NCBI RefSeq assembly: GCF_900103825.1
Contig: NZ_FNIF01000008.1
Location: forward strand, 62,001 to 126,000
DNA: 64,000 bases
Direction: 5' to 3'
From: Paenibacillus sp. yr247
GTDB taxonomy: Bacteria > Bacillota > Bacilli > Paenibacillales > NBRC-103111
This document shows positions 1 to 64,000 of the stretch, piece by piece; position 1 is the first letter of the stretch; each line of letters starts with the position of its first letter. Both the position numbers and the translations under genes were made by a program. Below the pieces are notes generated by a model. The model had not been told where the DNA came from. It was given only the letters and a program-made list of their open reading frames with translations, and ran no database searches.

Positions 1-2
1 TC

Positions 3-716
3 TTAAAACTTCAACCAATCAGGGGTTATGGTGTTTAGCCAAAGCGTGATTTGCGTCATTTTACCTGTATAGAGCAAAACAGCAATCACGACCATCAGAC
101 CCCCTCCTATTTTCATAATGAGGTTGGAATAGCGTAAAATCCATTTGGTTGTACCGATAAAAAAGGAAAGAACGAAGAATGGAATCGCGAAGCCTAGTGA
201 ATAAGCGGTCGTTAATTGGAACCAAGTACCTGGCTCCGTCGTAGCCAATGCTAGGATAGCCGACAGAATCGGCCCTACACAAGGGGACCAACCTGCAGCA
301 AACCCCATACCCACTAGAACAGAGCCAATATAACCCGCGGGACGAAATTTGATCTGCAATTTTCTTTCCTTCATTAACCACTGCGGCTGAAATATACCAA
401 GTAGAAACAAACCCATAATAAAAATTAATAAAGCAGCTATCTGCCGAAGCAAATCACGATAATCGATGAAAAAATTGCCGAGGAAGCCCGCCGTCAACCC
501 TAATGCATAAAAGATGATCGAAAACCCAACGATAAAACTTAATGTATGAAGCATCGTCTGGCGTCTAACCTGAGAAGAAGGTTCCCCTGATTTCAATTCA
601 CTAACTGAAATTCCCGTTATGTAGGATAGGTAAGAAGGATATAATGGCAAACAGCATGGTGATATGAAAGAAGCAATTCCCGCCCATAAGGCGATCCATA
701 AATTAACAGAGTCCAC
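3..716 (-). CDS. ccdA: CcdA/DsbD-type membrane thiol-disulfide transporter
   Basis: Predicted 237-residue polytopic membrane protein of the CcdA family, which passes reducing equivalents from cytoplasmic thioredoxin across the membrane to extracytoplasmic thiol proteins. The two family cysteines lie in proline contexts: Cys21 in FISPCCLP and Cys146 in GWSPCVGP. About six hydrophobic segments can be seen. The start is GTG, preceded by GAGG with seven bases spacing. It begins one base after the stop of the upstream znuB-like gene, so it is almost certainly the last gene of the zinc uptake operon. That placement suggests a role in thiol redox tied to zinc supply rather than cytochrome c biogenesis; this is inference. 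Confidence 0.85.
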   Translation of the reverse strand: MDSVNLWIALWAGIASFISPCCLPLYPSYLSYITGISVSELKSGEPSSQVRRQTMLHTLSFIVGFSIIFYALGLTAGFLGNFFIDYRDLLRQIAALLIFIMGLFLLGIFQPQWLMKERKLQIKFRPAGYIGSVLVGMGFAAGWSPCVGPILSAILALATTEPGTWFQLTTAYSLGFAIPFFVLSFFIGTTKWILRYSNLIMKIGGGLMVVIAVLLYTGKMTQITLWLNTITPDWLKF

Positions 717-717
717 G

Positions 718-1518
718 TTAAAACCTCAATCCTCTTTTTAGAATAATCCCGATCAGCATCGCTATGAGTGTTAAAACAACAGTTCCACCCGGTGCAAGAT
801 CCCAAACTCCCGCTACGACAAGTCCAATAATAACAGCAATTTCTGAAAATAGGATCGCTAAAAAGACCGAGTGCTTAAAGCTGCGCGCGATTAACAAACT
901 ACATGCGACAGGTATGGTTAATAGAGATGAAACAAGCAGTGCTCCTACAATTTTGATAGCTACTGAAATAACAAGCGCAGTAAGCATCGTAATCATCATA
1001 TTATAATATTTGAGGGGAAGTCCACTAACACTCGCTGCATCCTCATCGAAAAACATGAGAAAAAACTCTTTAAAATGTGATGCTATTACGCCGATTACAA
1101 GTACACAAACACCCAAAACAACCCACAAATCTGTTGAATCCAGCGTGTAAATACTACCGAACAAATAACTCATAACGTTCATGTTAAAGCCTTTGCCAAG
1201 TGTAAAAAGAAGAGTTGCAAGCGCAACGCCCCCTGACATAATAATAGCAATAGAGAGCTCCGCGTAGGTTTTGTAGGCTTTACGCAGCCGCTCAATTGCG
1301 AAAGATGCCAGCAAAGCAAAGACGAGTCCGACGCCCAATGGATACACGTTAATGAGAAATCCAAGCGCTACACCTGCAATTGAAACATGCGCAAGTGTGT
1401 CCCCAATCATCGACAACCTCCGAAGGACAAGAAAAACGCCCATTAAAGGCGCCGTAAGCCCAATCAGTATGCCACCCAATAATGCACGTTGAAAAAAGTA
1501 TTCCGTGAATATGTCCAA
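718..1518 (-). CDS. znuB: Zinc/manganese ABC transporter permease (ZnuB type)
   Basis: Membrane-spanning subunit (266 residues) of an ABC-3 family metal importer. It has the family pattern of 7-8 hydrophobic helices, with GDTLAHVSIAGVALG near the N-terminus and GALLVSSLLTIPVA in the later part, typical of ZnuB/AdcB/MntB permeases. It lies directly downstream of the ATPase gene (12-base gap) and upstream of ccdA, all on the minus strand. Metal specificity cannot be read from the permease alone; zinc is inferred from the Zur-like operator upstream of the operon. Confidence 0.9.
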   Translation of the reverse strand: MDIFTEYFFQRALLGGILIGLTAPLMGVFLVLRRLSMIGDTLAHVSIAGVALGFLINVYPLGVGLVFALLASFAIERLRKAYKTYAELSIAIIMSGGVALATLLFTLGKGFNMNVMSYLFGSIYTLDSTDLWVVLGVCVLVIGVIASHFKEFFLMFFDEDAASVSGLPLKYYNMMITMLTALVISVAIKIVGALLVSSLLTIPVACSLLIARSFKHSVFLAILFSEIAVIIGLVVAGVWDLAPGGTVVLTLIAMLIGIILKRGLRF

Positions 1519-1530
1519 AACGCCCGCTCC

Positions 1531-2310
1531 TTACTGAACTCCGATCATCTCACGAATCTGGCCGAGCGAGTGTGTCAAATTCGTCTCACGGCAATCCTCG
1601 GGATCATGGGTATGTTTCACATAAAACTTAATGCCGCCACTTACCCGCTGCGGCTCTGTACCTAGGTAAGACTGCATCATGTCCATATCATGGGATACCA
1701 TGATGAAGGTCATATGATGATGCTGGTGCATATGACGGATCATCCGAAAAAATCCGACCTGAGTTTCAGCATCGATGCCAACCGTCGGCTCATCCAGAAT
1801 GAGCAGCTCCGGGTTGTTCACAATCGCGCGCGCGAGGAAAGCGCGCTGCTGCTGTCCCCCCGACAGTTGACCGATGCGTCGGTCAGCCAAGTCCTCGATG
1901 CGCATAGCGAGCATCGCGTCTTCGGCCTTTTGACGGTCGGCCTTCGATAACCGACGATAGACCTGTTTCTTGCTATACAACCCCGATAGCACAATTTCAC
2001 GTACAGTCGCAGGGAATAAGGGGTTGAACGCATTCTTTTGGGGAACATAGCCGATACGTTCCCAATCTTTGAATTGGCTCAGCGGTCGGTCAAATAACCT
2101 GATTTCGCCATCGGTCGGCTTCAACAGACCGACAAGCATTTTGAGCAGCGTTGTTTTCCCAGCCCCGTTTGAACCAATGACACCAACAAAATCCCGTTCA
2201 AGCACATCAAAACGAAGCTTCTCAATGACTTTCTTATTTTCATAGGAGAAAGAAATATTATCAATAGATACGACACTCTGATGGCAAAACTCTTTATTGC
2301 TATTCTCCAT
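1531..2310 (-). CDS. znuC: Zinc ABC transporter ATP-binding protein (ZnuC type)
   Basis: Cytoplasmic ATPase subunit (259 residues) energising the ABC-3 metal importer. Walker A is GSNGAGKTTL (about residues 46-55), the signature is LSGGQQQR, Walker B is LLILDEPTVGID and the switch histidine is in MVSHDMD. The C-terminal tail contains HTHDPEDC, a short His/Cys stretch that could contact metal (inference). The start ATG has AGGAG seven bases upstream. The gene follows znuA by 40 bases and precedes znuB by 12, consistent with one transcript. Confidence 0.92.
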   Translation of the reverse strand: MENSNKEFCHQSVVSIDNISFSYENKKVIEKLRFDVLERDFVGVIGSNGAGKTTLLKMLVGLLKPTDGEIRLFDRPLSQFKDWERIGYVPQKNAFNPLFPATVREIVLSGLYSKKQVYRRLSKADRQKAEDAMLAMRIEDLADRRIGQLSGGQQQRAFLARAIVNNPELLILDEPTVGIDAETQVGFFRMIRHMHQHHHMTFIMVSHDMDMMQSYLGTEPQRVSGGIKFYVKHTHDPEDCRETNLTHSLGQIREMIGVQ

Positions 2311-2350
2311 TTTCTAACTCCTGACTCCATAGGAATGGAACTATTCTTCC

Positions 2351-3271
2351 TTATTGTAAGGCAATAACTAAGTTTTTCAAATTTTTGTCCATAATCGAAA
2401 TATAATTTTCACCAGCCTTCACTTGCTCATCCGTCAATCCCTCAATTGGGTTAAGCACCATTGTATCCACTTTAGCATCTTTGGCCAATGTTTTTGCCAA
2501 CTTATCCGATACAAGCTCTTCAAAGAAAATATATTTCAAACCATGATCTTTGATGTATTCATTCATTTTCTTCAGATCCTGAGCTGTGGGCTCAGCATCC
2601 GGTGATAATCCCATAATCGACAATTGTGTTAAGCCATAATCTCTACATAAATAGGAAAAAGCCTGATGGGAAACAGCAATTTCTTTCTTCGAAGTTTGAG
2701 CGAGTTCTTTTTTGTAACGAGCATCTAAATCAACCAATTTCGCTGCATAATTCGTATAATTTTGTTCAAAAACATCCTTGTGGGCAGGATCTGCACTAAT
2801 TAGCGCTATTTTAATATTATTAGCCATTTTCACAGCGTTTAACGGGCTTAACCACGCGTGAGGATCAAATTCTTCCTTATTTTCCGTCGTTTTTATTAAG
2901 TCTGCCCCTTTGCTGGCCTCTACTACCTTTAATGTTGAATCTATTGGCAGACTTCCAAGGAAGTCTTTCACCCAACCCTCAAACCCAGCTCCTTGATACA
3001 CAAATACTTGAGCTTGTGTCATATTTTTGATGTCCCTGCTCTTTGGCGACCAATCATGCGGTTCCACTCCTGCTGGGACTAAATTAATGGTATTCACATA
3101 CTCCCCGCCAATGTTGCGGGTAAATTCATAAAGAGGATAAAAACTGGTAACCACATTGACTTTGCCTTGAACCAACTTCGCATTTGAACTTGGAGCATTT
3201 CCACAACCAGCCATAACAACGGTGAAAATAGCCAAAACGACTATGTAAAGGAACCTCTTATTTCGTATCAT
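2351..3271 (-). CDS. znuA: Zinc ABC transporter substrate-binding lipoprotein (ZnuA/AdcA type)
   Basis: Extracytoplasmic metal-binding lipoprotein of the SBP_bac_9 family. The start at 3271 is chosen over an in-frame codon at 3289 because GGCGGAGTG lies six bases upstream. The lipobox is VMAGC near residue 22. Metal-ligand histidines sit in PHDWSPKSRD, DPHAWLSP and SHQAFSYL, with an acidic residue in FFEELVSDK, matching cluster A-I metal-binding proteins. It has no histidine-rich loop, unlike many Gram-negative ZnuA. First gene of the znuACB-ccdA operon, behind a strong promoter and Zur-like dyad. Confidence 0.9.
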   Translation of the reverse strand: MIRNKRFLYIVVLAIFTVVMAGCGNAPSSNAKLVQGKVNVVTSFYPLYEFTRNIGGEYVNTINLVPAGVEPHDWSPKSRDIKNMTQAQVFVYQGAGFEGWVKDFLGSLPIDSTLKVVEASKGADLIKTTENKEEFDPHAWLSPLNAVKMANNIKIALISADPAHKDVFEQNYTNYAAKLVDLDARYKKELAQTSKKEIAVSHQAFSYLCRDYGLTQLSIMGLSPDAEPTAQDLKKMNEYIKDHGLKYIFFEELVSDKLAKTLAKDAKVDTMVLNPIEGLTDEQVKAGENYISIMDKNLKNLVIALQ

Positions 3272-3297
3272 CAAAATCACTCCGCCCATATTCTAAA

Positions 3298-3319
3298 TCG
3301 TAATAATTTTTATTAACGA
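3298..3319 (-). promoter_or_regulatory. Candidate Zur operator
   Basis: An imperfect dyad just downstream of the znu -10 box. One arm reads TCGTAATAA and the other TCGTTAATAA in opposite orientation. TCGTAATNATT is shared with the Bacillus Zur box (TCGTAATNATTACGA); the second half is degenerate. The position over the transcription start is right for zinc-dependent repression. Confidence 0.55.
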
Positions 3320-3323
3320 ATTG

Positions 3324-3352
3324 ATTATACGAGTACCCATACCCGAAGTCAA
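3324..3352 (-). promoter_or_regulatory. Sigma-A promoter of the znu operon
   Basis: On the minus strand TTGACT (3347-3352) and TATAAT (3324-3329) are separated by exactly 17 bases, a near-consensus vegetative promoter ending about 50 bases upstream of the znuA start. Confidence 0.8.
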
Positions 3353-3436
3353 TACATTTGATAGTGTAAATAAAAAAGCCAACTGTGAATTTCCCAGCAT
3401 GGCCCCACTTTTAACAATGAATTGTTTTCTGTCCGT

Positions 3437-3844
3437 TTATTTCGATTTCGATTGATCAGCGTTATCTCCTTGATCCCCTGAACTATCAGAACCATCCCCA
3501 TCCGAGGTGCTTGTATTCTTTTTACTGGTTCCGCCGTCTTTTTTGGTATCCGATGGTTTCTCACTTTCCTCTTTTAACTTCTTATAACGTTCTTCCGACT
3601 GCTTAATAAGCTTTTGATCCTGCTCCATCTTATGTTGAATAATCTCATTGTACATCTCATATTGCTTTTTCAACTCTTGATTGATGATACTTTCTTTTCC
3701 CTTCGTACTTTGTGCTTTGGATTCTGTATCTTTCTTGGCGTCATCCTTCTTCTTAGACGAGTCTCCACCGAATAGCGTACAAGCCGCCAGAAGAAATACC
3801 ATAACTGATATACTGACTAATTTTAAAATAAATCGTATACTCAT
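3437..3844 (-). CDS. Small charged lipoprotein of unknown function
   Basis: No family recognised. The product (135 residues) has a lipoprotein signal peptide with lipobox LLAAC, then a hydrophilic, lysine/glutamate-rich stretch (about residues 25-95) likely to form a helical or coiled region, and a low-complexity tail rich in Ser, Gly, Asp and Lys. The start at 3844 is preferred because CGGAGTGAG lies just upstream; an in-frame GTG at 3853 overlaps that site. Predicted to be anchored on the outer face of the membrane. It lies alone between the znu operon and metG, on the same strand. Confidence 0.7.
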   Translation of the reverse strand: MSIRFILKLVSISVMVFLLAACTLFGGDSSKKKDDAKKDTESKAQSTKGKESIINQELKKQYEMYNEIIQHKMEQDQKLIKQSEERYKKLKEESEKPSDTKKDGGTSKKNTSTSDGDGSDSSGDQGDNADQSKSK

Positions 3845-3909
3845 CTGTCTCACTCCGTGGTTAGTTTCCCTTAGGTTGCCCCACTCGTATTAAAACAAAT
3901 ACCAACTCA

Positions 3910-3950
3910 AACACCCCATACCTGAAATATAAGGGATGGGGTGTTTTTTG
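3910..3950. terminator. Intrinsic terminator downstream of metG
   Basis: Arms ACACCCCAT and ATGGGGTGT with a 17-base loop, followed by T6 on the plus strand; on the minus strand it lies just after the metG stop, with a weaker U-rich run. Confidence 0.7.
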
Positions 3951-3961
3951 TTGGTTTACCT

Positions 3962-5971
<2,010 letters not shown>

Positions 5972-5982
5972 CTAGCAAATAG

Positions 5983-6280
5983 TAAAAAACACAAAAAGCC
6001 CTCATCCATCTTGGGACGAGAGCTGAACTCACGCGGTACCACCCAGGTTCCCCCGCCTTTCACAAGCTCGGGGCTCAGTAAGTCTATAACGACTTGCCCA
6101 TTAACGCTGGGACACGAAGCCAGCTTACTCCCACGCTTGCATGTTTGCTTCACAAACGCAATCTGGGCAGCTCGAAGGCCTATTCTCCGGGACCATCTTC
6201 CAAACTTACTCCTATACCGGCTTTCACCTGACCCGGCTCTCTGTTTATAGGACTCCGTTTGTACTTATCCGTTCATCGAA
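5983..6280 (-). ncRNA. T-box riboswitch leader of metG (Met specifier)
   Basis: The T-box sequence TGGGTGGTACCGCG lies at about 6032-6046 on the minus strand, followed by a terminator hairpin (AGCTCTCGTCC pairing with GGATGAGGGCT) and a T-rich run. In Stem I, AGTA plus CAAAC on the 5' side faces GTTTG plus GAAG on the 3' side, and the next triplet is ATG (6194-6196), the methionine codon expected as specifier. Uncharged tRNA-Met should stabilise the antiterminator and allow metG transcription. Confidence 0.93.
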
Positions 6281-6329
6281 ACCATATATAACATCTCAAG
6301 GCAAATATATCGAAAAGAAGAGCTACATG

Positions 6330-6578
6330 TCAAGCAGACTGATCGTTATGCGTTAAATTCTCCGATCGTGCTGGTACATAATCAATACCACCTGGATGAA
6401 AAGGATGGCATTTACAAATCCGTTTCATTGATAGCCATGAACCCTTCAACGCACCGTGAACTTCAATAGCTTCTAAAGCATATTGCGAACAAGTGGGATA
6501 GAATCGGCAAGTAGGAGGCTTCAACGGCGATATAAACTTCCGATAGAAATGAATAGGAACTTGTAAAGTCCTTCTCAT
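6330..6578 (-). CDS. yidD: Membrane protein insertion efficiency factor YidD
   Basis: Small protein (82 residues) of the YidD/UPF0161 family, which helps YidC-type insertases place proteins in the membrane. The family core is complete: [20 protein letters not shown], then [12 protein letters not shown], and [18 protein letters not shown], with conserved cysteines and an amphipathic N-terminal helix. GGGAGAGAGG lies five bases before the ATG. It is encoded alone here, upstream of the metG leader on the same strand, and not next to rnpA/yidC as in some genomes. Confidence 0.93.
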
Positions 6579-6672
6579 AATAGCCTCTCTCCCAAAATCC
6601 TTAGTTTTTCAGAACATGTTACTCCTCCATAATGCCTGAAAAAAGGGACTGGGTCAATTCATGTTGTCGTTC

Positions 6673-7383
6673 TTAGAAAGGAAGTTGAAAACACTTAAGA
6701 AAAGTAGGATATAATTGGACCGAAATAAACGTCTTGATCCAATTATCAAACGATTCCGAACTAACGTTCACAAATCGGGATCGATTCTTATTATAAACAT
6801 ATTTCTGGTAATCGTTTGGTAAAATACTTCGTATCGTCAATTTGGAATTCAGTCTATTTATCTTAGACTCTAGGTATGAGCATAGATCCCACTCTTTGGG
6901 GAAGGTTTTGATTTTATTGCTTTGTGGTGTTCCCTCAACAGTTTCCTGATTAGTATGGTCTTTAAAATCAGGAGATACTGAATTTCTTGCTTTTTGAAAT
7001 AAATTAAGTCTATTTTCTTTAAACAAATGTGCAAAATGAATTTTCTTCAGCAACAATTGTGCGCTTCTATAATTAATTTGAAGGATTTGAGATAGAGAAC
7101 TAGCTGTATAATCTTTCCCTTCTTGAATGAGAAGTTGGATAGCTCGGAACCAATGAAGTAGAGAGAGCTTGGATTTGTGCATAATCGTCCCAGCAGTTAT
7201 AGAGACCTGCATTCTGCAATCCTTGCATTCTAATAATCTACGAGTTCGGATAGTGAAAGCTTCGTGATAATCACAACGAGGACAACAAAACCCATTTGAC
7301 CAGCGCAATTCCATCAAGAATTTCTCGCAATCCTCTTCTGTCTGAAATCTATACGACTGAACATCCATAATTTGTAGATCCAT
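6673..7383 (-). CDS. Transposase-derived zinc-ribbon protein without a DDE domain
   Basis: The N-terminal half (to about residue 125) matches the zinc-ribbon and helical region of IS1595-type transposases: CPRCDYHEAFTIRTRR, then CKDCRMQVSITAGTIMHKSK and LLHWFRAIQLL. The four zinc cysteines are present. The C-terminal half is hydrophilic, and I see no DDE catalytic domain; no inverted repeats were noticed. Start ATG 7383 is supported by GGGGTGAGG just upstream; the earlier in-frame ATG at 7446 lies inside the promoter. This 236-residue product is either a truncated transposase or a domesticated DNA-binding protein. A LexA-box-like sequence sits in its promoter. Confidence 0.65.
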   Translation of the reverse strand: MDLQIMDVQSYRFQTEEDCEKFLMELRWSNGFCCPRCDYHEAFTIRTRRLLECKDCRMQVSITAGTIMHKSKLSLLHWFRAIQLLIQEGKDYTASSLSQILQINYRSAQLLLKKIHFAHLFKENRLNLFQKARNSVSPDFKDHTNQETVEGTPQSNKIKTFPKEWDLCSYLESKINRLNSKLTIRSILPNDYQKYVYNKNRSRFVNVSSESFDNWIKTFISVQLYPTFLKCFQLPF

Positions 7384-7402
7384 GTCCTCACCCCCAAAAA
7401 AA

Positions 7403-7451
7403 CAAACGTTTGTTCTTATTGATATTATATCAAACATGTGTTCCATGTGAA
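7403..7451 (-). promoter_or_regulatory. Promoter with LexA/DinR-box-like operator
   Basis: On the minus strand TTCACA (7446-7451), 16 bases, then TATAAT (7424-7429). Seven bases downstream lies AGAACAAACGTTTG (7403-7416), which fits the Bacillus LexA box CGAACRNRYGTTYC at 12 of 14 positions (only the outermost bases differ). It sits between the -10 and the ribosome binding site, a usual place for repression. Confidence 0.5.
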
Positions 7452-7641
7452 GTGCTTTTAAATCAATTTTCTCATAGAATCTAAGTAATTTATTAGATTC
7501 TGTTTTATCTGCAAATTATATTTTTCGTGCATAGTTTTATGGGGAAGACAGGATCTTGGTTAAACGAGATTCTGCGACATATACAAAAAGCGTCATTAAA
7601 ATCATCGGTAATGAAAATGAATTTTGGTTTGCAGAAGATCT

Positions 7642-7943
7642 ATGAATAAGTTGGGGAATTTGGGCAGTTCTGGCAGCTCTGGGAGTTCTGGCAGTTCTGG
7701 CAGTTCTGACAGTTCTCGTAGTTTACGTAGTTCGGCAGTTCTGGCAGTTCGGGCAGTTCTCGTAGTTTACGTAGCTCTTGTAGCTCTCGTAGCTCTCGTA
7801 GCTCTGATAGTTCGGGTAGTTCAAGCAGTTCGGGCAGTTCGGGAAGCTCTGGTAATTCTGGTAATCCTGGTAATTCTAGTAGCCGAGTTAGTTATGGTTC
7901 TCCATGTTCTGGAGGTTCGAGTAATTTGGATGATATCGTTTGA
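7642..7943 (+). pseudogene. Gly-Ser repeat protein gene with one-base frameshift
   Basis: From ATG 7642 the reading frame gives MNKLGNLGSSGSSGSS followed by 9-base units of the type GGC AGT TCT. At about 7734 a single G is missing relative to the repeat (TTCGGCAG where TTCGGGCAG is expected). Restoring it gives one continuous frame of GSS, RSS, SSS and GNS triplets ending in GSSNLDDIV and TGA at 7941-7943, about 100 residues in all. As it stands the frame turns into an unlikely Val/Ala/Leu-rich sequence. The intact product would be a low-complexity, probably surface or disordered protein. No family is recognised, and the start has no strong ribosome binding site. Confidence 0.5.
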
Positions 7944-8495
7944 GAATATAATTTAGCTTTGCTTAGTGTAATTGATTGTTTTAATCTTTGTAGATATAAC
8001 AGAATTTGCACTTGAGGGTATGGGATCGGGAAAACAAATGTAATTTATGATTGTACTGAGGTTTAAGAGAATTGGACTTGGATGGTTTCAGGTTTGTGGT
8101 CATGATTATGGTTTGATGGTTTGATGGTTTGATGGTTTGATGGTTTTATTGGTTTTGTTGGTTTTGTTGGTTACGTTGATAATGGTGCAGTTGCGTTACT
8201 GCATGATGGAGGTTTGCGCGTAGTCGAGTTCTTAAAGGGATACAGCGAATGTGTCGTATTGAGAGCCCTCTGGGAAGCAGATCAGTATTACTTCGGCTTG
8301 AAGCGTGCCGCGGTTATCTTTGCCATCGTTTTATTTGACGGCGAATTCGACTACATCCACTCTGCGGAAGTTGTCGGCATCTTTTTTTCATGCAATAAGC
8401 CTGTTGCGCTTAGGCAAATCGCTATAGGTGAAATTTTTACCTAAAATACAAAAAACCTCTATTCTTTTGAAATACGACCGAGGTTATTTTTATGA
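7944..8495. other. Non-coding or decayed stretch with tandem repeats
   Basis: No gene can be supported. It holds the repeat array at 8111-8178. A plus-strand open frame (8214-8444, 76 codons) resembles nothing I know and lacks a ribosome binding site. On the minus strand at about 8220-8400 one frame reads protein-like with GC-rich third positions (for example GTLQAEVILICFPEGSQYD) but is cut by several stops, so this may be a decayed gene of unknown kind. Confidence 0.5.
8111..8178. repeat. Short tandem repeat array
   Basis: Four perfect copies of the 8-mer GTTTGATG (8111-8142), followed by four 9-mers of the form GTTTTRTTG (8143-8178, the last one GTTACGTTG). A simple-sequence tract in non-coding DNA. 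Confidence 0.9.
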
Positions 8496-8777
8496 TTATG
8501 TTATATTTTCCACTAGAAAGAGAACACCTTTCGCTGGAAGTGTGACGGAATTGGCTACAAGCTGCCCTGTTAACAAATCTATAGCTCGAAAGCCTCAAAG
8601 TTCTACATTAGCCTTCTGAGCATTATGAATCAGAATAAATAGATACGATTCCTTATTTTTGGTTCTTTGTGAAATTTCTACACCAGGAGCAGGGGCTATT
8701 GGCGCAATGATTTCTTTGTCTTTGCATAAATTACCAATTCGCAGATCTTCATTTATGACCTCTTTGTCCCTTTGAAT
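8496..8777 (-). pseudogene. GH42 beta-galactosidase C-terminal remnant
   Basis: Minus-strand frame from 8777 to the stop at 8496-8498 gives GVEISQRTKNKESYLFILIH, then NAQKANVEL, an in-frame TGA, then GFRAIDLLTGQLV and TLPAKGVLFLVE. This is the C-terminal beta-domain pattern of family 42 beta-galactosidases (VEVxxR...YLFxLNHN...DLLTG...LxxxGVxVL). The TGA falls where a glycine codon (GGA) is expected, so one base change would restore reading. The catalytic domain is absent; the frame is closed by TAA just upstream of 8777. Confidence 0.65.
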
Positions 8778-8875
8778 TTATGATTAATATAAGAAAAATT
8801 ACATTATTGGATTATTGTTCAGCTTAAAATATAATATTCTTGCACCCTTATATTACAAAAAGGAACAGGATCGTA

Positions 8876-9283
8876 ATGCCTTCAACAGCGCAACAGTTTC
8901 AAATTAAAAGTATTGGTCACCATGAGGATCAGGAAAAGTTAGATAGACCTCAGGGATTTCCATATTATCATGGGCTGCAAACTTTTGCTGGTGACGGCGA
9001 ATTCGCTTTGGAAGGGAAAAAATATGGGCGTTACTAGAAGATATGGCAGGGATTCTAGAGGTGATGCCTAGATATATGAATACGTTGTTCCAGGATGCCT
9101 TAGGACTCTTGCCTTACTCCTTTTTTAATTATGTTGCGGCAAAGCAAATCGAAGTAGATGCTGCTGAATCAACTGCATAAGAACATTTAAGGAGTGGTTG
9201 AGCAAGTTGGCTTCCGAGATGCAGGCCACTCTGTGGCGAGCTTTCGTAAACTTGTTGGACTCACACCTTATAGAAATATTTCA
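8876..9283 (+). pseudogene. Broken AraC-family regulator
   Basis: Three pieces in different frames can be read. From ATG 8876: MPSTAQQFQIKSIGHHEDQ and FPYYHGLQTFAGDGEFALEG, the start of an AraC sensor (cupin) domain. From about 9029: LEDMAGILEVMPRYMNTLF and QDALGLLPYSFFNYV, the first helix-turn-helix with degenerate residues. From about 9196: VVEQVGFRDAGHSVASFRKL and VGLTPYR, the second helix-turn-helix. More than 100 residues between sensor and DNA-binding parts are missing, and there are at least two frameshifts plus stops. It stands divergent from the GH42 remnant, a usual arrangement for a galactoside locus and its regulator. Confidence 0.7.
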
Positions 9284-9821
9284 AGATATCGTCTGCCCTT
9301 GGTGCCGTATCGGTAAAAAGAATTTAACTGATGCGTTAGCCAATTTCACATCCGAACCTGTTGAAATTCACTATCGCGCTTACCAACTCGACCCCTCAAC
9401 ACCCATTAAAGGTCAAGCGTCAGGCTTACTTTTCGATTTCTCCAAAATTGAGAAGATGCCGAATACATTAAATGCTCATCAACTCATAGCTATCGCACCG
9501 GATGAGTACAAAAAGGATCTTGTTGACGACTTGTTTAAAGCTTATTTCGAAGAGGGAAAAGATATTGGGCATTTAGATGTTTTGCTGGATATTGCTGAAC
9601 AGCTAGGCATGAATCGGGAGCAAACATCCACTCTTTTGAGCACAAAAGAAGGGTTAGAGCAGGTCGAAGATGATCTTGAATTCGCCAGACAAGCCGGTGT
9701 TACCGGAGTCCCCTTTTTCGTAATCAATCGTAAATATGCACTAACCGTCGCTCAGTCTTCAGATACTTTCCTCCAAGCCCTTCAGCAAATTAGTGAGGAA
9801 CAACCGAGCGAAGAAGCTTAA
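9198..9821 (+). CDS. DsbA/FrnE-family oxidoreductase, truncated and joined to AraC debris
   Basis: Thioredoxin-fold protein of the DsbA/FrnE (2-hydroxychromene-2-carboxylate isomerase-like) family. True similarity starts at codon 25 (9270) with IEIFQDIVCPWCRIGKKNL, including the CPWC active site, and ends with the cis-proline region GVTGVPFFVINRKYA. The first 24 codons from TTG 9198 are AraC pseudogene sequence read in another frame, so the native start codon has been lost. About 30 residues seem to be deleted after PSTPIKGQ, where the sequence jumps to LLFDFSKIEKMPN. The product may be made but is probably non-functional; it could equally be called a pseudogene. Confidence 0.6.
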   Translation: MSKLASEMQATLWRAFVNLLDSHLIEIFQDIVCPWCRIGKKNLTDALANFTSEPVEIHYRAYQLDPSTPIKGQASGLLFDFSKIEKMPNTLNAHQLIAIAPDEYKKDLVDDLFKAYFEEGKDIGHLDVLLDIAEQLGMNREQTSTLLSTKEGLEQVEDDLEFARQAGVTGVPFFVINRKYALTVAQSSDTFLQALQQISEEQPSEEA

Positions 9822-9828
9822 AAATGAC

Positions 9829-9874
9829 AAAACCCGACTTTCTCTTCGGATGAAGAGTAGTCGGGTTTTGTTTT
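9829..9874. terminator. Bidirectional intrinsic terminator
   Basis: Arms AAAACCCGACT and AGTCGGGTTTT with T-rich flanks on both strands, between the convergent DsbA-family gene and the MFS gene. Confidence 0.9.
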
Positions 9875-9891
9875 ATGCACGATTAAACTGT

Positions 9892-11274
9892 TTAGACCTT
9901 TTTACCGAAAATTTGCTTATAAACTACTCCACTGATAACCACTATAGCGGCAAAGATAAGGAGAAGATTGCTATACGGCACAGCTTTAAGGGTTTTCAAT
10001 ACCGGATTCGTATAGAACTCCATGATGCCGCCATCTAAAAGTTTGGCAACAAGTGCTGTTCCTACCGCACCAGAGATAAAGCTAATGAGGTTGAACAGTC
10101 CCATCCCCACACCCGTCTCATGTAATTCCAATGTTAATGAAACACGGTTAGCTAAAGCAGTCTGAATAAAGGAAAATCCAACATAAGTGGGAAGCAATGC
10201 CGCTGAAATAAGCCAAGGGGATTGACCTACTGTTAGGGCAATAGCCGCGAGGCTTACAAATAGAAGCCCCATTCCAATGTACACTACGAAGTTATTTCCT
10301 TTTTTGTCAGCTAAATTACCGCCTATCGTACCAAATACTACGGCACTAATGGCACCTGGGAACAGAATGAGACCAATCGTGCTCGTACTTAAGTCATTTA
10401 CTGTCGCCAGCATCAGAGGAATAACGAACATGATACCCATCACCGTGCAGAAAATGAGAAAACCAACGATCAAACCGCCACGCAGCAGCCGATTACGAAA
10501 CAAGGCAGGTTCTATAAATGGTTCTTTGGCTCGGCGAATATGAGCAACAAACCAAATGAATAAGACCACACTCGCGACCAAATAGTACCAATGAGGGAAG
10601 GATAAATATACGGTGATACCGGCAACGGAAAAAGCAACGAGTACCGCGCCCAGAATGTCAACACTGCCTTCTTTGCGTTTCTCTTCCGGTAAAATCTGTC
10701 TGAAAAAAGGAATGGATATGAGTGTGAATAACGGAATGATAAACAAATAAGTCCAATGAAAGGTTGCCGAGATAAATCCGCCCACAACGGGACCTACCGC
10801 AATGGCAAATGAGACGGTGGATGTTAACAGCCCGAATACTTTACCTCGATCCGAAGGAGAAAAGTAACGTGCAACGACGACCATGACTAAGGCTGGAATG
10901 GCTGATGCGCCAGCCCCTTGAACTGCGCGGGCAAAAATAACCGCCGGATACCAAGCCTGAAGAAGAAAGCCTAGTGCGGAACCAGCACTATAGATGACGA
11001 TTCCTGCAACAATCAGGTTTTTTAAGCTGTAAATATCGGATAAGCGGCCATAAATGACAGACCCAATCCCGAAAAAAATAATAAACGTTGTAAGTACCCA
11101 ACTCACGCCAGTCGGTGTAATCGCGTATTGCTTGGCGATTTCGGGTGTAGAAACGTTGAAAACCGTTTCGTTCAGCACGGCGAAAAAAATAAGAAAAATA
11201 ATCCATGGCACAGCCTTCTTGGCATCTATAACCTTCTCTTGTGTCATGTCTGTTGCAGTAGCAACATGTTGCAT
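9892..11274 (-). CDS. TetK/TetL-like MFS exporter, 14 TM (copy 1)
   Basis: Drug:H+ antiporter-2 type major facilitator, about 460 residues and 14 hydrophobic helices. It closely follows the TetL/TetK pattern: AVLNETVFNVSTPEIAKQY in helix 1, GRLSD, and ARAVQGAGASAIPALVMVV followed by YFSPSDRGKVFGL with the antiporter motif C region GPVVGGFIS. Substrate unknown; tetracycline resistance should not be assumed. Start ATG 11274 is chosen because AGGTGG lies five bases upstream; an in-frame GTG at 11283 overlaps that site. An 18-base dyad lies about 80 bases upstream. It is divergent from an LtaS-like gene and has a second paralogue at 21566-22945. Confidence 0.85.
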   Translation of the reverse strand: MQHVATATDMTQEKVIDAKKAVPWIIFLIFFAVLNETVFNVSTPEIAKQYAITPTGVSWVLTTFIIFFGIGSVIYGRLSDIYSLKNLIVAGIVIYSAGSALGFLLQAWYPAVIFARAVQGAGASAIPALVMVVVARYFSPSDRGKVFGLLTSTVSFAIAVGPVVGGFISATFHWTYLFIIPLFTLISIPFFRQILPEEKRKEGSVDILGAVLVAFSVAGITVYLSFPHWYYLVASVVLFIWFVAHIRRAKEPFIEPALFRNRLLRGGLIVGFLIFCTVMGIMFVIPLMLATVNDLSTSTIGLILFPGAISAVVFGTIGGNLADKKGNNFVVYIGMGLLFVSLAAIALTVGQSPWLISAALLPTYVGFSFIQTALANRVSLTLELHETGVGMGLFNLISFISGAVGTALVAKLLDGGIMEFYTNPVLKTLKAVPYSNLLLIFAAIVVISGVVYKQIFGKKV

Positions 11275-11355
11275 GGTCTCCACCTCGATCTTTCTATGTC
11301 TCCAGCCATCTTATCATAAGAAGTTCTGCTACAGACTGGAACTGTAAAAATTTCC

Positions 11356-11373
11356 ATTACAATTAACTGTAAT
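11356..11373. promoter_or_regulatory. Candidate operator dyad in MFS/LtaS divergent region
   Basis: ATTACAATTAACTGTAAT is an inverted repeat with perfect six-base arms and a TTAA centre, one mismatch in total. It lies between the divergent MFS and LtaS-like genes and could bind a dimeric repressor. No regulator gene is adjacent. Confidence 0.4.
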
Positions 11374-11477
11374 AATAAATGTTATAGTTAAGACTGTCAA
11401 GGGATATCTTTCTTCTTTTTTCAAGATATAAGATAATAGATGAATGGAATGGCACTTATAGAATAGGAGTCCAACGA

Positions 11478-13565
11478 ATGACTACTTTACTTCAAACACT
11501 TAAGCATGTACCCTCTCGCATCATGATCATTGTATTACCATTTCTACTGATGGGCATGGTTGAATACTTAGAAAGAGGCTCCTATGAAGAACTTCATAAA
11601 TGGGTCATGATTCACCCACTTTCTATGGTTCTTGCCTACTTTGTTGTAGGTACTATGTATTTGTTCCTTATCGCAGTAACCGGTCGAAGCCGCTTATCCT
11701 TTTGGCTTCTTTGTGCCATTCTGCTTCCTCTGGGCGCAATTAGCGGCAGTAAATTAAAAGCCATTGGAGCGCCATATTATCCATGGGACCTCGCTTTTAA
11801 TAATCAAATTATCGAGTACAAAGCATTTCTTCATGGGTATTTAAACCTTACAATACTTGGTACTGTTGCCATTTTCCTTGCGATTGCCGCTCTATTATTT
11901 CGTTTGGTTTTGCTGCATGGACGTATCCAATTCACATGGATTGAACGAAGTATTTATGCAGTCATTTCATTAGTTATGGCGACTAGCCTTTATATGGACA
12001 AGCCCATTCCTTTCATGAATTTATATGGCATTTACACGGTGCCTTGGGATCAAACGATCACCTATGACGAGAATGGGTATCTGTACTCCTCCGTGCAAAT
12101 GCTTGGGTTTCTGAATGTCGCAAAACCGGATGGGTATAGTAAAAAAGCAGTCACCTCCATTTTGGAGAAGATTCCTGAGAAAAAAGCAGCCAGTGACAAA
12201 AAGCCGAACATCATCGTCATGCTCGGAGAGGCTTTCTGGGATCCAACAATAATGAAAAACATCTCATTTAGTCGGGATCCTATACCGAATTTGCATCAAT
12301 TACAAAAAACTTACACCAGTGGTTGGATGTTATCTCCGCAATTCGGTGGCAGCACTGCAAATGTAGAATTTGAAGTTTTATCGAGTAATTCCATGCGATT
12401 CTTTGGGAAATCCCCAGATAAAATATTACCTTATATCGAGTACATGAACCATGGCGTAGACTCTTTAGCAAGTATCGCGACGAGGCAGGGGTATTCCGCT
12501 ACATCGATCAACCCTTTCTTTAGCTATTTCTTCGACAGCAGAAAGGTGTATAAGCATTTTGGTTTTTCGCGGTTCATTGCTAGTGAGTTTTTCCCAAATG
12601 ATTTTGAAGGGCCGAACTATGCGGACCGAGCTGTTGTAAAGAAGATTATCGAGGAAACTGAGAAAAGCCCGGGGCCTGATTTCATTTTCGCGAATACGAT
12701 GGAAAATCATCATCCCTTTAAACCAGGAAAATTCATCAAAAACACGATTGAAGTTAACGGGGATATCACGGCTGAATCCAAAGGCATTTTGGAAACGTAC
12801 GCCCAGGGTATTTCGGGTACAGACAAAGCGCTCCAGTCTTTAGTTGATTATTACACTAAAAAATCCGAGCCTACAATCATCCTTTTTTTCGGGGATCATT
12901 TACCGTTCTTTGAAGAAAATTATAAAGTTTACCGCGACGCGAAGTACGTGCTGCCTGATGATCCAGATTTGTATACGAAGACACATTACACGCCTTTCTT
13001 AATTTGGAACAATTTTCTGCCCGCGGATCAGGAGAAGTTGAATCTTAAAATGAGCCCTTCGTTTTTAGGTCCTAAGGTTCTTCATATGGCTGGTGTACAG
13101 GGGAGTTACTACACAGACTATCTCTATGATTTGTCGCAAAAAATACCTGTTATTCCGCCGAATGAGATGTGGGACAAGTATCAAATAAAACCGAGCGATC
13201 TCTCCGACTACATGAAGCTTCAATACGATAACTTATTCGGAGGTCGTTATGGGTACGAAGCCAAGGGCTTCAAAAACACAATCATCCAGCCTAACTACAC
13301 CTTAGGCTATGGTGATCCCGTGATAACTAAAGTGATTCAAAGTGAAAACAAGCTCCAGGTTGTTGGCACCCCTTTTTATTCATCCTGCAATGTTTATATT
13401 GATGGCGTGCAGTTCAAATCCAATTTCGATGGGAAAGATACGCTTTATGTCGATCTGTCAGAGAACCCACTTTCAGAGACTGGTAAACCTCATCAAGTCG
13501 AAGTACGAATATATGATGATAAAAAGATGAAGATCGGCCAATCAAACCTTTATCCGCTGCCCTAG
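11478..13565 (+). CDS. LtaS-like membrane sulfatase-fold polymer synthase (copy 1)
   Basis: Predicted phosphoglycerol (or related) transferase of the lipoteichoic acid synthase family, 695 residues. Five N-terminal membrane helices (to about residue 185) are followed by an extracellular sulfatase-fold domain starting at KPNIIVMLGEAFWDP. The nucleophile threonine is likely in GGSTANVEFE, and the metal-binding Asp-His is in FFGDHLPFF. After residue about 600 comes a beta-rich extension. ATG is preceded by AGGAG with seven bases spacing. The gene has its own terminator. A paralogue of nearly the same length lies at 19395-21506; the family also contains non-LTA enzymes, so the polymer is unknown. 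Confidence 0.87.
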   Translation: MTTLLQTLKHVPSRIMIIVLPFLLMGMVEYLERGSYEELHKWVMIHPLSMVLAYFVVGTMYLFLIAVTGRSRLSFWLLCAILLPLGAISGSKLKAIGAPYYPWDLAFNNQIIEYKAFLHGYLNLTILGTVAIFLAIAALLFRLVLLHGRIQFTWIERSIYAVISLVMATSLYMDKPIPFMNLYGIYTVPWDQTITYDENGYLYSSVQMLGFLNVAKPDGYSKKAVTSILEKIPEKKAASDKKPNIIVMLGEAFWDPTIMKNISFSRDPIPNLHQLQKTYTSGWMLSPQFGGSTANVEFEVLSSNSMRFFGKSPDKILPYIEYMNHGVDSLASIATRQGYSATSINPFFSYFFDSRKVYKHFGFSRFIASEFFPNDFEGPNYADRAVVKKIIEETEKSPGPDFIFANTMENHHPFKPGKFIKNTIEVNGDITAESKGILETYAQGISGTDKALQSLVDYYTKKSEPTIILFFGDHLPFFEENYKVYRDAKYVLPDDPDLYTKTHYTPFLIWNNFLPADQEKLNLKMSPSFLGPKVLHMAGVQGSYYTDYLYDLSQKIPVIPPNEMWDKYQIKPSDLSDYMKLQYDNLFGGRYGYEAKGFKNTIIQPNYTLGYGDPVITKVIQSENKLQVVGTPFYSSCNVYIDGVQFKSNFDGKDTLYVDLSENPLSETGKPHQVEVRIYDDKKMKIGQSNLYPLP

Positions 13566-13578
13566 TCATGACTCTAGC

Positions 13579-13626
13579 CCCCTTGGAATAGGATGAAACC
13601 ATATCCTGTTGCCGAGGGGGTTTTTG
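13579..13626 (+). terminator. Intrinsic terminator after LtaS-like copy 1
   Basis: CCCCCTTGG pairs with CCGAGGGGG, with an inner AGGAT/ATCCT stem and a T5 tail. The GAGGGGG of its 3' arm is also the best ribosome binding site of the next gene. Confidence 0.8.
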
Positions 13627-13628
13627 GC

Positions 13629-14012
13629 ATGCATAGTCGTATCCCGCCTGCGCACGTTCATTTTTTCGAGGTGATGTCATCGGAAGAATTAAAGCATAAA
13701 CACTTATTGCGTCTATATACGTTTAATGTGAACGGTACAGCCTGCGATGGACACGTCCATCAATACCAAGGCATTACTGGCATTAAGTATGGTCATTACC
13801 ATGCTTACTACGGCACGACAGGACCAGCCATTGCACTCCAGGATGGAACTCACTTTCATCTACTTGAAGGTACAGTCGAGTTGAATGCTTATAACACACC
13901 ACGACGAAATGCGCTGGAGATATCAGCCAAAATGGAAGGACTAATTAAAGAACTGCACCAGCATACGTACTCTGGATATTCTACAATTGGTTTTGGGTAT
14001 GAGCCTTGGTGA
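13629..14012 (+). CDS. ymaF: YmaF family protein
   Basis: Conserved Bacillota protein of unknown function with the YmaF pattern of repeated histidine motifs: AHVHFFEV, KHKHLLR, DGHVHQYQG, GHYHAYYG and GTHFHLLEG. The histidine spacing suggests metal binding on a beta scaffold (inference). ATG 13629 is chosen because GAGGGGG lies eight bases upstream. An earlier in-frame ATG at 13593 lies in the loop of the preceding terminator and has no good site. With this start the protein has 127 residues. Confidence 0.82.
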   Translation: MHSRIPPAHVHFFEVMSSEELKHKHLLRLYTFNVNGTACDGHVHQYQGITGIKYGHYHAYYGTTGPAIALQDGTHFHLLEGTVELNAYNTPRRNALEISAKMEGLIKELHQHTYSGYSTIGFGYEPW

Positions 14013-14050
14013 GTGATCGGCAGGAGTCGGAAAACGACGAAGGGAATGAT

Positions 14051-14107
14051 AAAGAGTCTAGTAAGATGGCTGATAAGTCTGATAAGCCTCTTCTAGACTC
14101 TTTTTGG
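14051..14107. terminator. Bidirectional intrinsic terminator
   Basis: AAAGAGTCTAG pairs with CTAGACTCTTT, T-rich on both sides, between the convergent ymaF and mutarotase genes. Confidence 0.85.
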
Positions 14108-14109
14108 GG

Positions 14110-15093
14110 TTACTTTAGTAATGGTTCGATATGGATAGACCAATTGAATGTGAACGATTCACCCACTGCTAAGCCTTGGGCGCCAGATACTTCAGGTGAA
14201 AAAGGTTCGTTGAACACGTTCATAATACTCGTATAAGGTTCGAGGGACACCGCATCCGTCCATGGAGCAGTGAAAAGAACATGAATGGGAAACTTGTCTC
14301 CCATGTTGTACACGAGCTTCGTACCCCGAGCCTCATAATGAAGCTCGCAGGTTTGCGGTCCCGGCTCGATGCTGAGCATCTGCGAGCCGCCGGGGTAGTT
14401 AGGCAGCGCTGTGACGAGCGCGCCCTGCTGCAGCGCCGCTGTGAGCGGTGATGGCGCGGGCTCGGCTGCCGCGTAGCCATCCGCGCTGAGCGGCCATTCT
14501 GCCGCCGCGGGGATCAAGACCCGCACGCGGCTGGCTTCGCCCTTCGCGAACGCGAAGTACGGGTGAAAGCCAAGAGATAGCGGCATCGTTTCGCCGCTAT
14601 GGTTGGCGATTTCACCGCTGAGCGACAGCGTACCGTCCTTCAGACGGTACGTGAAGCGAAAGCATGCGGCGTGTGGATAATACGCCAGCATATCCGGATG
14701 CTCCGCGAAGTCGAACTCAGCGGAGACATACGCCCCGCCAGCGGCATCCGCGCCGCTGGCGACGACTTTCCACGGCCGCTCGCGCAGCTCGCCGTGGGCG
14801 TGATCCGGCTCCCGATTCGCGGGGAGCCGGTACTCGCGGCCTCCGAAGGAGAAGGCCGCAAGCTTGACGCGACCCGGCGGGAACAGAATGGGCACGCCGT
14901 AGCGCGAAGACTTGACGCGAAGCTCAGCTGCGCTGGCTGGCTTCGCGATGTAGGCATGGTTCCGTACATCGAAGCGGAACAGATGCAGTCCAATGGCCGG
15001 GATGACTTCGGCCTCGGCCTGAGCATGGTGGTCGACTAGGCGCAGGGTCGACTCTCCGTCCCACTCACTCGTGATAATCTCATATTGATTCAT
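14110..15093 (-). CDS. Aldose 1-epimerase (mutarotase) family protein
   Basis: Galactose-mutarotase-fold enzyme (327 residues) that would interconvert alpha and beta anomers of a hexose in the cytoplasm. Likely catalytic histidines are in HAHGELRERPW (about residue 100) and GFHPYFAF (about 176), and the catalytic glutamate is in SLEPYTSIMN near the C-terminus. ATG follows AAGGAGG. Much of the gene (about 14340-15030) is markedly more GC-rich than its neighbours, with GC-biased third positions. The leader carries a hairpin plus ribosome binding site also found before tctA. Its specific sugar is unknown. Confidence 0.85.
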   Translation of the reverse strand: MNQYEIITSEWDGESTLRLVDHHAQAEAEVIPAIGLHLFRFDVRNHAYIAKPASAAELRVKSSRYGVPILFPPGRVKLAAFSFGGREYRLPANREPDHAHGELRERPWKVVASGADAAGGAYVSAEFDFAEHPDMLAYYPHAACFRFTYRLKDGTLSLSGEIANHSGETMPLSLGFHPYFAFAKGEASRVRVLIPAAAEWPLSADGYAAAEPAPSPLTAALQQGALVTALPNYPGGSQMLSIEPGPQTCELHYEARGTKLVYNMGDKFPIHVLFTAPWTDAVSLEPYTSIMNVFNEPFSPEVSGAQGLAVGESFTFNWSIHIEPLLK

Positions 15094-15100
15094 GATGAAT

Positions 15101-15127
15101 CCTCCTTAGAGTTTTGCTTTAGCAAAA
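15101..15127 (-). promoter_or_regulatory. Leader hairpin plus Shine-Dalgarno module (copy 1)
   Basis: On the minus strand TTTTGCTAAAGCAAAA is followed directly by CTCTAAGGAGG and then the mutarotase ATG. A nearly identical module precedes tctA at 51707-51733. Confidence 0.6.
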
Positions 15128-15170
15128 ATGGCATCGTAAGCATACGCTTTGATTTTTTCGCCAGCAATAC

Positions 15171-16097
15171 TTAGCTCGCAAGCTTTTTTCTTGATCGTCT
15201 TTGATAGTACTTAGATATCAAAACAGTTCCAAGTACGAGGAATACGGTGGTGATAAAGCTGCCTTCCGCTCCGAAACCTCCTCCAGAAACAAGTGCAGCT
15301 CCTTGTGTCTGAGTCTTGATTAATGACGGCATCGGTGTGCCGGATACCTCGAATCCGAAGATACAGCCCTGGAAGAAATTCCAGGACAAATGCATGCCAA
15401 TCGGCATCCACAAGCCTCTAGAGTACTCCCGGCACAAGCCAAATAACAGCCCTGCCAAAAGTAAATTCAAGAGCGGCATCGGAGTGCTCCACATACCCGG
15501 ATTAAATGTATGCATCATCGCAAATACAATAGTCGATACGGTTATGGCAGGAATGAAGCCGAACCTCGATTTTACAAGCCCCTGTAGGTAGCCGCGAGCG
15601 AACAACTCTTCATTTACAGCTACACCGATAAAGAGTAAGAAAGCGCCTATCAGTTCTACCCCCAACGTTTCTGTCCATTGGCTGGATTGGATCTGTATTC
15701 CACCCATTAGCCAAATCCCGGCACAACTGATGGTGATAAGCAAAGCGCCTGCAGTGAAGCCTTCTCCGAATCGTTGTCCGGGCTGGTGCGCAAGAAATCC
15801 TAGTGTCCATCCTTTACGTCTTTCGAAGATCGCGTACGCAAGGAAAACCCCGCTAATAAAACCTATAATTTGCGCCCACAAAGCCGCCTGAATAAAGAAT
15901 GGATCTCCAGCTACTCCTGCCAAACTTAACTCCTGAGCAGGATGTCTTCGAATCGTTACAACCGCCGCCGCAATCGATAAAACCACCGTTATCACAACAA
16001 TGAAAACAAGGGTTAACCATACTTTGCCCACAATCGTAAGAATGGATAAGGACGTTTGCTTTTTTATATTGATGAAGTTCCACTCCTTTCTCACCAC
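15171..16097 (-). CDS. CPBP (CAAX-type) intramembrane metalloprotease
   Basis: Polytopic membrane protein of the CPBP/Abi family, glutamic-type intramembrane proteases. All three active-site motifs are visible: EELFARGYLQG (EExxxR), FAMMHTFNP (FxxxH) and HLSWNFFQG (HxxxN). About eight hydrophobic segments. The start is uncertain. GTG 16097 is in frame but has a poorly spaced site, while AAAGGAG lies inside the first codons, nine bases before an in-frame ATC. The real N-terminus may therefore be eight codons shorter. Divergent from the histidine kinase gene. The substrate is unknown; relatives act in membrane protein processing or bacteriocin self-protection. Confidence 0.85.
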   Translation of the reverse strand: MVRKEWNFINIKKQTSLSILTIVGKVWLTLVFIVVITVVLSIAAAVVTIRRHPAQELSLAGVAGDPFFIQAALWAQIIGFISGVFLAYAIFERRKGWTLGFLAHQPGQRFGEGFTAGALLITISCAGIWLMGGIQIQSSQWTETLGVELIGAFLLFIGVAVNEELFARGYLQGLVKSRFGFIPAITVSTIVFAMMHTFNPGMWSTPMPLLNLLLAGLLFGLCREYSRGLWMPIGMHLSWNFFQGCIFGFEVSGTPMPSLIKTQTQGAALVSGGGFGAEGSFITTVFLVLGTVLISKYYQRRSRKKLAS

Positions 16098-16213
16098 CTA
16101 TTCGAGAATAATCGCCTATTTCCTGCCAAGTCTTGGCGGAAAGGATTCTCTTGTGCAAATGTTGGCTCCATGCCACAATAGAAGAAACATTCAATTCGAT
16201 TGACGGAGGACAT

Positions 16214-17572
16214 ATGCTTTTCGTTCTATTTGCACTCTGGATCATCGCGTTGGGACTTGTCATGGTGGATCCAAGATCAAGCACGATGCGCTGGATGAGC
16301 GCCGTTGCTTTTACTGGTGGCTTCGGTGCCCTTGCCGCTGTATTATCCGAAATCTGTATCCCATATATCCAGCAAACGGTGCCTAATCCTTCCATTAGCA
16401 TGCTGCTCTACCGCTTCATGGGCATTTGCTCACTGATCTCGTACTATGGCTTGCCGTATTCATTTGCCATGCTTTCTTTGAAATATAACACATCCTGGCA
16501 GAAACCAGCCATTCGAATGTGGCTGCCCATAGGTCTTCTAATTCCTCCTATTGCCTGCTTACTGTTTACACCTGGCTATACCGAGGAAATGCCCATTGCC
16601 TTTCCCATAGTAGCCTCCTGGGTTGTTCCTTATATTTTCATTGGTGCAGTTCTTATCGTGATCAAAACCGAGCGGCTACCCGCCATGAGGCGAACGCACT
16701 TGTTTACCTGTTTATCTCTTCTTCCGCCAATTCTCTGTGTTGGCGTACTTAATTACGTCATGCCGAGCTTCGGTTATTACCGGATGTGGGTATATCATGT
16801 GTGGATTTTGACTTTCGTTGTGCCTTTTTTCGTGTTTACTTTTTTCAAATACGGCTTTCTCGGGATGAGGCTCCTCATCGAACGACGTAAGCTTGACTCG
16901 ACACTCCGGGCAATCACATCGGGAACCGCGATTTTAAACCATGCGATCAAAAATGATGTAGGAAAAATGCGATTATTCCTCGAGAAGATGAAGCAGTATG
17001 CCGAGGAAACGAACCAAGCTGAGCTCATTCAGGACATCGATGTCGTTATGGGATCTTCCACGCATATACGTGACATGATTAGCCGTGTTCACGAACAAAC
17101 ACAGGAGCTACCGCTGCGTGTTTCTCCTGTCCATTTAGTGGAGCTGATGGATGAGGTACTTCTTCCTCTTACTCCTTACGTCACTAAGGTCAAGGTAAGC
17201 CAGAACATCTCTGACAACCTTACGCTTCAATTGGATCGCATTCAAATCGCTGAAACGTTAACGAATGTACTTATGAATGCGGCAGAAGCTATGCCAAAAG
17301 GCGGCGATCTTATCATCAAAGCTTATCCTGCCAAAAAGAACATCGTTTTGGAAATTAGAGATACCGGAATTGGTATGGAGAAAGCCGTGTTAAAGCAAGT
17401 ATTAGAACCGTTTTATACAACCAAAAGCGGCAGTCATAGCAACTTTGGACTCGGACTCGCTTACTGCTACAGTGTTATGAAGAAACATGGGGGAACCTTG
17501 GAATTAAGCAGTGAACCAGGGAAGGGCACCAGCGTATTTCTGACATTCCCCGGCAACCGATTACTGACATAG
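16214..17572 (+). CDS. Sensor histidine kinase with multi-TM N-terminus
   Basis: Membrane sensor kinase, about 452 residues from ATG 16214, which has GGAGG six bases upstream (an upstream in-frame ATG at 16133 lacks a site). About seven hydrophobic helices (residues 1-215) form the sensor. The phosphoacceptor is likely the histidine in LNHAIKNDVGKM, and the ATPase domain shows NVLMNAAEAMP (N box), DTGIGM (G1) and FGLGLAYCYSV (G2). It lies directly upstream of a LuxR-type response regulator and forms a two-component system with it. The signal is unknown. Confidence 0.88.
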   Translation: MLFVLFALWIIALGLVMVDPRSSTMRWMSAVAFTGGFGALAAVLSEICIPYIQQTVPNPSISMLLYRFMGICSLISYYGLPYSFAMLSLKYNTSWQKPAIRMWLPIGLLIPPIACLLFTPGYTEEMPIAFPIVASWVVPYIFIGAVLIVIKTERLPAMRRTHLFTCLSLLPPILCVGVLNYVMPSFGYYRMWVYHVWILTFVVPFFVFTFFKYGFLGMRLLIERRKLDSTLRAITSGTAILNHAIKNDVGKMRLFLEKMKQYAEETNQAELIQDIDVVMGSSTHIRDMISRVHEQTQELPLRVSPVHLVELMDEVLLPLTPYVTKVKVSQNISDNLTLQLDRIQIAETLTNVLMNAAEAMPKGGDLIIKAYPAKKNIVLEIRDTGIGMEKAVLKQVLEPFYTTKSGSHSNFGLGLAYCYSVMKKHGGTLELSSEPGKGTSVFLTFPGNRLLT

Positions 17573-17586
17573 AGGGGGATTTGTAC

Positions 17587-18288
17587 TTGGATCCAATTCG
17601 CATATTAATTGTTGAGGATGACCTTGACTGGCTACGCGGCCTAAAAGCTTATTTGAATCGACAGCCTGATCTGTCAGTTGTGGGCACGGTATCTACTTCA
17701 GAAGAAGCTAGCGAACTGTTTACTTCGGCTGAATCAGGGGTTGATGTCGTTCTTATGGATATCATGCTGCAGGATGAACCTGCTGGGATCAGACTTGCTG
17801 AGCAAGCGCTTTTATCTTTGGGAGTTAAAGTAATCATGCTTACTTCAATGGAAGAGAAAGATTTCATCTTTCGCTCGTTTCAAGCTGGCGCCATCGACTA
17901 CCAGATCAAATCCCGATTTGAAGAGCTTCCCGCCATTATTCGAGCCGTACATGCCCGTCAAGCCTCGATTAACGCTGCCGTAGCAGAACAGATGCGAGAG
18001 GAATTCCGCAGGCTCAAACGATTGGAGCAGCAGTTCAAAGTCAAAGAAATCAGCGATTTGATCACGCCAACTGAACTTCAGGTCCTGGAGATGATAGATC
18101 AAGGCCACACGCAAACGGAAATCGCGAACCGCTTTTTCATATCTTTGCGAACGGTCAAAATTCATGTGGGGCATATATTGAAAAAACTCGGCAGTCCGAG
18201 CAGCAAAGATGCCGCTCAGAAAATAAGAGACTTAGGTTTGTTTGAGCGAGGAAAAACAAAAACCAACGGAGACGACAAAAGGGACTAG
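17587..18288 (+). CDS. LuxR/NarL-type response regulator
   Basis: Cytoplasmic response regulator of 233 residues, partner of the upstream kinase. The receiver domain (about 1-120) has the acidic pair VEDD, the phosphoacceptor Asp in VLMDIMLQD and the switch residues in LTSMEE. The C-terminal LuxR helix-turn-helix contains LTPTE-like ITPTELQVLEMIDQG and ANRFFISLRTVKIHVGHI. The start is TTG at 17587: AGGGGG lies eight bases upstream, whereas the TTG at 17581 is only two bases from it. Its 3' end overlaps the convergent yitT-like gene by four bases. Confidence 0.88.
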   Translation: MDPIRILIVEDDLDWLRGLKAYLNRQPDLSVVGTVSTSEEASELFTSAESGVDVVLMDIMLQDEPAGIRLAEQALLSLGVKVIMLTSMEEKDFIFRSFQAGAIDYQIKSRFEELPAIIRAVHARQASINAAVAEQMREEFRRLKRLEQQFKVKEISDLITPTELQVLEMIDQGHTQTEIANRFFISLRTVKIHVGHILKKLGSPSSKDAAQKIRDLGLFERGKTKTNGDDKRD

Positions 18289-19190
18289 TGAATGTCCCTC
18301 TTTTTGAATCGTCCGCCTTTGACATCGTGGATATTGCCCACAGCGAGAAATGCCGAAGGATCGAGTTCATCCACGATGGATTTCAATTTTGCTTCCTCCA
18401 GTCTTGTAATTACACAGAAAATGACTTTTTTGTTATCTCCGGAGAAGCCGCCTTCCCCTTCCAGATACGTAACGCCACGTCCCAATCGGTCTAAAATAGC
18501 TTCCCCAATTTGTTTGAAGTGATCGCTGATGATCCAGACGGATTTCGACTCATCGAACCCTTCAATCGTTACATCAATCATTTTATAAGCAATAAAATAA
18601 GCAATTAAAGAATACATCGCACGATCCCAGCTATATACAAAGCCTGCACTTCCGAGAATGAATAAGTTGAAGAACATCACGATCTCGCCAACGGAAAACG
18701 GAATTTTTTTGGACACCAGAATAGCAATAATTTCTGTGCCGTCCAGTGAACCCCCGAACCGAATCACCATCCCTACCCCAATTCCCAGAATTATGCCTCC
18801 AAAAACAGCCGCTAACAAGGGATCATTCGTAAGCTCTGGAACCGGATGCAGCAGCGCCGTTCCTATCGACATAATCAGAATCGCGAAAAGTGTAGATAAA
18901 GCAAACGTTTTTCCGATCATTTTATATCCAATAAATAGGAATGGCATATTTAATAAGGTCAAAAATATCCCCACTTGCACATGGGTCAAATACGATAAAA
19001 TAATGGAGATACCCGTGATACCTCCGTCAATAATTTTGTTTGGTACCAAGAAAATTTCCAATCCGACCGACATTAAGGCTGCCCCCAGGAATAAAAACAC
19101 GCCGCGCCTAAGCAGGGTTCTCTTCGTCATTCTTCGATGCTGCATCTGCATGGCTGTCTTCTTCTGCAATTGAATTTGTTCCTTGGCCAC
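18285..19190 (-). CDS. YitT family membrane protein (DUF161/DUF2179)
   Basis: Membrane protein of the YitT family: about five hydrophobic helices with conserved GGITGISIILSYL and GGSLDGTEIIAIL, then a cytoplasmic DUF2179 domain with VIFCVITRLEEAKLKSIV and DPSAFLAVGN. The function is not established. GTG 19190 is chosen as start because GGAGGGG lies six bases upstream; an ATG at 19214 precedes that site. A degraded C-terminal piece of another member of this family lies at 61667-61801. Confidence 0.88.
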   Translation of the reverse strand: MAKEQIQLQKKTAMQMQHRRMTKRTLLRRGVFLFLGAALMSVGLEIFLVPNKIIDGGITGISIILSYLTHVQVGIFLTLLNMPFLFIGYKMIGKTFALSTLFAILIMSIGTALLHPVPELTNDPLLAAVFGGIILGIGVGMVIRFGGSLDGTEIIAILVSKKIPFSVGEIVMFFNLFILGSAGFVYSWDRAMYSLIAYFIAYKMIDVTIEGFDESKSVWIISDHFKQIGEAILDRLGRGVTYLEGEGGFSGDNKKVIFCVITRLEEAKLKSIVDELDPSAFLAVGNIHDVKGGRFKKRDIH

Positions 19191-19394
19191 GTTAGTCCCC
19201 TCCGTTTCTCTCATAACGTCTATACAATCTTTTTTCTCGACAAAGCCAGCTTTTTCCTGCCTTTAACACCCATTTCATTGTTTCTTTCATATAATAATTC
19301 TTAGATAATATTCCATCGAATATTGAAATCGCTCATGGTATAATGACAGTTGTCATTTACAATTTCTTAAAATATCAAAACCATAGGAGAATAT

Positions 19395-21506
19395 ATGAAA
19401 CTTCAACTTAATCGCTTATTGCTTCTGATCCGGCAACGATTACCAATAATTCTCCTTGCTTTTATTCCTGTTGTGATTATGGAAATCTTGAGCCGCGGGC
19501 ATTATATAGAAATGATCTCTTGGAGTTACAAACATGTGATTGAGCTCCTTTTCAATGCATGGATCGTTATGAGCTTACTTTTGTTGTTTATCGCCTTGAT
19601 TGGCCGAACTAGAATTGCCTATTGGGTCATATCCGGTATTCTTCTTTCTTTGGCCCTCATTAGTGGCGTTAAGCTGAAAATATTAGGTGTCCCTTTGACA
19701 CCATGGGATATTGTCTTAGCCGGCGAAGCGTCGGATATGGTGAAGTATATATCGAATATTTTAAGCCTTAAAATTTTGATTATGATTGTTCTATTCCTCA
19801 CGACCAGTTATTTCTTGCTATACCGCACACCCTTATTTATGAAAAAAGTTGCGTTAAAAGAACGAGGAATACTTGCTATTATTGCAATTGCTATGTTAAC
19901 TGCGGTTTACACCGATTTGCCCCTTCCCGTGCAGAAATGGTTCGGTATCAAAGCTTCCGTCTGGAATCAAGTAGAGAATACAACAATGAATGGCTACGCA
20001 CTTGCAACTTTTCTAAATACGAAGTCGATGCTTAGCGATAAGCGAGAAGGCTACGACGACAAAGCAGTTGATGCTATCGTTAAGAATTCACCAAAGCCGA
20101 TAAAAGCTGGCGATTCAAGCAATCCAGTAAAACCAAATGTTATTGTCGTATTGAGTGAAGCTTTCTGGGACCCCACAGTTATAAAAGGCGTTGAATTCAG
20201 TCGAGATCCTATCCCTTTCTTCCACAAGCTGCAGCAGACTGGGACAAGTGGCACAATGCTTTCTCCACAATATGGCGGGGGTACAGCCAATGTGGAATTC
20301 GAGGTTTTAACAGGAAACTCCATGCGTTTCCTGCCGCAAGGGTCAATTGCCTACAATCAATTCATAACAAATGAAGTAGATTCTTTAGCTAGTATTTATG
20401 CGAGACAAGGTTACACGTCAACAGCCGTAAGTCCTTTCTACAACTGGTATTTCAATAGCAATAAAATATATCAAGATTTTGGGTTCGCCAAGTATATCCC
20501 GATTGAATACTTTAAGCCTCACTATTCAGGCCCTTATATTGCAGACAGCGAAGTTGCTGCCAATATTATTCATGCAACCGAACAGAGTGAAGGACCCGAT
20601 TTTATTTTCGCTAATACGATGGAAAACCATTTTCATTTTTTTCCAGGTAAATTTCCAAAGAATACAATAGATGTCACCGGCAATATGTCACCTTCTTCTC
20701 AAGGTATGCTAGAAACACTTGCCCAAGGTATAAGTGCCTCCGATAATATGTTGAAGGAATTAGTCCAGTACTACGAGAAAAAGGGAGAACCTACGATTAT
20801 TGCTTTCTGGGGAGATCACCTACCAGCCTTAGGCGATGATTATGCCACTTACATTGACACCAAGTATATTAGCGGCAAAGACGACCCAGATTTCCTGAAA
20901 AAAATGTACAGCGTTCCTCTCGTCGTATGGAATAATTTTGACACCCAACACAAAGATAATTTAAATATTAGTCCTTCTTTCTTAGGCCCTTATCTGATTG
21001 AATTATCCAAACAGCAAGGCAGCTATTATACCGATTATTTAAGTCAACTTTCAAAAAAGATCCCTGTCATCCCGCCGAAAGACTATTACAAGGCGATGAA
21101 TATTAATGAGCAGGACCTCAAGGATTATGAGACTTTGCAATACGATATCATTTTCGGTGATCGACATGCGTACAAGGATTATAAAGTTCCCATTATCAAT
21201 TCGAAATATATGCTTGGATTTGGACCGATTGCACTAGATAAAGTAGAATCTGATACGCAAGACTTATCAGGACGCTCTAGCGTGACGCTAACAGCGAGAG
21301 GAAGCAATTTCCCGCCACTTGGGTATGTAACCTTAAATGGCAAAGCCGTTCCAACAACCTGGCAAGATGAGCATATTCTAACAGCCAAGGTCGAAGGCAA
21401 TTTACTTAAGGCCGGTATCTGGGACATCCAAGTGAATGTGAAGGATTCAAAGGAAACCATTGTTGGTAAATCGAACACCTTGCCGATAGATATAGGCGGG
21501 CGTTAA
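19395..21506 (+). CDS. LtaS-like membrane sulfatase-fold polymer synthase (copy 2)
   Basis: Paralogue of the gene at 11478-13565, 703 residues with the same layout. Five N-terminal helices are followed by a sulfatase-fold domain starting at KPNVIVVLSEAFWDP. The likely nucleophile threonine is in GGGTANVEFE, and the metal-binding Asp-His is in FWGDHLPAL. The C-terminal 90 residues form a beta-rich, IPT/TIG-like unit (for example SVTLTARGSNFPPLGYVTLN). AGGAGA precedes the ATG. It probably makes a glycerol-phosphate type or related surface polymer; whether it differs in substrate from copy 1 cannot be read from sequence. Confidence 0.87.
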   Translation: MKLQLNRLLLLIRQRLPIILLAFIPVVIMEILSRGHYIEMISWSYKHVIELLFNAWIVMSLLLLFIALIGRTRIAYWVISGILLSLALISGVKLKILGVPLTPWDIVLAGEASDMVKYISNILSLKILIMIVLFLTTSYFLLYRTPLFMKKVALKERGILAIIAIAMLTAVYTDLPLPVQKWFGIKASVWNQVENTTMNGYALATFLNTKSMLSDKREGYDDKAVDAIVKNSPKPIKAGDSSNPVKPNVIVVLSEAFWDPTVIKGVEFSRDPIPFFHKLQQTGTSGTMLSPQYGGGTANVEFEVLTGNSMRFLPQGSIAYNQFITNEVDSLASIYARQGYTSTAVSPFYNWYFNSNKIYQDFGFAKYIPIEYFKPHYSGPYIADSEVAANIIHATEQSEGPDFIFANTMENHFHFFPGKFPKNTIDVTGNMSPSSQGMLETLAQGISASDNMLKELVQYYEKKGEPTIIAFWGDHLPALGDDYATYIDTKYISGKDDPDFLKKMYSVPLVVWNNFDTQHKDNLNISPSFLGPYLIELSKQQGSYYTDYLSQLSKKIPVIPPKDYYKAMNINEQDLKDYETLQYDIIFGDRHAYKDYKVPIINSKYMLGFGPIALDKVESDTQDLSGRSSVTLTARGSNFPPLGYVTLNGKAVPTTWQDEHILTAKVEGNLLKAGIWDIQVNVKDSKETIVGKSNTLPIDIGGR

Positions 21507-21518
21507 TTGAAAATTACA

Positions 21519-21560
21519 CAAAAACCCCTTTTTCTCATTGAGAATAAGGGGTTTTCTTTT
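21519..21560. terminator. Bidirectional intrinsic terminator
   Basis: AAAACCCCTT pairs with AAGGGGTTTT, with T/A-rich flanks on both sides, between the convergent LtaS-like and MFS genes. Confidence 0.9.
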
Positions 21561-21565
21561 ATTTT

Positions 21566-22945
21566 TTACTTAGCCAGAGATAGACTGGATTGCTCCTTGG
21601 AGTGGTAAGTGAGGTAACTCATTCCCGCAAGTAGAACAATGACAGCTACACCCCAAAAAATATGGGTGAAGGCATCGGAAAGAGGAATCGACTTTTGCCA
21701 AGCTATGCTTCTGCCGCTCAAGGCCACACCAAAGGCACCTCCAACGAACTGAATGAGCTGTGAGAGTCCTATGCCCGCGCCTATCTGTTCTTTCGGCAGA
21801 ATGCGCGACATCTCGTTAGACACACTTGTCGTCAACATCGTGACACCTATGCTTAGCGGAATATAAACGAATAATATGGCAATAGGCGAGATCGAACTTA
21901 ACCATCCGAACAATACTGCCCCCAGCAGCATAAAAATACTCCCTCCACGAAGAATAAGGTGATTGCCATATCGATCGATCATACGACCAACCACATTAGA
22001 AAATAGCGCCGATAATATCGCTCCTGGGAATATGATCAAACCTGTGTAAACGGAACTCAAGCCATATAATCGACTCAGCATTAACGGCATAAGGAACAGC
22101 GTAGCAAAATGTGCGGCAAAAGCAGCGAATACGATGAAGCTAAGCAGCATATATGGCATATTTCTTAGTAGTTGAGGCTGAACGAAAGGTCCCTTTGCAC
22201 GTTTAATTCTCATCCAAAATGCAATGATGAATAGGATGCCGGCCGCGAGTGCAAACAAAGAAGCTGTTGTCATAAATAATAACAGTCCCGTTACACCGAC
22301 ACCGATAAAGAGCGCTCCTGCGAAATCAAAACGGACATGAACGGCTTCTTCTTTGGGCAGTAGTCGGAAAAGCAATGGGAGTACTAAAACAATGAGGGCA
22401 GTTACGACAAAGAGCCCATTCCATCCCCAATACTCAGTAATGGCACCGCCGAGGACAGGCCCAAGACCCATACCGAAAGTAGCCGTTGAAATGATGACAG
22501 ACATGGATCGTCCGCGTCTACTCATAGGAATATAACGAGTAACCAGCATGACGCCTAAGGATATGCCAGAACCTGCACCAATGGCTTGTAAAATCCTCGA
22601 AGCAAATAACATAATAAAGTGATGACTAAATATACCTATCAGTGAACCGACACTTAAACATATAATCCCAAAGGCTAATAATCTGCGAATAGGTAAGTAA
22701 TCGGATAATCGACTGAATGTAATCGAAGAGATGGCAAATACTATGGAATACCCCGTCACGATCCAAGATGCCGTCGTCGAGGATAGCGAGAACTGCTTCA
22801 TAATTTGCGGTAAAGCCACGTTGAACATCGTAGTATTCATAGTGATCAGCATGACTGCCACACTCCAAAGACCAAGAACCAGCCTTTCTCTCAATACTTC
22901 CGAATCTTGAGATGAAGCAATTGGCGAATCCGTACTCGTCTTCAT
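21566..22945 (-). CDS. TetK/TetL-like MFS exporter (copy 2)
   Basis: Drug:H+ antiporter-2 type transporter of 459 residues with about 14 helices. It has NTTMFNVALPQIMKQF, SRLSDYLPIRRLL and SRILQAIGAGSGISLGVMLV with RGRSMSVI, and the motif C region GLGPVLGGAI. It is related in layout to the MFS gene at 9892-11274 but clearly diverged. ATG 22945 is preferred, with GGTGG six bases upstream; a TTG two codons earlier touches that site. A perfect 16-base palindrome lies about 25 bases upstream of the start, suggesting control by a dedicated repressor encoded elsewhere. Substrate unknown. Confidence 0.85.
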   Translation of the reverse strand: MKTSTDSPIASSQDSEVLRERLVLGLWSVAVMLITMNTTMFNVALPQIMKQFSLSSTTASWIVTGYSIVFAISSITFSRLSDYLPIRRLLAFGIICLSVGSLIGIFSHHFIMLFASRILQAIGAGSGISLGVMLVTRYIPMSRRGRSMSVIISTATFGMGLGPVLGGAITEYWGWNGLFVVTALIVLVLPLLFRLLPKEEAVHVRFDFAGALFIGVGVTGLLLFMTTASLFALAAGILFIIAFWMRIKRAKGPFVQPQLLRNMPYMLLSFIVFAAFAAHFATLFLMPLMLSRLYGLSSVYTGLIIFPGAILSALFSNVVGRMIDRYGNHLILRGGSIFMLLGAVLFGWLSSISPIAILFVYIPLSIGVTMLTTSVSNEMSRILPKEQIGAGIGLSQLIQFVGGAFGVALSGRSIAWQKSIPLSDAFTHIFWGVAVIVLLAGMSYLTYHSKEQSSLSLAK

Positions 22946-22970
22946 ATTCAACCACCTTCATTTTATATTG

Positions 22971-22986
22971 TTCGATAATTATCGAA
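22971..22986. promoter_or_regulatory. Palindromic operator upstream of MFS copy 2
   Basis: TTCGATAATTATCGAA is a perfect 16-base palindrome, extended by near-matching flanks (ATTG/TAAT), 25-40 bases before the MFS start. TetR- or MarR-type repressors use sites like this. Confidence 0.55.
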
Positions 22987-23033
22987 TAATAGAACTTTAT
23001 CATATTCTTTTTCTCACTACAAGGAAAAAAATA

Positions 23034-23066
23034 AAAAGCTCATTCCACGAATGGAAGAGCTTTTAA
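23034..23066. terminator. Intrinsic terminator
   Basis: AAAAGCTC and TTCCA pair with TGGAA and GAGCTTTT around a CGAA loop, with a T-run on the minus strand. It ends the sugar oxidoreductase/isomerase unit. Confidence 0.85.
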
Positions 23067-23087
23067 AGATGGCTAGTATAACCTGAC

Positions 23088-24107
23088 TTACAACGATATA
23101 ATTTTTCCTGTTGCTTCAGATTCGAATGCTGCAAGGATGACTTGCAAGGAACGAAGCCCCTCTTCGCCGGAAATACGCGGCTTTTGCCCTTCTAAGATGC
23201 ACGTTACGAATTCGTCAATGACACCACTATGCACTTGTTTCTCGTTCGTTGCGATTTGTCCGACTTTATAACGTTCGACAGTACCGTCGCGAAGTTCAAC
23301 GATGACTTGGTCATTTGGATCCGTATCAATTTTGATAACACCGTTCTCGCACCATAACACAGTTGAGTTGTCTTGACCCTTGTAATATGTCCAACTTGCA
23401 ACTAGGGAACCTGTTGCACCGCTCTTCATTCGTATCAAGCATGTTGCATTATCATCAACATCTGTACCTTCTTTATGCAGAGTGCCGACGAAAGCAGCCA
23501 CTTGAGCAACCTCATCACTAAGCAACCAACGAATTAAATCCGACTTATGTACTCCGAGATCGCCCATTGCACCCATCGTTGCTTCTTCTTTGCGGAAGAA
23601 CCAGCTTTCGCGGCCGTCCACGCTCCACCCTTCCGGTCCTGGATGACCGAAGGACGTACGGAATGTGAGTACTTTGCCCAGTTTACCGGAATCTAAAATT
23701 TCTTTGGCTTTGACATGTGGAGGCATCAGCCGCTGGTTGTGACCCACCATTAAAAATACGCCATTTTTCTTTGCCGCCTCAATCATCGCCGTCGCTTCTT
23801 CAGCGGTTGAAGCCATCGGCTTCTCAACAAGAACATGAGCGCCTGCATTTGCCGCGGCGATAGCAGCTTCTGCATGAAGAAAGTTCGGTGTACATACACT
23901 AACTGCATCCACTTTCTCCTGCTTTAGCATTTCCGTATAGCTGCTGTATGCTTTTCCGCCATGCAGCTGTGCATAGTGCTCAGCTCTCTTCAGAATAGGA
24001 TCGACGAAGGCAACCAGTTCAACATTAGAATTCCAAGCATATTCTGGGATATGTCTATGTTTGGAGATGGAACCGCACCCTACTACGGCCACTTTAATTT
24101 TACTCAT
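23088..24107 (-). CDS. Gfo/Idh/MocA family oxidoreductase
   Basis: NAD(P)-dependent sugar or inositol dehydrogenase family protein, 339 residues. The N-terminal Rossmann fold has VAVVGCGSISKHRHIPEY, the family EKPMA motif is in VLVEKPMASTAEEA, and the catalytic-domain region includes GDLGVHKSDLIRWLL with the expected Asp and His. ATG has GGAGTG upstream. It lies 25 bases downstream of a sugar isomerase/epimerase gene on the same strand; such pairs typically act on inositols or uncommon sugars. The substrate cannot be assigned. Confidence 0.88.
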   Translation of the reverse strand: MSKIKVAVVGCGSISKHRHIPEYAWNSNVELVAFVDPILKRAEHYAQLHGGKAYSSYTEMLKQEKVDAVSVCTPNFLHAEAAIAAANAGAHVLVEKPMASTAEEATAMIEAAKKNGVFLMVGHNQRLMPPHVKAKEILDSGKLGKVLTFRTSFGHPGPEGWSVDGRESWFFRKEEATMGAMGDLGVHKSDLIRWLLSDEVAQVAAFVGTLHKEGTDVDDNATCLIRMKSGATGSLVASWTYYKGQDNSTVLWCENGVIKIDTDPNDQVIVELRDGTVERYKVGQIATNEKQVHSGVIDEFVTCILEGQKPRISGEEGLRSLQVILAAFESEATGKIISL

Positions 24108-24132
24108 GTCTATTTAACACTCCTTTAGATTG

Positions 24133-24909
24133 TTAGTTAGTAACACTCGTATAATGTTCTTTGAGCCAGTTCAAGCTGTTGGCGACACTTGTGAGCGGCG
24201 GTTTCTGGCAGTTATCCTGCTCAACAACGAGCCATTCCACGCCTGCTTGCTCAGCCGCTTTAATCACTTTCTCTAAAGGAACATCACCTAAGCCTAGCTC
24301 CAATGTTACTATCTTACCATCGGCATCTTTCGTGAAATCTTTGAAATGGAGCAATGGCAACCGGCCCGTATATTTAGCTATATAAGCCAGTGGGTCTTGA
24401 CCAGCGAATTGAACCCAGCATACGTCCATCTCTACGTTAATTGCATCTATACCCGTTTTAGCATACATCGCATCAAAAACGAACTCGTCATTCACCTTAT
24501 AATGAAATTCGAAATCATGATTATGATACAGGAATTGTAAGCCTTGTTTATTTACTTCTACCGCAATCGCTTCGCATTCAGCAATAAGTGCTTTCCATTG
24601 TTCTGCCGACTCGCGTTCTTCAGCACCAACATAGGGACAGATTGCATACTTCGCACCGATCGTGTGCAGATAGGCAATTTCCCCTTGCAGATCTTTCCGA
24701 AATCTCTCCAGACTTATGTGACTGCCGATCGCTTTCAAACCCAGCTCATCAAGCAGTTGTTTGAGTTCCGCAGCAGGCTTGTCAAAGTAACCCGCAAATT
24801 CAACGCCTTCATACCCTAACTTCGCTACATGACGAAGTGTGCCTTCCAAATCTTGTGCCATATCATCCCTTAGTGTATACAATTGAAGACCAATTCCGAG
24901 ACGTCCCAT
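24133..24909 (-). CDS. Sugar phosphate isomerase/epimerase (TIM barrel)
   Basis: Xylose-isomerase-like TIM-barrel protein, 258 residues. The start at 24909 (MGRLGIGLQLYTLRDD) is set by AGAGGAGA four bases upstream; an earlier in-frame ATG at 24936 precedes that site. Likely metal ligands include glutamates and histidines in FLYHNHDFEF, NVEMDVCWV and LLHFKDF. Probably first gene of a two-gene unit with the downstream Gfo/Idh/MocA oxidoreductase, and divergent from an AraC regulator which may control both. The substrate is unknown; the family includes inosose isomerases. Confidence 0.86.
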   Translation of the reverse strand: MGRLGIGLQLYTLRDDMAQDLEGTLRHVAKLGYEGVEFAGYFDKPAAELKQLLDELGLKAIGSHISLERFRKDLQGEIAYLHTIGAKYAICPYVGAEERESAEQWKALIAECEAIAVEVNKQGLQFLYHNHDFEFHYKVNDEFVFDAMYAKTGIDAINVEMDVCWVQFAGQDPLAYIAKYTGRLPLLHFKDFTKDADGKIVTLELGLGDVPLEKVIKAAEQAGVEWLVVEQDNCQKPPLTSVANSLNWLKEHYTSVTN

Positions 24910-25045
24910 TTGTTCTCCTCTTTTCTCAATATCCATATTTTGATAAATAATGTCCTATTGGAAATAGTATAATGGAAAATAGCCTAATTTGACCATTCAC
25001 GATATAATCAAAACATCTCTTATTTGGCTATGAAAGGTGTTTATG

Positions 25046-25849
25046 ATGAAAACAGAGCTCTTAACCTGCGGCTATTCTTTTCATATGGAACCGTTTAATG
25101 TCAGTACGAAATCGGGACTCAATTCTTATCTTTTCCGTTTACAAACAGAAGGCACGTGCGAGGTCTTAGTGGATGGCCGTATGCAGCGAATAGAAGCTGG
25201 CCATTTACTCCTCTATCAACCAGGTGACCCTTATGAACTTCGTATCGAACAAGAGATAGATCGCCAAGACAGTAAAATCGCCAGCGGCGACTATTATTTA
25301 TTCTGTAAAGGCACTTGGATCGATGCGTGGTGGAAACGCTGCCCCAAACAAACTTGTACTCGCATCGACTTGGATGCTCGATTAATTTCACTTTGGCGGC
25401 AGCTTATTCTCGAGAAACGAAGAATGGAAGAAGAGAACCACGAGCTTAGCGGTTACTTGCTGCAAGCACTTTGCCTATATGTTGAGCGCGCGGCAACCGA
25501 AACCGTTTCCTTACAAGGACGCCCTTTCACGGGTACACGAATGAAGAGGTTTATTGAGGCACACGCTACCGCCACATTTAAAGTCGATGATGTTGCCGTT
25601 CATGTTGGTCTCAGCGTATCTCGCGCAGTTCACTTGTTCAAAGAGTGTTTCGGCAAGACCATGATTCAATACGCCCTAGAAGTACGTTTATCTAGCGCTG
25701 TGGAACGTATGCATGATAGCTCAATGTCCCTGGAGCAAATTGCTTTAAGCTGCGGCTTCGGCAGCTATCCCTACTTCCACAGAGCTTTTAAACATAGATT
25801 TGGAATATCTCCAAAACTGTTCCGCCAAAAGGCTCCACAAAACGAGTGA
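25046..25849 (+). CDS. AraC-family transcriptional regulator
   Basis: DNA-binding regulator of 267 residues. The N-terminal cupin-like sensor includes GHLLLYQPGDPYELRI. The C-terminal double helix-turn-helix includes VDDVAVHVGLSVSRAVHLFK and LEQIALSCGFGSYPYFHRAF with FGISPKLFRQ. ATG 25046 has AAAGGTG six bases upstream; ATG 25043 is also possible. It is divergent from the sugar isomerase/oxidoreductase pair, its likely target (inference from position). Confidence 0.88.
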   Translation: MKTELLTCGYSFHMEPFNVSTKSGLNSYLFRLQTEGTCEVLVDGRMQRIEAGHLLLYQPGDPYELRIEQEIDRQDSKIASGDYYLFCKGTWIDAWWKRCPKQTCTRIDLDARLISLWRQLILEKRRMEEENHELSGYLLQALCLYVERAATETVSLQGRPFTGTRMKRFIEAHATATFKVDDVAVHVGLSVSRAVHLFKECFGKTMIQYALEVRLSSAVERMHDSSMSLEQIALSCGFGSYPYFHRAFKHRFGISPKLFRQKAPQNE

Positions 25850-26108
25850 TTTCAAAAGATTCACAAATTCTTCAACAAGCTGCACGTTGAGTGTGAAACA
25901 TTTCTTCTCTCACATTCGTATAAACTTAAGAGAAGGAAGGAAATAGCTGACAGTTAGAAAGACCGAAAATAAAGGATTTCCACGAATAATTATAAACAAT
26001 TACATAGAAATACAAGGTTTGTTTCAAAATTGTAAAACTATTTTAAGGTTAAATTAATAATATTCCTATATGCTAGAACTATATCCAAATCAAGGATGGT
26101 GAAAAACT

Positions 26109-26336
26109 ATGAAAATGTTTATTACGATTCATAACAAACCCGTGCCTGTCTACTCCGATGAGAAAAATAAAAAGAAATTCAACTTATTGAAATCCGCTCT
26201 TGAAGCCAAAGTAATCAAGGGAAGGGCCACTATTAAGAAATGCTTGGATTCTATCATTAGTATTGAAATCGTTGGTTGTGAAGCGATTCTCCATTCCTTT
26301 AATGAACGTGACTCTCTTGCTTTATCCCTTTATTAA
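26109..26336 (+). CDS. Small hypothetical protein (75 aa)
   Basis: No family recognised. A basic, lysine-rich soluble protein with mixed beta/alpha character (MKMFITIHNKPVPVY, then KFNLLKSALEAKVIKG). Reality is supported by GGATGGTG ahead of the ATG, a stand-alone intergenic position and an intrinsic terminator right after the stop. Confidence 0.6.
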   Translation: MKMFITIHNKPVPVYSDEKNKKKFNLLKSALEAKVIKGRATIKKCLDSIISIEIVGCEAILHSFNERDSLALSLY

Positions 26337-26356
26337 AATGAGATCAAGCAATAAAT

Positions 26357-26402
26357 AAACCTCCAATCCCACTTTCTTAGTGGTTTTTGGAGGTTTGTTT
26401 GT
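26357..26402 (+). terminator. Intrinsic terminator
   Basis: AAACCTCCAA pairs with TTGGAGGTTT, with an inner CCCACTTTCTTAGTGG stem-loop and a T-rich tail. Confidence 0.85.
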
Positions 26403-26420
26403 TCTTTATTTGGGGATTGC

Positions 26421-26933
26421 TTATACGTATTTATTCTGGATAACGCCAAGGTGATGCTGAGCATGACCAGCTATCACATAGGCAAGCGCGCGTGCAGAGA
26501 TTTCATTGTTATTAGCAACACCCTTACGCGACCAAGCTGCTTCTGAAATTGTTTTTATCAAAGAGAAAGTAGATTGACGTACGGTTTGAAAATCATGCAA
26601 TAAATCTTCGATCGACAGTTCATCGAAGGACGTATTTGAGATGAATAGATCCTGATCAAATCCCGGTAAATTCGTTATATCCCCCCGAGCAATACGCAGC
26701 ATCCGATAACTCATAATACGCTCTGTATCCGTCATATGACCCAAAACTTCCTTCAAACTCCACTTTCCAGGCGCATATCGCGAAAGTCCTCGCTCATTGC
26801 TAACCGGCGAAAACAAAGCTACAATTGCGTCTAATTGACTGTGTAAAAAGGACAAATAATTGCCTTCAGGAACTTGACTGATATACGTATCAAAAAAAGG
26901 TGTGTACTCTTCTTGATCAGGTCGCTGCAGCAT
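26421..26933 (-). CDS. DinB family protein
   Basis: Four-helix-bundle protein of the DinB/YfiT type, 170 residues. The metal-binding histidine triad is visible: one in KEVLGHMTDTE (about residue 66) and two in GHAQHHLGVI near the C-terminus. Members include thiol-dependent transferases using bacillithiol; the specific reaction is unknown. GGAGATTAATCG precedes the ATG. Single gene. Confidence 0.87.
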   Translation of the reverse strand: MLQRPDQEEYTPFFDTYISQVPEGNYLSFLHSQLDAIVALFSPVSNERGLSRYAPGKWSLKEVLGHMTDTERIMSYRMLRIARGDITNLPGFDQDLFISNTSFDELSIEDLLHDFQTVRQSTFSLIKTISEAAWSRKGVANNNEISARALAYVIAGHAQHHLGVIQNKYV

Positions 26934-27074
26934 ATCGATTAATCTCCCTCCAATTTTAGATTTCAGCCATTCTGTGATATCTACAAATTCTCCTCATCAG
27001 ATTGAGTATTGCTAGAGGGATTGTAGTATCGGGTCCTCTCAAGGCTCCTACTTCCTAAGTCAAAGCGATAGAGT

Positions 27075-27257
27075 TCATAGAGACCTATCAAAAGAGAAAC
27101 ACTGACCTCTACGAAAAAAAGCTAATTGACCTGATCGGATGGGGCGGCCCCAGTATACATGAGCTGGATACGCGTTTTGAATAAGTTGAATCACGTAACT
27201 CATGTGCTTGTTTTGTAAATGAAATAATCCTTGAGTCGGTTCAAACGAAATATGCAT
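27075..27257 (-). pseudogene. GH36 alpha-galactosidase 5' remnant
   Basis: From ATG 27257 the frame reads MHISFEPTQGLFHLQNKHMS, then YVIQLIQNAYPAHVYWG, which matches the N-terminus of family 36 alpha-galactosidases (FHLQTKxTSYV...NGYLxHLYWGK). It loses similarity after about residue 45 and stops at residue 60; the other roughly 670 residues are absent. The original ribosome binding site AGGAGGG is intact five bases before the ATG, so a short peptide may still be made. Confidence 0.6.
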
Positions 27258-27380
27258 GATATCCCTCCTATCTTTTATTATCGTATTCCGTAAGGAACAA
27301 AACTATGGAGGATTTGCACATACATATGGAGGAATGAAGTTTTTATTAGATAGATTAGAAGAAGCTTTTCGTAGGGAAAG

Positions 27381-27426
27381 AGAAAAGAAAAACGGAGCTG
27401 AGGCTGTGAAAGCCTTTGCTCCGTAT
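27381..27426 (-). terminator. Terminator of the fixABCX operon
   Basis: ACGGAGC and AGGCTT arms pair around TCAC, followed by a T-rich run on the minus strand just after the fixX stop. Confidence 0.85.
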
Positions 27427-27442
27427 CTACTTTTCGGTAAAT

Positions 27443-27730
27443 TTAACCAAATTTATATGTCATGCCATAACCGCCTTTGGGGTAGACCCAATCAATATTA
27501 TAAGATGGACATGCAATTCGGCAGGTACCACATTCGATGCAGTTCTCAAACGCAACGGTTGTAATCTTGAGTTTCTTTTCCCACTCATACACATCGGAAG
27601 GACAGAAGTAATTACAATCCTTCGTTACACAATTTAAACAGGTCTGTGTGTCTTTGATTACAAGGTGTGACTTATCGTCGCATTTGTAACGAATGGTAAA
27701 TAGCTTATCTGAAATGTCACTTTGGCTCAT
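27443..27730 (-). CDS. fixX: FixX-type ferredoxin
   Basis: Ferredoxin-like subunit of the FixABCX complex, 95 residues from ATG 27730. That ATG overlaps the fixC stop as ATGA, which decides the start. The main cluster motif is CIECGTCRIACP (CxxCxxxCP type), and an upstream cysteine set lies in CLNCVTKDCNYFCP. It would carry electrons between the ETF-type subunits and FixC. Last gene of the operon, followed by a terminator. Confidence 0.93.
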   Translation of the reverse strand: MSQSDISDKLFTIRYKCDDKSHLVIKDTQTCLNCVTKDCNYFCPSDVYEWEKKLKITTVAFENCIECGTCRIACPSYNIDWVYPKGGYGMTYKFG

Positions 27731-29037
27731 CCGTTCATCGCCCTCCATCCCTTGTAGCCTAGCTTCATCAGATTCACCGTTCCGCCTGCAGCATTTTTGA
27801 TGAGCTTCATGGCCATTTTTTGCTTCTCTGCTTTGGGAATTCCATCCACTAGGAACATGTTGTAAGCAGCTTCGTTCAGCGCTCTAGGCAGCTTATCGAA
27901 CAATAGCTCAGGGTCCTGTTCCTTAAGGAATTGATGCATTCCTTTGTATTTCTGCAAATCTTTGTGGACAAAGGATTCGCGTATTTTTTGGTCGTAGACT
28001 TTTAGGGATGCGGCTGTAAAATCCCCACGCTCCTTGGCCTCAACAATCGCCTCACCGGCTAGTCGACCCGAAGTCATTGCTAAATTGGTGCCTTCACGGT
28101 GCACGAAGTTGATTAACTGCGCTGCATCCCCGCAGACGCACCAGCCATCTCCCGATAACGGCGGGATTGAGTGAAAGCCTCCCTCGGGAATTAAATGTCC
28201 AGAGTACTCTTTCGTTTCTCCCCCTTGAATCAATTTGCGAATCATAGGGTGCTGCTTAACGGCGTCTAATACCGCATAGGGCTTCACTTTTTTGTCCCGC
28301 AGATGATTGACCATCACACCTACGCCTAGTGAAATCGTTTCTTTATTCGTATATAGAAATCCCATGCCCGCCATGCCGAGTGAGGTCTCGCCCATGAACT
28401 CAATCGTAACGCCTTCGTCACCTTCGAGCCCGAATCGATCTTCGATTTTTTCTCTTGGCAGTGCAATCACTTCTTTCACGGCCAAGGACACTTCATCCGG
28501 CATCCATTCCTTATGAATGCCCATCGCCTTGCCAAGCAAGGAGTTTACGCCATCTGCAATAACAACAACATCGGCATATAAATCACCGTCATCTCGATCC
28601 GTACGCACGCCGACAACCCGATTGCCTTCGCGGATCACATCAAGGGCAACAGTTTCGTAAATGGGGATAGCTCCAGCGGCAACGGCTTTATCCGCAAACC
28701 ATTGATCGAACTTCACACGCAGGCCTGTAAAGCAATTATAAGGCTCCTTGTAGGCTTCATTTCGATGACCGAACGTAACCATGGACTCTTTGCCCATCAT
28801 CCAGATGCGCTGTTCAACGATATAACGCTCCATGGGAAAGTTTTTCTCTTTCCAAAACTCTGGAACCAGCTCCTCGATTTGTTTACGGTATAGAACGCCT
28901 CCGAAAATGTTTTTGGCCCCGGGAAACTCGCCCCTTTCCAGCAGCACAACGGATAAACCTGCGCGCGCCATCGTCAAAGCTGCTGCTGAACCCGCTGGAC
29001 CTCCGCCAACGACTATCGCATTAAATTTCTCATTCAC
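27727..29037 (-). CDS. fixC: FixC-type FAD oxidoreductase (ETF-quinone oxidoreductase family)
   Basis: Flavoprotein subunit, 436 residues, that passes electrons from the FixAB flavoprotein to the quinone pool. The N-terminal FAD-binding motif is VVGGGPAGSAAALTMARAG, and a second flavin region is CVCGDAAQLINFVHREGTNL. The start is GTG 29037, overlapping the fixB stop by four bases, so the genes are translationally coupled; it overlaps fixX in the same way. Membrane-associated by family knowledge. Confidence 0.93.
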   Translation of the reverse strand: MNEKFNAIVVGGGPAGSAAALTMARAGLSVVLLERGEFPGAKNIFGGVLYRKQIEELVPEFWKEKNFPMERYIVEQRIWMMGKESMVTFGHRNEAYKEPYNCFTGLRVKFDQWFADKAVAAGAIPIYETVALDVIREGNRVVGVRTDRDDGDLYADVVVIADGVNSLLGKAMGIHKEWMPDEVSLAVKEVIALPREKIEDRFGLEGDEGVTIEFMGETSLGMAGMGFLYTNKETISLGVGVMVNHLRDKKVKPYAVLDAVKQHPMIRKLIQGGETKEYSGHLIPEGGFHSIPPLSGDGWCVCGDAAQLINFVHREGTNLAMTSGRLAGEAIVEAKERGDFTAASLKVYDQKIRESFVHKDLQKYKGMHQFLKEQDPELLFDKLPRALNEAAYNMFLVDGIPKAEKQKMAMKLIKNAAGGTVNLMKLGYKGWRAMNG

Positions 29038-30176
29038 TTGGCTTCACTCCTTTCAAGGGCTGCGCTTACCCGTGTCTTCGAATCGTCGGGTTGCAAAGAG
29101 GTGTTAAAACTAGGTAGTTGTTTGCCAAATAATGTTCGGCGCTTCCTAATTTCATTCGTAATTGCAGGAACAATTTTGAACATATCGCCAACTATGCCAT
29201 AATGGGCGAACTGGAAGATGGGTGCTTTCTCGTCTTTGTTAATGGCAACGACGACGTCAGCATGGCTCATGCCTACGGTATGCTGCACAGCACCTGAAAT
29301 GCCGATGGCGAAGTATAGCTTCGGCCTCACGGTGGCACCGGTTTGACCGACCTGGTGCTCATGCCCGATCCATCCCGCGTCGACCGCTGCGCGGGATGCG
29401 CCAACGACGCCGCCGAGCGCATCCGCTAGCTCGGCGAGCAGCCCGAAAGCATCGGGTCCGCCCAGTCCGCGGCCCCCAGCCACGATAATCTCGGCATCCT
29501 CGAGATTAAGCTTGCCAGTCTCGCGCAGGAAGTCGAGAACCTGCGCGGCGATCTCTTCTTCCCGCATCGTGGCCTCGATGCGAAGGATTTCGCCTTGGCG
29601 CGCCGTGTCCTTGGGCAGCGCCTGAAACACCCCGGCGCGAGCTGTCGCCATCTGCGGCCGGTACTGTTTGCAGAGGATGGTCGCCATCATCTTCTCGGAA
29701 AAAGCCGGCCGGCTGGCCAGCAGCAGCCTGGACGGCGGCGGCTCCACGTCGAGCTGCGTCGTGTCGGCCGTCAGCCCTGTCGGCAGGTGCGTCGCTATCG
29801 CACCTGCCAAGTCGCGGCCCGTCGCTGTCGCGCCGAACAGCACGATCTCGGGCTTCGCTTCCTCGATTAGCTTCAAGCAGACCCGGCTGTAGGGCCGAGT
29901 CCTATATGTACGAAGCTCTGGCGCTTCGCATAGGAACACCCGGTCAGCGCCATAATGCACGGCTTCCTCGGCGAGATGGGCTACATTCTCGCCGATGACG
30001 AGTGCCATGAGCGGCGCGTCAAGCTTTGCCGCCAGCTTCTTGCCTTCGCCTAGCAGCTGCCAGGAAACCTTCTTCGCAGCTCCATCTCGCTGCTCCACAA
30101 CGATTAATACACCCCGATAAGCAGACCAATCGGGCATTGACGCTTCCTGCTGATCTGGTGATTGTTCATTTGTCAT
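29034..30176 (-). CDS. fixB: Electron transfer flavoprotein alpha subunit (FixB)
   Basis: Large subunit of the ETF/FixAB flavoprotein, 380 residues. The C-terminal FAD domain has GGRGLGGPDAFGLLAEL, then VGASRAAVDAGW, QVGQTGATVRPKLYFAIG and ISGAVQHTVGM, the full ETF-alpha signature. Start 30176 is chosen because GGGGGAAG lies five bases upstream; an in-frame ATG at 30191 precedes it. The stretch about 29360-30060 is much more GC-rich than the flanking genes. A C-terminal extension of about 30 residues follows the FAD domain. Confidence 0.93.
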   Translation of the reverse strand: MTNEQSPDQQEASMPDWSAYRGVLIVVEQRDGAAKKVSWQLLGEGKKLAAKLDAPLMALVIGENVAHLAEEAVHYGADRVFLCEAPELRTYRTRPYSRVCLKLIEEAKPEIVLFGATATGRDLAGAIATHLPTGLTADTTQLDVEPPPSRLLLASRPAFSEKMMATILCKQYRPQMATARAGVFQALPKDTARQGEILRIEATMREEEIAAQVLDFLRETGKLNLEDAEIIVAGGRGLGGPDAFGLLAELADALGGVVGASRAAVDAGWIGHEHQVGQTGATVRPKLYFAIGISGAVQHTVGMSHADVVVAINKDEKAPIFQFAHYGIVGDMFKIVPAITNEIRKRRTLFGKQLPSFNTSLQPDDSKTRVSAALERSEAK

Positions 30177-30222
30177 CTTTACTTCCCCCATTCCCTTAAC
30201 AGTGATACTGAGTTGTATGGTC

Positions 30223-31059
30223 TCAAGAAGACCAATCCAACAAAGTCTGCATCTCTTTCGTCCAAAGCTGATCGGCTAGCTGAGCAGCAGCCGCTTCCGG
30301 TGAATCGAACGCAATCATTTGCGTTTTTACGGCCTTTATTTCGGGTACCCATGTTTTGGCTACAATGGTCGGTGAGCCTTTTAGCCCGATTTTCGCGCGT
30401 TCCAGGTCAGGAAAATCCGCCGTCGTCCACACAGTTGGCTTATAACGCGCTGCTCGAATCATACCCGGCAGTGTGGCACGCCGTACCTTATTCAGTTCCT
30501 TTAGCGCGGTAATCAACACCGGCATGCTTGTCTCAACAACTTCGATACCATCTTCCAAAAGCCGATGCACGCGCACTTTGCGACCCGCTTCATCGACGTT
30601 AACCACTTTATTCACATAAGTAAGCTGCTCCAAATCCAATCTGCAAGCGACTCCTGGCCCTACTTGCCCCGTGTCGCCATCCAGCGTTTGTTTTCCGCAA
30701 AAAACGATATCGACCTGCCCCCACGTTTCAGCAATTTTGCGGATCGTCCGGGCAACCACATACGAGGTGGCCAGCGTGTCCGCTCCTGCGAAGCCTCGAT
30801 CCGTTACTAATACAGCGTCGTCGGCCCCTAAGGAGATGCATTCCTTTAAGCCCTTCTCAGCCGGCGGAGGTCCCATGGTTACAACCGTAATCCTCGCGCC
30901 ATGTTCATCCTTAATGCGCAGCGCCTCTTCCAGGCCATGCATATCATAGAAATTAACAATGCTCGGGACACCTTGGCGAATTAACGTATTATTCTTCGGA
31001 TCAATACGAATTTCTCTAGAGTCAGGTACCTGCTTAATACAAACAACAATATGCAGCAT
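30223..31059 (-). CDS. fixA: Electron transfer flavoprotein beta subunit (FixA)
   Basis: Small ETF/FixAB subunit, 278 residues, the NADH-accepting part in bifurcating complexes. It starts HIVVCIKQVPDS and has EEALRIKDEHG, GPPPAEKGLKECISLGAD, and GKQTLDGDTGQVGPG, the nucleotide-binding region. Start 31059 is set by AGGAGGG seven bases upstream; an in-frame codon at 31098 lies before that site. First gene of fixABCX. I did not find a convincing promoter, and the upstream 650 bases contain no gene. Confidence 0.93.
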   Translation of the reverse strand: MLHIVVCIKQVPDSREIRIDPKNNTLIRQGVPSIVNFYDMHGLEEALRIKDEHGARITVVTMGPPPAEKGLKECISLGADDAVLVTDRGFAGADTLATSYVVARTIRKIAETWGQVDIVFCGKQTLDGDTGQVGPGVACRLDLEQLTYVNKVVNVDEAGRKVRVHRLLEDGIEVVETSMPVLITALKELNKVRRATLPGMIRAARYKPTVWTTADFPDLERAKIGLKGSPTIVAKTWVPEIKAVKTQMIAFDSPEAAAAQLADQLWTKEMQTLLDWSS

Positions 31060-31709
31060 CTCTGCGCCCTCCTGTTTCTTTAGGAAACTTTCTTGCACTT
31101 TTTGACAAAATCGGAGATTAGCTTGTCATCATTGTGAATTATGTCACTTAAATGAATAACAGAAATCGCTTCCAAATCTCTTTTTCAAAGTTAATAACCT
31201 ACAACAATATATGCGAAAAGCTTCCTAACATGACACTTACTTTTGTCCAAGGCTCTAAAGAAATCTAACCGATGCCTAAATGCGCGCTAAGTAGGAGGTT
31301 GAATGCCCATCGCACAAAAATAACCCAAGACCATTTCTGCTTTGGGCGCCAGAGTGGCAGGGATTGGGTGTAGTAATCCAAAAGCCTCGTGAAAGGAGCG
31401 TCCGTGCGCTATTTGGCTAGAAATCGGAGTTGTAATCTGGCGAATCGGAACATCAATCACCTATTTCCCCTCCAACAGCGGCATTTTAGCCAAAATGGCA
31501 GAATAGCGCACTGACTTTCACTCTACTCCGCTAATAGCGGATGTTTTCAATAAATAGCGAATCGTGGTTCCATTTGGTTAGGACCGATATCTCAAGAAGT
31601 AAATGGGATACTCCCCTGTTTATTTTATGGCAGTCCGACATCCCAATCCCCGTTTCGTTTGGCTTTACTTAGCTTCCGTTTTGTGGCTTCTATCTGTGAC
31701 CACAAAAAG
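31060..31709. other. Gene-free intergenic region
   Basis: About 650 bases with no supportable coding frame on either strand. It should contain the fixA promoter. The only clear structure is the long inverted repeat at 31404-31511. Confidence 0.6.
31404..31511. repeat. Long-range inverted repeat
   Basis: GTGCGCTATT (31404-31413) is matched perfectly by AATAGCGCAC (31502-31511), and the adjoining TGGCTA (31414-31419) by TAGCCA (31487-31492). Together they could form a bulged stem around about 67 bases. It may be an extragenic repeat element; other copies cannot be tested here. Confidence 0.45.
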
Positions 31710-31756
31710 AAAAAAGAGTACTTCTCGTCAGCCATAAGCCACGAAAGTACTCTTTC
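31710..31756 (-). terminator. Intrinsic terminator
   Basis: AGAGTACTT pairs with AAGTACTCT, with T6 on the minus strand, right after the GNAT stop. Confidence 0.85.
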
Positions 31757-31759
31757 CTC

Positions 31760-32197
31760 TTATTCCTCTTCTAGATTTCCCTCTACCTCATAGGTGCATA
31801 AGAATCTTTCGACACCGGGATATTTTTCACCTAAGCTTCGAATTACGAATCCAATATTTCTATAAAATTGAACGGTTTCTTCATCCGTTTCTGTCACGAT
31901 TCTTACAGGATGCATCTCTTCAATGATTTCAAGAATGATACCGCGTCCGAATCCAACCCCTCTGCTCTCAGGTCCAACAGCCAGATGCGTGATGGTCATT
32001 TCCTGAGCATCGTTGATACGAAAACCAATAATACCAACCAGAACACCCTCCGATTCGTAACCGTACAACCACATGCTCGAATCATTCTCATAGAGACTGA
32101 TCGTCTGTTCCAATTCATCGGGATCGGGAAACACGCTGTAGCTGAGCAATTCTTGAATATTACTTTCCCGAAGCTTGGATTTAACATCTATAAGCAC
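31760..32197 (-). CDS. GNAT family N-acetyltransferase
   Basis: Acetyl-CoA-dependent N-acetyltransferase fold, 145 residues. Motif A is ITHLAVGPESRGVGFGRGII with the CoA-binding RGVGFG loop, followed by VRIVTETDEETVQFYRNIGF, the usual end of the fold. GTG start, with GAAGTGAT upstream. The substrate cannot be predicted. It lies 35 bases after a HAD hydrolase gene on the same strand and is probably co-transcribed with it. Confidence 0.85.
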   Translation of the reverse strand: MLIDVKSKLRESNIQELLSYSVFPDPDELEQTISLYENDSSMWLYGYESEGVLVGIIGFRINDAQEMTITHLAVGPESRGVGFGRGIILEIIEEMHPVRIVTETDEETVQFYRNIGFVIRSLGEKYPGVERFLCTYEVEGNLEEE

Positions 32198-32231
32198 TTA
32201 CAATCACTTCTTTCTCATTATCTTCTTTAAT

Positions 32232-32882
32232 CTATACATAATCTAACAGACTTAACAGCTTGTCAATGTGAGCAACAGGTCTGACTCCCTTTTCTTCCAT
32301 CGTATACGCCGTCCTACCGTAACTAATAAAAGGAATCTGCGCGTCCATTGAAGCTCTGCCATCGAGCCACGAATCACCAATCGAGATCCACTCGCTCTCA
32401 TGTATTGAAGGAAAATGCCGCTTTACGACTAAATAGCCGGAAGGTGATGGCTTCATAGCCACCATCTGTTCTCTCCCAACAATGAGATCAAATCGGTCCT
32501 TGATCCCGGTCGTTTCTAGAGCTTGAATAGCGGCTGCATGTGAATTGTTCGTCACAATGACCAGCCTAAATTGACCCCGAAGTGCCTCTAAAAGGTCCAT
32601 CGCTTCCGGCTCGAGATCCGCTCCTTCCATACCTTGAAGTTCATACTGCTCAGCTATACGCAAAGCAGCGTCTAGAATTTCATCAGGAGCCCCATTTTCT
32701 TTGACATGAGCGAGGATCGTTGAAGTCGTATGAGCGTCGATGGAAAAATTTCCAGGTAAGACACCCTTATTAACTAAGAAATTAGCAATCTCTTGTTTCA
32801 TTGCTTTGAAATCAATATGTGATTGAAGCAGTGTATTATCCATATCGAAAATAATGCCTTGAATATCTTTGAGTTTGTTCAT
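32232..32882 (-). CDS. HAD-superfamily hydrolase
   Basis: Phosphatase-like enzyme of 216 residues. Motif I is FDMDNTLLQ with the nucleophile Asp, motif II is VTNNSH, the lysine of motif III is in MKPSP and motif IV is in SIGDSWLDGRAS. A helical cap lies between motif I and II (subfamily IA). Start 32882 is chosen for GGGAGTG just upstream; an in-frame ATG at 32909 touches the preceding gene. Likely acts on small phosphorylated metabolites; substrate unknown. Confidence 0.86.
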   Translation of the reverse strand: MNKLKDIQGIIFDMDNTLLQSHIDFKAMKQEIANFLVNKGVLPGNFSIDAHTTSTILAHVKENGAPDEILDAALRIAEQYELQGMEGADLEPEAMDLLEALRGQFRLVIVTNNSHAAAIQALETTGIKDRFDLIVGREQMVAMKPSPSGYLVVKRHFPSIHESEWISIGDSWLDGRASMDAQIPFISYGRTAYTMEEKGVRPVAHIDKLLSLLDYV

Positions 32883-32910
32883 ATGCACTCCCAAGTCACT
32901 AACTACCATA

Positions 32911-34230
32911 TTACGCTGTCTGTTTAGATGTAGATCGAATAGCGAAAGGGATTACGAAGGAGAGAAAGCTCACTAAGAGCCCAAATACGAACATCCCATG
33001 AAATCCACTATAAAAGGCACTCGATTTGGTCAGTATCGCCCCCATGATGGTCACACTGACAGCCGTTCCAATATTACGCGCAAACAATTGAAGCGAAGTG
33101 GAAATTCCTTTTTGATGCGCCTCTACAAGCTGCTGCGAACCAATGGTGGAGACCGTGAAAATCAGCCCAAATGCAAGTCCAAGCATCGTCAATGCACCAA
33201 ATGAGTACCAAAACGATGTGTTTTCTCGAATGAAATAGAGCATGAAAGCTGTAATAACGAGTAAAAAGTTACCTGCTATTAGCAGCGGTCTATATCCGAA
33301 ACGAATCACCCATTTACCACATGGGACAGCAACTGCCATCCACCCTACAGACGTTCCCAGTAAAGCAATGCCACTGATGAATAGCGAGTAGCCTTGATTT
33401 TGCAAGAACAGCGGTATAAAACTGGAAGTCCCAAACAAGGCTGCGCAACTTATGAAGGAGCCAGCAATCATGATGGCAATAGGACGATTACGCAGTAAAT
33501 TTAATGGAACGATCGGTGCGCTATGCCCTTTCTCACATAAATAGAAAGCAAAGATCAATATGCCCCCAAGCCCCCCATATAGGTAACTGTAGTGCGCAAC
33601 CGTTGTCGTTAACAGCAGAAAGGAAATCCCGCAGGCAAACAAAATCGCTCCGCCATAATCGACTACTGACTTCTTCGGCTTGTACACTTCCTTATAAGGC
33701 AGCAGTGCAAGAAGAGCAACTAAACATATCGGTATATTAACGAAGAAAATCCACCGCCAGCTCAGGTAGGTCACAAAAAACGTACCTAGTAATGGAGCTA
33801 ATACAGCTGATAACCCCCACATCCCTGTGAATAACGCTTGAACTTTACCGCGTTGCTCCACCGGATAAATATCCCCCGCGATAATCGAAGGAAAGGGCAT
33901 CATCACTCCCGCGCCAATCCCTTGAACCGCTCTAAACAGGATAAGCTGCAGCATGCTCTCGGATAGACCACATAGGACAGATCCTCCAAGAAATAAAAGA
34001 ATACCCGCTGCATAGATCCGTTTCCGACCGAATAAATCAGACAATCTGCCTGCTAATGGAGCTAAAACCGTAGACAGGACCATATATGAGGTAAATGCCC
34101 AAGCATACAAGTCATTACCGCCAATTTCTTTCACAATAATCGGCATCGTCGTATTCGCAATCGTGGTATCTATAGACGCCACTAACATCGCCAACACAAT
34201 ACTGAGCATGACTGTTGTTCGATTATTCAT
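32911..34230 (-). CDS. EmrB/QacA-type MFS multidrug transporter
   Basis: Major facilitator of the DHA2 type, 439 residues from ATG 34230, which has GGGAGGA upstream. The frame is open for another 63 codons but those look non-coding. Motifs: ASIDTTIANTTMPIIVKEI in helix 1, GRLSDLFGRKRIYAAGILLF (motif A), and FRAVQGIGAGVMMPFPSII with RGKVQALF. Probable proton-driven exporter of toxic compounds; it lies divergent from the TauE gene. Confidence 0.87.
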   Translation of the reverse strand: MNNRTTVMLSIVLAMLVASIDTTIANTTMPIIVKEIGGNDLYAWAFTSYMVLSTVLAPLAGRLSDLFGRKRIYAAGILLFLGGSVLCGLSESMLQLILFRAVQGIGAGVMMPFPSIIAGDIYPVEQRGKVQALFTGMWGLSAVLAPLLGTFFVTYLSWRWIFFVNIPICLVALLALLPYKEVYKPKKSVVDYGGAILFACGISFLLLTTTVAHYSYLYGGLGGILIFAFYLCEKGHSAPIVPLNLLRNRPIAIMIAGSFISCAALFGTSSFIPLFLQNQGYSLFISGIALLGTSVGWMAVAVPCGKWVIRFGYRPLLIAGNFLLVITAFMLYFIRENTSFWYSFGALTMLGLAFGLIFTVSTIGSQQLVEAHQKGISTSLQLFARNIGTAVSVTIMGAILTKSSAFYSGFHGMFVFGLLVSFLSFVIPFAIRSTSKQTA

Positions 34231-34425
34231 GGATATTCCTCCCAATGCTGACTTTTTGTCACATCCACATATTGTAACTGATTCCATGTTTAATGAATAG
34301 CATGTTCTGAGATTGATTAAGCCCAGATAGAAACCAATTTTAAATTTTTCTTTACATAATGCTTTTCTATAGAATAGAATTAATCCAATATGATTAGTGG
34401 GTAATCTGATTGGGGACATGACAAC

Positions 34426-35190
34426 ATGACTTTAAGTGTTTTACTTATGGGTGTATTCGTAGGTTTTTTGGTCGGATTAACCGGCGTAGGCGGAGCTTCG
34501 CTGCTCACCCCTATCTTGATCCTTATGGGAATTCATCCTTCGATTGCTGTTGGAACAGACCTTCTTTATAATTCCATAACGAAGCTTTTTGGCATGATCC
34601 AGCATTGGCGGCAGAAAACAATTGATTTTAAACTTGTCAAAATGCTGGCTATGGGTAGTATTCCAGGCGTGATCATTGCCATACTTTTCCTTAAATTATT
34701 CAATTCGTACTATCATAATCAGGAGGTCATTATTAAGCATGCGCTTGGTTACGTCTTGATTCTGGTGGCGTTTGCCACAATGTTTAAAGTTTTTTTCGGC
34801 CACAAGCTTAAAGAAAACCGTTGGCAGCTCAAAAGCTTGGAGGAGAAAAGAGGACTAACTATCACAATCGGTGCCGTGCTTGGTTTTGTTGTAGGACTTA
34901 CGTCCATTGGATCTGGCTCCTTATACGCCATTGCCATGCTTTATTTTTTCCGCATGATTCCTGCCCAGCTTGTCGGGACAGATATCGCTCACGCTTTTTT
35001 CCTTGCAACAACGGCAGGTTTTCTGCACGCGAGTATGGGAAATGTGAACTATATGCTCGTATTCAATCTAATCATTGGTTCAATCCCTGGCGTCCTCATT
35101 GGCAGCATGTTATCCACTAAAGCACCGACAAATGTTCTGCGTACGATTATTGCAAGTCTGGTATTAATTAGCGGCCTTAAATTAATTTAA
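34426..35190 (+). CDS. TauE/SafE family sulfite/anion exporter
   Basis: Membrane protein of 254 residues with two halves of about four helices. It shows the repeated family signature GLTGVGGASLLTPILIL near the N-terminus and GLTSIGSGSLYAIAML in the second half. Relatives export sulfite, sulfoacetate or similar anions. GGGGA precedes the ATG by nine bases. Convergent with fetB; substrate not predictable. Confidence 0.87.
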   Translation: MTLSVLLMGVFVGFLVGLTGVGGASLLTPILILMGIHPSIAVGTDLLYNSITKLFGMIQHWRQKTIDFKLVKMLAMGSIPGVIIAILFLKLFNSYYHNQEVIIKHALGYVLILVAFATMFKVFFGHKLKENRWQLKSLEEKRGLTITIGAVLGFVVGLTSIGSGSLYAIAMLYFFRMIPAQLVGTDIAHAFFLATTAGFLHASMGNVNYMLVFNLIIGSIPGVLIGSMLSTKAPTNVLRTIIASLVLISGLKLI

Positions 35191-35239
35191 TGCTTTAAAC
35201 CCATGTCGATTTCTGCGATTCCCCGGGAAATATAAAAGA

Positions 35240-35983
35240 TCATTTCAACGTCATTTCACGAGTAAACCATAGTTTATAACTAAGCATGCTCAACATGATA
35301 CTTGTAATAGCAGCCGATGCCGTGAAAGCAAACAAAATCAAAATTTGATAACGAACCGCTTCCACGGGATTCGCACCCGCGATTATCATCCCCGTCATCA
35401 TTCCTGGCAGTTGAACCAATCCGACTGTCTTCATGCCATCTATCGTCGGAATCATACTGGCCTTCACGGAGCGCTGCAAAGCTTGCTGAATAGCTTGTCG
35501 TAGCGAAGATCCAAGAGCAAGAAGCACCTCAATTTCCTCACGTGATGAATGTACCTCACGGTTCATTTGGTTCAAAAATAATCCGCAAACAATCATCGAA
35601 CTCCCAATCGTCATTCCGCTTATGGGGATTATGAATTGGGTTGTTGGTTTTATAATATGTAGGCCAAGCATGAGCGACATCGTTAATATTTCCGTAACGG
35701 CAATGGCCGCAGCTATTCGTAAGTGGATCCCTTTTAAACCTTCCGCACGCTTGCCTGCATTGTGTGTAGCAATCATAATCATAATTGCGATGATAACAAA
35801 TATAAGTCCAATATGCTCGCTCTGAAAAACAAAGTGAAGCACATACCCAATGAACAGCAGCTGCAAGGCACCGCGGATTGTTCCAATGGCGATGTCTTTC
35901 TCAAGTCCAAGTTTTTGCCATCTGGATAAGGCCATAGTAATCATCACAAAAGTCAGTGTGAAGCCTAAGGCTAGCGTAGACAT
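35240..35983 (-). CDS. fetB: ABC exporter permease, FetB/YbbM (UPF0014) family
   Basis: Membrane subunit of 247 residues with about seven helices, of the UPF0014 family. In E. coli FetAB exports iron and protects against peroxide. Family stretches include GYVLHFVF, GMTIGSSMIVCGLFLN, LALGSSLRQAIQQALQRS and GLVQLPGMMTGMIIAGANP. It overlaps the end of the ATPase gene by 13 bases, and its site GAGATGAGG lies inside that gene, indicating coupled translation. The transported metal is inferred only from homologues. Confidence 0.87.
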   Translation of the reverse strand: MSTLALGFTLTFVMITMALSRWQKLGLEKDIAIGTIRGALQLLFIGYVLHFVFQSEHIGLIFVIIAIMIMIATHNAGKRAEGLKGIHLRIAAAIAVTEILTMSLMLGLHIIKPTTQFIIPISGMTIGSSMIVCGLFLNQMNREVHSSREEIEVLLALGSSLRQAIQQALQRSVKASMIPTIDGMKTVGLVQLPGMMTGMIIAGANPVEAVRYQILILFAFTASAAITSIMLSMLSYKLWFTREMTLK

Positions 35984-36705
35984 GAATAATCCTCATCTCC
36001 TTCAACGGGGGATGAGTCGACTGATTCAGCGATGTCATTTTGTGCAGCTTCAGACAATGCCCCATTATCCAAATACCAGAATCGATTGCTTATTCTTCTT
36101 GCTTGCTCATGCTCATGCGTCACCCAAATAAGCCCCGTTCCCTGTTCTTCATGCCATTTCATCAGTGTGTTTTCCACTGCCTGTTTGCTCTCTACATCCA
36201 GCGCAGAAGTTACCTCATCAAGCAGTAGAATATCTGCTTTTAAGAGCATAGAGCGTACAAGCTGAACACGCTGCTTCTGTCCCCCGGATAAATCAGCCGC
36301 CTTTTGTGACCAATCGAGATCATCAAGCCCAACCTGCCCCATCAACTTTTTAGCTAATGGCTGATCAAAATTACGTTTATGAAGTTTACTCACCACAGCC
36401 AGATTGTCACCAACGGTTGTAGGCAGCATAGCCGGCTGTTGGGGGACATAGCAAACCCTTTTCCGCCATTCACTTGGGCCCCAGCTTGAAATAAGACGAC
36501 CATACAAGGATAAACTTCCGCCATCCGAGTGTTCTAAAGTGGCTATAACTCGCAGTAACGTACTCTTCCCTTGCCCGGAAGGTCCCAGAATTGCAATGCG
36601 ATCTTGCGGTAAAACGTTCGTACTTATTTGCTCAAATAAAGGCGCCGAAGTTCCGTTTGGATGCTTTTTATGTAATTGTTCAATAACGAGAATAGGCTGC
36701 TGCAT
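35971..36705 (-). CDS. fetA: ABC exporter ATP-binding protein, FetA/YbbL type
   Basis: ATPase partner of the UPF0014 permease, 244 residues. Walker A is GPSGQGKSTLLR, the signature LSGGQKQR, Walker B DILLLDEVTSALD and the switch histidine is in WVTHEHEQ. The C-terminal 20 residues are acidic. First gene of a two-gene unit; probably an iron or other metal exporter component. Confidence 0.88.
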   Translation of the reverse strand: MQQPILVIEQLHKKHPNGTSAPLFEQISTNVLPQDRIAILGPSGQGKSTLLRVIATLEHSDGGSLSLYGRLISSWGPSEWRKRVCYVPQQPAMLPTTVGDNLAVVSKLHKRNFDQPLAKKLMGQVGLDDLDWSQKAADLSGGQKQRVQLVRSMLLKADILLLDEVTSALDVESKQAVENTLMKWHEEQGTGLIWVTHEHEQARRISNRFWYLDNGALSEAAQNDIAESVDSSPVEGDEDYSCLR

Positions 36706-36881
36706 TACAGTTCACTCCCTCAACTTTGTCTTCACATTTGTTTAATTAGTATACCACAGCCATAATTCTAAGTGGCATTTACCCATTTTTAGCAGGAACT
36801 GGGCACTTACCTACACCAGAAGACTGATCTTTTTCATACGTTGTGATGAACACCCATTGTGATAATAAAGGAGCTCTTCAT

Positions 36882-37283
36882 ATGCAGCGACTAATGTGTA
36901 AAGGTAAGATCCACCGTGCAACTGTAACGGAAGCCGATCTAGATTACGTAGGAAGTATAACGATTGACGGTTTATTGATGCGCAAAGCGAATATTTTCCC
37001 CTATGAAATGGTTCAAGTCACAAGTCTGCGAAATGCCACACGGTGGAAAACATACGCAATTCCTGCACCAGAAGGGTGCGGCAAAATTGGATTGAATGGT
37101 CCACCTGCCCATCTTTTTGCGCCTGGTGACCTTGTTATTATTCTTAGCATGGGTCTGATGAACGAAGCCGAAATTAACACCCTGAAGCCACAAGTGGTTT
37201 TCGTCGATGACCGTAATCAATTACTTCGGGTTGAAGAACATGATTTGGTCATTTTACAACAAGAAGAGAAGTCCCATGACTAG
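36882..37283 (+). CDS. panD: Aspartate 1-decarboxylase
   Basis: Pyruvoyl enzyme converting L-aspartate to beta-alanine for pantothenate and coenzyme A synthesis. From ATG 36882 (AAGGAG eight bases upstream) the key residues fall at the classic positions: Lys9 in CKGKIHRAT, Tyr22, and the self-cleavage site Gly24-Ser25 in YVGSITID. Arg and Tyr of the substrate pocket are in RWKTY. An in-frame start at 36843 would add 13 residues that spoil this numbering. panB and panC are not adjacent. The 3' end overlaps the next gene by eight bases. Confidence 0.93.
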   Translation: MQRLMCKGKIHRATVTEADLDYVGSITIDGLLMRKANIFPYEMVQVTSLRNATRWKTYAIPAPEGCGKIGLNGPPAHLFAPGDLVIILSMGLMNEAEINTLKPQVVFVDDRNQLLRVEEHDLVILQQEEKSHD

Positions 37284-38022
37284 TTTAAATACAAGCAAAT
37301 GGACAAAATATAAGTTGCTTCGTAAATCGGCAAAGCTTAAAGCAAATCTCCCTGAAACCGCATGGCTGAGAGAATCCTCCTTCTGGCGTATGATAAATAA
37401 GTACAGACAGGTCATCATTAAACCGACTGGCAGTTATGGTGGCAATGGCGTTATACGGATAAAAAAGATCGCTCCACACACATATGAGGTGCAAGATGGA
37501 GGTAAGAAGATAAATTTTACAGAGCAAACAAAGTTAAGTGCTTATATCAAAAAGCAAGCCGGAAAGAACAATATCGTACAGCAGCGTATTCCGCTTGCCA
37601 CGGTGAGTGGCCGCCCATTTGATCTAAGAGTGATGGTGCAGCGCCGTCCCAATTCGCCTTGGCAGGTGACCGGAAAGCTGGCCAAAATCGCTGGAAAAGG
37701 CTTTATTGTTACGAATATCCGCATGAGCAACGGAAAAGTGGTTTCGGCAGAGCATGCCCTTAAACACTCGGAACTCAATACCAAACGAGCAGCTGATCTC
37801 CTCTCACAACTAGATAAAGTCGCTTTACAAGCCGCTAACCAATTAATGTCTTCCTATGGTTGGGTGCGAACAATGGGGGTTGATATGGCTTTTGACAAGC
37901 AGGGGAACGTTTGGATTATTGAAGTTAATTTCGCTCCGATGCTTGAGCTGTTTTTGAAACTTAAAGATAAATCGATATACCACAAAATCAAGTCTTTTTC
38001 ACAAAATAGGACAAAGAAATAA
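37276..38022 (+). CDS. YheC/YheD-type ATP-grasp protein
   Basis: ATP-grasp family protein of 248 residues, related to the C-terminal part of YheC/YheD, which are spore-coat-associated in Bacillus. Visible parts are VIIKPTGSYGGNGVIRI (nucleotide loop), GRPFDLRVMVQRR, and VDMAFDKQGNVWIIEVNF, the metal-binding strand ending in VNFAPML. ATG 37276 overlaps the panD stop by eight bases; the upstream site is weak (AAGAGAAG). It is shorter than full YheC/YheD (about 360-450 residues) and lacks their N-terminal domain. Function unknown. Confidence 0.78.
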   Translation: MTSLNTSKWTKYKLLRKSAKLKANLPETAWLRESSFWRMINKYRQVIIKPTGSYGGNGVIRIKKIAPHTYEVQDGGKKINFTEQTKLSAYIKKQAGKNNIVQQRIPLATVSGRPFDLRVMVQRRPNSPWQVTGKLAKIAGKGFIVTNIRMSNGKVVSAEHALKHSELNTKRAADLLSQLDKVALQAANQLMSSYGWVRTMGVDMAFDKQGNVWIIEVNFAPMLELFLKLKDKSIYHKIKSFSQNRTKK

Positions 38023-38182
38023 TGGGAACAAAAGTAAGCCTATTAAAAAATAAACCAAATCAAATGACACAAGCCGTCTCCATCTTCGGCTCTTAATAAT
38101 AGTCTAAATAAGAGTTTGCAAAAGTGAATTCAAGTTACCACTACAAAAGTTTTCCCGCTGAAAACTGTTAGGAGGCCCGAAG

Positions 38183-39403
38183 ATGAACCGATTGGGGCTC
38201 TATTGCTCACGATGTTCTGCAAGGCTCCCTTTCCGCTATCATGAGATGAAATGCGCTTGCGGTGGCACTTTATTGGTCGATTACGACTTGGAGCTCATGA
38301 CTAGAACGCTAACGAAGGAAGCATTACAGTCTCGCTACCCATCTATGTGGAGATACAGAGAATTGCTTCCAGTGAGCACCCCGGATTGTATCATCACCTT
38401 AGGAGAAGGCTGGACGCCATTAGTTCGTATGCAAGAATGGGAGAAGAAACTGCCAATAAAACAGCTATGGATCAAAAGGGAGGAACAGAACCCGACTGGG
38501 AGCTTCAAAGCAAGGGGTTTCTCTGTCGCTGTTTCTCTACTCAAAGAATCGGGTGCGACCAAAGCAGCCGTTCCTTCAAACGGCAATGCCGCGGGTGCAT
38601 TAGCTGCCTACGCGGGACGTGCCGGTATTGAAGCTTCTGTGTTTATTCCCTTGGATTGCCCGCCATTAATCGTAGAGGAATGTCCATTATACGGGGCAGC
38701 TACCTACCTCGTTGATGGCTTCATTCATGATGCAGCGGCTATTATTGAAGCTGGTAAACAGGAGCAGGGCTGGGTAAATGTCGGCACATTGAAGGAGCCA
38801 GGACGTGTAGAAGGCAAAAAAACAATGGGGCTGGAGCTCGCTGAACAACTGGGTTGGACTTTCCCCGACGTTATCATCTATCCAACCGGCGGCGGCTCCG
38901 GTATTATTGGCATGTGGAAAGCATACCAGGAACTGAAAGCAATGGGCTGGATAGACGGTCCCATGCCAAGATTCGTGTGCGTGCAGGAAGAGGACTGCCA
39001 GCCCATTGTCAAGGGCATTGTAGCACACGGCCAAGCTGAATGTGCCCAAGCTGCCAGAGAGGCCAGTCCGACAGGTATGCGAGTACCGAATCCGCCGGAT
39101 TTGGCATTCATTCTGGCGATTGTTGAACAAAGCGGCGGCACAGCGATTGCCCTGTCCAAGAGCCAAATTGCCGAAGCCACACGTACCTTGGGCTCGCAAG
39201 GCATTTCCTCGTCCCCAGAGGGCTCGGCAACTTGGGCAGGCATGCTTACTCTATGCGATAGCGGATGGCTGCGTCCGAGTGATTCTGTCGTGCTTTTCAA
39301 TACCTCTCACGCAATGAAATATGCGAATTTTGCTTCGAACTCCCGGCTGCCGATTATCAGAAGTTATAAAGATTATATTCAATACCATTCCCCTCAATCT
39401 TAA
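38183..39403 (+). CDS. thrC: Threonine synthase family PLP enzyme
   Basis: Fold type II pyridoxal-phosphate enzyme of 406 residues that would convert O-phosphohomoserine to threonine. The N-terminus carries a zinc-ribbon-like module (YCSRCSARLPF, then KCACGGTLL). The Schiff-base lysine is in PTGSFKARG, the phosphate-binding loop is SNGNAAGALAAYAG and PTGGGSGIIGMW. AGGAGG precedes the ATG. hom and thrB are not adjacent, so it could be a second thrC-like copy or a related enzyme with another substrate. Confidence 0.83.
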   Translation: MNRLGLYCSRCSARLPFRYHEMKCACGGTLLVDYDLELMTRTLTKEALQSRYPSMWRYRELLPVSTPDCIITLGEGWTPLVRMQEWEKKLPIKQLWIKREEQNPTGSFKARGFSVAVSLLKESGATKAAVPSNGNAAGALAAYAGRAGIEASVFIPLDCPPLIVEECPLYGAATYLVDGFIHDAAAIIEAGKQEQGWVNVGTLKEPGRVEGKKTMGLELAEQLGWTFPDVIIYPTGGGSGIIGMWKAYQELKAMGWIDGPMPRFVCVQEEDCQPIVKGIVAHGQAECAQAAREASPTGMRVPNPPDLAFILAIVEQSGGTAIALSKSQIAEATRTLGSQGISSSPEGSATWAGMLTLCDSGWLRPSDSVVLFNTSHAMKYANFASNSRLPIIRSYKDYIQYHSPQS

Positions 39404-39405
39404 AC

Positions 39406-39440
39406 AAAAAGCCAGGAGGACATCCTCCTGGCTTTCATCT
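39406..39440. terminator. Bidirectional intrinsic terminator
   Basis: AAAGCCAGGAGGA pairs with TCCTCCTGGCTTT around a two-base loop region, between convergent genes. Confidence 0.88.
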
Positions 39441-39446
39441 TTACAT

Positions 39447-40076
39447 TTATTGACCTAAATTATTTTCTTCATACAAACGATACATGGCTTGAATGATAGG
39501 CTCTGCCGGATCACGATTCAATAAATATAACGTCATTAAATATTGCAGCGGCAACGCACAAGTATTATTGCCATCTTCCACGGCTACGAAGCCAGCCTCT
39601 AGGACTGGACCGTGCTCCTCATGAAGCTCCAAGTCCACGTAGATCTTTTGATCAGGGAACTCTTCGCGCAGGGTTGACGCGCAATAAGGAACAATTTGTT
39701 TATCCAGCAGCTCTTTAGCTTCATCTTCCGATTGTGGAGGATTTGGGAGCGGATGATTTTCCGGACTTCTCAGCAAATCTACAAAGAAGGATGTGAGCCA
39801 TAGACCCGCATTCGGATTCGTTTGGAAGTTTCTCATAATTTCATTCAAGAAAAATCCGCATGAAGTGGACTTTTCATCTTTTTTAAGTGTAAAGGCAAAC
39901 ATTGGACCATAGGTTGGATTATTACCGATTTGTCCTTCAACTTCATATTCTGGAAATTGTTCTTTCATTACTTCCTGAATATGCTGAAACCAAGTCATAA
40001 TGAGTTGGGCCTGCTCGCGTTCTTGCTCTTGTTCGTTATCTACTTCCGCTTGTGTATCGATATCTTTTTCTGTCAT
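39447..40076 (-). CDS. Conserved acidic hypothetical protein
   Basis: No named family recognised. Acidic soluble protein of 209 residues. The N-terminal 30 residues are Glu/Gln-rich and probably coiled. Two halves look like a repeated unit: one containing FPEYEVEGQIGNNPTYGPMF and one containing FPDQKIYVDLELHEEHGPVL. Both are followed by a Cys-containing strand (TSCGFFLNEIM, NTCALPLQYLM). ATG 40076 is chosen because AGGAGG lies upstream; an earlier in-frame ATG at 40100 overlaps that site. Convergent with thrC. Confidence 0.7.
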   Translation of the reverse strand: MTEKDIDTQAEVDNEQEQEREQAQLIMTWFQHIQEVMKEQFPEYEVEGQIGNNPTYGPMFAFTLKKDEKSTSCGFFLNEIMRNFQTNPNAGLWLTSFFVDLLRSPENHPLPNPPQSEDEAKELLDKQIVPYCASTLREEFPDQKIYVDLELHEEHGPVLEAGFVAVEDGNNTCALPLQYLMTLYLLNRDPAEPIIQAMYRLYEENNLGQ

Positions 40077-40208
40077 TGTGGTTAAATCCTCCTGAATCAT
40101 TCAAATTTGCACGAATATCATTATTGTACCGCATTTGGACAAGATCAGAAAGCTATTGTTACATTTTTACACCTTTACATAAGTTGTACACAATAGGATG
40201 GTTACCCT

Positions 40209-42095
40209 TTACAATCGTTTTGGTGTCGGCATACCCAGCACTTCAAGCGCCTGATGCAGTGTATGTTTAACGATTTGAGTGATCCAGAGGCGATGGGCGA
40301 TGCGTTCCTCGCTACCTTTTAAGACCGGACAAACGCTATAGAAATGGTTAAAAAGCGATGCTAATTCAAAGGCATATTGACAAAGTAAGCTAGGTGCCAA
40401 TTGCTTGGTGGCATTATCTAGCGTTTCTGGCCAATAGGCGATGTGTCTCAAAAGCTGATATTCTTGATCTTCCAGCAGGTTCAGAACAAACTTTGCCTTT
40501 ATCGTTTGCAGCTGAGTATCTTTCTTCGCTTTATCCAAAATGCTGTTCGATCTCGTGTAAGCATAGAGCAAATAAACACCTGTATTCCCCGTAATTTCCG
40601 TCGCCTGATCCAAATCGAAAATAACTTCGGTTTGCAGCTGATATTTCAACAAATAATAACGGATCGAAGCCGCTGCGATTGATCTGCTGGAAATCCCCGC
40701 TTTTCTTGAGCGCTTTGCATCAATCACTCTCTCCATGCGATCAAGGAGATCGGCAACTTTGATCCCGATTCCTTGTCGACCAGACATCGCATATGAGCTC
40801 TTGCCATCCGTAATGTCGATGCCTAGCCTTGCCGCCGTTTCTGGGCTCAGGGAAACGACCCCATAGCTCACATGTTTGAGCTGACTCGCTTGCTCCTCAT
40901 AACCCAATACCTCTAGTGCTAGCTTAACCATCTCCTGTGGATATTGCTGACGATAGTCAATGACATTAATGACAACATCCGCTTGCCCAATTGTTTTCTT
41001 GCTTCCCTGGGAAGCCGTGGACCATAGTCCATCCCCCCATTTCTTGTATACAAAATCATTCTTAAGCAGCCCGAATTTCCACAGATGATAGGCGATATCC
41101 TTCGCTGTGTAGGTTAAAATGCCATTGGAACGAACGAGCACTTTATCCCCTTGATAATCCTGATTATCCGCTGCCGAATCAGCCCCTTCTTCCAGATTCT
41201 TCAGCACCCAACAGCCTGCCAACTTCCCATCTGTCACTTTATGGAACATATCTGTTTTGCTCAGCAGCTCGAAAGTTGTATCCCAGAACCCCGCTCTCAC
41301 GATACTGCTTTCCCAAACCAGTACATCATAATGAATCCCAAACTGCTTCATTTCGTCAAGCTGCTCACGAACGATTCGTTCCGCCACCAGAGCGCCCATC
41401 CACGCAAGATTGGATTGCCCGCTCTCTAACGCATGAAGGACCGTAGAACGCTGCTCGACGAGGTCTGGCTGCACTTTGTAAGCCTGATTCACCTTCGCGT
41501 ATGTCTCCCAACAAAAATCACCGAATCGAGCAAAAGTATCCTCTGTTTGTGTATGAAGAATGCCCACCACCGTATCTGCCAGCTGATTGCCCAGATCATC
41601 AATATAGTTATGCACTTCAACCTGATACCCTGCTTGAGAAAGCATGCGAGACAACGAATCTCCGATACAGGAATTTCTCAAATGGCCAACATGAGCCGCC
41701 TTATTAGGATTTATTGAAGTATGCTCAACTAAAACTTTTGTTTGGTTTCCTTGATCAGCATGCCCTTTTGACACCAAATAATCACCGGAAGACCATGTCT
41801 CCCAATTGATATAAAAGTTTAGAAAACCCGGTGGCACAGCGGCTACTTTGCTAAACAATCCATGAACAAGCCCACTCTTCTCTATGCGCTTCTGAAGCTC
41901 CCCAGCAATTTGGAGAGGAGCTTTACGTACTATCTTTGCCAAAAGCATGGCGACATTCGAGCTGTAATCACCGTGCTCTGAATGAGCCGGATGCTCGGTC
42001 AAGATTTTCAAAGTCGTAGGACGCTCGATCCCGTTTTCTTGGAATAAAGCATCTACCTGGAGCTCGATTTCGAAGGTTAAAAGCTGCTGAATCAT
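40209..42095 (-). CDS. argS: Arginyl-tRNA synthetase
   Basis: Charges tRNA-Arg. Class I enzyme of 628 residues with HVGHLRNSCIGDSLSR (HIGH motif), an N-terminal additional domain ending before NPNKAAHVGH, the MSGRQGIGIKV loop in place of KMSKS, and the C-terminal DALR anticodon-binding domain (FNHFYSVCPVLKG). It is longer than the common 550-580 residue enzymes. AGGGAGGG precedes the ATG. The arginine T-box leader lies upstream. A second argS may exist elsewhere in the genome; this form looks like the divergent type often under T-box control. Confidence 0.94.
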   Translation of the reverse strand: MIQQLLTFEIELQVDALFQENGIERPTTLKILTEHPAHSEHGDYSSNVAMLLAKIVRKAPLQIAGELQKRIEKSGLVHGLFSKVAAVPPGFLNFYINWETWSSGDYLVSKGHADQGNQTKVLVEHTSINPNKAAHVGHLRNSCIGDSLSRMLSQAGYQVEVHNYIDDLGNQLADTVVGILHTQTEDTFARFGDFCWETYAKVNQAYKVQPDLVEQRSTVLHALESGQSNLAWMGALVAERIVREQLDEMKQFGIHYDVLVWESSIVRAGFWDTTFELLSKTDMFHKVTDGKLAGCWVLKNLEEGADSAADNQDYQGDKVLVRSNGILTYTAKDIAYHLWKFGLLKNDFVYKKWGDGLWSTASQGSKKTIGQADVVINVIDYRQQYPQEMVKLALEVLGYEEQASQLKHVSYGVVSLSPETAARLGIDITDGKSSYAMSGRQGIGIKVADLLDRMERVIDAKRSRKAGISSRSIAAASIRYYLLKYQLQTEVIFDLDQATEITGNTGVYLLYAYTRSNSILDKAKKDTQLQTIKAKFVLNLLEDQEYQLLRHIAYWPETLDNATKQLAPSLLCQYAFELASLFNHFYSVCPVLKGSEERIAHRLWITQIVKHTLHQALEVLGMPTPKRL

Positions 42096-42127
42096 GAAAC
42101 ATCCCTCCCTAAATTTGATAAGAATAC

Positions 42128-42371
42128 AAAAAAGCCCCCATCTCTACAATAAGAGACGAGAGCTGTTCATTCCCGCGGTACCACTCTAAGTGTTAAACCA
42201 ACTGGTTTAACCACTCCAACGATAACGGCTTTCGCCGGATCTCCCTACAATATGCTTCGGAAGACCATTTCCCAGGCCCGCTTCGCTCTTGACATCCGTA
42301 CCGGTTCCCACCTATTCCGGCTCGCTGCGACTGTCCGACAAGAACTACTGTCCTGTTCATCAATGTTAATT
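42128..42371 (-). ncRNA. T-box riboswitch leader of argS (Arg specifier)
   Basis: The T-box AGAGTGGTACCGCGG lies at about 42173-42187 on the minus strand, followed by a terminator (AGCTCTCGTCTCT pairing with AGAGATGGGGGCT) and T6. In Stem I AGTAG plus TTCTTG faces CAAGAG plus CGAAG, and the following triplet is CGG (42278-42280), an arginine codon, placed as in the metG leader. Confidence 0.92.
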
Positions 42372-42417
42372 ATGAAATGATGAATTGACTGAATATTACA
42401 GCAACACTGGCATATTG

Positions 42418-43284
42418 TCAAGATACAACCAATTTCATCATCATAATGCCTATCATAGCCAAGGCAAGACCGGATTGTTCAAGTTTCGAGAATTTGTCCT
42501 TCAAAACAAACCGTGTATACAGCAGCACAATCAACACATTCAGTGCAACTACCGCAGAAACTAAGCCCGCCTTGCCATGATCAAAAGCATGAATGATGAA
42601 AATCATTCCGACCACATTCGTAATCCCGACTACCATCCCAATGAGGAAGGTTCGTCGTTCTGTCCATCTATCAGGACCAGTATCCTTACTTTTACCTTGT
42701 GCCCGATCTTTCAACCACCATATGCCAAAACAGCATGTACCCGTTGCAAACATAAAAAATAACGTTGGAAATAGTGACGCATGCACTAGGGTTGTCCATT
42801 TACTAGACAAGTCATTTCCAGCAAAAAGAAGTAAAGCAAGTACTCCCCATCCAGCGCCTTGCAGATTCTTTAATGTGATGTCATTCGAATACCGTACGAG
42901 CAATATACCAAAAACGATGACTATGAAGGCAAAAAATTGCAGGATATTGAGACGTTCACCCCAAAGTAGAAAAGCGATGACGACCACTACGACCGATGGT
43001 AATCCGGTGAGGATCGCAACCAGCGAGGCTTTGCCTACTGTAAAGCCTTTGAACATACTGGCATTGGCTCCAAAGGATAATAACCCCATTTGAACACCGA
43101 TCAGAGCAGATAACGTCCAATCTTGGTGTAAAATAAGGGCGCACATCACACTGATAAGCGCCCCCATAAAAAATGTGCCGCAAAGCAGCACATTCCGATT
43201 CAGTGATTGCTGACTGGTCCAATGATATAGAATGCCCCGCAGCCCAAAGCTGAAAGCGGCAAGTACTGAAAATATAAGCCACAT
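42418..43284 (-). CDS. EamA/DMT family transporter
   Basis: Membrane protein of 288 residues with ten hydrophobic helices in two repeated halves, typical of EamA drug/metabolite transporters. The end of the first repeat reads VVVVIAFLLWGERLNILQFF and that of the second VVALNVLIVLLYTRFVLKDK. AAAGGGG precedes the ATG. Substrate unknown. Lies between the argS leader and the GDYXXLXY gene, all on the minus strand. Confidence 0.85.
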   Translation of the reverse strand: MWLIFSVLAAFSFGLRGILYHWTSQQSLNRNVLLCGTFFMGALISVMCALILHQDWTLSALIGVQMGLLSFGANASMFKGFTVGKASLVAILTGLPSVVVVVIAFLLWGERLNILQFFAFIVIVFGILLVRYSNDITLKNLQGAGWGVLALLLFAGNDLSSKWTTLVHASLFPTLFFMFATGTCCFGIWWLKDRAQGKSKDTGPDRWTERRTFLIGMVVGITNVVGMIFIIHAFDHGKAGLVSAVVALNVLIVLLYTRFVLKDKFSKLEQSGLALAMIGIMMMKLVVS

Positions 43285-43341
43285 GAGAACAAATACCCCT
43301 TTCTTTCACGCAAAGATCGGGTTATTTTACCACATTAATCT

Positions 43342-45576
43342 TTACTGAACAACATTTGGCTGTGGAAGCAGACGAACAAGAATTGCATCTCCGCCCGCGG
43401 AAACCTTCACTTCAGCAAACTTAGCATCCCGCTCAACATCCCTGCCTGTTCCTTCGGGGACAAAATAAGTTTCGATACCGTACTCGATACCCTTATACCC
43501 CATCTTCGTTCCATTCAATCGAACTTCTCTCGGAGCAAGAGTTTCCCCTTTGGTATACACGCGGCTGTATTCATAGACGCCTGTCGCCGAGTTCGGAGCT
43601 AGAACGACGCTTATTTTACCCTTCGAAGCTGCGTCTTGATTCTTATCTTCAAATATCGGCGGCTCCGAAATCGTATAGCGCAAACGTACATAATCACCTT
43701 GAATGAGAGAACGTGGATCAAGCGGTTGAAGCTGCAGCTTAATTAGCTGTCCATGAGTAAGCAGCCACTCACTTTTGCCAATTTGCAAGGACATTGCCAA
43801 GACTTGCAGCAGTACCAGAAGTGCAATGATCCAACGATTCACAGCATAGTAGGAGTTAGCCTTTGATTGTTCAACGGCTTCCAAACGATGCCTTTTTTCA
43901 TACCAAACGGTTATCGACAGGATTAATATCCCGATAATGGCGAAGCTAATCGATTTGTGCAAAAGCTTCCATGCCAGATCGTAATATTTGTACACGAGGA
44001 AAGCAATCCAATATCCCATCGCCCAAGCGAACATCCATTTGATGTTCAGCTGTTTACTAATGACTAAGGCGAGCACAACAATGAGGAAGAACAACACATT
44101 AGTTACATAATACCACGCAGACTCCGTCATGAAAGTTAAGATAAATAAAGTAAGCAGAAACGAAGGAAAACTGCTATAAAGAATTGGCTGTCTGACTGCC
44201 GCATTCCGCATCAGCTGTGCTAAGGCAACCATGACAAATAATAAGCCAGTAAGCACAGTAAGGACAATTACACCGCTATCGATCCAATTAAATAGCACGA
44301 AAGCTGAGATAATGACAGCAGCAAGGAAGAAAAATATACGATGCACCATGCCTGCCATATAAACAAAGGCAGCAATCGTAAGGACAAAAAATACGAGCAA
44401 TAGAGGGACACTTTCCTTAATAACAGCTGCTCCCGCTCCAAGCATTAATCCACTAATGAGAATCGTGTAACGAACTAATGAATTTAACTTCTTCGCTAAA
44501 ATCATCACAATGACGAAGACAAGACCAAAACCAATCAGCACATTTTCCGGATTATCGAATCCTAGTACAACGGTAACGATCCCAATGACAGTCAAGCTGC
44601 CCAGAAGCGAACCGATGATAATGACAGATACGGTAAGAACACGAACGACCCATTTGGTAAAATCCCCATCCGGTTTCCCATCAGCAAGCACTACGTCCGA
44701 GTTATCTCCCGATTCCGATGGCATTGATGATGGGTTCCAAGACCGTATATAGTTCATGAACTTCACATTCGCACCTATGAACAAAATAATGAACAACAGA
44801 CTGGATATGAAAAATAGCTCATTGTAATGATGAATAATTAGTTCGATATATTTGACAGTAACCGCTGCCGAAACCCAGAGACCGGCAAACAGTAGGTACA
44901 CTTTGTTCCTCGTTTTGTGTGTATAGCGAACTGCCGCAGCAAGCAGCACGATAAGAGGCAGATTCATGAAAACACCGTAGTCTTCAAATGCTTGTGAAAT
45001 CGAAAGGTATAATAGAATGCCTATGGCAGCTTGAAATGAAACCCATTTAAGAAATGGCGATTGCAAGCGTCTCTTTTCGGTGAGCACATACAACATGCCG
45101 TTTACAATGACGATTCCTAGCCAAATGGTGATTTGGATGATTTCTGCGTCTGAATTCGAACCCCACCGCGGGAAGAAATACAAACCGTATGCGAGATGGC
45201 CCAAAATATACGCGAGTACGTAAAAGGGCTGCCATCTGGTTAGAATGGCAAATAGCAGAGCCGGAATGAACCATATTGCGAACAAGCTGTAGCTATCCGC
45301 ATGTGAATTGTAGGTTTGGCCAATAAGTCCGACTCCTACACCGAAGGATATACAACACGCGAACAAGCTAAGCTTGCTCAGAAACTTCCTGCCCGTTTGG
45401 CGAGAAAGCCATACCGATAAACCATAGAAGCCCAAGATGAGCAAAAAGACAGGAATGAATTTCTCCCAGCGGTTTAATTTCTCCCAATTCGTTGCAAAAA
45501 AATATACAATTGCGGTTAAAAGGCTACTAACTCCCAACACATAGCCTAGTTGAATGGTAACAAATTTAGATTTCAT
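43342..45576 (-). CDS. Large membrane protein with DUF2157 and GDYXXLXY domain
   Basis: 744-residue protein with about 18-20 hydrophobic helices. The N-terminal part (about 1-150) resembles DUF2157 (NWEKLNRWEKFIPVFLLILG), the middle resembles DUF4401, and the extracytoplasmic C-terminal part (about 615-744) carries the GDYVRLRY motif that names the GDYXXLXY family. AAAGGAGG precedes the ATG. Function is not established for any part. An internal hydrophilic loop (about residues 280-305) separates two membrane blocks. Single gene. Confidence 0.82.
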   Translation of the reverse strand: MKSKFVTIQLGYVLGVSSLLTAIVYFFATNWEKLNRWEKFIPVFLLILGFYGLSVWLSRQTGRKFLSKLSLFACCISFGVGVGLIGQTYNSHADSYSLFAIWFIPALLFAILTRWQPFYVLAYILGHLAYGLYFFPRWGSNSDAEIIQITIWLGIVIVNGMLYVLTEKRRLQSPFLKWVSFQAAIGILLYLSISQAFEDYGVFMNLPLIVLLAAAVRYTHKTRNKVYLLFAGLWVSAAVTVKYIELIIHHYNELFFISSLLFIILFIGANVKFMNYIRSWNPSSMPSESGDNSDVVLADGKPDGDFTKWVVRVLTVSVIIIGSLLGSLTVIGIVTVVLGFDNPENVLIGFGLVFVIVMILAKKLNSLVRYTILISGLMLGAGAAVIKESVPLLLVFFVLTIAAFVYMAGMVHRIFFFLAAVIISAFVLFNWIDSGVIVLTVLTGLLFVMVALAQLMRNAAVRQPILYSSFPSFLLTLFILTFMTESAWYYVTNVLFFLIVVLALVISKQLNIKWMFAWAMGYWIAFLVYKYYDLAWKLLHKSISFAIIGILILSITVWYEKRHRLEAVEQSKANSYYAVNRWIIALLVLLQVLAMSLQIGKSEWLLTHGQLIKLQLQPLDPRSLIQGDYVRLRYTISEPPIFEDKNQDAASKGKISVVLAPNSATGVYEYSRVYTKGETLAPREVRLNGTKMGYKGIEYGIETYFVPEGTGRDVERDAKFAEVKVSAGGDAILVRLLPQPNVVQ

Positions 45577-45687
45577 GATGGTTTTCCTCCTTTCGACTTA
45601 CTTCTAATTGTACTAGAGCTGCTCATTTTGAGAAGTACTATCTATTCCTAGTACCAGATCATTAGCCTAAAGGAGGAAGAGGTGATC

Positions 45688-47487
45688 TCATATCGTATGC
45701 GCGGTTTCCATACTACCCTGAGAGTGTAGATATAACTGCTCATAATACCCATGGAGTGCAAGCAATTCCGCATGGCTGCCCTCTTCAACAATTTGCCCTT
45801 GACTCATCACCAGAATGCGGTTTGCATGGATGATTGTCGAAATGCGATGAGCGATAACTAGTGTCGTTCTCCCTTCTGCAACTACCTGCAGCGCAGATTG
45901 GATCAACTGTTCTGTTTGTGAATCCAAATTCGCCGTAGCTTCATCTAAGATCAACACTTTCGGTTGAAAAACAATTATCCGCGCGAACGAGATCAGTTGT
46001 CTTTCTCCCGCGGAAAGTCCGCTTCCTCGTTCGGAGATACGTGTCTCATAACCATCCTTCATCCGTGCAATGAGGCTATCTGCCCCAACCAACCGGCAAG
46101 CCTCGATAACGTCCTCACGCACAATGGTTTCATCAAACATCCGAACATTATCTAGAATGCTGCCGGCGTATAAGTACGGCTCCTGCTGCACCAGTCCAAC
46201 CATACGATGCAAAACGGCCTGCGGGATATCCCGAATGTCCGTGCCATCAATCAGGATGCTTCCCTCCTGCACATCATAAAAGCGGCAGAGCAAGCTAATC
46301 AGCGAGCTTTTACCCGCGCCTGTCGTCCCTACAATGCCGATCATTTCACCAGGCTCTATATGAAGCTCGAGATCCTCAATGACAGTTGCATTCTTCAGAT
46401 ATCCAAATTGCACATGATTGAAATGAATCTCACCCTTCACATCGGTCAATGCAATAGAATTCACATCATCTTTATCCCTTACTTCTGGTTGAGTGGAAAA
46501 AATATTCCAAATGCGATTCATAGACACCGTCGTAGATTGAAGGGTATTCCATTGCTGTGTAATATTATTAATCGGTTGAAAAAACTGCCGGATATACGTA
46601 ATAAATGCGTACAAAACACCGAATTCAATCGTTTTATCGAAAACCGCTATGCCGCCAATCCAAGTAATAAAGGCTACAGATAAATTCCCCAAAATATCAA
46701 AGGACCGATTGAACAAAACGTTCGTACGAATTTCCCGCAAATTAGCACGGAAATAGCCGAGATTCCGCTCAGTGAAGCGATTCATCTGTTCCTTCTCTTG
46801 ATGGAAAGCTTGAATAAGATGCATACCAGATAAATTTTCAGCAGCAAAGGCAACCATTTGGGATAGCTGCGTCCTTGAGAGTTGATAGATTTTGCGCATG
46901 TATCTGCGAAAGCTAACAGCAATTAAGCCAATGATAGGAATCACAATCATACTGTACAGGGTTAGCTGGGGATCCAGATGATACATCAGCACAATGATGA
47001 AAATGAGTGTCATTCCATCGCGCACCAAACTCAGAAGAACCTGTGTAAAAAACTGATTCAGCGTTTCCGTGTCACTAGAAACATGCGTAATCAGGCTGCC
47101 GCTTGGCGTCCGATCATAATAAGACATCGACAACTTAAAGATATGCTCGAATAAATCCTTGCGTATTTTAGCGACAATGCTTTGGCCGGCGAACTGCAGT
47201 AAATTATTCTGTAGGTAACTGAAAAACAAACTGCTGACAGAGAGTCCAGCATAGAACAAACAGATGAGCAGCAGCGATTGATAGTCATTTTTCCCAACCA
47301 TTAAATTATCATCAATTGCGATCTTGACCAGATACGGCTGGAATAAATCCGCTGCAATACCCAGTAATGCACAGAACAAAACGGCTACAAAGGTGAGCCT
47401 GTGCGGCTTAGCATACACGGATAAAGAACGGAAGGAAGTTTTCGTCGTTTGCCGCTCCTGCGTGCTGCTGCTTTTATTCGAGGCCAT
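45688..47487 (-). CDS. ABC exporter half-transporter, canonical NBD (BmrD/YheH-like)
   Basis: Second subunit of a heterodimeric type IV ABC exporter, 599 residues from ATG 47487 (GGGGGGAG upstream). Six membrane helices are followed by an ATPase domain with Walker A GTTGAGKSSLISLL, signature LSAGERQLISFAR, Walker B VLILDEATANLD with the catalytic glutamate intact, and switch histidine in VIAHRIST. The LSAGE signature is typical of the YheH/BmrD side. It overlaps the upstream partner gene by 14 bases. Likely multidrug or lipid exporter. Confidence 0.88.
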   Translation of the reverse strand: MASNKSSSTQERQTTKTSFRSLSVYAKPHRLTFVAVLFCALLGIAADLFQPYLVKIAIDDNLMVGKNDYQSLLLICLFYAGLSVSSLFFSYLQNNLLQFAGQSIVAKIRKDLFEHIFKLSMSYYDRTPSGSLITHVSSDTETLNQFFTQVLLSLVRDGMTLIFIIVLMYHLDPQLTLYSMIVIPIIGLIAVSFRRYMRKIYQLSRTQLSQMVAFAAENLSGMHLIQAFHQEKEQMNRFTERNLGYFRANLREIRTNVLFNRSFDILGNLSVAFITWIGGIAVFDKTIEFGVLYAFITYIRQFFQPINNITQQWNTLQSTTVSMNRIWNIFSTQPEVRDKDDVNSIALTDVKGEIHFNHVQFGYLKNATVIEDLELHIEPGEMIGIVGTTGAGKSSLISLLCRFYDVQEGSILIDGTDIRDIPQAVLHRMVGLVQQEPYLYAGSILDNVRMFDETIVREDVIEACRLVGADSLIARMKDGYETRISERGSGLSAGERQLISFARIIVFQPKVLILDEATANLDSQTEQLIQSALQVVAEGRTTLVIAHRISTIIHANRILVMSQGQIVEEGSHAELLALHGYYEQLYLHSQGSMETAHTI

Positions 47488-49225
47488 CGTGGCTCCCCCC
47501 TTCTTGTATCGCATGAAGCTCGGCATACAAGCCCTCCTGTGCAATCAGTTCTTGATGCGTTCCGCGCTGCACAATCCTGCCTTCGTGAAGCACGATAATC
47601 TCATCCGTATGCTTCAAAGCAGAGATCCGATGTGCGATCCAAATCGTCGTTTTGTTCGATCGTTCTTTGCGGATCGTATCGATGATGTGCTTCTCCGTCA
47701 CAGAATCTACTGCGCTAACACTATCGTCTAGAATCATCAATGGCGAATCCTTAATGATTCCTCTGGCTAAGCTCGTTCGTTGACGCTGCCCACCCGATAA
47801 GGTGACCCCGCGCTCACCAAGCTTCGTCTCAAATTTCTCAGGAAAAGAAGTAATACTGGCGAGAATTTGTGCTTTCTTGGCAGCTCGCTCTACTTGCTCT
47901 AGGGGTGATTCCCTTTTGTAAAAGGCGATGTTATCCCGAATGGTCGTGCTAAACAAGAAGCCCTCTTGAGGAACGTAAGCGATTTGATTGCGCAGGCTTT
48001 CTAAAGTTACATCGCGAATATCCGTTTCCCCAATCCATACGGTACCCTCTGGGGGTTCATAAATACGCAGCATCAACTTCACCAAAGTCGATTTTCCGCT
48101 GCCTGTTTTTCCAATAATGCCAATTGACTTACCCGGTTCAATTGTCAATGAAATATCATGAAGTACCTCATCCTCATCATCTGGATACGCAAAAGATAAA
48201 TGTTCAATCCGAATCCCCTCTTGGTCGAGATCGGAAATCTGGGCAAGCTCCTTCAGAACAACATCGGATTTCAAATCGAGCAACTCATTAATTCGCTCAA
48301 GCGAAGCTCTAGAGCGCTGCATCGCATTAATGACGCGACCTATTTGCTGAAGTGGGTTTACCATCATACGTATGTATAGCGTCAATTCTACAAAATTTCC
48401 AATCGTAATCCGACCTAGAATGGTCAAATAGCCCCCAAAAGCAATCGCGATAATCAGCGATATTGCGCCCAGAAACGGAATAAGTGCTTCAAATAAGGAA
48501 GAAAGCCGAACCAGCCTCAGTTGGTTGTCGCGAATCCTGTCTACCGTTTCGCTGAACCTTCGAACCATAATCGGTTCCACCGCGAATTTCTTAGCTACAC
48601 GTATGCCGCCGAATTGCTCCTCGGCTGACTCTGTCATTTTGCCTAATGCTTCTTGTACTTGTAAGGAATGCTTTTTAATAATAGGTTGAAATTTCACGGT
48701 CAGAACAGGAATAAGCAATAAGGGCAAAATGCAAACAAGAATTAAATAAAGCGGGATCGAACTGAAGAGCATTGTAACAATCACAGCCGTAATCAAAATT
48801 GCGGAGTTCACGATGTGGTTGATCCCCATCGAAATCGATTCTCGAATCACGGTCACATCGTTCATCACATAGCTCAGCAGCTTGCCAACGCCATTCTTCG
48901 AGTAAAAGGTCGCTCCCAGCTGTGTGAAATGGTCAAACAAGCGGTTTCTTGAAACGAACTCGAAGCGTCTTCCGTTTCGCATAATCATATACTGGCCAAT
49001 GGCCGTCAAAACACCGAACAAAATGCCAATCACCAGCAGCTGTAAACTGTACTCAATGATAAGACTTTTGCTCAAACCGCCCTGATGCAGTTGGTCTGTA
49101 AACATGCCCAGCAGCTTGGGATAATACGAATGAATGATGTTTCCTACCGAAATGGACAATGCGGCTACGACGTACAACAGCCATTTCTCTTTGAAGAAAT
49201 CAACTAATAACCGTGTAGACTTCAA
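47474..49225 (-). CDS. ABC exporter half-transporter, degenerate NBD (BmrC/YheI-like)
   Basis: First subunit of the heterodimeric exporter, 583 residues. Walker A is GKTGSGKSTLVKLM, signature LSGGQRQRTSLARG, and Walker B MILDDSVSAVD has Asp where the catalytic Glu is expected, the asymmetric arrangement seen in BmrC/YheI. The start is TTG 49225 with AGGAAG about ten bases upstream. In B. subtilis the bmrCD pair is induced by ribosome-targeting drugs through a leader peptide; I see no such leader here. Confidence 0.87.
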   Translation of the reverse strand: MKSTRLLVDFFKEKWLLYVVAALSISVGNIIHSYYPKLLGMFTDQLHQGGLSKSLIIEYSLQLLVIGILFGVLTAIGQYMIMRNGRRFEFVSRNRLFDHFTQLGATFYSKNGVGKLLSYVMNDVTVIRESISMGINHIVNSAILITAVIVTMLFSSIPLYLILVCILPLLLIPVLTVKFQPIIKKHSLQVQEALGKMTESAEEQFGGIRVAKKFAVEPIMVRRFSETVDRIRDNQLRLVRLSSLFEALIPFLGAISLIIAIAFGGYLTILGRITIGNFVELTLYIRMMVNPLQQIGRVINAMQRSRASLERINELLDLKSDVVLKELAQISDLDQEGIRIEHLSFAYPDDEDEVLHDISLTIEPGKSIGIIGKTGSGKSTLVKLMLRIYEPPEGTVWIGETDIRDVTLESLRNQIAYVPQEGFLFSTTIRDNIAFYKRESPLEQVERAAKKAQILASITSFPEKFETKLGERGVTLSGGQRQRTSLARGIIKDSPLMILDDSVSAVDSVTEKHIIDTIRKERSNKTTIWIAHRISALKHTDEIIVLHEGRIVQRGTHQELIAQEGLYAELHAIQEGGSHDGLE

Positions 49226-49397
49226 AACGACATCACTTCCTAATACTTGTTGTCTGGAATATGAAGTATTCCGAGGGAACTTTTACATGTATCCTCTTTC
49301 AGTATACGCTTATTCACATTTACTTCCTATATCAGAAATTGACGTTATAATAAAGAAGCCATCTAAACTTTACATCATAGCCTAGGGGGATTATATA

Positions 49398-49604
49398 ATG
49401 GACTTTATTCTTGACCGCATCGAAAATAAAATAGAATTTTTTCAAGCTTATGATATAAAATCACTTGAACGGCAAATTAACGAACAAATTGATAACAACA
49501 AAGCGCTGTTGCTCGATGTGTTCGCGATTCAACATCATATTGTGTTCGATCCAAATGCCGGTAAAATGCTGTACAGTGCTGTTGTGCACTTTAAGGTGAA
49601 GTAA
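49398..49604 (+). CDS. DUF2536 family protein (YrzA-like)
   Basis: Small soluble protein of 68 residues matching the Bacillus YrzA family: DFILDRIENKIEFFQAYDIK near the start and GKMLYSAVVHFKVK at the end. Function unknown. GGGGGA precedes the ATG, and a bidirectional terminator follows the stop. Confidence 0.85.
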   Translation: MDFILDRIENKIEFFQAYDIKSLERQINEQIDNNKALLLDVFAIQHHIVFDPNAGKMLYSAVVHFKVK

Positions 49605-49608
49605 AAAA

Positions 49609-49642
49609 TAGGAGTTGCCCCTTGGTAAAGGTGCAACTCCTA
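49609..49642. terminator. Bidirectional intrinsic terminator
   Basis: TAGGAGTTGC pairs with GCAACTCCTA; A/T runs on both sides serve both convergent genes. Confidence 0.9.
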
Positions 49643-49650
49643 CTTTATTT

Positions 49651-49893
49651 CTAAATTCCGCTGAGCGGAAGTCCATGTTTGCTAAAAATCTCAACCATCG
49701 CCAGTCTTGCCTCTACTTCATCAGGACCGTGAATGTCTAGCAGATACACCTCATTGCAAAAGAGCGTTATGCTTAGACCAAGAATACTTTTGACATCGAT
49801 GAAGCGTTTGCCCACTTTGATGACTATGCTCGATTTGAATTGATTAACCGCCTGATTTATTTCCACAATCGCTTTTGTCCCCAAACCACTCAT
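49651..49893 (-). CDS. HPr-like domain protein lacking His15
   Basis: 80-residue protein with the HPr fold pattern. VNQFKSSIVIKVGKRFIDVK matches the strand-helix region of HPr, SILGLS the Ser46 loop, and HGPDEVEARLAMVEIF the C-terminal helix (SGADEADALAAL type). Aligned from the KS of the Ser46 site, the HPr sequence SGIHARP corresponds here to SGLGTKA, so the phosphorylatable histidine is Gly5 and the conserved arginine is Lys. It cannot act as a PTS phosphocarrier; a Crh-like regulatory role through the serine is possible. Translation is coupled to the upstream small gene (ATGA overlap). Confidence 0.7.
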   Translation of the reverse strand: MSGLGTKAIVEINQAVNQFKSSIVIKVGKRFIDVKSILGLSITLFCNEVYLLDIHGPDEVEARLAMVEIFSKHGLPLSGI

Positions 49894-50069
49894 TTCGATC
49901 CCCCCAATCTGAATTCGCGTGGCATTCTCCGAGCCACTCCGGTTTGTATCGCCGCTTCAATAACCCCTTTCCGAATGAGTCTGACCACCTCTTGATTGAA
50001 AACACTTGGAATAATGACTGTGATACCGGCAAGGAACGATAACATTGAGTACGATAAGAAAAAGCACAT
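49890..50069 (-). CDS. Small membrane protein of unknown function
   Basis: 59-residue protein from ATG 50069 (GGAGTGAG nine bases upstream; a GTG at 50084 overlaps that site). One hydrophobic helix (FLSYSMLSFLAGITVIIPSV) is followed by a basic tail with several Arg and Lys. It overlaps the HPr-like gene by four bases, so the two are probably made together. No family recognised. Confidence 0.6.
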   Translation of the reverse strand: MCFFLSYSMLSFLAGITVIIPSVFNQEVVRLIRKGVIEAAIQTGVARRMPREFRLGGSK

Positions 50070-50097
50070 CCATCTCTGACTCACTCCAGTAAAATGA

Positions 50098-50160
50098 AAC
50101 CCCTAGTCAGCGGATAGAGGCTGATTGGTATCAGAGCTCCACCCAGCATCTTAGGGGCAT
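50098..50160 (-). terminator. Probable terminator after tctA
   Basis: Minus-strand CCCCTAAGATGCTGG and later AGCCTCTATC...CTAGGGG arms form a broken stem followed by TTTCATTTT. Moderately convincing. Confidence 0.5.
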
Positions 50161-50170
50161 TAATTCTAGC

Positions 50171-51697
50171 TTATGCTTCTTCGTTCACAAGTACGTTTTT
50201 GCCTCTCCATTTCAGGAATAATGGAATCGTCAACCAAAGGAATCCGATAATTAAGAAGACGAGGGAGACTGGTTTTTGCAAGAAAATCATAAAATCACCA
50301 TTAGAAATGGTCAGCGCTCTGCGCATGTTATTTTCCAACATAGGTCCGAGAATAAGACCGAGTACAAGTGGTGCTAATGGGTAATCGTTTTTCGATAAGA
50401 AGTAACCTGCAAGACCGCAACCCATAATTAAAAGCAAATCAAATGTTGAATATTGAACAGCGTATACACCGAATACGGAAAATACGATAATCAATGGAAT
50501 TAAGTATTTGGTAGGCGTTTCAATTACTTTGGCGAACACTTTGACAAGCGGCATATTCAGAATAAGCAGCATCAGGTTGCCTACGAACATACTGGCGATA
50601 ACGCCCCATGCGAGCTGCGGGTGATCTTGGAATAGCAAGGGACCCGGCTGCACATTGTACATAATAAAAGCGCCCATTAAGATCGCCGTTGTACCTGATG
50701 AAGGAATACCTAACGTCAACAATGGAATCATAGCTCCACCAGACGCTGCATTATTCGCTGCTTCCGGAGATGCTACACCTTCAATAGCGCCTTTCCCAAA
50801 TTTCTCGGGATTTTTGCTGATTTTCTTTTCTACGATGTAAGCGAAAAAGGAGGCAAGAATGGCTCCGGCACCTGGCAGAAGCCCGATGAAAAATCCGAGC
50901 ACCGAACCGCGGGCAATAGGTGCTGCGCTATCTTTCAAATCCTGTTTGGTTGGCAGGATTCGATTGATTTTGGCCAACTCGCCATCGTTTCCTTCTCGCT
51001 GCAGAATCGTCTTGAACACTTCACCGACAGCGAAAGTACCTACGGCAACAGTAAGGAATTCCAAGCCCTGATAGAGCTCCGGAATGTTAAATGTGAAGCG
51101 CTCTACGCCGGATACGTTATCAATCCCGATTGTAGCGAGCAGCAGTCCGAAAGCCGTCATCATTAAAGCTTTTACCATGGATTTCCCAGCTAGACCGCTA
51201 ATCGCGAGCAAACCAAGAACCATGAGGGAGAAATATTCGGCAGGACCAAATTTGATTGCAACGGCCGACAACGGCCGAGCTAGGAAGATAAGGCCAATTA
51301 AGGAAATGATGCCGGCGGCGAAGGAACCGATCGCCGAAATCGCAAGCGCTGCCCCGGCTCTGCCTTGTTTAGCCATTTGGTAACCGTCTAGCGTTGTCAC
51401 TACGGATGAGGATTCACCCGGTGTATTCAGCAGGATGGAAGTCGTCGAACCTCCGTACATGGCACCATAATAGACGCCGGCGAGCAAAATAATGGAGCTT
51501 GTCGCGGCTTCTTCAGGACCTAATCCTGCGGTCATTGTCGCTGTAATCGGGATTAGTAAAGCCACACCGCTCATAGGTCCAATCCCAGGTAGGACACCTA
51601 CTACTGTACCAATTAATACGCCTAGAAAAACAAATACGACATTGTGCCACTGCATCGCAGTACCCAAGCCATGAAGCACATAATCAATCGTGCTCAT
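50171..51697 (-). CDS. tctA: Tripartite tricarboxylate transporter, large membrane subunit
   Basis: TctA family permease of 508 residues with about 12 helices. Family landmarks are GVLPGIGPMSGVALLIP near the N-terminus, YGGSTTSILLNTPGESSSVV, LPGAGAILASFFAYIVEKK and TLGIPSSGTTAILMGAF. It takes up citrate-like or other carboxylates with TctB and the TctC binding protein. AAGGAGG precedes the ATG, immediately after a leader hairpin also found before the mutarotase gene. Last gene of tctCBA. Confidence 0.92.
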   Translation of the reverse strand: MSTIDYVLHGLGTAMQWHNVVFVFLGVLIGTVVGVLPGIGPMSGVALLIPITATMTAGLGPEEAATSSIILLAGVYYGAMYGGSTTSILLNTPGESSSVVTTLDGYQMAKQGRAGAALAISAIGSFAAGIISLIGLIFLARPLSAVAIKFGPAEYFSLMVLGLLAISGLAGKSMVKALMMTAFGLLLATIGIDNVSGVERFTFNIPELYQGLEFLTVAVGTFAVGEVFKTILQREGNDGELAKINRILPTKQDLKDSAAPIARGSVLGFFIGLLPGAGAILASFFAYIVEKKISKNPEKFGKGAIEGVASPEAANNAASGGAMIPLLTLGIPSSGTTAILMGAFIMYNVQPGPLLFQDHPQLAWGVIASMFVGNLMLLILNMPLVKVFAKVIETPTKYLIPLIIVFSVFGVYAVQYSTFDLLLIMGCGLAGYFLSKNDYPLAPLVLGLILGPMLENNMRRALTISNGDFMIFLQKPVSLVFLIIGFLWLTIPLFLKWRGKNVLVNEEA

Positions 51698-51706
51698 TTC
51701 GATAAC

Positions 51707-51733
51707 CTCCTTAGAGTTTGCTTTTTAGCAAAC
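51707..51733 (-). promoter_or_regulatory. Leader hairpin plus Shine-Dalgarno module (copy 2)
   Basis: On the minus strand GTTTGCTAAAAAGCAAAC is followed directly by TCTAAGGAGG and then the tctA start. It shares CTCTAAGGAGG and the TTTGCT/AGCAAA stem with 15101-15127. Confidence 0.6.
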
Positions 51734-51752
51734 CCACTACGTAAGCAATATC

Positions 51753-52211
51753 TTAGAAGCCTAACCAAGTTGGGAACCCCGGAAGCGAACCATCTAGCAA
51801 GTTGACATACAAATAGTAAACACCACAGGAAAAAGCGATTGATATTAGAAGGGAAACCCATACGCTGCCCTTCTGCATCGTTTGAAATCCGATCATTAAG
51901 AACAGAAATGTCGATATGACAAATCCGATATCTTCAAGAAAATACGCATAGAGGACAGCTGCGATGAAAATGATAATGAATCTTTTATAATCCAAGTTTT
52001 CTTTATACTTCTCAGCTTTTTGTCTGCGAAATGTATCGTAAATAAGGCGTACACTCATTAGAGCCAAGAATCCGCCCAATAGCATGGGGAAAATATTTGC
52101 ACCCACATTGCTGCCATATGCGCTAGTGGAAATGCTTCTGCTGCCGATCACAAATGCCGTGCCGATGGCGAAAAAAATGATACCTGCATATCGGTCAAAC
52201 ATTGTATTCAT
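51753..52211 (-). CDS. tctB: Tripartite tricarboxylate transporter, small membrane subunit
   Basis: TctB family protein of about 152 residues with four hydrophobic helices (FDRYAGIIFFAIGTAFVIG, then a second at NIFPMLLGGFLALMSVRLIY, and two more). The start is not certain: ATG 52211 or 52202 both fall after GGAGG with long spacing; an in-frame ATG at 52301 would overlap tctC and looks non-coding. Lies between tctC and tctA. Confidence 0.85.
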   Translation of the reverse strand: MNTMFDRYAGIIFFAIGTAFVIGSRSISTSAYGSNVGANIFPMLLGGFLALMSVRLIYDTFRRQKAEKYKENLDYKRFIIIFIAAVLYAYFLEDIGFVISTFLFLMIGFQTMQKGSVWVSLLISIAFSCGVYYLYVNLLDGSLPGFPTWLGF

Positions 52212-52284
52212 CTTTCTTCTCAACCTCCCGCCCTTGGGGCATAGGGAGAAGGTATGAACACTTCTCCCTGCATCTAAGGCATTC

Positions 52285-53352
52285 TTATTTCTGCATACCA
52301 AGTGCTGTCAGCATATCTTTTAATTGCGTTTCTTGCTGTGCAAGGTAAGTTTTGAAATCATCAGCTTTTTTATAATCTGTTTCCCAGTTGTTCGCTGTCA
52401 TTTCTTTTTTCCACGTATCCGAATCAACCATTTTCTTGATGGTATCTTCCCAGAACTTTTTCGCACCAGCATCCATATTCTTAGGTCCGAAGAATCCACG
52501 CCAGATTAAGAACTCGGCATCAACACCCTGCTCTTTCATGGTTGGAACATCTTTCATGCTGCCGCCAAGTCGCTGTGGAGACGCCACCGCCAGCACTCTG
52601 ATCTTGCCAGCTTTCACATATTGATCCAAGGAAGAAGCATCAGTACCTAGCACATCTGCATTACCGCCAAGTAAAGCGGTTACCGCTTCCCCGCCGCCAT
52701 CATAGGATACGTATTTCACCTTTTTCGGGTCGATACCGTATTTAAAGGCAGGAAGAATGGAAACCAAATGATCCATGGAGCCTGGTGCAGAACCGCCAGC
52801 AACCGTCAGTTTCGTTGGATCCGCTTTCAAATCATCCAGCAGTGATTTCAAATCTTTATATTTCGAGTTTGCTGCAACCGCAACCGCACCATAATCTTTT
52901 GTCAATTGAGCAAGTGGTGTCGTATCTTGATAACCGTATGGCGTGTTGCCTTCTTTTTTCAGATTGTTAATGAGAATCGGCGGGGAACTGACGAATAATT
53001 TGTAATTGTCTTTCACATCTTTCGTCGCATATTCCGCCAAGAAGACGGCTCCGCCTCCGCCTGGTTTATTTTCTACCGAAATCGGCTTATCGAGCGCTTT
53101 GGTTTCCGACAATACTTTAGCGATGGTGCGTGCCGTCATATCCCAACCGCCGCCTGCGCCGGATGGAGCAATAATGCTCAACGCCTTCTCTGGATATTTG
53201 GATGCCGCTTGCGTTGGTGCTGCGGTTTCTTTCCCTTTATCCGCTGAGGCGTTCGTAGGTTTGGCTGTACCATTTCCGCATGCTGCTAAGGAAATAGCCA
53301 ATACGCCGATGGTCGTAACCTTCCATGATGCTGTTACTACATTTTTTATCAA
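52285..53352 (-). CDS. tctC: Tripartite tricarboxylate transporter, binding lipoprotein
   Basis: Bug/TctC family extracytoplasmic receptor, about 355 residues. It has a lipoprotein signal with lipobox SLAAC, then a Thr/Ala-rich spacer, then the family opening YPEKALSIIAPSGAGGGWDM and VENKPGGGGAVFLAEYA. The start is TTG 53352, because GGAGGGG lies six bases upstream and the signal peptide (KNVVTASWKVTTIGVLAIS) then has normal length; the ATG at 53385 precedes that site. Divergent from the citA-like kinase gene, with cre-like sites between. Confidence 0.9.
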   Translation of the reverse strand: MIKNVVTASWKVTTIGVLAISLAACGNGTAKPTNASADKGKETAAPTQAASKYPEKALSIIAPSGAGGGWDMTARTIAKVLSETKALDKPISVENKPGGGGAVFLAEYATKDVKDNYKLFVSSPPILINNLKKEGNTPYGYQDTTPLAQLTKDYGAVAVAANSKYKDLKSLLDDLKADPTKLTVAGGSAPGSMDHLVSILPAFKYGIDPKKVKYVSYDGGGEAVTALLGGNADVLGTDASSLDQYVKAGKIRVLAVASPQRLGGSMKDVPTMKEQGVDAEFLIWRGFFGPKNMDAGAKKFWEDTIKKMVDSDTWKKEMTANNWETDYKKADDFKTYLAQQETQLKDMLTALGMQK

Positions 53353-53399
53353 TTGAAACCCCTCCATATGTTTGGTGTTGTTCATGTATCCGCTTTCTA

Positions 53400-53412
53400 T
53401 GAAGCGCTTTCA
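53400..53412. promoter_or_regulatory. cre-like site near tctC
   Basis: TGAAGCGCTTTCA differs from the ideal CcpA site TGAAAGCGCTTTCA by one missing A. It lies about 48 bases upstream of the tctC start. Confidence 0.4.
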
Positions 53413-53525
53413 GAATATCACCTGCATAGGAATTAGAAAAGTTTAACAAGATTAGTTATAATAACTCCGTTTTGGACATTTTGTTCATATTGTTCACGGC
53501 AGCTCCAAATCGTTTTCCCTCAAAA

Positions 53526-53539
53526 TGATAACGCTTTAT
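53526..53539. promoter_or_regulatory. cre-like site upstream of the citA-like gene
   Basis: TGATAACGCTTTAT matches the cre consensus TGWAARCGYTWNCW at 12 of 14 positions and lies just before a TACAAT -10-like element. Confidence 0.45.
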
Positions 53540-53577
53540 GATACAATACTAGCAAAAACGGGGGGGCCTACTCAGGC

Positions 53578-55209
53578 ATGAGGCTGCAAACCAAGCTGAT
53601 CTTGATTATTTGTTCACTGCTTTTCTTCATCATCGTTAGTCTTGGCAGCATTTTCTATTACATTATGACCTCTGCGCTTGAGGATCAGATTGGTACACGC
53701 GCTCTCAAGGTCGCTGAAACTGTAGCCAGTATGGCTGAAATCAGAAATGCTTTTCAATTAAAAGATCCTTCGGCCGTCATTCAACCGATTGCGGAGACGA
53801 TTCGCGAGAAAATAGATGCGGAATATATCGTTGTTGGGAACCGCGATGGGATTCGTTACTCTCATCCTCTGCCTGATCGGATAGGCAAAGAAATGGTCGG
53901 TGGAGATAATGGTCCCGTTCTCGAGGGGCAATCCATAATTTCCAAGGCTATTGGATCGCTGGGTCCCTCACTTCGCGGCAAAGCTCCGGTATTTGACGAC
54001 AATAGTCAAGTAATTGGTATTGTATCCGTTGGCTTCCTGACAGAGGACATTGCACTAATTACCACTGCGTATCAAACACGAATCGAGATGATCTCTTTGA
54101 TCGTTCTTGTCATTGGACTTGTCGGCTCTGTCCTCATCGCTCATAACGTCCGGCGTTCCATTCATGGCTTGGAGCCCAAGGAAATCGGCGCTTTATATAC
54201 CGAAAAGAAGGCGATTTTAGAGTCCATTCGCGAAGGTATCATTGCGGTCAATCGAGAGGGCATTATTACGATGGCAAACCGCTATGCGCTGCAGCTGCTC
54301 CATTTGCCTGTAACGGCAAAGATTACAGGAAGGCAAATCGAGGAAGTCATTCCGAATACGAGACTTTATGAAGTCGTACGTACGGGTAAAGCCGAATTTG
54401 ACCATGAAATGCTGATTGGCGATCATGAGGTTATTGTGAACCGGGTACCGATCATAGAGCGGAAATCCGGTGTGACCGGTGCCGTATCCAGCTTTCGCAG
54501 CAAATCGGAGCTGTACCAATTGGCCGAGGAACTATCTCAGGTCAAACGTTTTGCAGAGGCGCTACGCGCTCAAACGCATGAATTTTCGAACAAGCTTTAT
54601 GTTATCTCCGGACTTATCCAACTTGAATCCTACCAAGAGGCTGTCGAGCTGATCTCGCGGGAAGCCGACGTGCACCAGAATTGGGTACAGTTCATTATGC
54701 GGGAAATCCCGGATCCGATGATCGGCGGGCTGCTCATTGGCAAATTTAATCACGCGCAAGAATTAAAGCTAACATTCGAAATTGATCACGAAAGCTCGTT
54801 CAGCGACATCCCGGAGCAGATTGATCGGAACTTGCTCGTCACTATTATTGGGAACCTCGTCGATAATGCCATGGAAGCTGTTCTTGTCGAAGATGATCAG
54901 AATGAGCGGTATGTGAAATTATTTCTCACTGACCTTGGTGAAGATCTCATTATTGAATGTGAAGATCGGGGCGTAGGTATTTCTGAGGAAACGAGTATGG
55001 CTGTATTTGAAAAGGGGTTTTCAACCAAAGAAGGGGAACACAGAGGCATCGGACTCGCTCTGGTCCAGCATGCTGTCAGAAAGTTGAATGGGTACATTAC
55101 GTTTCATAAAAATCCGGCAGGCGGCACCATATTCACCGTTGCGATTCCCAAGATCCGTGATCTCGCAGAAAGGAGTCAGTTGAATGGAACACCAAAATCC
55201 GATCGTTGA
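53578..55209 (+). CDS. CitA/DcuS-type sensor histidine kinase
   Basis: Membrane sensor for carboxylates, 543 residues. A first helix (about 7-30), an extracytoplasmic Cache/PAS-type domain (about 40-165), a second helix, a cytoplasmic PAS (REGIITMANRYALQLLHLP) and a kinase core follow. The phosphoacceptor is the histidine in QTHEFSNKLYVISGLIQL, the family H-box; the ATPase has NLVDNAMEAV and GIGLALVQHAV. GGGGGGG precedes the ATG. Pairs with the downstream regulator and is divergent from tctCBA, which it probably controls. Confidence 0.9.
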   Translation: MRLQTKLILIICSLLFFIIVSLGSIFYYIMTSALEDQIGTRALKVAETVASMAEIRNAFQLKDPSAVIQPIAETIREKIDAEYIVVGNRDGIRYSHPLPDRIGKEMVGGDNGPVLEGQSIISKAIGSLGPSLRGKAPVFDDNSQVIGIVSVGFLTEDIALITTAYQTRIEMISLIVLVIGLVGSVLIAHNVRRSIHGLEPKEIGALYTEKKAILESIREGIIAVNREGIITMANRYALQLLHLPVTAKITGRQIEEVIPNTRLYEVVRTGKAEFDHEMLIGDHEVIVNRVPIIERKSGVTGAVSSFRSKSELYQLAEELSQVKRFAEALRAQTHEFSNKLYVISGLIQLESYQEAVELISREADVHQNWVQFIMREIPDPMIGGLLIGKFNHAQELKLTFEIDHESSFSDIPEQIDRNLLVTIIGNLVDNAMEAVLVEDDQNERYVKLFLTDLGEDLIIECEDRGVGISEETSMAVFEKGFSTKEGEHRGIGLALVQHAVRKLNGYITFHKNPAGGTIFTVAIPKIRDLAERSQLNGTPKSDR

Positions 55210-55897
55210 AGTATTAATCGTGGAAGATGATGTGAAAATCGCCGAAATCAACAGGAGATTCATTGAAAAAGTTGCAGGATTCCACGTTGTCGGTATCGCC
55301 ACAGATGTGGGTCAAGCTAAGGAACAGTTGGAAATTCTGACCCCACATCTTGTCCTGCTTGATGTCTATTTGCCGGGTGCCAATGGCTTAGAAATGCTTT
55401 CCTTTATTCGGCAGCATTATCGGGAAACAGACGTCATTATGATAACTGCGGCCAAAGAAATAGATGCCATCCGTGAGGCTATTCGCGGAGGGGCGTTCGA
55501 CTACATTATGAAACCGCTCGTATTTAATCGACTGCAAGAAACGCTGCTGCGCTATCTGAATTTCCATCGCGAATTAAAGCGAATGAACGATAGCGGAATG
55601 ATTAATCAGAGCGACGTTGACCGCCTTCTGTTGGGCTCATCTAAGAAGGAATCCGGCTCGGACACCTCATTCCTACCCAAAGGGATCGACAAGCTGACGT
55701 TGGTGAAAATCGTCCACGCGATTTCCGGCGCACCTGACGGCTTGACCGCTGACCAAATCGCCAAAGAAATCGGCGTTAGCCGCTCTACCGGCCGCCGTTA
55801 TCTGGAGCACTTAGTCAGCTCGGGCGATTTATACGCCGATCTGTCTTACGGTGTGGTCGGCCGCCCGGAACGGGTGTACCGGAAGAATAACGCTTGA
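55184..55897 (+). CDS. CitB/DcuR-type response regulator
   Basis: Response regulator of 237 residues, partner of the upstream kinase. The receiver domain has VEDDVK, phosphoacceptor Asp in LLDVYLPGANGLEML and switch Thr/Lys in MITAAKE and YIMKPL. The C-terminal helix-turn-helix is GLTADQIAKEIGVSRSTGRR. ATG has AGGAG eight bases upstream, and the gene overlaps the kinase by 26 bases. Expected to activate the divergent tctCBA genes in response to citrate or a related acid. Confidence 0.9.
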   Translation: MEHQNPIVEVLIVEDDVKIAEINRRFIEKVAGFHVVGIATDVGQAKEQLEILTPHLVLLDVYLPGANGLEMLSFIRQHYRETDVIMITAAKEIDAIREAIRGGAFDYIMKPLVFNRLQETLLRYLNFHRELKRMNDSGMINQSDVDRLLLGSSKKESGSDTSFLPKGIDKLTLVKIVHAISGAPDGLTADQIAKEIGVSRSTGRRYLEHLVSSGDLYADLSYGVVGRPERVYRKNNA

Positions 55898-56070
55898 TTT
55901 GGTGGGGCTTCTCCAATACACCTCCACGTTTTATCTGAAACGTCCATTTTGGTCTTCTCAGTTGGATTTTGCTACTTTCCACTATAAATAAGGGGTTAGC
56001 TTCGCTTCCAGCTTTTCAAAAAAATGACCGGAGTTACCCCCAGAAAGTATTGGCATCCGCAATATAAAAC

Positions 56071-56109
56071 AAAAATGCCACTCCCATCACGATGATGAGA
56101 GAGGCATTC
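56071..56109 (-). terminator. Intrinsic terminator
   Basis: Minus-strand GAATGCCTCTC pairs with GGGAGTGGCATTT around a CATCATCGTGATG inner stem, followed by T5. It ends the esterase unit. Confidence 0.75.
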
Positions 56110-56113
56110 ATAA

Positions 56114-57073
56114 TTACAGTCCCAACATAAACTGCAATGTCATATCGTTGAATCCAGGTAAACCTTCATGACCAAAATCCGGGTACAATTCCAACTGTTT
56201 TTTCGACTTGATTTTGTTGTAAGCAGCGAACTGCGTGGAAGGCGGACATACCGTGTCGCTCAGACCTACTGCCAGCAGTACTTCGCCTTGAATTCGCTCC
56301 GCAAGAAACTGAATATCGATATACCCCAGCTTCGTGAAAATTTCTTCTTCCCGCTTATGTTGCGGATCGTGACGGCGGAAAAAGTCTTTCAGTTCTTGGT
56401 AGGCATCCTTCGCCAAATCCATTTCCCAGACGCGCTTATAGTCGCTAAGGAATGGATAAACAGGCGCTAACCGCTTGATGCGAGGCTCCAATGCAGCACA
56501 TGCAATCGTCAAGGCTCCCCCTTGTGAACCACCCATAGCTCCTACTCGCTCGGGATCAACCTCCGGCATGCTCATCGCAATGCCTGCGAGTTGAGCTGTA
56601 TCTAGAAAAATATCTCGGAACAACAATTGATCAGGATGATCATCTAAGCCGCGAACAATATGTCCTCGAAGCGTCGTCCCCTTCATACCACCCACATCTT
56701 CCGATAGACCGCCTTGACCACGGCAATCCATCGAAAAGAATGAATAGCCTAGCGCAGCATACTGAATTTTATCGGACCAGTCGCCGGAATTACCGGAGTA
56801 TCCATGAAATTGTAAAATCGCTGGATGAGACGCTGCTGCAAGTTTTGGTCGGATATATTTCGCATAGATGCGTGCCCCTTTGACGCCTGTGAAATAGAGG
56901 TCGAAACATTCGGCAAAAGGTACTTGAAACTCACTTGGTCGTAGTTTGATTTGAGGATCAATTACCTTCATTTCAGCGATAGCCCGCTCCCAATAAGCAT
57001 CGAAATCTTCTGGACGTGGATTGCGTCCTTCATAAGTGACTAGCTTGTCTAATGGAAAATCAAATAATGGCAT
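56114..57073 (-). CDS. Acetyl-xylan esterase / cephalosporin-C deacetylase family
   Basis: Alpha/beta hydrolase (AXE1 family) of 319 residues that removes acetyl groups from acetylated sugars. The nucleophile serine is in GAMGGSQGGALTIA (GxSxG), with the family RGQGG motif in DCRGQGGLSEDVGG, catalytic Asp in VGLSDTVCPPSTQ and His in DFGHEGLPGF. ATG 57073 has AGAGGATG five bases upstream; a longer frame from 57127 would overlap the upstream gene. It has no signal peptide, so it acts inside the cell. Co-directional with, and 25 bases after, the unknown gene upstream. Confidence 0.9.
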   Translation of the reverse strand: MPLFDFPLDKLVTYEGRNPRPEDFDAYWERAIAEMKVIDPQIKLRPSEFQVPFAECFDLYFTGVKGARIYAKYIRPKLAAASHPAILQFHGYSGNSGDWSDKIQYAALGYSFFSMDCRGQGGLSEDVGGMKGTTLRGHIVRGLDDHPDQLLFRDIFLDTAQLAGIAMSMPEVDPERVGAMGGSQGGALTIACAALEPRIKRLAPVYPFLSDYKRVWEMDLAKDAYQELKDFFRRHDPQHKREEEIFTKLGYIDIQFLAERIQGEVLLAVGLSDTVCPPSTQFAAYNKIKSKKQLELYPDFGHEGLPGFNDMTLQFMLGL

Positions 57074-57098
57074 ATTAACATCCTCTTTTCTATTATTT

Positions 57099-58754
57099 TC
57101 AAGCGACCGTATATGAAGTGAAATCAACAGCTATACCGTTCACTAGTCTGGTGATCTCGCCATCTGGGCCACTACCTAAAACCATCGTATCCTCACTCAA
57201 AGTCGTATATGTAACTTGTAACTCCTCAACATTGGATTGGGTATAGACCGGTTGTTTCTGCTTCATGACATTCGCAAATTGACGTACATCCTCAATCCCT
57301 ATGTTATGCGCTGCGATCTTGTCGATACATTCGACAACAACGGAATTCGTTCTACCTTTGCTTATGACAACTAACCGGTCTGCGTGCACTTCTCTTTGAT
57401 ACGGCTGCTGTACGTGAACAGCAAGGAACACATCCCCACACAAACCGTACAATCCATTAGATTCCTCTATCCAATCTCCTACAGGCAAACAACCAATGAT
57501 CTTTTCAGGCTGATCTTTAGGAATTTGATAGTTTGCAATCAAGGCATTTCGATGAAAAAGTACTTCTGAATATTCGCTTTGATGCCGCAAATCTCCTTCC
57601 GTAAACCTTTGTCCTGGTTGGAAAAAATAAGCATGATTAACACCATCGACGGTATAGAGCGGAAGTGTCACATCCCAACGATGCTGTTCATTGTCAAACT
57701 CAAGTACTCGCTCCCACATACCGCCTATCGCAAAGTTTTCTGTGATAAATACATAACTGTGAAGGATATTCTCCTCACTAATAGCTACAATAGCTTGTTG
57801 GGGGACTCTGCATTTGACTTCCACGGGAACCGAGCGGTGTAAAGCAGCGCTTCGAACTTCTGACGAAGCCTCATACGCTAGAAAACCTGCATACTCCGTT
57901 CGAGGCATCTCATCCGGCAAGGAGAAGTCTCCGAACTGCACATAATCGTGCAGCACATTGAGATCCATCGGCATATCGTGCGGCCAAATCCGCGAATGAG
58001 GGCCCACCCAAGCACCGCCCAAATAATACGTTGATCGAACACTCCAAAGGTAGTCCAGCAACTGAGCTAATGTCGCTTTAATTTGTGTCTCCTTTATAAG
58101 CTCCCAAGCGCACGTGAAAGCTTGCACCCAGTGCCAGAACCATGGCAGCCCCCCGTACTCCGACATCCCGATAGAAGTGACTCGATTCAGCGTGCTGAGT
58201 AAGCATTGGTAGCCATCCTCAAGTAAAGCCTTATCCTCATAAAGCTGTCCGAAAATAAGCTTCGCTGCTGTGTATTTCGCTTCATGATGGTTGTAATGCT
58301 CGGACGGTTTTCGATAAAAGTCGCTTCGATAAATATGCAGAAGTGCTTTGTCAAAAGCGCTGCGTACTGATTCACTCAGAACATCGGAATAGCGCTGATA
58401 AAAATAAACCATCAGACAACCCATTAATTCGACAGGAAGCGTATTTTTAGGAGCCTCTTGTGGAGTAGGCCTTAAATTTAGCGGCCAATGACCATAAGTT
58501 CCACTGTTCTCATTTTGATCCTGGATCTCCAGCAAATGTAACAGAATACCTTCTGCCTTGATCTTAGCCTGTCCGCGATCCCCCTCAAACAGAATGGCAT
58601 CTTCCTGAGAAGCTGCAAATAAGTAAGAAGCATAGTAGAAATTATCCCGGACATCTTGATGAAATAAGAATCCGCTGCTTAAAAGGGGCTGCTTGAATGC
58701 CGCTGCGGCAATTTTGGTTATGATTTCGTTTTGGCGTTGTTGCAATTTCGACAC
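57099..58754 (-). CDS. Unrecognised glycan-related protein, alpha/alpha-toroid-like N-half
   Basis: 551 residues with no signal peptide. I cannot name a family. The N-terminal 300 residues are helix-rich with regularly spaced aromatic and Trp/His motifs (NFYYASYLFAA, YGHWPLNLRP, HYNHHEAKYTAAKL, GGLPWFWHWVQAFTCAWEL), like the (alpha/alpha) toroid of polysaccharide lyases and unsaturated glucuronyl hydrolases. The C-terminal 200 residues look beta-rich. With the acetyl esterase downstream it suggests intracellular processing of an acetylated oligosaccharide (inference). The upstream region has a degenerate LacI/CcpA-like dyad (GAAACGTTTAAC, near 58828). Confidence 0.65.
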   Translation of the reverse strand: MSKLQQRQNEIITKIAAAAFKQPLLSSGFLFHQDVRDNFYYASYLFAASQEDAILFEGDRGQAKIKAEGILLHLLEIQDQNENSGTYGHWPLNLRPTPQEAPKNTLPVELMGCLMVYFYQRYSDVLSESVRSAFDKALLHIYRSDFYRKPSEHYNHHEAKYTAAKLIFGQLYEDKALLEDGYQCLLSTLNRVTSIGMSEYGGLPWFWHWVQAFTCAWELIKETQIKATLAQLLDYLWSVRSTYYLGGAWVGPHSRIWPHDMPMDLNVLHDYVQFGDFSLPDEMPRTEYAGFLAYEASSEVRSAALHRSVPVEVKCRVPQQAIVAISEENILHSYVFITENFAIGGMWERVLEFDNEQHRWDVTLPLYTVDGVNHAYFFQPGQRFTEGDLRHQSEYSEVLFHRNALIANYQIPKDQPEKIIGCLPVGDWIEESNGLYGLCGDVFLAVHVQQPYQREVHADRLVVISKGRTNSVVVECIDKIAAHNIGIEDVRQFANVMKQKQPVYTQSNVEELQVTYTTLSEDTMVLGSGPDGEITRLVNGIAVDFTSYTVA

Positions 58755-58907
58755 ATTTTGTCATCCCCTTGAAAAAAAATGAATAAATTGCAGCTTGCGC
58801 ATTAATGAAGCGCTGTCTTTGTAGATTGAAACGTTTAACATCAGTTTAAATGCAAATAAATGCAGCGTCAATGAGAAGAAAAGTATACATTTTCCATTTT
58901 CTGGTGG

Positions 58908-58936
58908 TTGCAACGACTCGCAATTTCTTATAAAAT
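58908..58936 (+). promoter_or_regulatory. Probable promoter of metNIQ
   Basis: TTGCAA (58908-58913), 17 bases, TAAAAT (58931-58936). No SAM (S-box) riboswitch motif is seen between it and metN; the leader is only about 55 bases. Confidence 0.5.
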
Positions 58937-58997
58937 GATCTATCGTTGGTCAAAATATACAATCACCAATATTTGCATGGAATAGGAGGCGTTCATC

Positions 58998-60023
58998 CTG
59001 ATTCATATCGAAAATTTACAAAAAGTATATGAGGATATACCGGGACATGTACCCGCCATCCAGCAGATCCATTTACAAATCAATCGCGGAGAAATATTCG
59101 GCATCATCGGACATTCCGGTGCAGGGAAGAGCACTTTACTGCGTTGTGTAAATCTTCTGGAACGACCATCCTCAGGAACCATTCAAATTGATGGCGAAGA
59201 AATGACACGATTGGATTCACGCCAGTTGCAAGCAAAACGCCGCAAAATCGGGATGATTTTCCAACATTTCAATCTGCTCTCTTCTTCTACCGTTGCTGAA
59301 AATATTGCCTTTCCTTTGAAATTGGCAGGCATGGAGCAAGCTAAGATCCAAGCGCGCATTCAGGAACTGCTCGATTTGGTCGGCCTGCAGGAACACGCAA
59401 ATAAATATCCAAACCAGCTTTCTGGCGGACAGAAACAGCGAGTCGGTATTGCAAGAGCACTGGCAAACCATCCGGATATTTTACTTTGCGACGAAGCGAC
59501 CTCAGCGCTTGATCCGCAGACAACAAAAGCCATTCTTGCGCTGCTGCTTGATATTAATCAGAAGCTCGGCATTACTATCCTGCTCATCACGCATGAAATG
59601 CAGGTCATTCGTGCTATCTGCGACCGTGTAGCTGTTATGGAAAAAGGCTTGATCGTTGAAACGGGGAAAGTCCTCGACGTATTCCTGAAGCCTCAGCATC
59701 CGGTGACGAAAGATTTCGTGGGACAAGTTTCTGACTTCTCAACAAGCTCAGGAAATGATCAGGGCATAATACAGAGTGATAGACACGGAACATTGATCCG
59801 CATTACATATATCGGTGAGCAAACATACGAACCGATTTTGTTCGAAACCGTCAAGTCGACGAATGTGTCTTTTGCAATTCTGCAGGGCACCATTTCTTCC
59901 ATGAAAAGCGTTCCTTACGGTCAATTGGTCGTCGAATTAACAGGCGGACATCAAGAGGAAATCGCTTCTGTTATTGCCAAACTTGAGCAAGAAGGGATCG
60001 ACGTGGAGGTGCTCACTCCATGA
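58998..60023 (+). CDS. metN: Methionine ABC importer ATP-binding protein, non-AUG start
   Basis: ATPase of the MetNIQ importer. Walker A GHSGAGKSTLLR lies at about residues 38-49, the signature is LSGGQKQR, Walker B LLCDEATSALD, switch His in ITHEMQV, and the C-terminal regulatory NIL domain starts near residue 265. The first in-frame ATG is at 59202, after Walker A, so translation must begin earlier. After the in-frame TAG at 58983 the only codons before the conserved IHIENLQKVY are GAG GCG TTC ATC CTG. AGGAGG lies eight bases before CTG 58998. Starting there gives 341 residues, the usual MetN length. Confidence 0.92.
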   Translation: MIHIENLQKVYEDIPGHVPAIQQIHLQINRGEIFGIIGHSGAGKSTLLRCVNLLERPSSGTIQIDGEEMTRLDSRQLQAKRRKIGMIFQHFNLLSSSTVAENIAFPLKLAGMEQAKIQARIQELLDLVGLQEHANKYPNQLSGGQKQRVGIARALANHPDILLCDEATSALDPQTTKAILALLLDINQKLGITILLITHEMQVIRAICDRVAVMEKGLIVETGKVLDVFLKPQHPVTKDFVGQVSDFSTSSGNDQGIIQSDRHGTLIRITYIGEQTYEPILFETVKSTNVSFAILQGTISSMKSVPYGQLVVELTGGHQEEIASVIAKLEQEGIDVEVLTP

Positions 60024-60682
60024 ATATGACCTGGGACATTAACTGGTCCGAAATTGCCAAAGCGACAGGCGATACGCTTGTGATGCTGGGGTGGTCGCTC
60101 CTTTTCACCGTCATCATCGGCATGGCATTAGGCATCATTTTATTTCTTACCTCCAAAGGGCAGCTGCTGCAAAATCTGCCGCTATACGGTGTTCTTTCGC
60201 TGGTCGTAAACATCCTGCGTTCCGTGCCTTTCGTGATTTTAATGATCTCGGTTTTCCCGATCACGAAGGTTCTCGTACATACCACCATCGGGGTTAAAGG
60301 CGCAATCCCGCCTCTGGTTATCGCTGCCGCTCCGTTTCTCGCGCGACTGGTGGAATCCGCGCTGCGCGAGATCGAGAGCGGCGTTATTGAAGCCGCTCAG
60401 TCGATGGGCGCAACGCCGTGGCAAATCGTCTGGCGCGTCCTTCTGCCAGAAGCGCGCCCGGGTTTGATCTCAGCGGTCACAGTTACGGCTGTTGCCCTGC
60501 TCTCCTACTCCGCCATGTCAGGCGTAGTTGGCGGCGGCGGGCTCGGCGATCTATCGCTCCGATACGGCTACATGCGGTTCCGTACCGATATCATGATCGT
60601 GACGGTCGTCATTCTCGTTCTTTTCGTTCAGCTCCTGCAAATGCTGGGAGATCGTTTAGTCACCAAATACAACCGTAAATAA
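60020..60682 (+). CDS. metI: Methionine ABC importer permease
   Basis: Membrane subunit of 220 residues with five helices. The EAA loop contacting MetN is ESGVIEAAQSMGATPWQIVWR, shown here as ESGVIEAAQSMG and ATPWQIVWR, and the region SAMSGVVGGGGLGDL is typical of MetI. It overlaps metN by four bases (ATGA). Confidence 0.94.
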   Translation: MNMTWDINWSEIAKATGDTLVMLGWSLLFTVIIGMALGIILFLTSKGQLLQNLPLYGVLSLVVNILRSVPFVILMISVFPITKVLVHTTIGVKGAIPPLVIAAAPFLARLVESALREIESGVIEAAQSMGATPWQIVWRVLLPEARPGLISAVTVTAVALLSYSAMSGVVGGGGLGDLSLRYGYMRFRTDIMIVTVVILVLFVQLLQMLGDRLVTKYNRK

Positions 60683-60710
60683 GATAAATGATATCGGAGG
60701 TCACCTCATC

Positions 60711-61559
60711 ATGAAAAAACTTAATGTATCGTTAGTCGCCCTATTCCTTGTGCTTGCGCTAGCAGCATGCGGACAGAAAGCAACTGAAAAACCTGCAAGT
60801 TCAGCACCTGCTGCTTCTGCCACATCTGGGGCGGTAAAAGAAGTTACACTGAAAGTCGGAGCCTCTTCGGTTCCTCATGCCGAAATTTTGAATGGCATTA
60901 AAGCGAAATTGAAAACACAAGGTGTTAATTTAGAAGTGATCGAGTTTAATGACTATGTTCAGCCGAATGTGCAAGTGTTCGAAAAGCAATTGGACGCTAA
61001 TTTCTTCCAACACCAGCCTTACCTAGATCAATACAACGCAGATAAAAAGCAAAACCTTGTAAAAGTCGTTGGTGTTCACATCGAACCGTTCGGCGCATAC
61101 TCGCAAAAAGTGAAATCCGCTGCTGAATTGAAAGACGGCGCATCCGTAGCTATTCCTAACGATCCTTCCAATGCTGGACGTGCGCTTGCTCTGTTAGAGA
61201 AAAACGGTCTGCTTAAGCTAAAAGACGGCGTTGGCATCAAGGGGACTGTTCAAGATATCATAGAGAATAAAAAGAAGCTGCAAATCAAAGAATTAGACCC
61301 AGCTATGCTTCCGCGTACAATCGGTGAATTCGATCTAGCCCTGATCAATACGAACTACGCCTTGCAAGCGAATTTAATGCCGACGAAAGACGCTCTGTTC
61401 ATCGAGGACAAAAACTCGCCTTACGTGAACATCCTCGTTTCCCGTCCGGACAACAAGGATTCCGAAGCGATGCAAAAGCTAGCTAAGGAACTGAATTCCC
61501 CTGAAACGAAAAAATTCATCGAAGAAAAATACAAAGGCGCGATCGTGCCTGCGTTCTAA
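60711..61559 (+). CDS. metQ: Methionine-binding lipoprotein
   Basis: NlpA/MetQ family receptor of 282 residues. The signal peptide has lipobox LALAAC, followed by a Ser/Ala-rich spacer. Family motifs: VGASSVPHAEILNGIK, FNDYVQPN, DANFFQHQPYLDQYN, and ALINTNYALQANL. GGAGG precedes the ATG. Terminator follows; last gene of metNIQ. Confidence 0.94.
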   Translation: MKKLNVSLVALFLVLALAACGQKATEKPASSAPAASATSGAVKEVTLKVGASSVPHAEILNGIKAKLKTQGVNLEVIEFNDYVQPNVQVFEKQLDANFFQHQPYLDQYNADKKQNLVKVVGVHIEPFGAYSQKVKSAAELKDGASVAIPNDPSNAGRALALLEKNGLLKLKDGVGIKGTVQDIIENKKKLQIKELDPAMLPRTIGEFDLALINTNYALQANLMPTKDALFIEDKNSPYVNILVSRPDNKDSEAMQKLAKELNSPETKKFIEEKYKGAIVPAF

Positions 61560-61579
61560 GCAACCTTTCGCTTGAAACA

Positions 61580-61628
61580 AAAAGCTGATTTGCTAGTTCT
61601 TTATAGACCTAGCAGATCAGCTTTTTTC
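61580..61628 (+). terminator. Terminator of metNIQ
   Basis: AAAAGCTGAT and TGCTAG pair with CTAGCA and ATCAGCTTTT, followed by T6. Confidence 0.9.
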
Positions 61629-61666
61629 ACAACTTAAGTCCGATCCGATGAACTTCCGACCTAAGT

Positions 61667-61801
61667 TTATTGGCCATGCTTAGCGAATCCTTTCCCAACC
61701 ACTTCCCTCACATCACTGAAGGTGAAAAACGCGGATGGATCTACCCGTTGTACAAGTGTTTTCAGTTTGATGATTTCTTTGCGGCTTACGATAAAATGAA
61801 C
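61667..61801 (-). pseudogene. YitT family C-terminal remnant
   Basis: Minus-strand frame VHFIVSRKEIIKLKTLVQRV, then DPSAFFTFSDVREVVGKGF and a TAA stop, 44 codons. This is the end of the DUF2179 domain of YitT-type proteins (VVSRKEI...DPxAFVxVSDVxEVxGxGF). The frame is closed by TAG directly upstream and all membrane helices are missing, so only the tail remains. Confidence 0.7.
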
Positions 61802-61981
61802 CTAAGGCTAAACCTCAGGTCCTCGTTCTAAGAGTTACATTTGCGCGACGATTCGCTAATCCGTTGTTCTGTCTCCGGATAGCACTAATTTCATCGAATA
61901 ACTCACTCACGTTCCTCTAAATTAATTTTTAGCGCAATTATTCCAAATTAGCGGATTGTCATTCCCTTAGAACAACCCTGC
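61802..61981. other. Intergenic region without recognisable feature
   Basis: With the two terminators and the YitT remnant it makes a gene-free stretch of about 470 bases (61560-62030). Nothing else can be supported in it. Confidence 0.5.
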
Positions 61982-61982
61982 C

Positions 61983-62016
61983 AAAAAAGGACTTCCGCAT
62001 AATTGCGGAAGTCCCC
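61983..62016 (-). terminator. Terminator of ald
   Basis: GGACTTCCGCA pairs with TGCGGAAGTCC around ATTA; T6 follows on the minus strand. Confidence 0.92.
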
Positions 62017-62030
62017 ATTGCTACTACTAT

Positions 62031-63146
62031 TTACTGTAAGAGTGAATAAACATCCGTATACATGTAGCCATGCGCCTCAGCAACAGCTTGGTAAGTCACA
62101 TGACCTGCCACTACGTTGATGCCCTTTGCAATTGCTTTGTTGTCCAAAGCTGCAAGCGCATATCCTTTATTGGCAATTTGCAAACCGTATGGTGTCGTTA
62201 CATTGTTGAGCGCCAGTGTTGACGTCCTCGCTACGGCTCCAGGCATGTTAGCCACCGCGTAATGAATGACACCGTGCTTCACATAGGTCGGTTGGTCGTG
62301 TGTTGTGATGCGATCGATCGTCTCAATCGATCCGCCTTGATCAATCGCCACGTCAACGATAACACTGCCCGGGCTCATCATTCTAACCATCTCTTCCGTC
62401 ACGAGACGCGGTGCGCGAGCTCCCGGAATAAGGACAGCTCCTACTACCAGATCAGCGCGGCGCACAACCTCGGCGATGTTGTAGGGATTGGACATAATTG
62501 TCTTCACACGACCTTGGAACTGATCATCTAATTGGCGTAGGCGATCTGGATTCAAGTCAACGATGCTGACATCGGCTCCAAGTCCGATTGCCATTTTCGC
62601 CGCATTGGCACCAACAATCCCGCCGCCGATCACAGCTACCTTACCTGGTTCAACACCCGGTACGCCGCCTAGCAGAATGCCTTTACCGCCATGCGCTTTC
62701 TCCAGAAAGTGAGCGCCGATCTGAACGGACATGCGTCCTGCCACTTCACTCATTGGCGTCAGCAGCGGAAGGCTGCCATTTTCTAGTTGAATCGTCTCAT
62801 AGGCGATAGCTGTTACTTTATTTTGAGCTAAGGCATGAGTCAATTCAGCCTCAGGTGCAAGGTGTAAATACGTGTATAAAATCATACCTTCATGGAAGTA
62901 TCCGTATTCTTCTGGAAGCGGTTCCTTTACTTTAACAACCATTTCGGCTGACCATACTTCGGCTGCAGTTTCAACGATTGTAGCACCGGCCTGAGCATAG
63001 TCTTCATCCGTGAATCCAATACTGTGACCTGCTAAGGTTTCTACCAATACTTCATGTCCCGCTTTTTTGTATGAAAGAACAGAGCTAGGTGTCATGCCCA
63101 CGCGAAACTCATTATTTTTTATTTCCTTAGGAACCCCAATAATCAT
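62031..63146 (-). CDS. ald: Alanine dehydrogenase
   Basis: NAD-dependent oxidative deamination of L-alanine to pyruvate and ammonia, important in alanine use and sporulation. 371 residues, the family length. It starts [20 protein letters not shown]; catalytic Lys and His are in [12 protein letters not shown] and [10 protein letters not shown]; the NAD-binding loop is [20 protein letters not shown]; a conserved end region is [23 protein letters not shown] precedes the ATG. A PucR regulator lies 124 bases upstream on the same strand and probably controls it. Confidence 0.96.
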
Positions 63147-63270
63147 TATGCATCTACCTCTCTTAATGACCCCTTAAAAGGGGATCAATCTCATCTTGTC
63201 GATTCCAAGTATAAGACTGATCCATGGACGTTCCATTAGACAAATTGTAAAGAATCTTTACCATTTCTTT

Positions 63271-64000
63271 TCACAATTTTATTTCCGGATTCAACAGCTG
63301 ATAGGCACGAATACCTACCTGCAGCGCCAGGCGCTTTTCCGGCAGCATGTAATCGGCTCCTAGCAGCTCTTCCATTTTCTCCAAGCGATAATAGAGGGAT
63401 TGCCTGACGATAAAAAGCTGCTGGGCGGCGATTTGCTTCGATCCATCACTGTCGAGATACACTTTAAGTGTACGCAGAAGTTCACTGCCTTTCATCTGAT
63501 CATGGTCGATGATCGGCCCCAAATACGTGCGCACGAAGGAATGCAAAATTTGTTTATCCGCGATGTGAAACAGCAGTTGGAAAACACCAAGCTCATCAAA
63601 AAACAGCACCTTACCTTGCAGCGTAGGAGCCAACGAAATCGCTTGAAGTGCCTCCTGATAGCTTAGGTGAGCTTGCATAAAACTTCGATTTCTTTGTCCA
63701 ACTCCGATAGTCAGCCTGATCTCTTCCTCTGCCTTCGTAAGCCCAAGTGACTGGAATACCTGCTGCAGTCGATCTTTGGAGGGTCGCTTCGGCGCTTTAT
63801 CAAAAGCTACGACGACGAGTCTGTTATTTTTCAAAGTAATCAACGGATGGAAAGTATGCTGTTCAAAAACCGATCGTACGGCAAGAGAAAGATGAATGCC
63901 CAAAGACTCGATACCGTCGACCATCGTGGTTTGGCCTTCTGCTTGTTCATGCTCAAATTCGATCAGGATCACGTGATAGGGAAGCTCATTAAGCTGTTTA
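63271..64000 (-). CDS. PucR-family transcriptional regulator (partial, AdeR-like)
   Basis: The frame is open to the window edge, so the 5' part of the gene lies outside. The visible 242 codons contain a GGDEF-like middle region (LTIGVGQRNRSFMQAHLSYQ, then EALQAISLA) and the C-terminal PucR helix-turn-helix LLRTLKVYLDSDGSKQIAAQ and LFIVRQSLYYRLEKMEELLG. In B. subtilis the PucR-type AdeR activates ald; the position directly upstream of ald supports the same role here, although it is transcribed in the same direction. Confidence 0.88.
   Translation of the reverse strand, partial: KQLNELPYHVILIEFEHEQAEGQTTMVDGIESLGIHLSLAVRSVFEQHTFHPLITLKNNRLVVVAFDKAPKRPSKDRLQQVFQSLGLTKAEEEIRLTIGVGQRNRSFMQAHLSYQEALQAISLAPTLQGKVLFFDELGVFQLLFHIADKQILHSFVRTYLGPIIDHDQMKGSELLRTLKVYLDSDGSKQIAAQQLFIVRQSLYYRLEKMEELLGADYMLPEKRLALQVGIRAYQLLNPEIKL

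Follow-up and report, generated by a model that had tools for sequence, protein, structure and literature searches.

Background

Translation of the metN gene of Paenibacillus sp. yr247 raises a simple question: at which codon does it begin? The gene lies in the window, by which we mean the whole stretch of DNA that was analysed (64,000 nucleotides; contig NZ_FNIF01000008.1). The original prediction, made from the letters alone, placed the start at CTG 58998 or another non-AUG codon; the CTG lies eight bases behind AGGAGG and shortly after an in-frame TAG at 58983-58985, gives 341 residues and is followed by no ATG, GTG or TTG before 59202. These positions, the spacing and the frame were all confirmed. 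The features of the locus are given below.

58908..58936, + strand: predicted sigma-A promoter, TTGCAA-N17-TAAAAT (motif search and genus conservation)
58983..58985, + strand: in-frame stop TAG, overlapping the Shine-Dalgarno (SD) sequence and closing the frame upstream (sequence reading)
58984..58989, + strand: SD sequence AGGAGG, 8 nt before the CTG (sequence reading)
58998..59000, + strand: CTG start codon of metN (invariant in 56/56 orthologs; 0 changes on the tree)
58998..60023, + strand: metN, ABC importer ATPase of 341 aa with a NIL domain (TIGR02314, ABC_tran and NIL matches)
60003..60010, + strand: SD sequence of metI (GTGGAGGT), within the 3' end of metN (GTG and GAG codons invariant in the genus)
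60020..60682, + strand: metI, permease; its start and the stop of metN share bases (ATGA at 60020)
60711..61559, + strand: metQ, substrate-binding lipoprotein; begins with an ordinary ATG, GGAGGT lying 9 nt before it

The metN frame terminates at TGA 60021-60023. Between the TAG and the CTG stand the codons GAG GCG TTC ATC, with no in-frame ATG, GTG or TTG among them, and one ATG in the same frame (58977) lies 5' of the TAG. Downstream of the CTG, the first ATG, GTG or TTG is codon 69 (59202); Walker A starts earlier, at codon 38, and would be lost by initiation there, as had been predicted.

Results

Identity of the importer

The best NCBIfam match of MetN was TIGR02314 at 369.1 bits, below the equivalog cut-off of 499.7 bits, so that this score does not certify methionine as the substrate. 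ABC_tran (PF00005, 138 bits) and C-terminal NIL (PF09383, 68.4 bits) domains were found, and the genes for the MetI permease and the MetQ lipoprotein come next, as expected for a methionine importer. By family and operon the importer appears to be of the methionine type, with methionine transport as a putative function. A plasmid search returned no record covering 80% of the query, the matches being partial and of 60-90% identity. Elsewhere in the window, a T-box leader was found at 42149-42369 on the minus strand (124.2 bits).

Conservation of the CTG

The genus set comprised 30 genomes, including that of the window (G000). A metN ortholog was found in 21 of them, with 75-90% identity besides the window's own; the remaining nine gave no match at E 1e-95. 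Comparison of metN starts in close relatives had been proposed as a check, and CTG was found at the aligned start position in 21/21 genus orthologs. In a pattern scan of 104 family genomes, SD-CTGATTCATAT preceded metN in 20 of the 21 genus loci, with CTGATCCAG in G009. Beyond the genus, CTG stands at the start of another 35 loci from the order, giving 56/56 in one MetN subfamily that spans three family-level groups (f1, f5 and f10). Because the proteins of loci L033 and L035 are identical to those of L157 and L202, these 56 loci represent about 54 distinct genomes.

One listing of genomes of the order gave a metN match in 330/392. The 78 further order loci (18 returned by searches and 60 fetched) were drawn from the upper part of match listings and start with CTG (32), TTG (22), ATG (21), GTG (2) or ATC (1); this sample is biased towards the query and yields no order-wide share of CTG. 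The single ATC, which would be another type of rare start, belongs to a metN with an S-box (L179, genome G067), where a GTG at -9 is an alternative. A named collection gave at least 591 loci, and the best 80 among them (L033-L112) start with GTG (47), ATG (16), TTG (14) or CTG (3), the last in Paenibacillus prosopidis, P. lycopersici and P. pinihumi. Of these best 80 loci, 64 begin at GTG, TTG or CTG, which is no more than a hint of recurrent weak starts in metN, since 48 of these best matches are from Pseudomonadota.

Invariance of the start codon

A codon alignment of the 56 CTG genes contains 121 residue-invariant columns (Met and Trp excluded), one of which is also invariant as a codon: the start CTG. 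It shows 0 parsimony changes on the tree, against 12-25 (mean 19) at the 20 other invariant Leu columns and a mean of 14.4 (minimum 2) over all 120 other invariant columns. When only changes at the first base (C or T) are counted, the other Leu columns still show 1-13 changes; the summed branch length of the clade is 13.6 changes per site. Within the genus, 4 of 204 columns are codon-invariant, namely CTG 1, ATC 84, GTG 340 and GAG 341, and the last two form the SD sequence of metI.

Codon 2 varies among the 56 loci (ATT 41, ATC 11, ATA 4) while the CTG is fixed, which argues that the CTG is read as a start. In alignments, it coincides with the ATG, TTG or GTG start of other MetN orthologs, and a G-rich SD core lies 7-8 nt 5' of it in 51/56 loci. 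An upstream in-frame ATG, GTG or TTG is present in 22/56 loci and missing in 34/56; in L196 a TAA stands immediately 5' of the CTG. Conservation thus strongly supports the predicted metN start. The infC gene, an AUU-start gene, served as a control: tblastn gave an ATT start in 30/30 genus genomes, which validates the way in which starts were read.

Promoter, leader and intergenic region

The promoter motif search of the metN region gave two sites against 1.2 expected in shuffled sequences, which is weak by itself. Across the 21 genus loci, the predicted promoter is conserved at its TTG and through most of the TTATAAAAT stretch. A leader beginning at this promoter would be about 55 nt long and hence too short for an S-box. 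Several f10 loci have, by eye, a TTGACA-like promoter close before the SD sequence. No conserved upstream ORF was found before metN over 56 CTG loci and 55 others.

The metN intergenic region also holds a TTGAAACGTTTAA element with a palindromic core, at 58826-58838 of the window and in the same place across the genus, possibly an operator of the divergent genes. On the minus strand, 57099-58754 encodes a 551-aa protein with no Pfam match listed even at E 10 and none in NCBIfam; its gene adjoins that of an acetyl xylan esterase (AXE1; 56114-57127, minus strand).

Relation to the SAM riboswitch

One hundred metN loci were scanned for riboswitches at Rfam gathering scores. An S-box (RF00162) precedes metN in 0/44 CTG loci vs 53/56 loci with other starts (Fisher 3e-25), a value that overstates the association, since the start changes between CTG and other codons on one branch only. 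CTG and S-box absence change together on essentially that one branch and are therefore not independent cases. Six additional CTG loci were also free of S-boxes, making 0/50 (six CTG loci of the genus lay outside the scan), and no other Rfam family was reported at gathering score in the first 100 loci. The 60 fetched loci reach only some 400 bases upstream of metN; those S-boxes that they contain sit within that span, and farther ones would be missed. At gathering score the metN leader of the window has no S-box, which places this gene outside the S-box regulon. Three loci with other starts also lack an S-box (L143 and L171, ATG; L207, TTG).

Fourteen distant metN homologues (46-53% identity) have no S-box and start with ATG (8), TTG (5) or GTG (1), so the absence of the riboswitch does not force a CTG start. 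Seven of them come from genomes that also have a closer ortholog, and seven are the sole match of their genome at E 1e-95. Counted per genome, there are two S-boxes in 10/10 S-box-metN genomes viewed and exactly one in 17/20 CTG genomes; two occur in 10/30 genomes of the window's genus. The single S-box of G000 lies at C36:321629-321758, and the ORFs downstream resemble, on reading, metA and a cystathionine gamma-synthase-type gene.

Phylogeny of MetN

In a quick tree of 118 MetN proteins the CTG rows fell on one side of one branch (support 19), and a careful tree built from 59 selected rows placed them likewise (support 86/66, not starred). A topology uniting the genus with the remaining MetN of its family (19 rows, 17 with S-box) was rejected (p-AU 0.016); the 19-row grouping was named after the first tree had been seen. 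Given this rejection, the CTG form looks like an old MetN subfamily and not a recent change in the genus. Its history would involve either duplication with loss, or transfer, and the position of the root decides between loss of an S-box and its absence from the beginning.

CTG use and the initiation machinery

In 464 kb of the window's own genome (362 ORFs), SD-preceded CTG was found in 17/1500 cases (0.011) vs a background of 0.015, so there is no enrichment; the corresponding values were 142/2076 (0.068) for ATG, 0.023 for GTG and 0.021 for TTG, and single non-start codons reached 0.029. The SD rule used was crude, with an SD-preceded canonical start in only 173/362 ORFs, and as GTG and TTG lie within the noise of other codons, the power of the test for CTG is low. 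It argues against CTG starts being common in this genome. Five other ORFs in the 464 kb have an SD-preceded CTG without an SD-preceded canonical start, and a handful of further CTG starts is possible.

A relaxed initiator tRNA was rejected as the cause, the anticodon stem being normal in 30/30 genomes by an exact 17-base pattern, which extra variant copies could escape; ARAGORN called tRNA-Met genes at 5/5 loci inspected. The median SD strength was -13.6 kcal/mol at CTG loci vs -12.75 kcal/mol at the others (p 0.02; against ATG loci, p 0.35), a difference so slight that it lends little support to compensation by the SD sequence. RNA structure at the start gave no clear signal (median MFE -9.6 for CTG, -8.6 for TTG and -8.2 for ATG loci).

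A second, diverged IF3-like gene (G000 C36:737184-737657, minus strand; about 84-114 bits to TIGR00168) is present in 30/30 genus genomes. It was above cut-off in 28/30 other genomes of the order, with none in G107 and only sub-cut-off fragments in G070. As a specific cause of the CTG it was rejected, because it occurs in S-box and CTG genomes alike.

Discussion

A proposed weak start under selection

We propose that the ordinary initiator fMet-tRNA reads the CUG, guided to it by the strong SD sequence at 7-8 nt, so that MetN would begin fMet-Ile-His-Ile. The weak CUG would fix a low rate of MetN synthesis and be maintained by purifying selection, and the ATGA overlap would probably carry the low rate on to MetI. 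In the CTG subfamily, transcription of the operon appears to come from a promoter that gives a short leader and no SAM riboswitch. From the sequence comparisons, initiation almost certainly takes place at the CUG. On balance it is the likelier case that this start yields little protein and that selection acts on the low yield, and the reading as a whole, a weak CUG start under purifying selection that sets a low MetN output, seems to us quite probable.

Published work bears on the strength of such a start. CUG initiation complexes are described as less stable than those on AUG, GUG and UUG (PMC11497404), and only 2 of 61,358 ancestral AUG starts switched to CUG (PMC5622118). Reporters in Listeria showed reduced translation from non-canonical starts, ATA and ATT being those assayed, and not CTG (PMC13068326). 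A single base change would turn the CUG into ATG, GTG or TTG; its persistence in more than 50 genomes indicates that a weak start can be a selected trait.

The original prediction also held that a rare start may lower MetN relative to MetI and MetQ. This is plausible for MetQ, which has its own ATG and GGAGGT. For MetI it is doubtful, because its start overlaps the metN stop and weak initiation on metN should reduce MetI as well, bar the effect of its own SD sequence.

Alternative explanations

The CUG might instead be a regulated element like the AUU of infC, its use tracking the IF3 level or initiation fidelity and so tuning MetN. The rare start is conserved in genomes whose infC has ATT in 30/30 cases, and the lesser stability of CUG complexes (PMC11497404) would suit such control. 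We nevertheless think this unlikely, since the second IF3-like gene, found in S-box and CTG genomes alike and missing from CTG genome G107 or fragmentary in CTG genome G070, has no specific link to CTG.

The CUG start could conceivably take over the function of the SAM riboswitch, with the ribosome itself acting as the SAM sensor. Initiation fidelity would be supported by SAM-dependent methylation of 16S rRNA (RsmA/KsgA, RsmB, RsmD). When SAM runs short, start codons would be chosen less strictly, metN would be initiated more often at its CUG and more methionine would be imported, a response of the right sign. The link between rRNA methylation and fidelity is described for a mutant initiator tRNA, not for CUG (PMC7949028), and we regard a sensor of this kind as very improbable.

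Less probable again is a start at another codon, be it ATT 59001, ATC 58995 or, with readthrough of the TAG, one farther upstream. Translation table 11 allows ATT and ATC as starts, and ATG 58977 shares the frame 5' of the TAG; however, codon 2 (ATT, ATC or ATA) and, widely, codon -1 vary and the CTG never does, and the upstream ATG is lost in genus members such as L011, L014 and L018. There is still less to recommend re-initiation at the CTG after an upstream ORF ending at an overlapping UGA (CUGA). The CTGA overlap occurs in 56/56 CTG loci, but any Ile codon in second position creates it; ORFs of at least 5 codons that lie upstream and end there are found in 18/56 CTG loci vs 18/55 others, and 17/21 genus members, G000 included, have no such ORF with an ATG, GTG or TTG start. 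A sequencing or assembly error turning ATG, GTG or TTG into CTG, the main alternative offered with the original prediction, would need a change of the first base alone and is refuted by the identical CTG in 56/56 loci of many separate assemblies.

Comparison with known systems

In titles and abstract openings of open-licence papers, no CTG or CUG start was reported for metN. Hecht et al. (2017) reportedly measured all start codons. In one ribosome-profiling atlas, CTG sites formed the negative training set (PMC12752654). Bacterial annotation may easily treat CUG starts as noise, and the metN CUG is a natural system for asking what makes CUG initiation work and if it is regulated.

A close likeness is infC, which encodes IF3 and is autoregulated. 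In both genes a strong SD sequence precedes a conserved non-canonical start, and in the cross-species conservation of that start metN resembles the rare-start class of the infC type. In contrast to infC (ATT in 30/30 genus genomes), metN has CUG, its product is not a translation factor, and no feedback on initiation is obvious. In the core genome of Listeria monocytogenes, six genes keep a non-canonical start, with infC ATT and rnhC ATC confirmed (PMC13068326); the starts described there are fixed within one species, whereas the metN CTG extends across three family-level groups.

Another close comparison lies within the order itself. Its S-box (RF00162) metN operons encode an orthologous MetN with the identical start position; they combine the S-box with ATG, TTG or GTG (one ATC), whereas the CTG subfamily has no S-box (0/50 scanned loci) and an apparently short leader. 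One order thus holds two designs for the same importer gene: a SAM riboswitch with another start, or CUG without the riboswitch.
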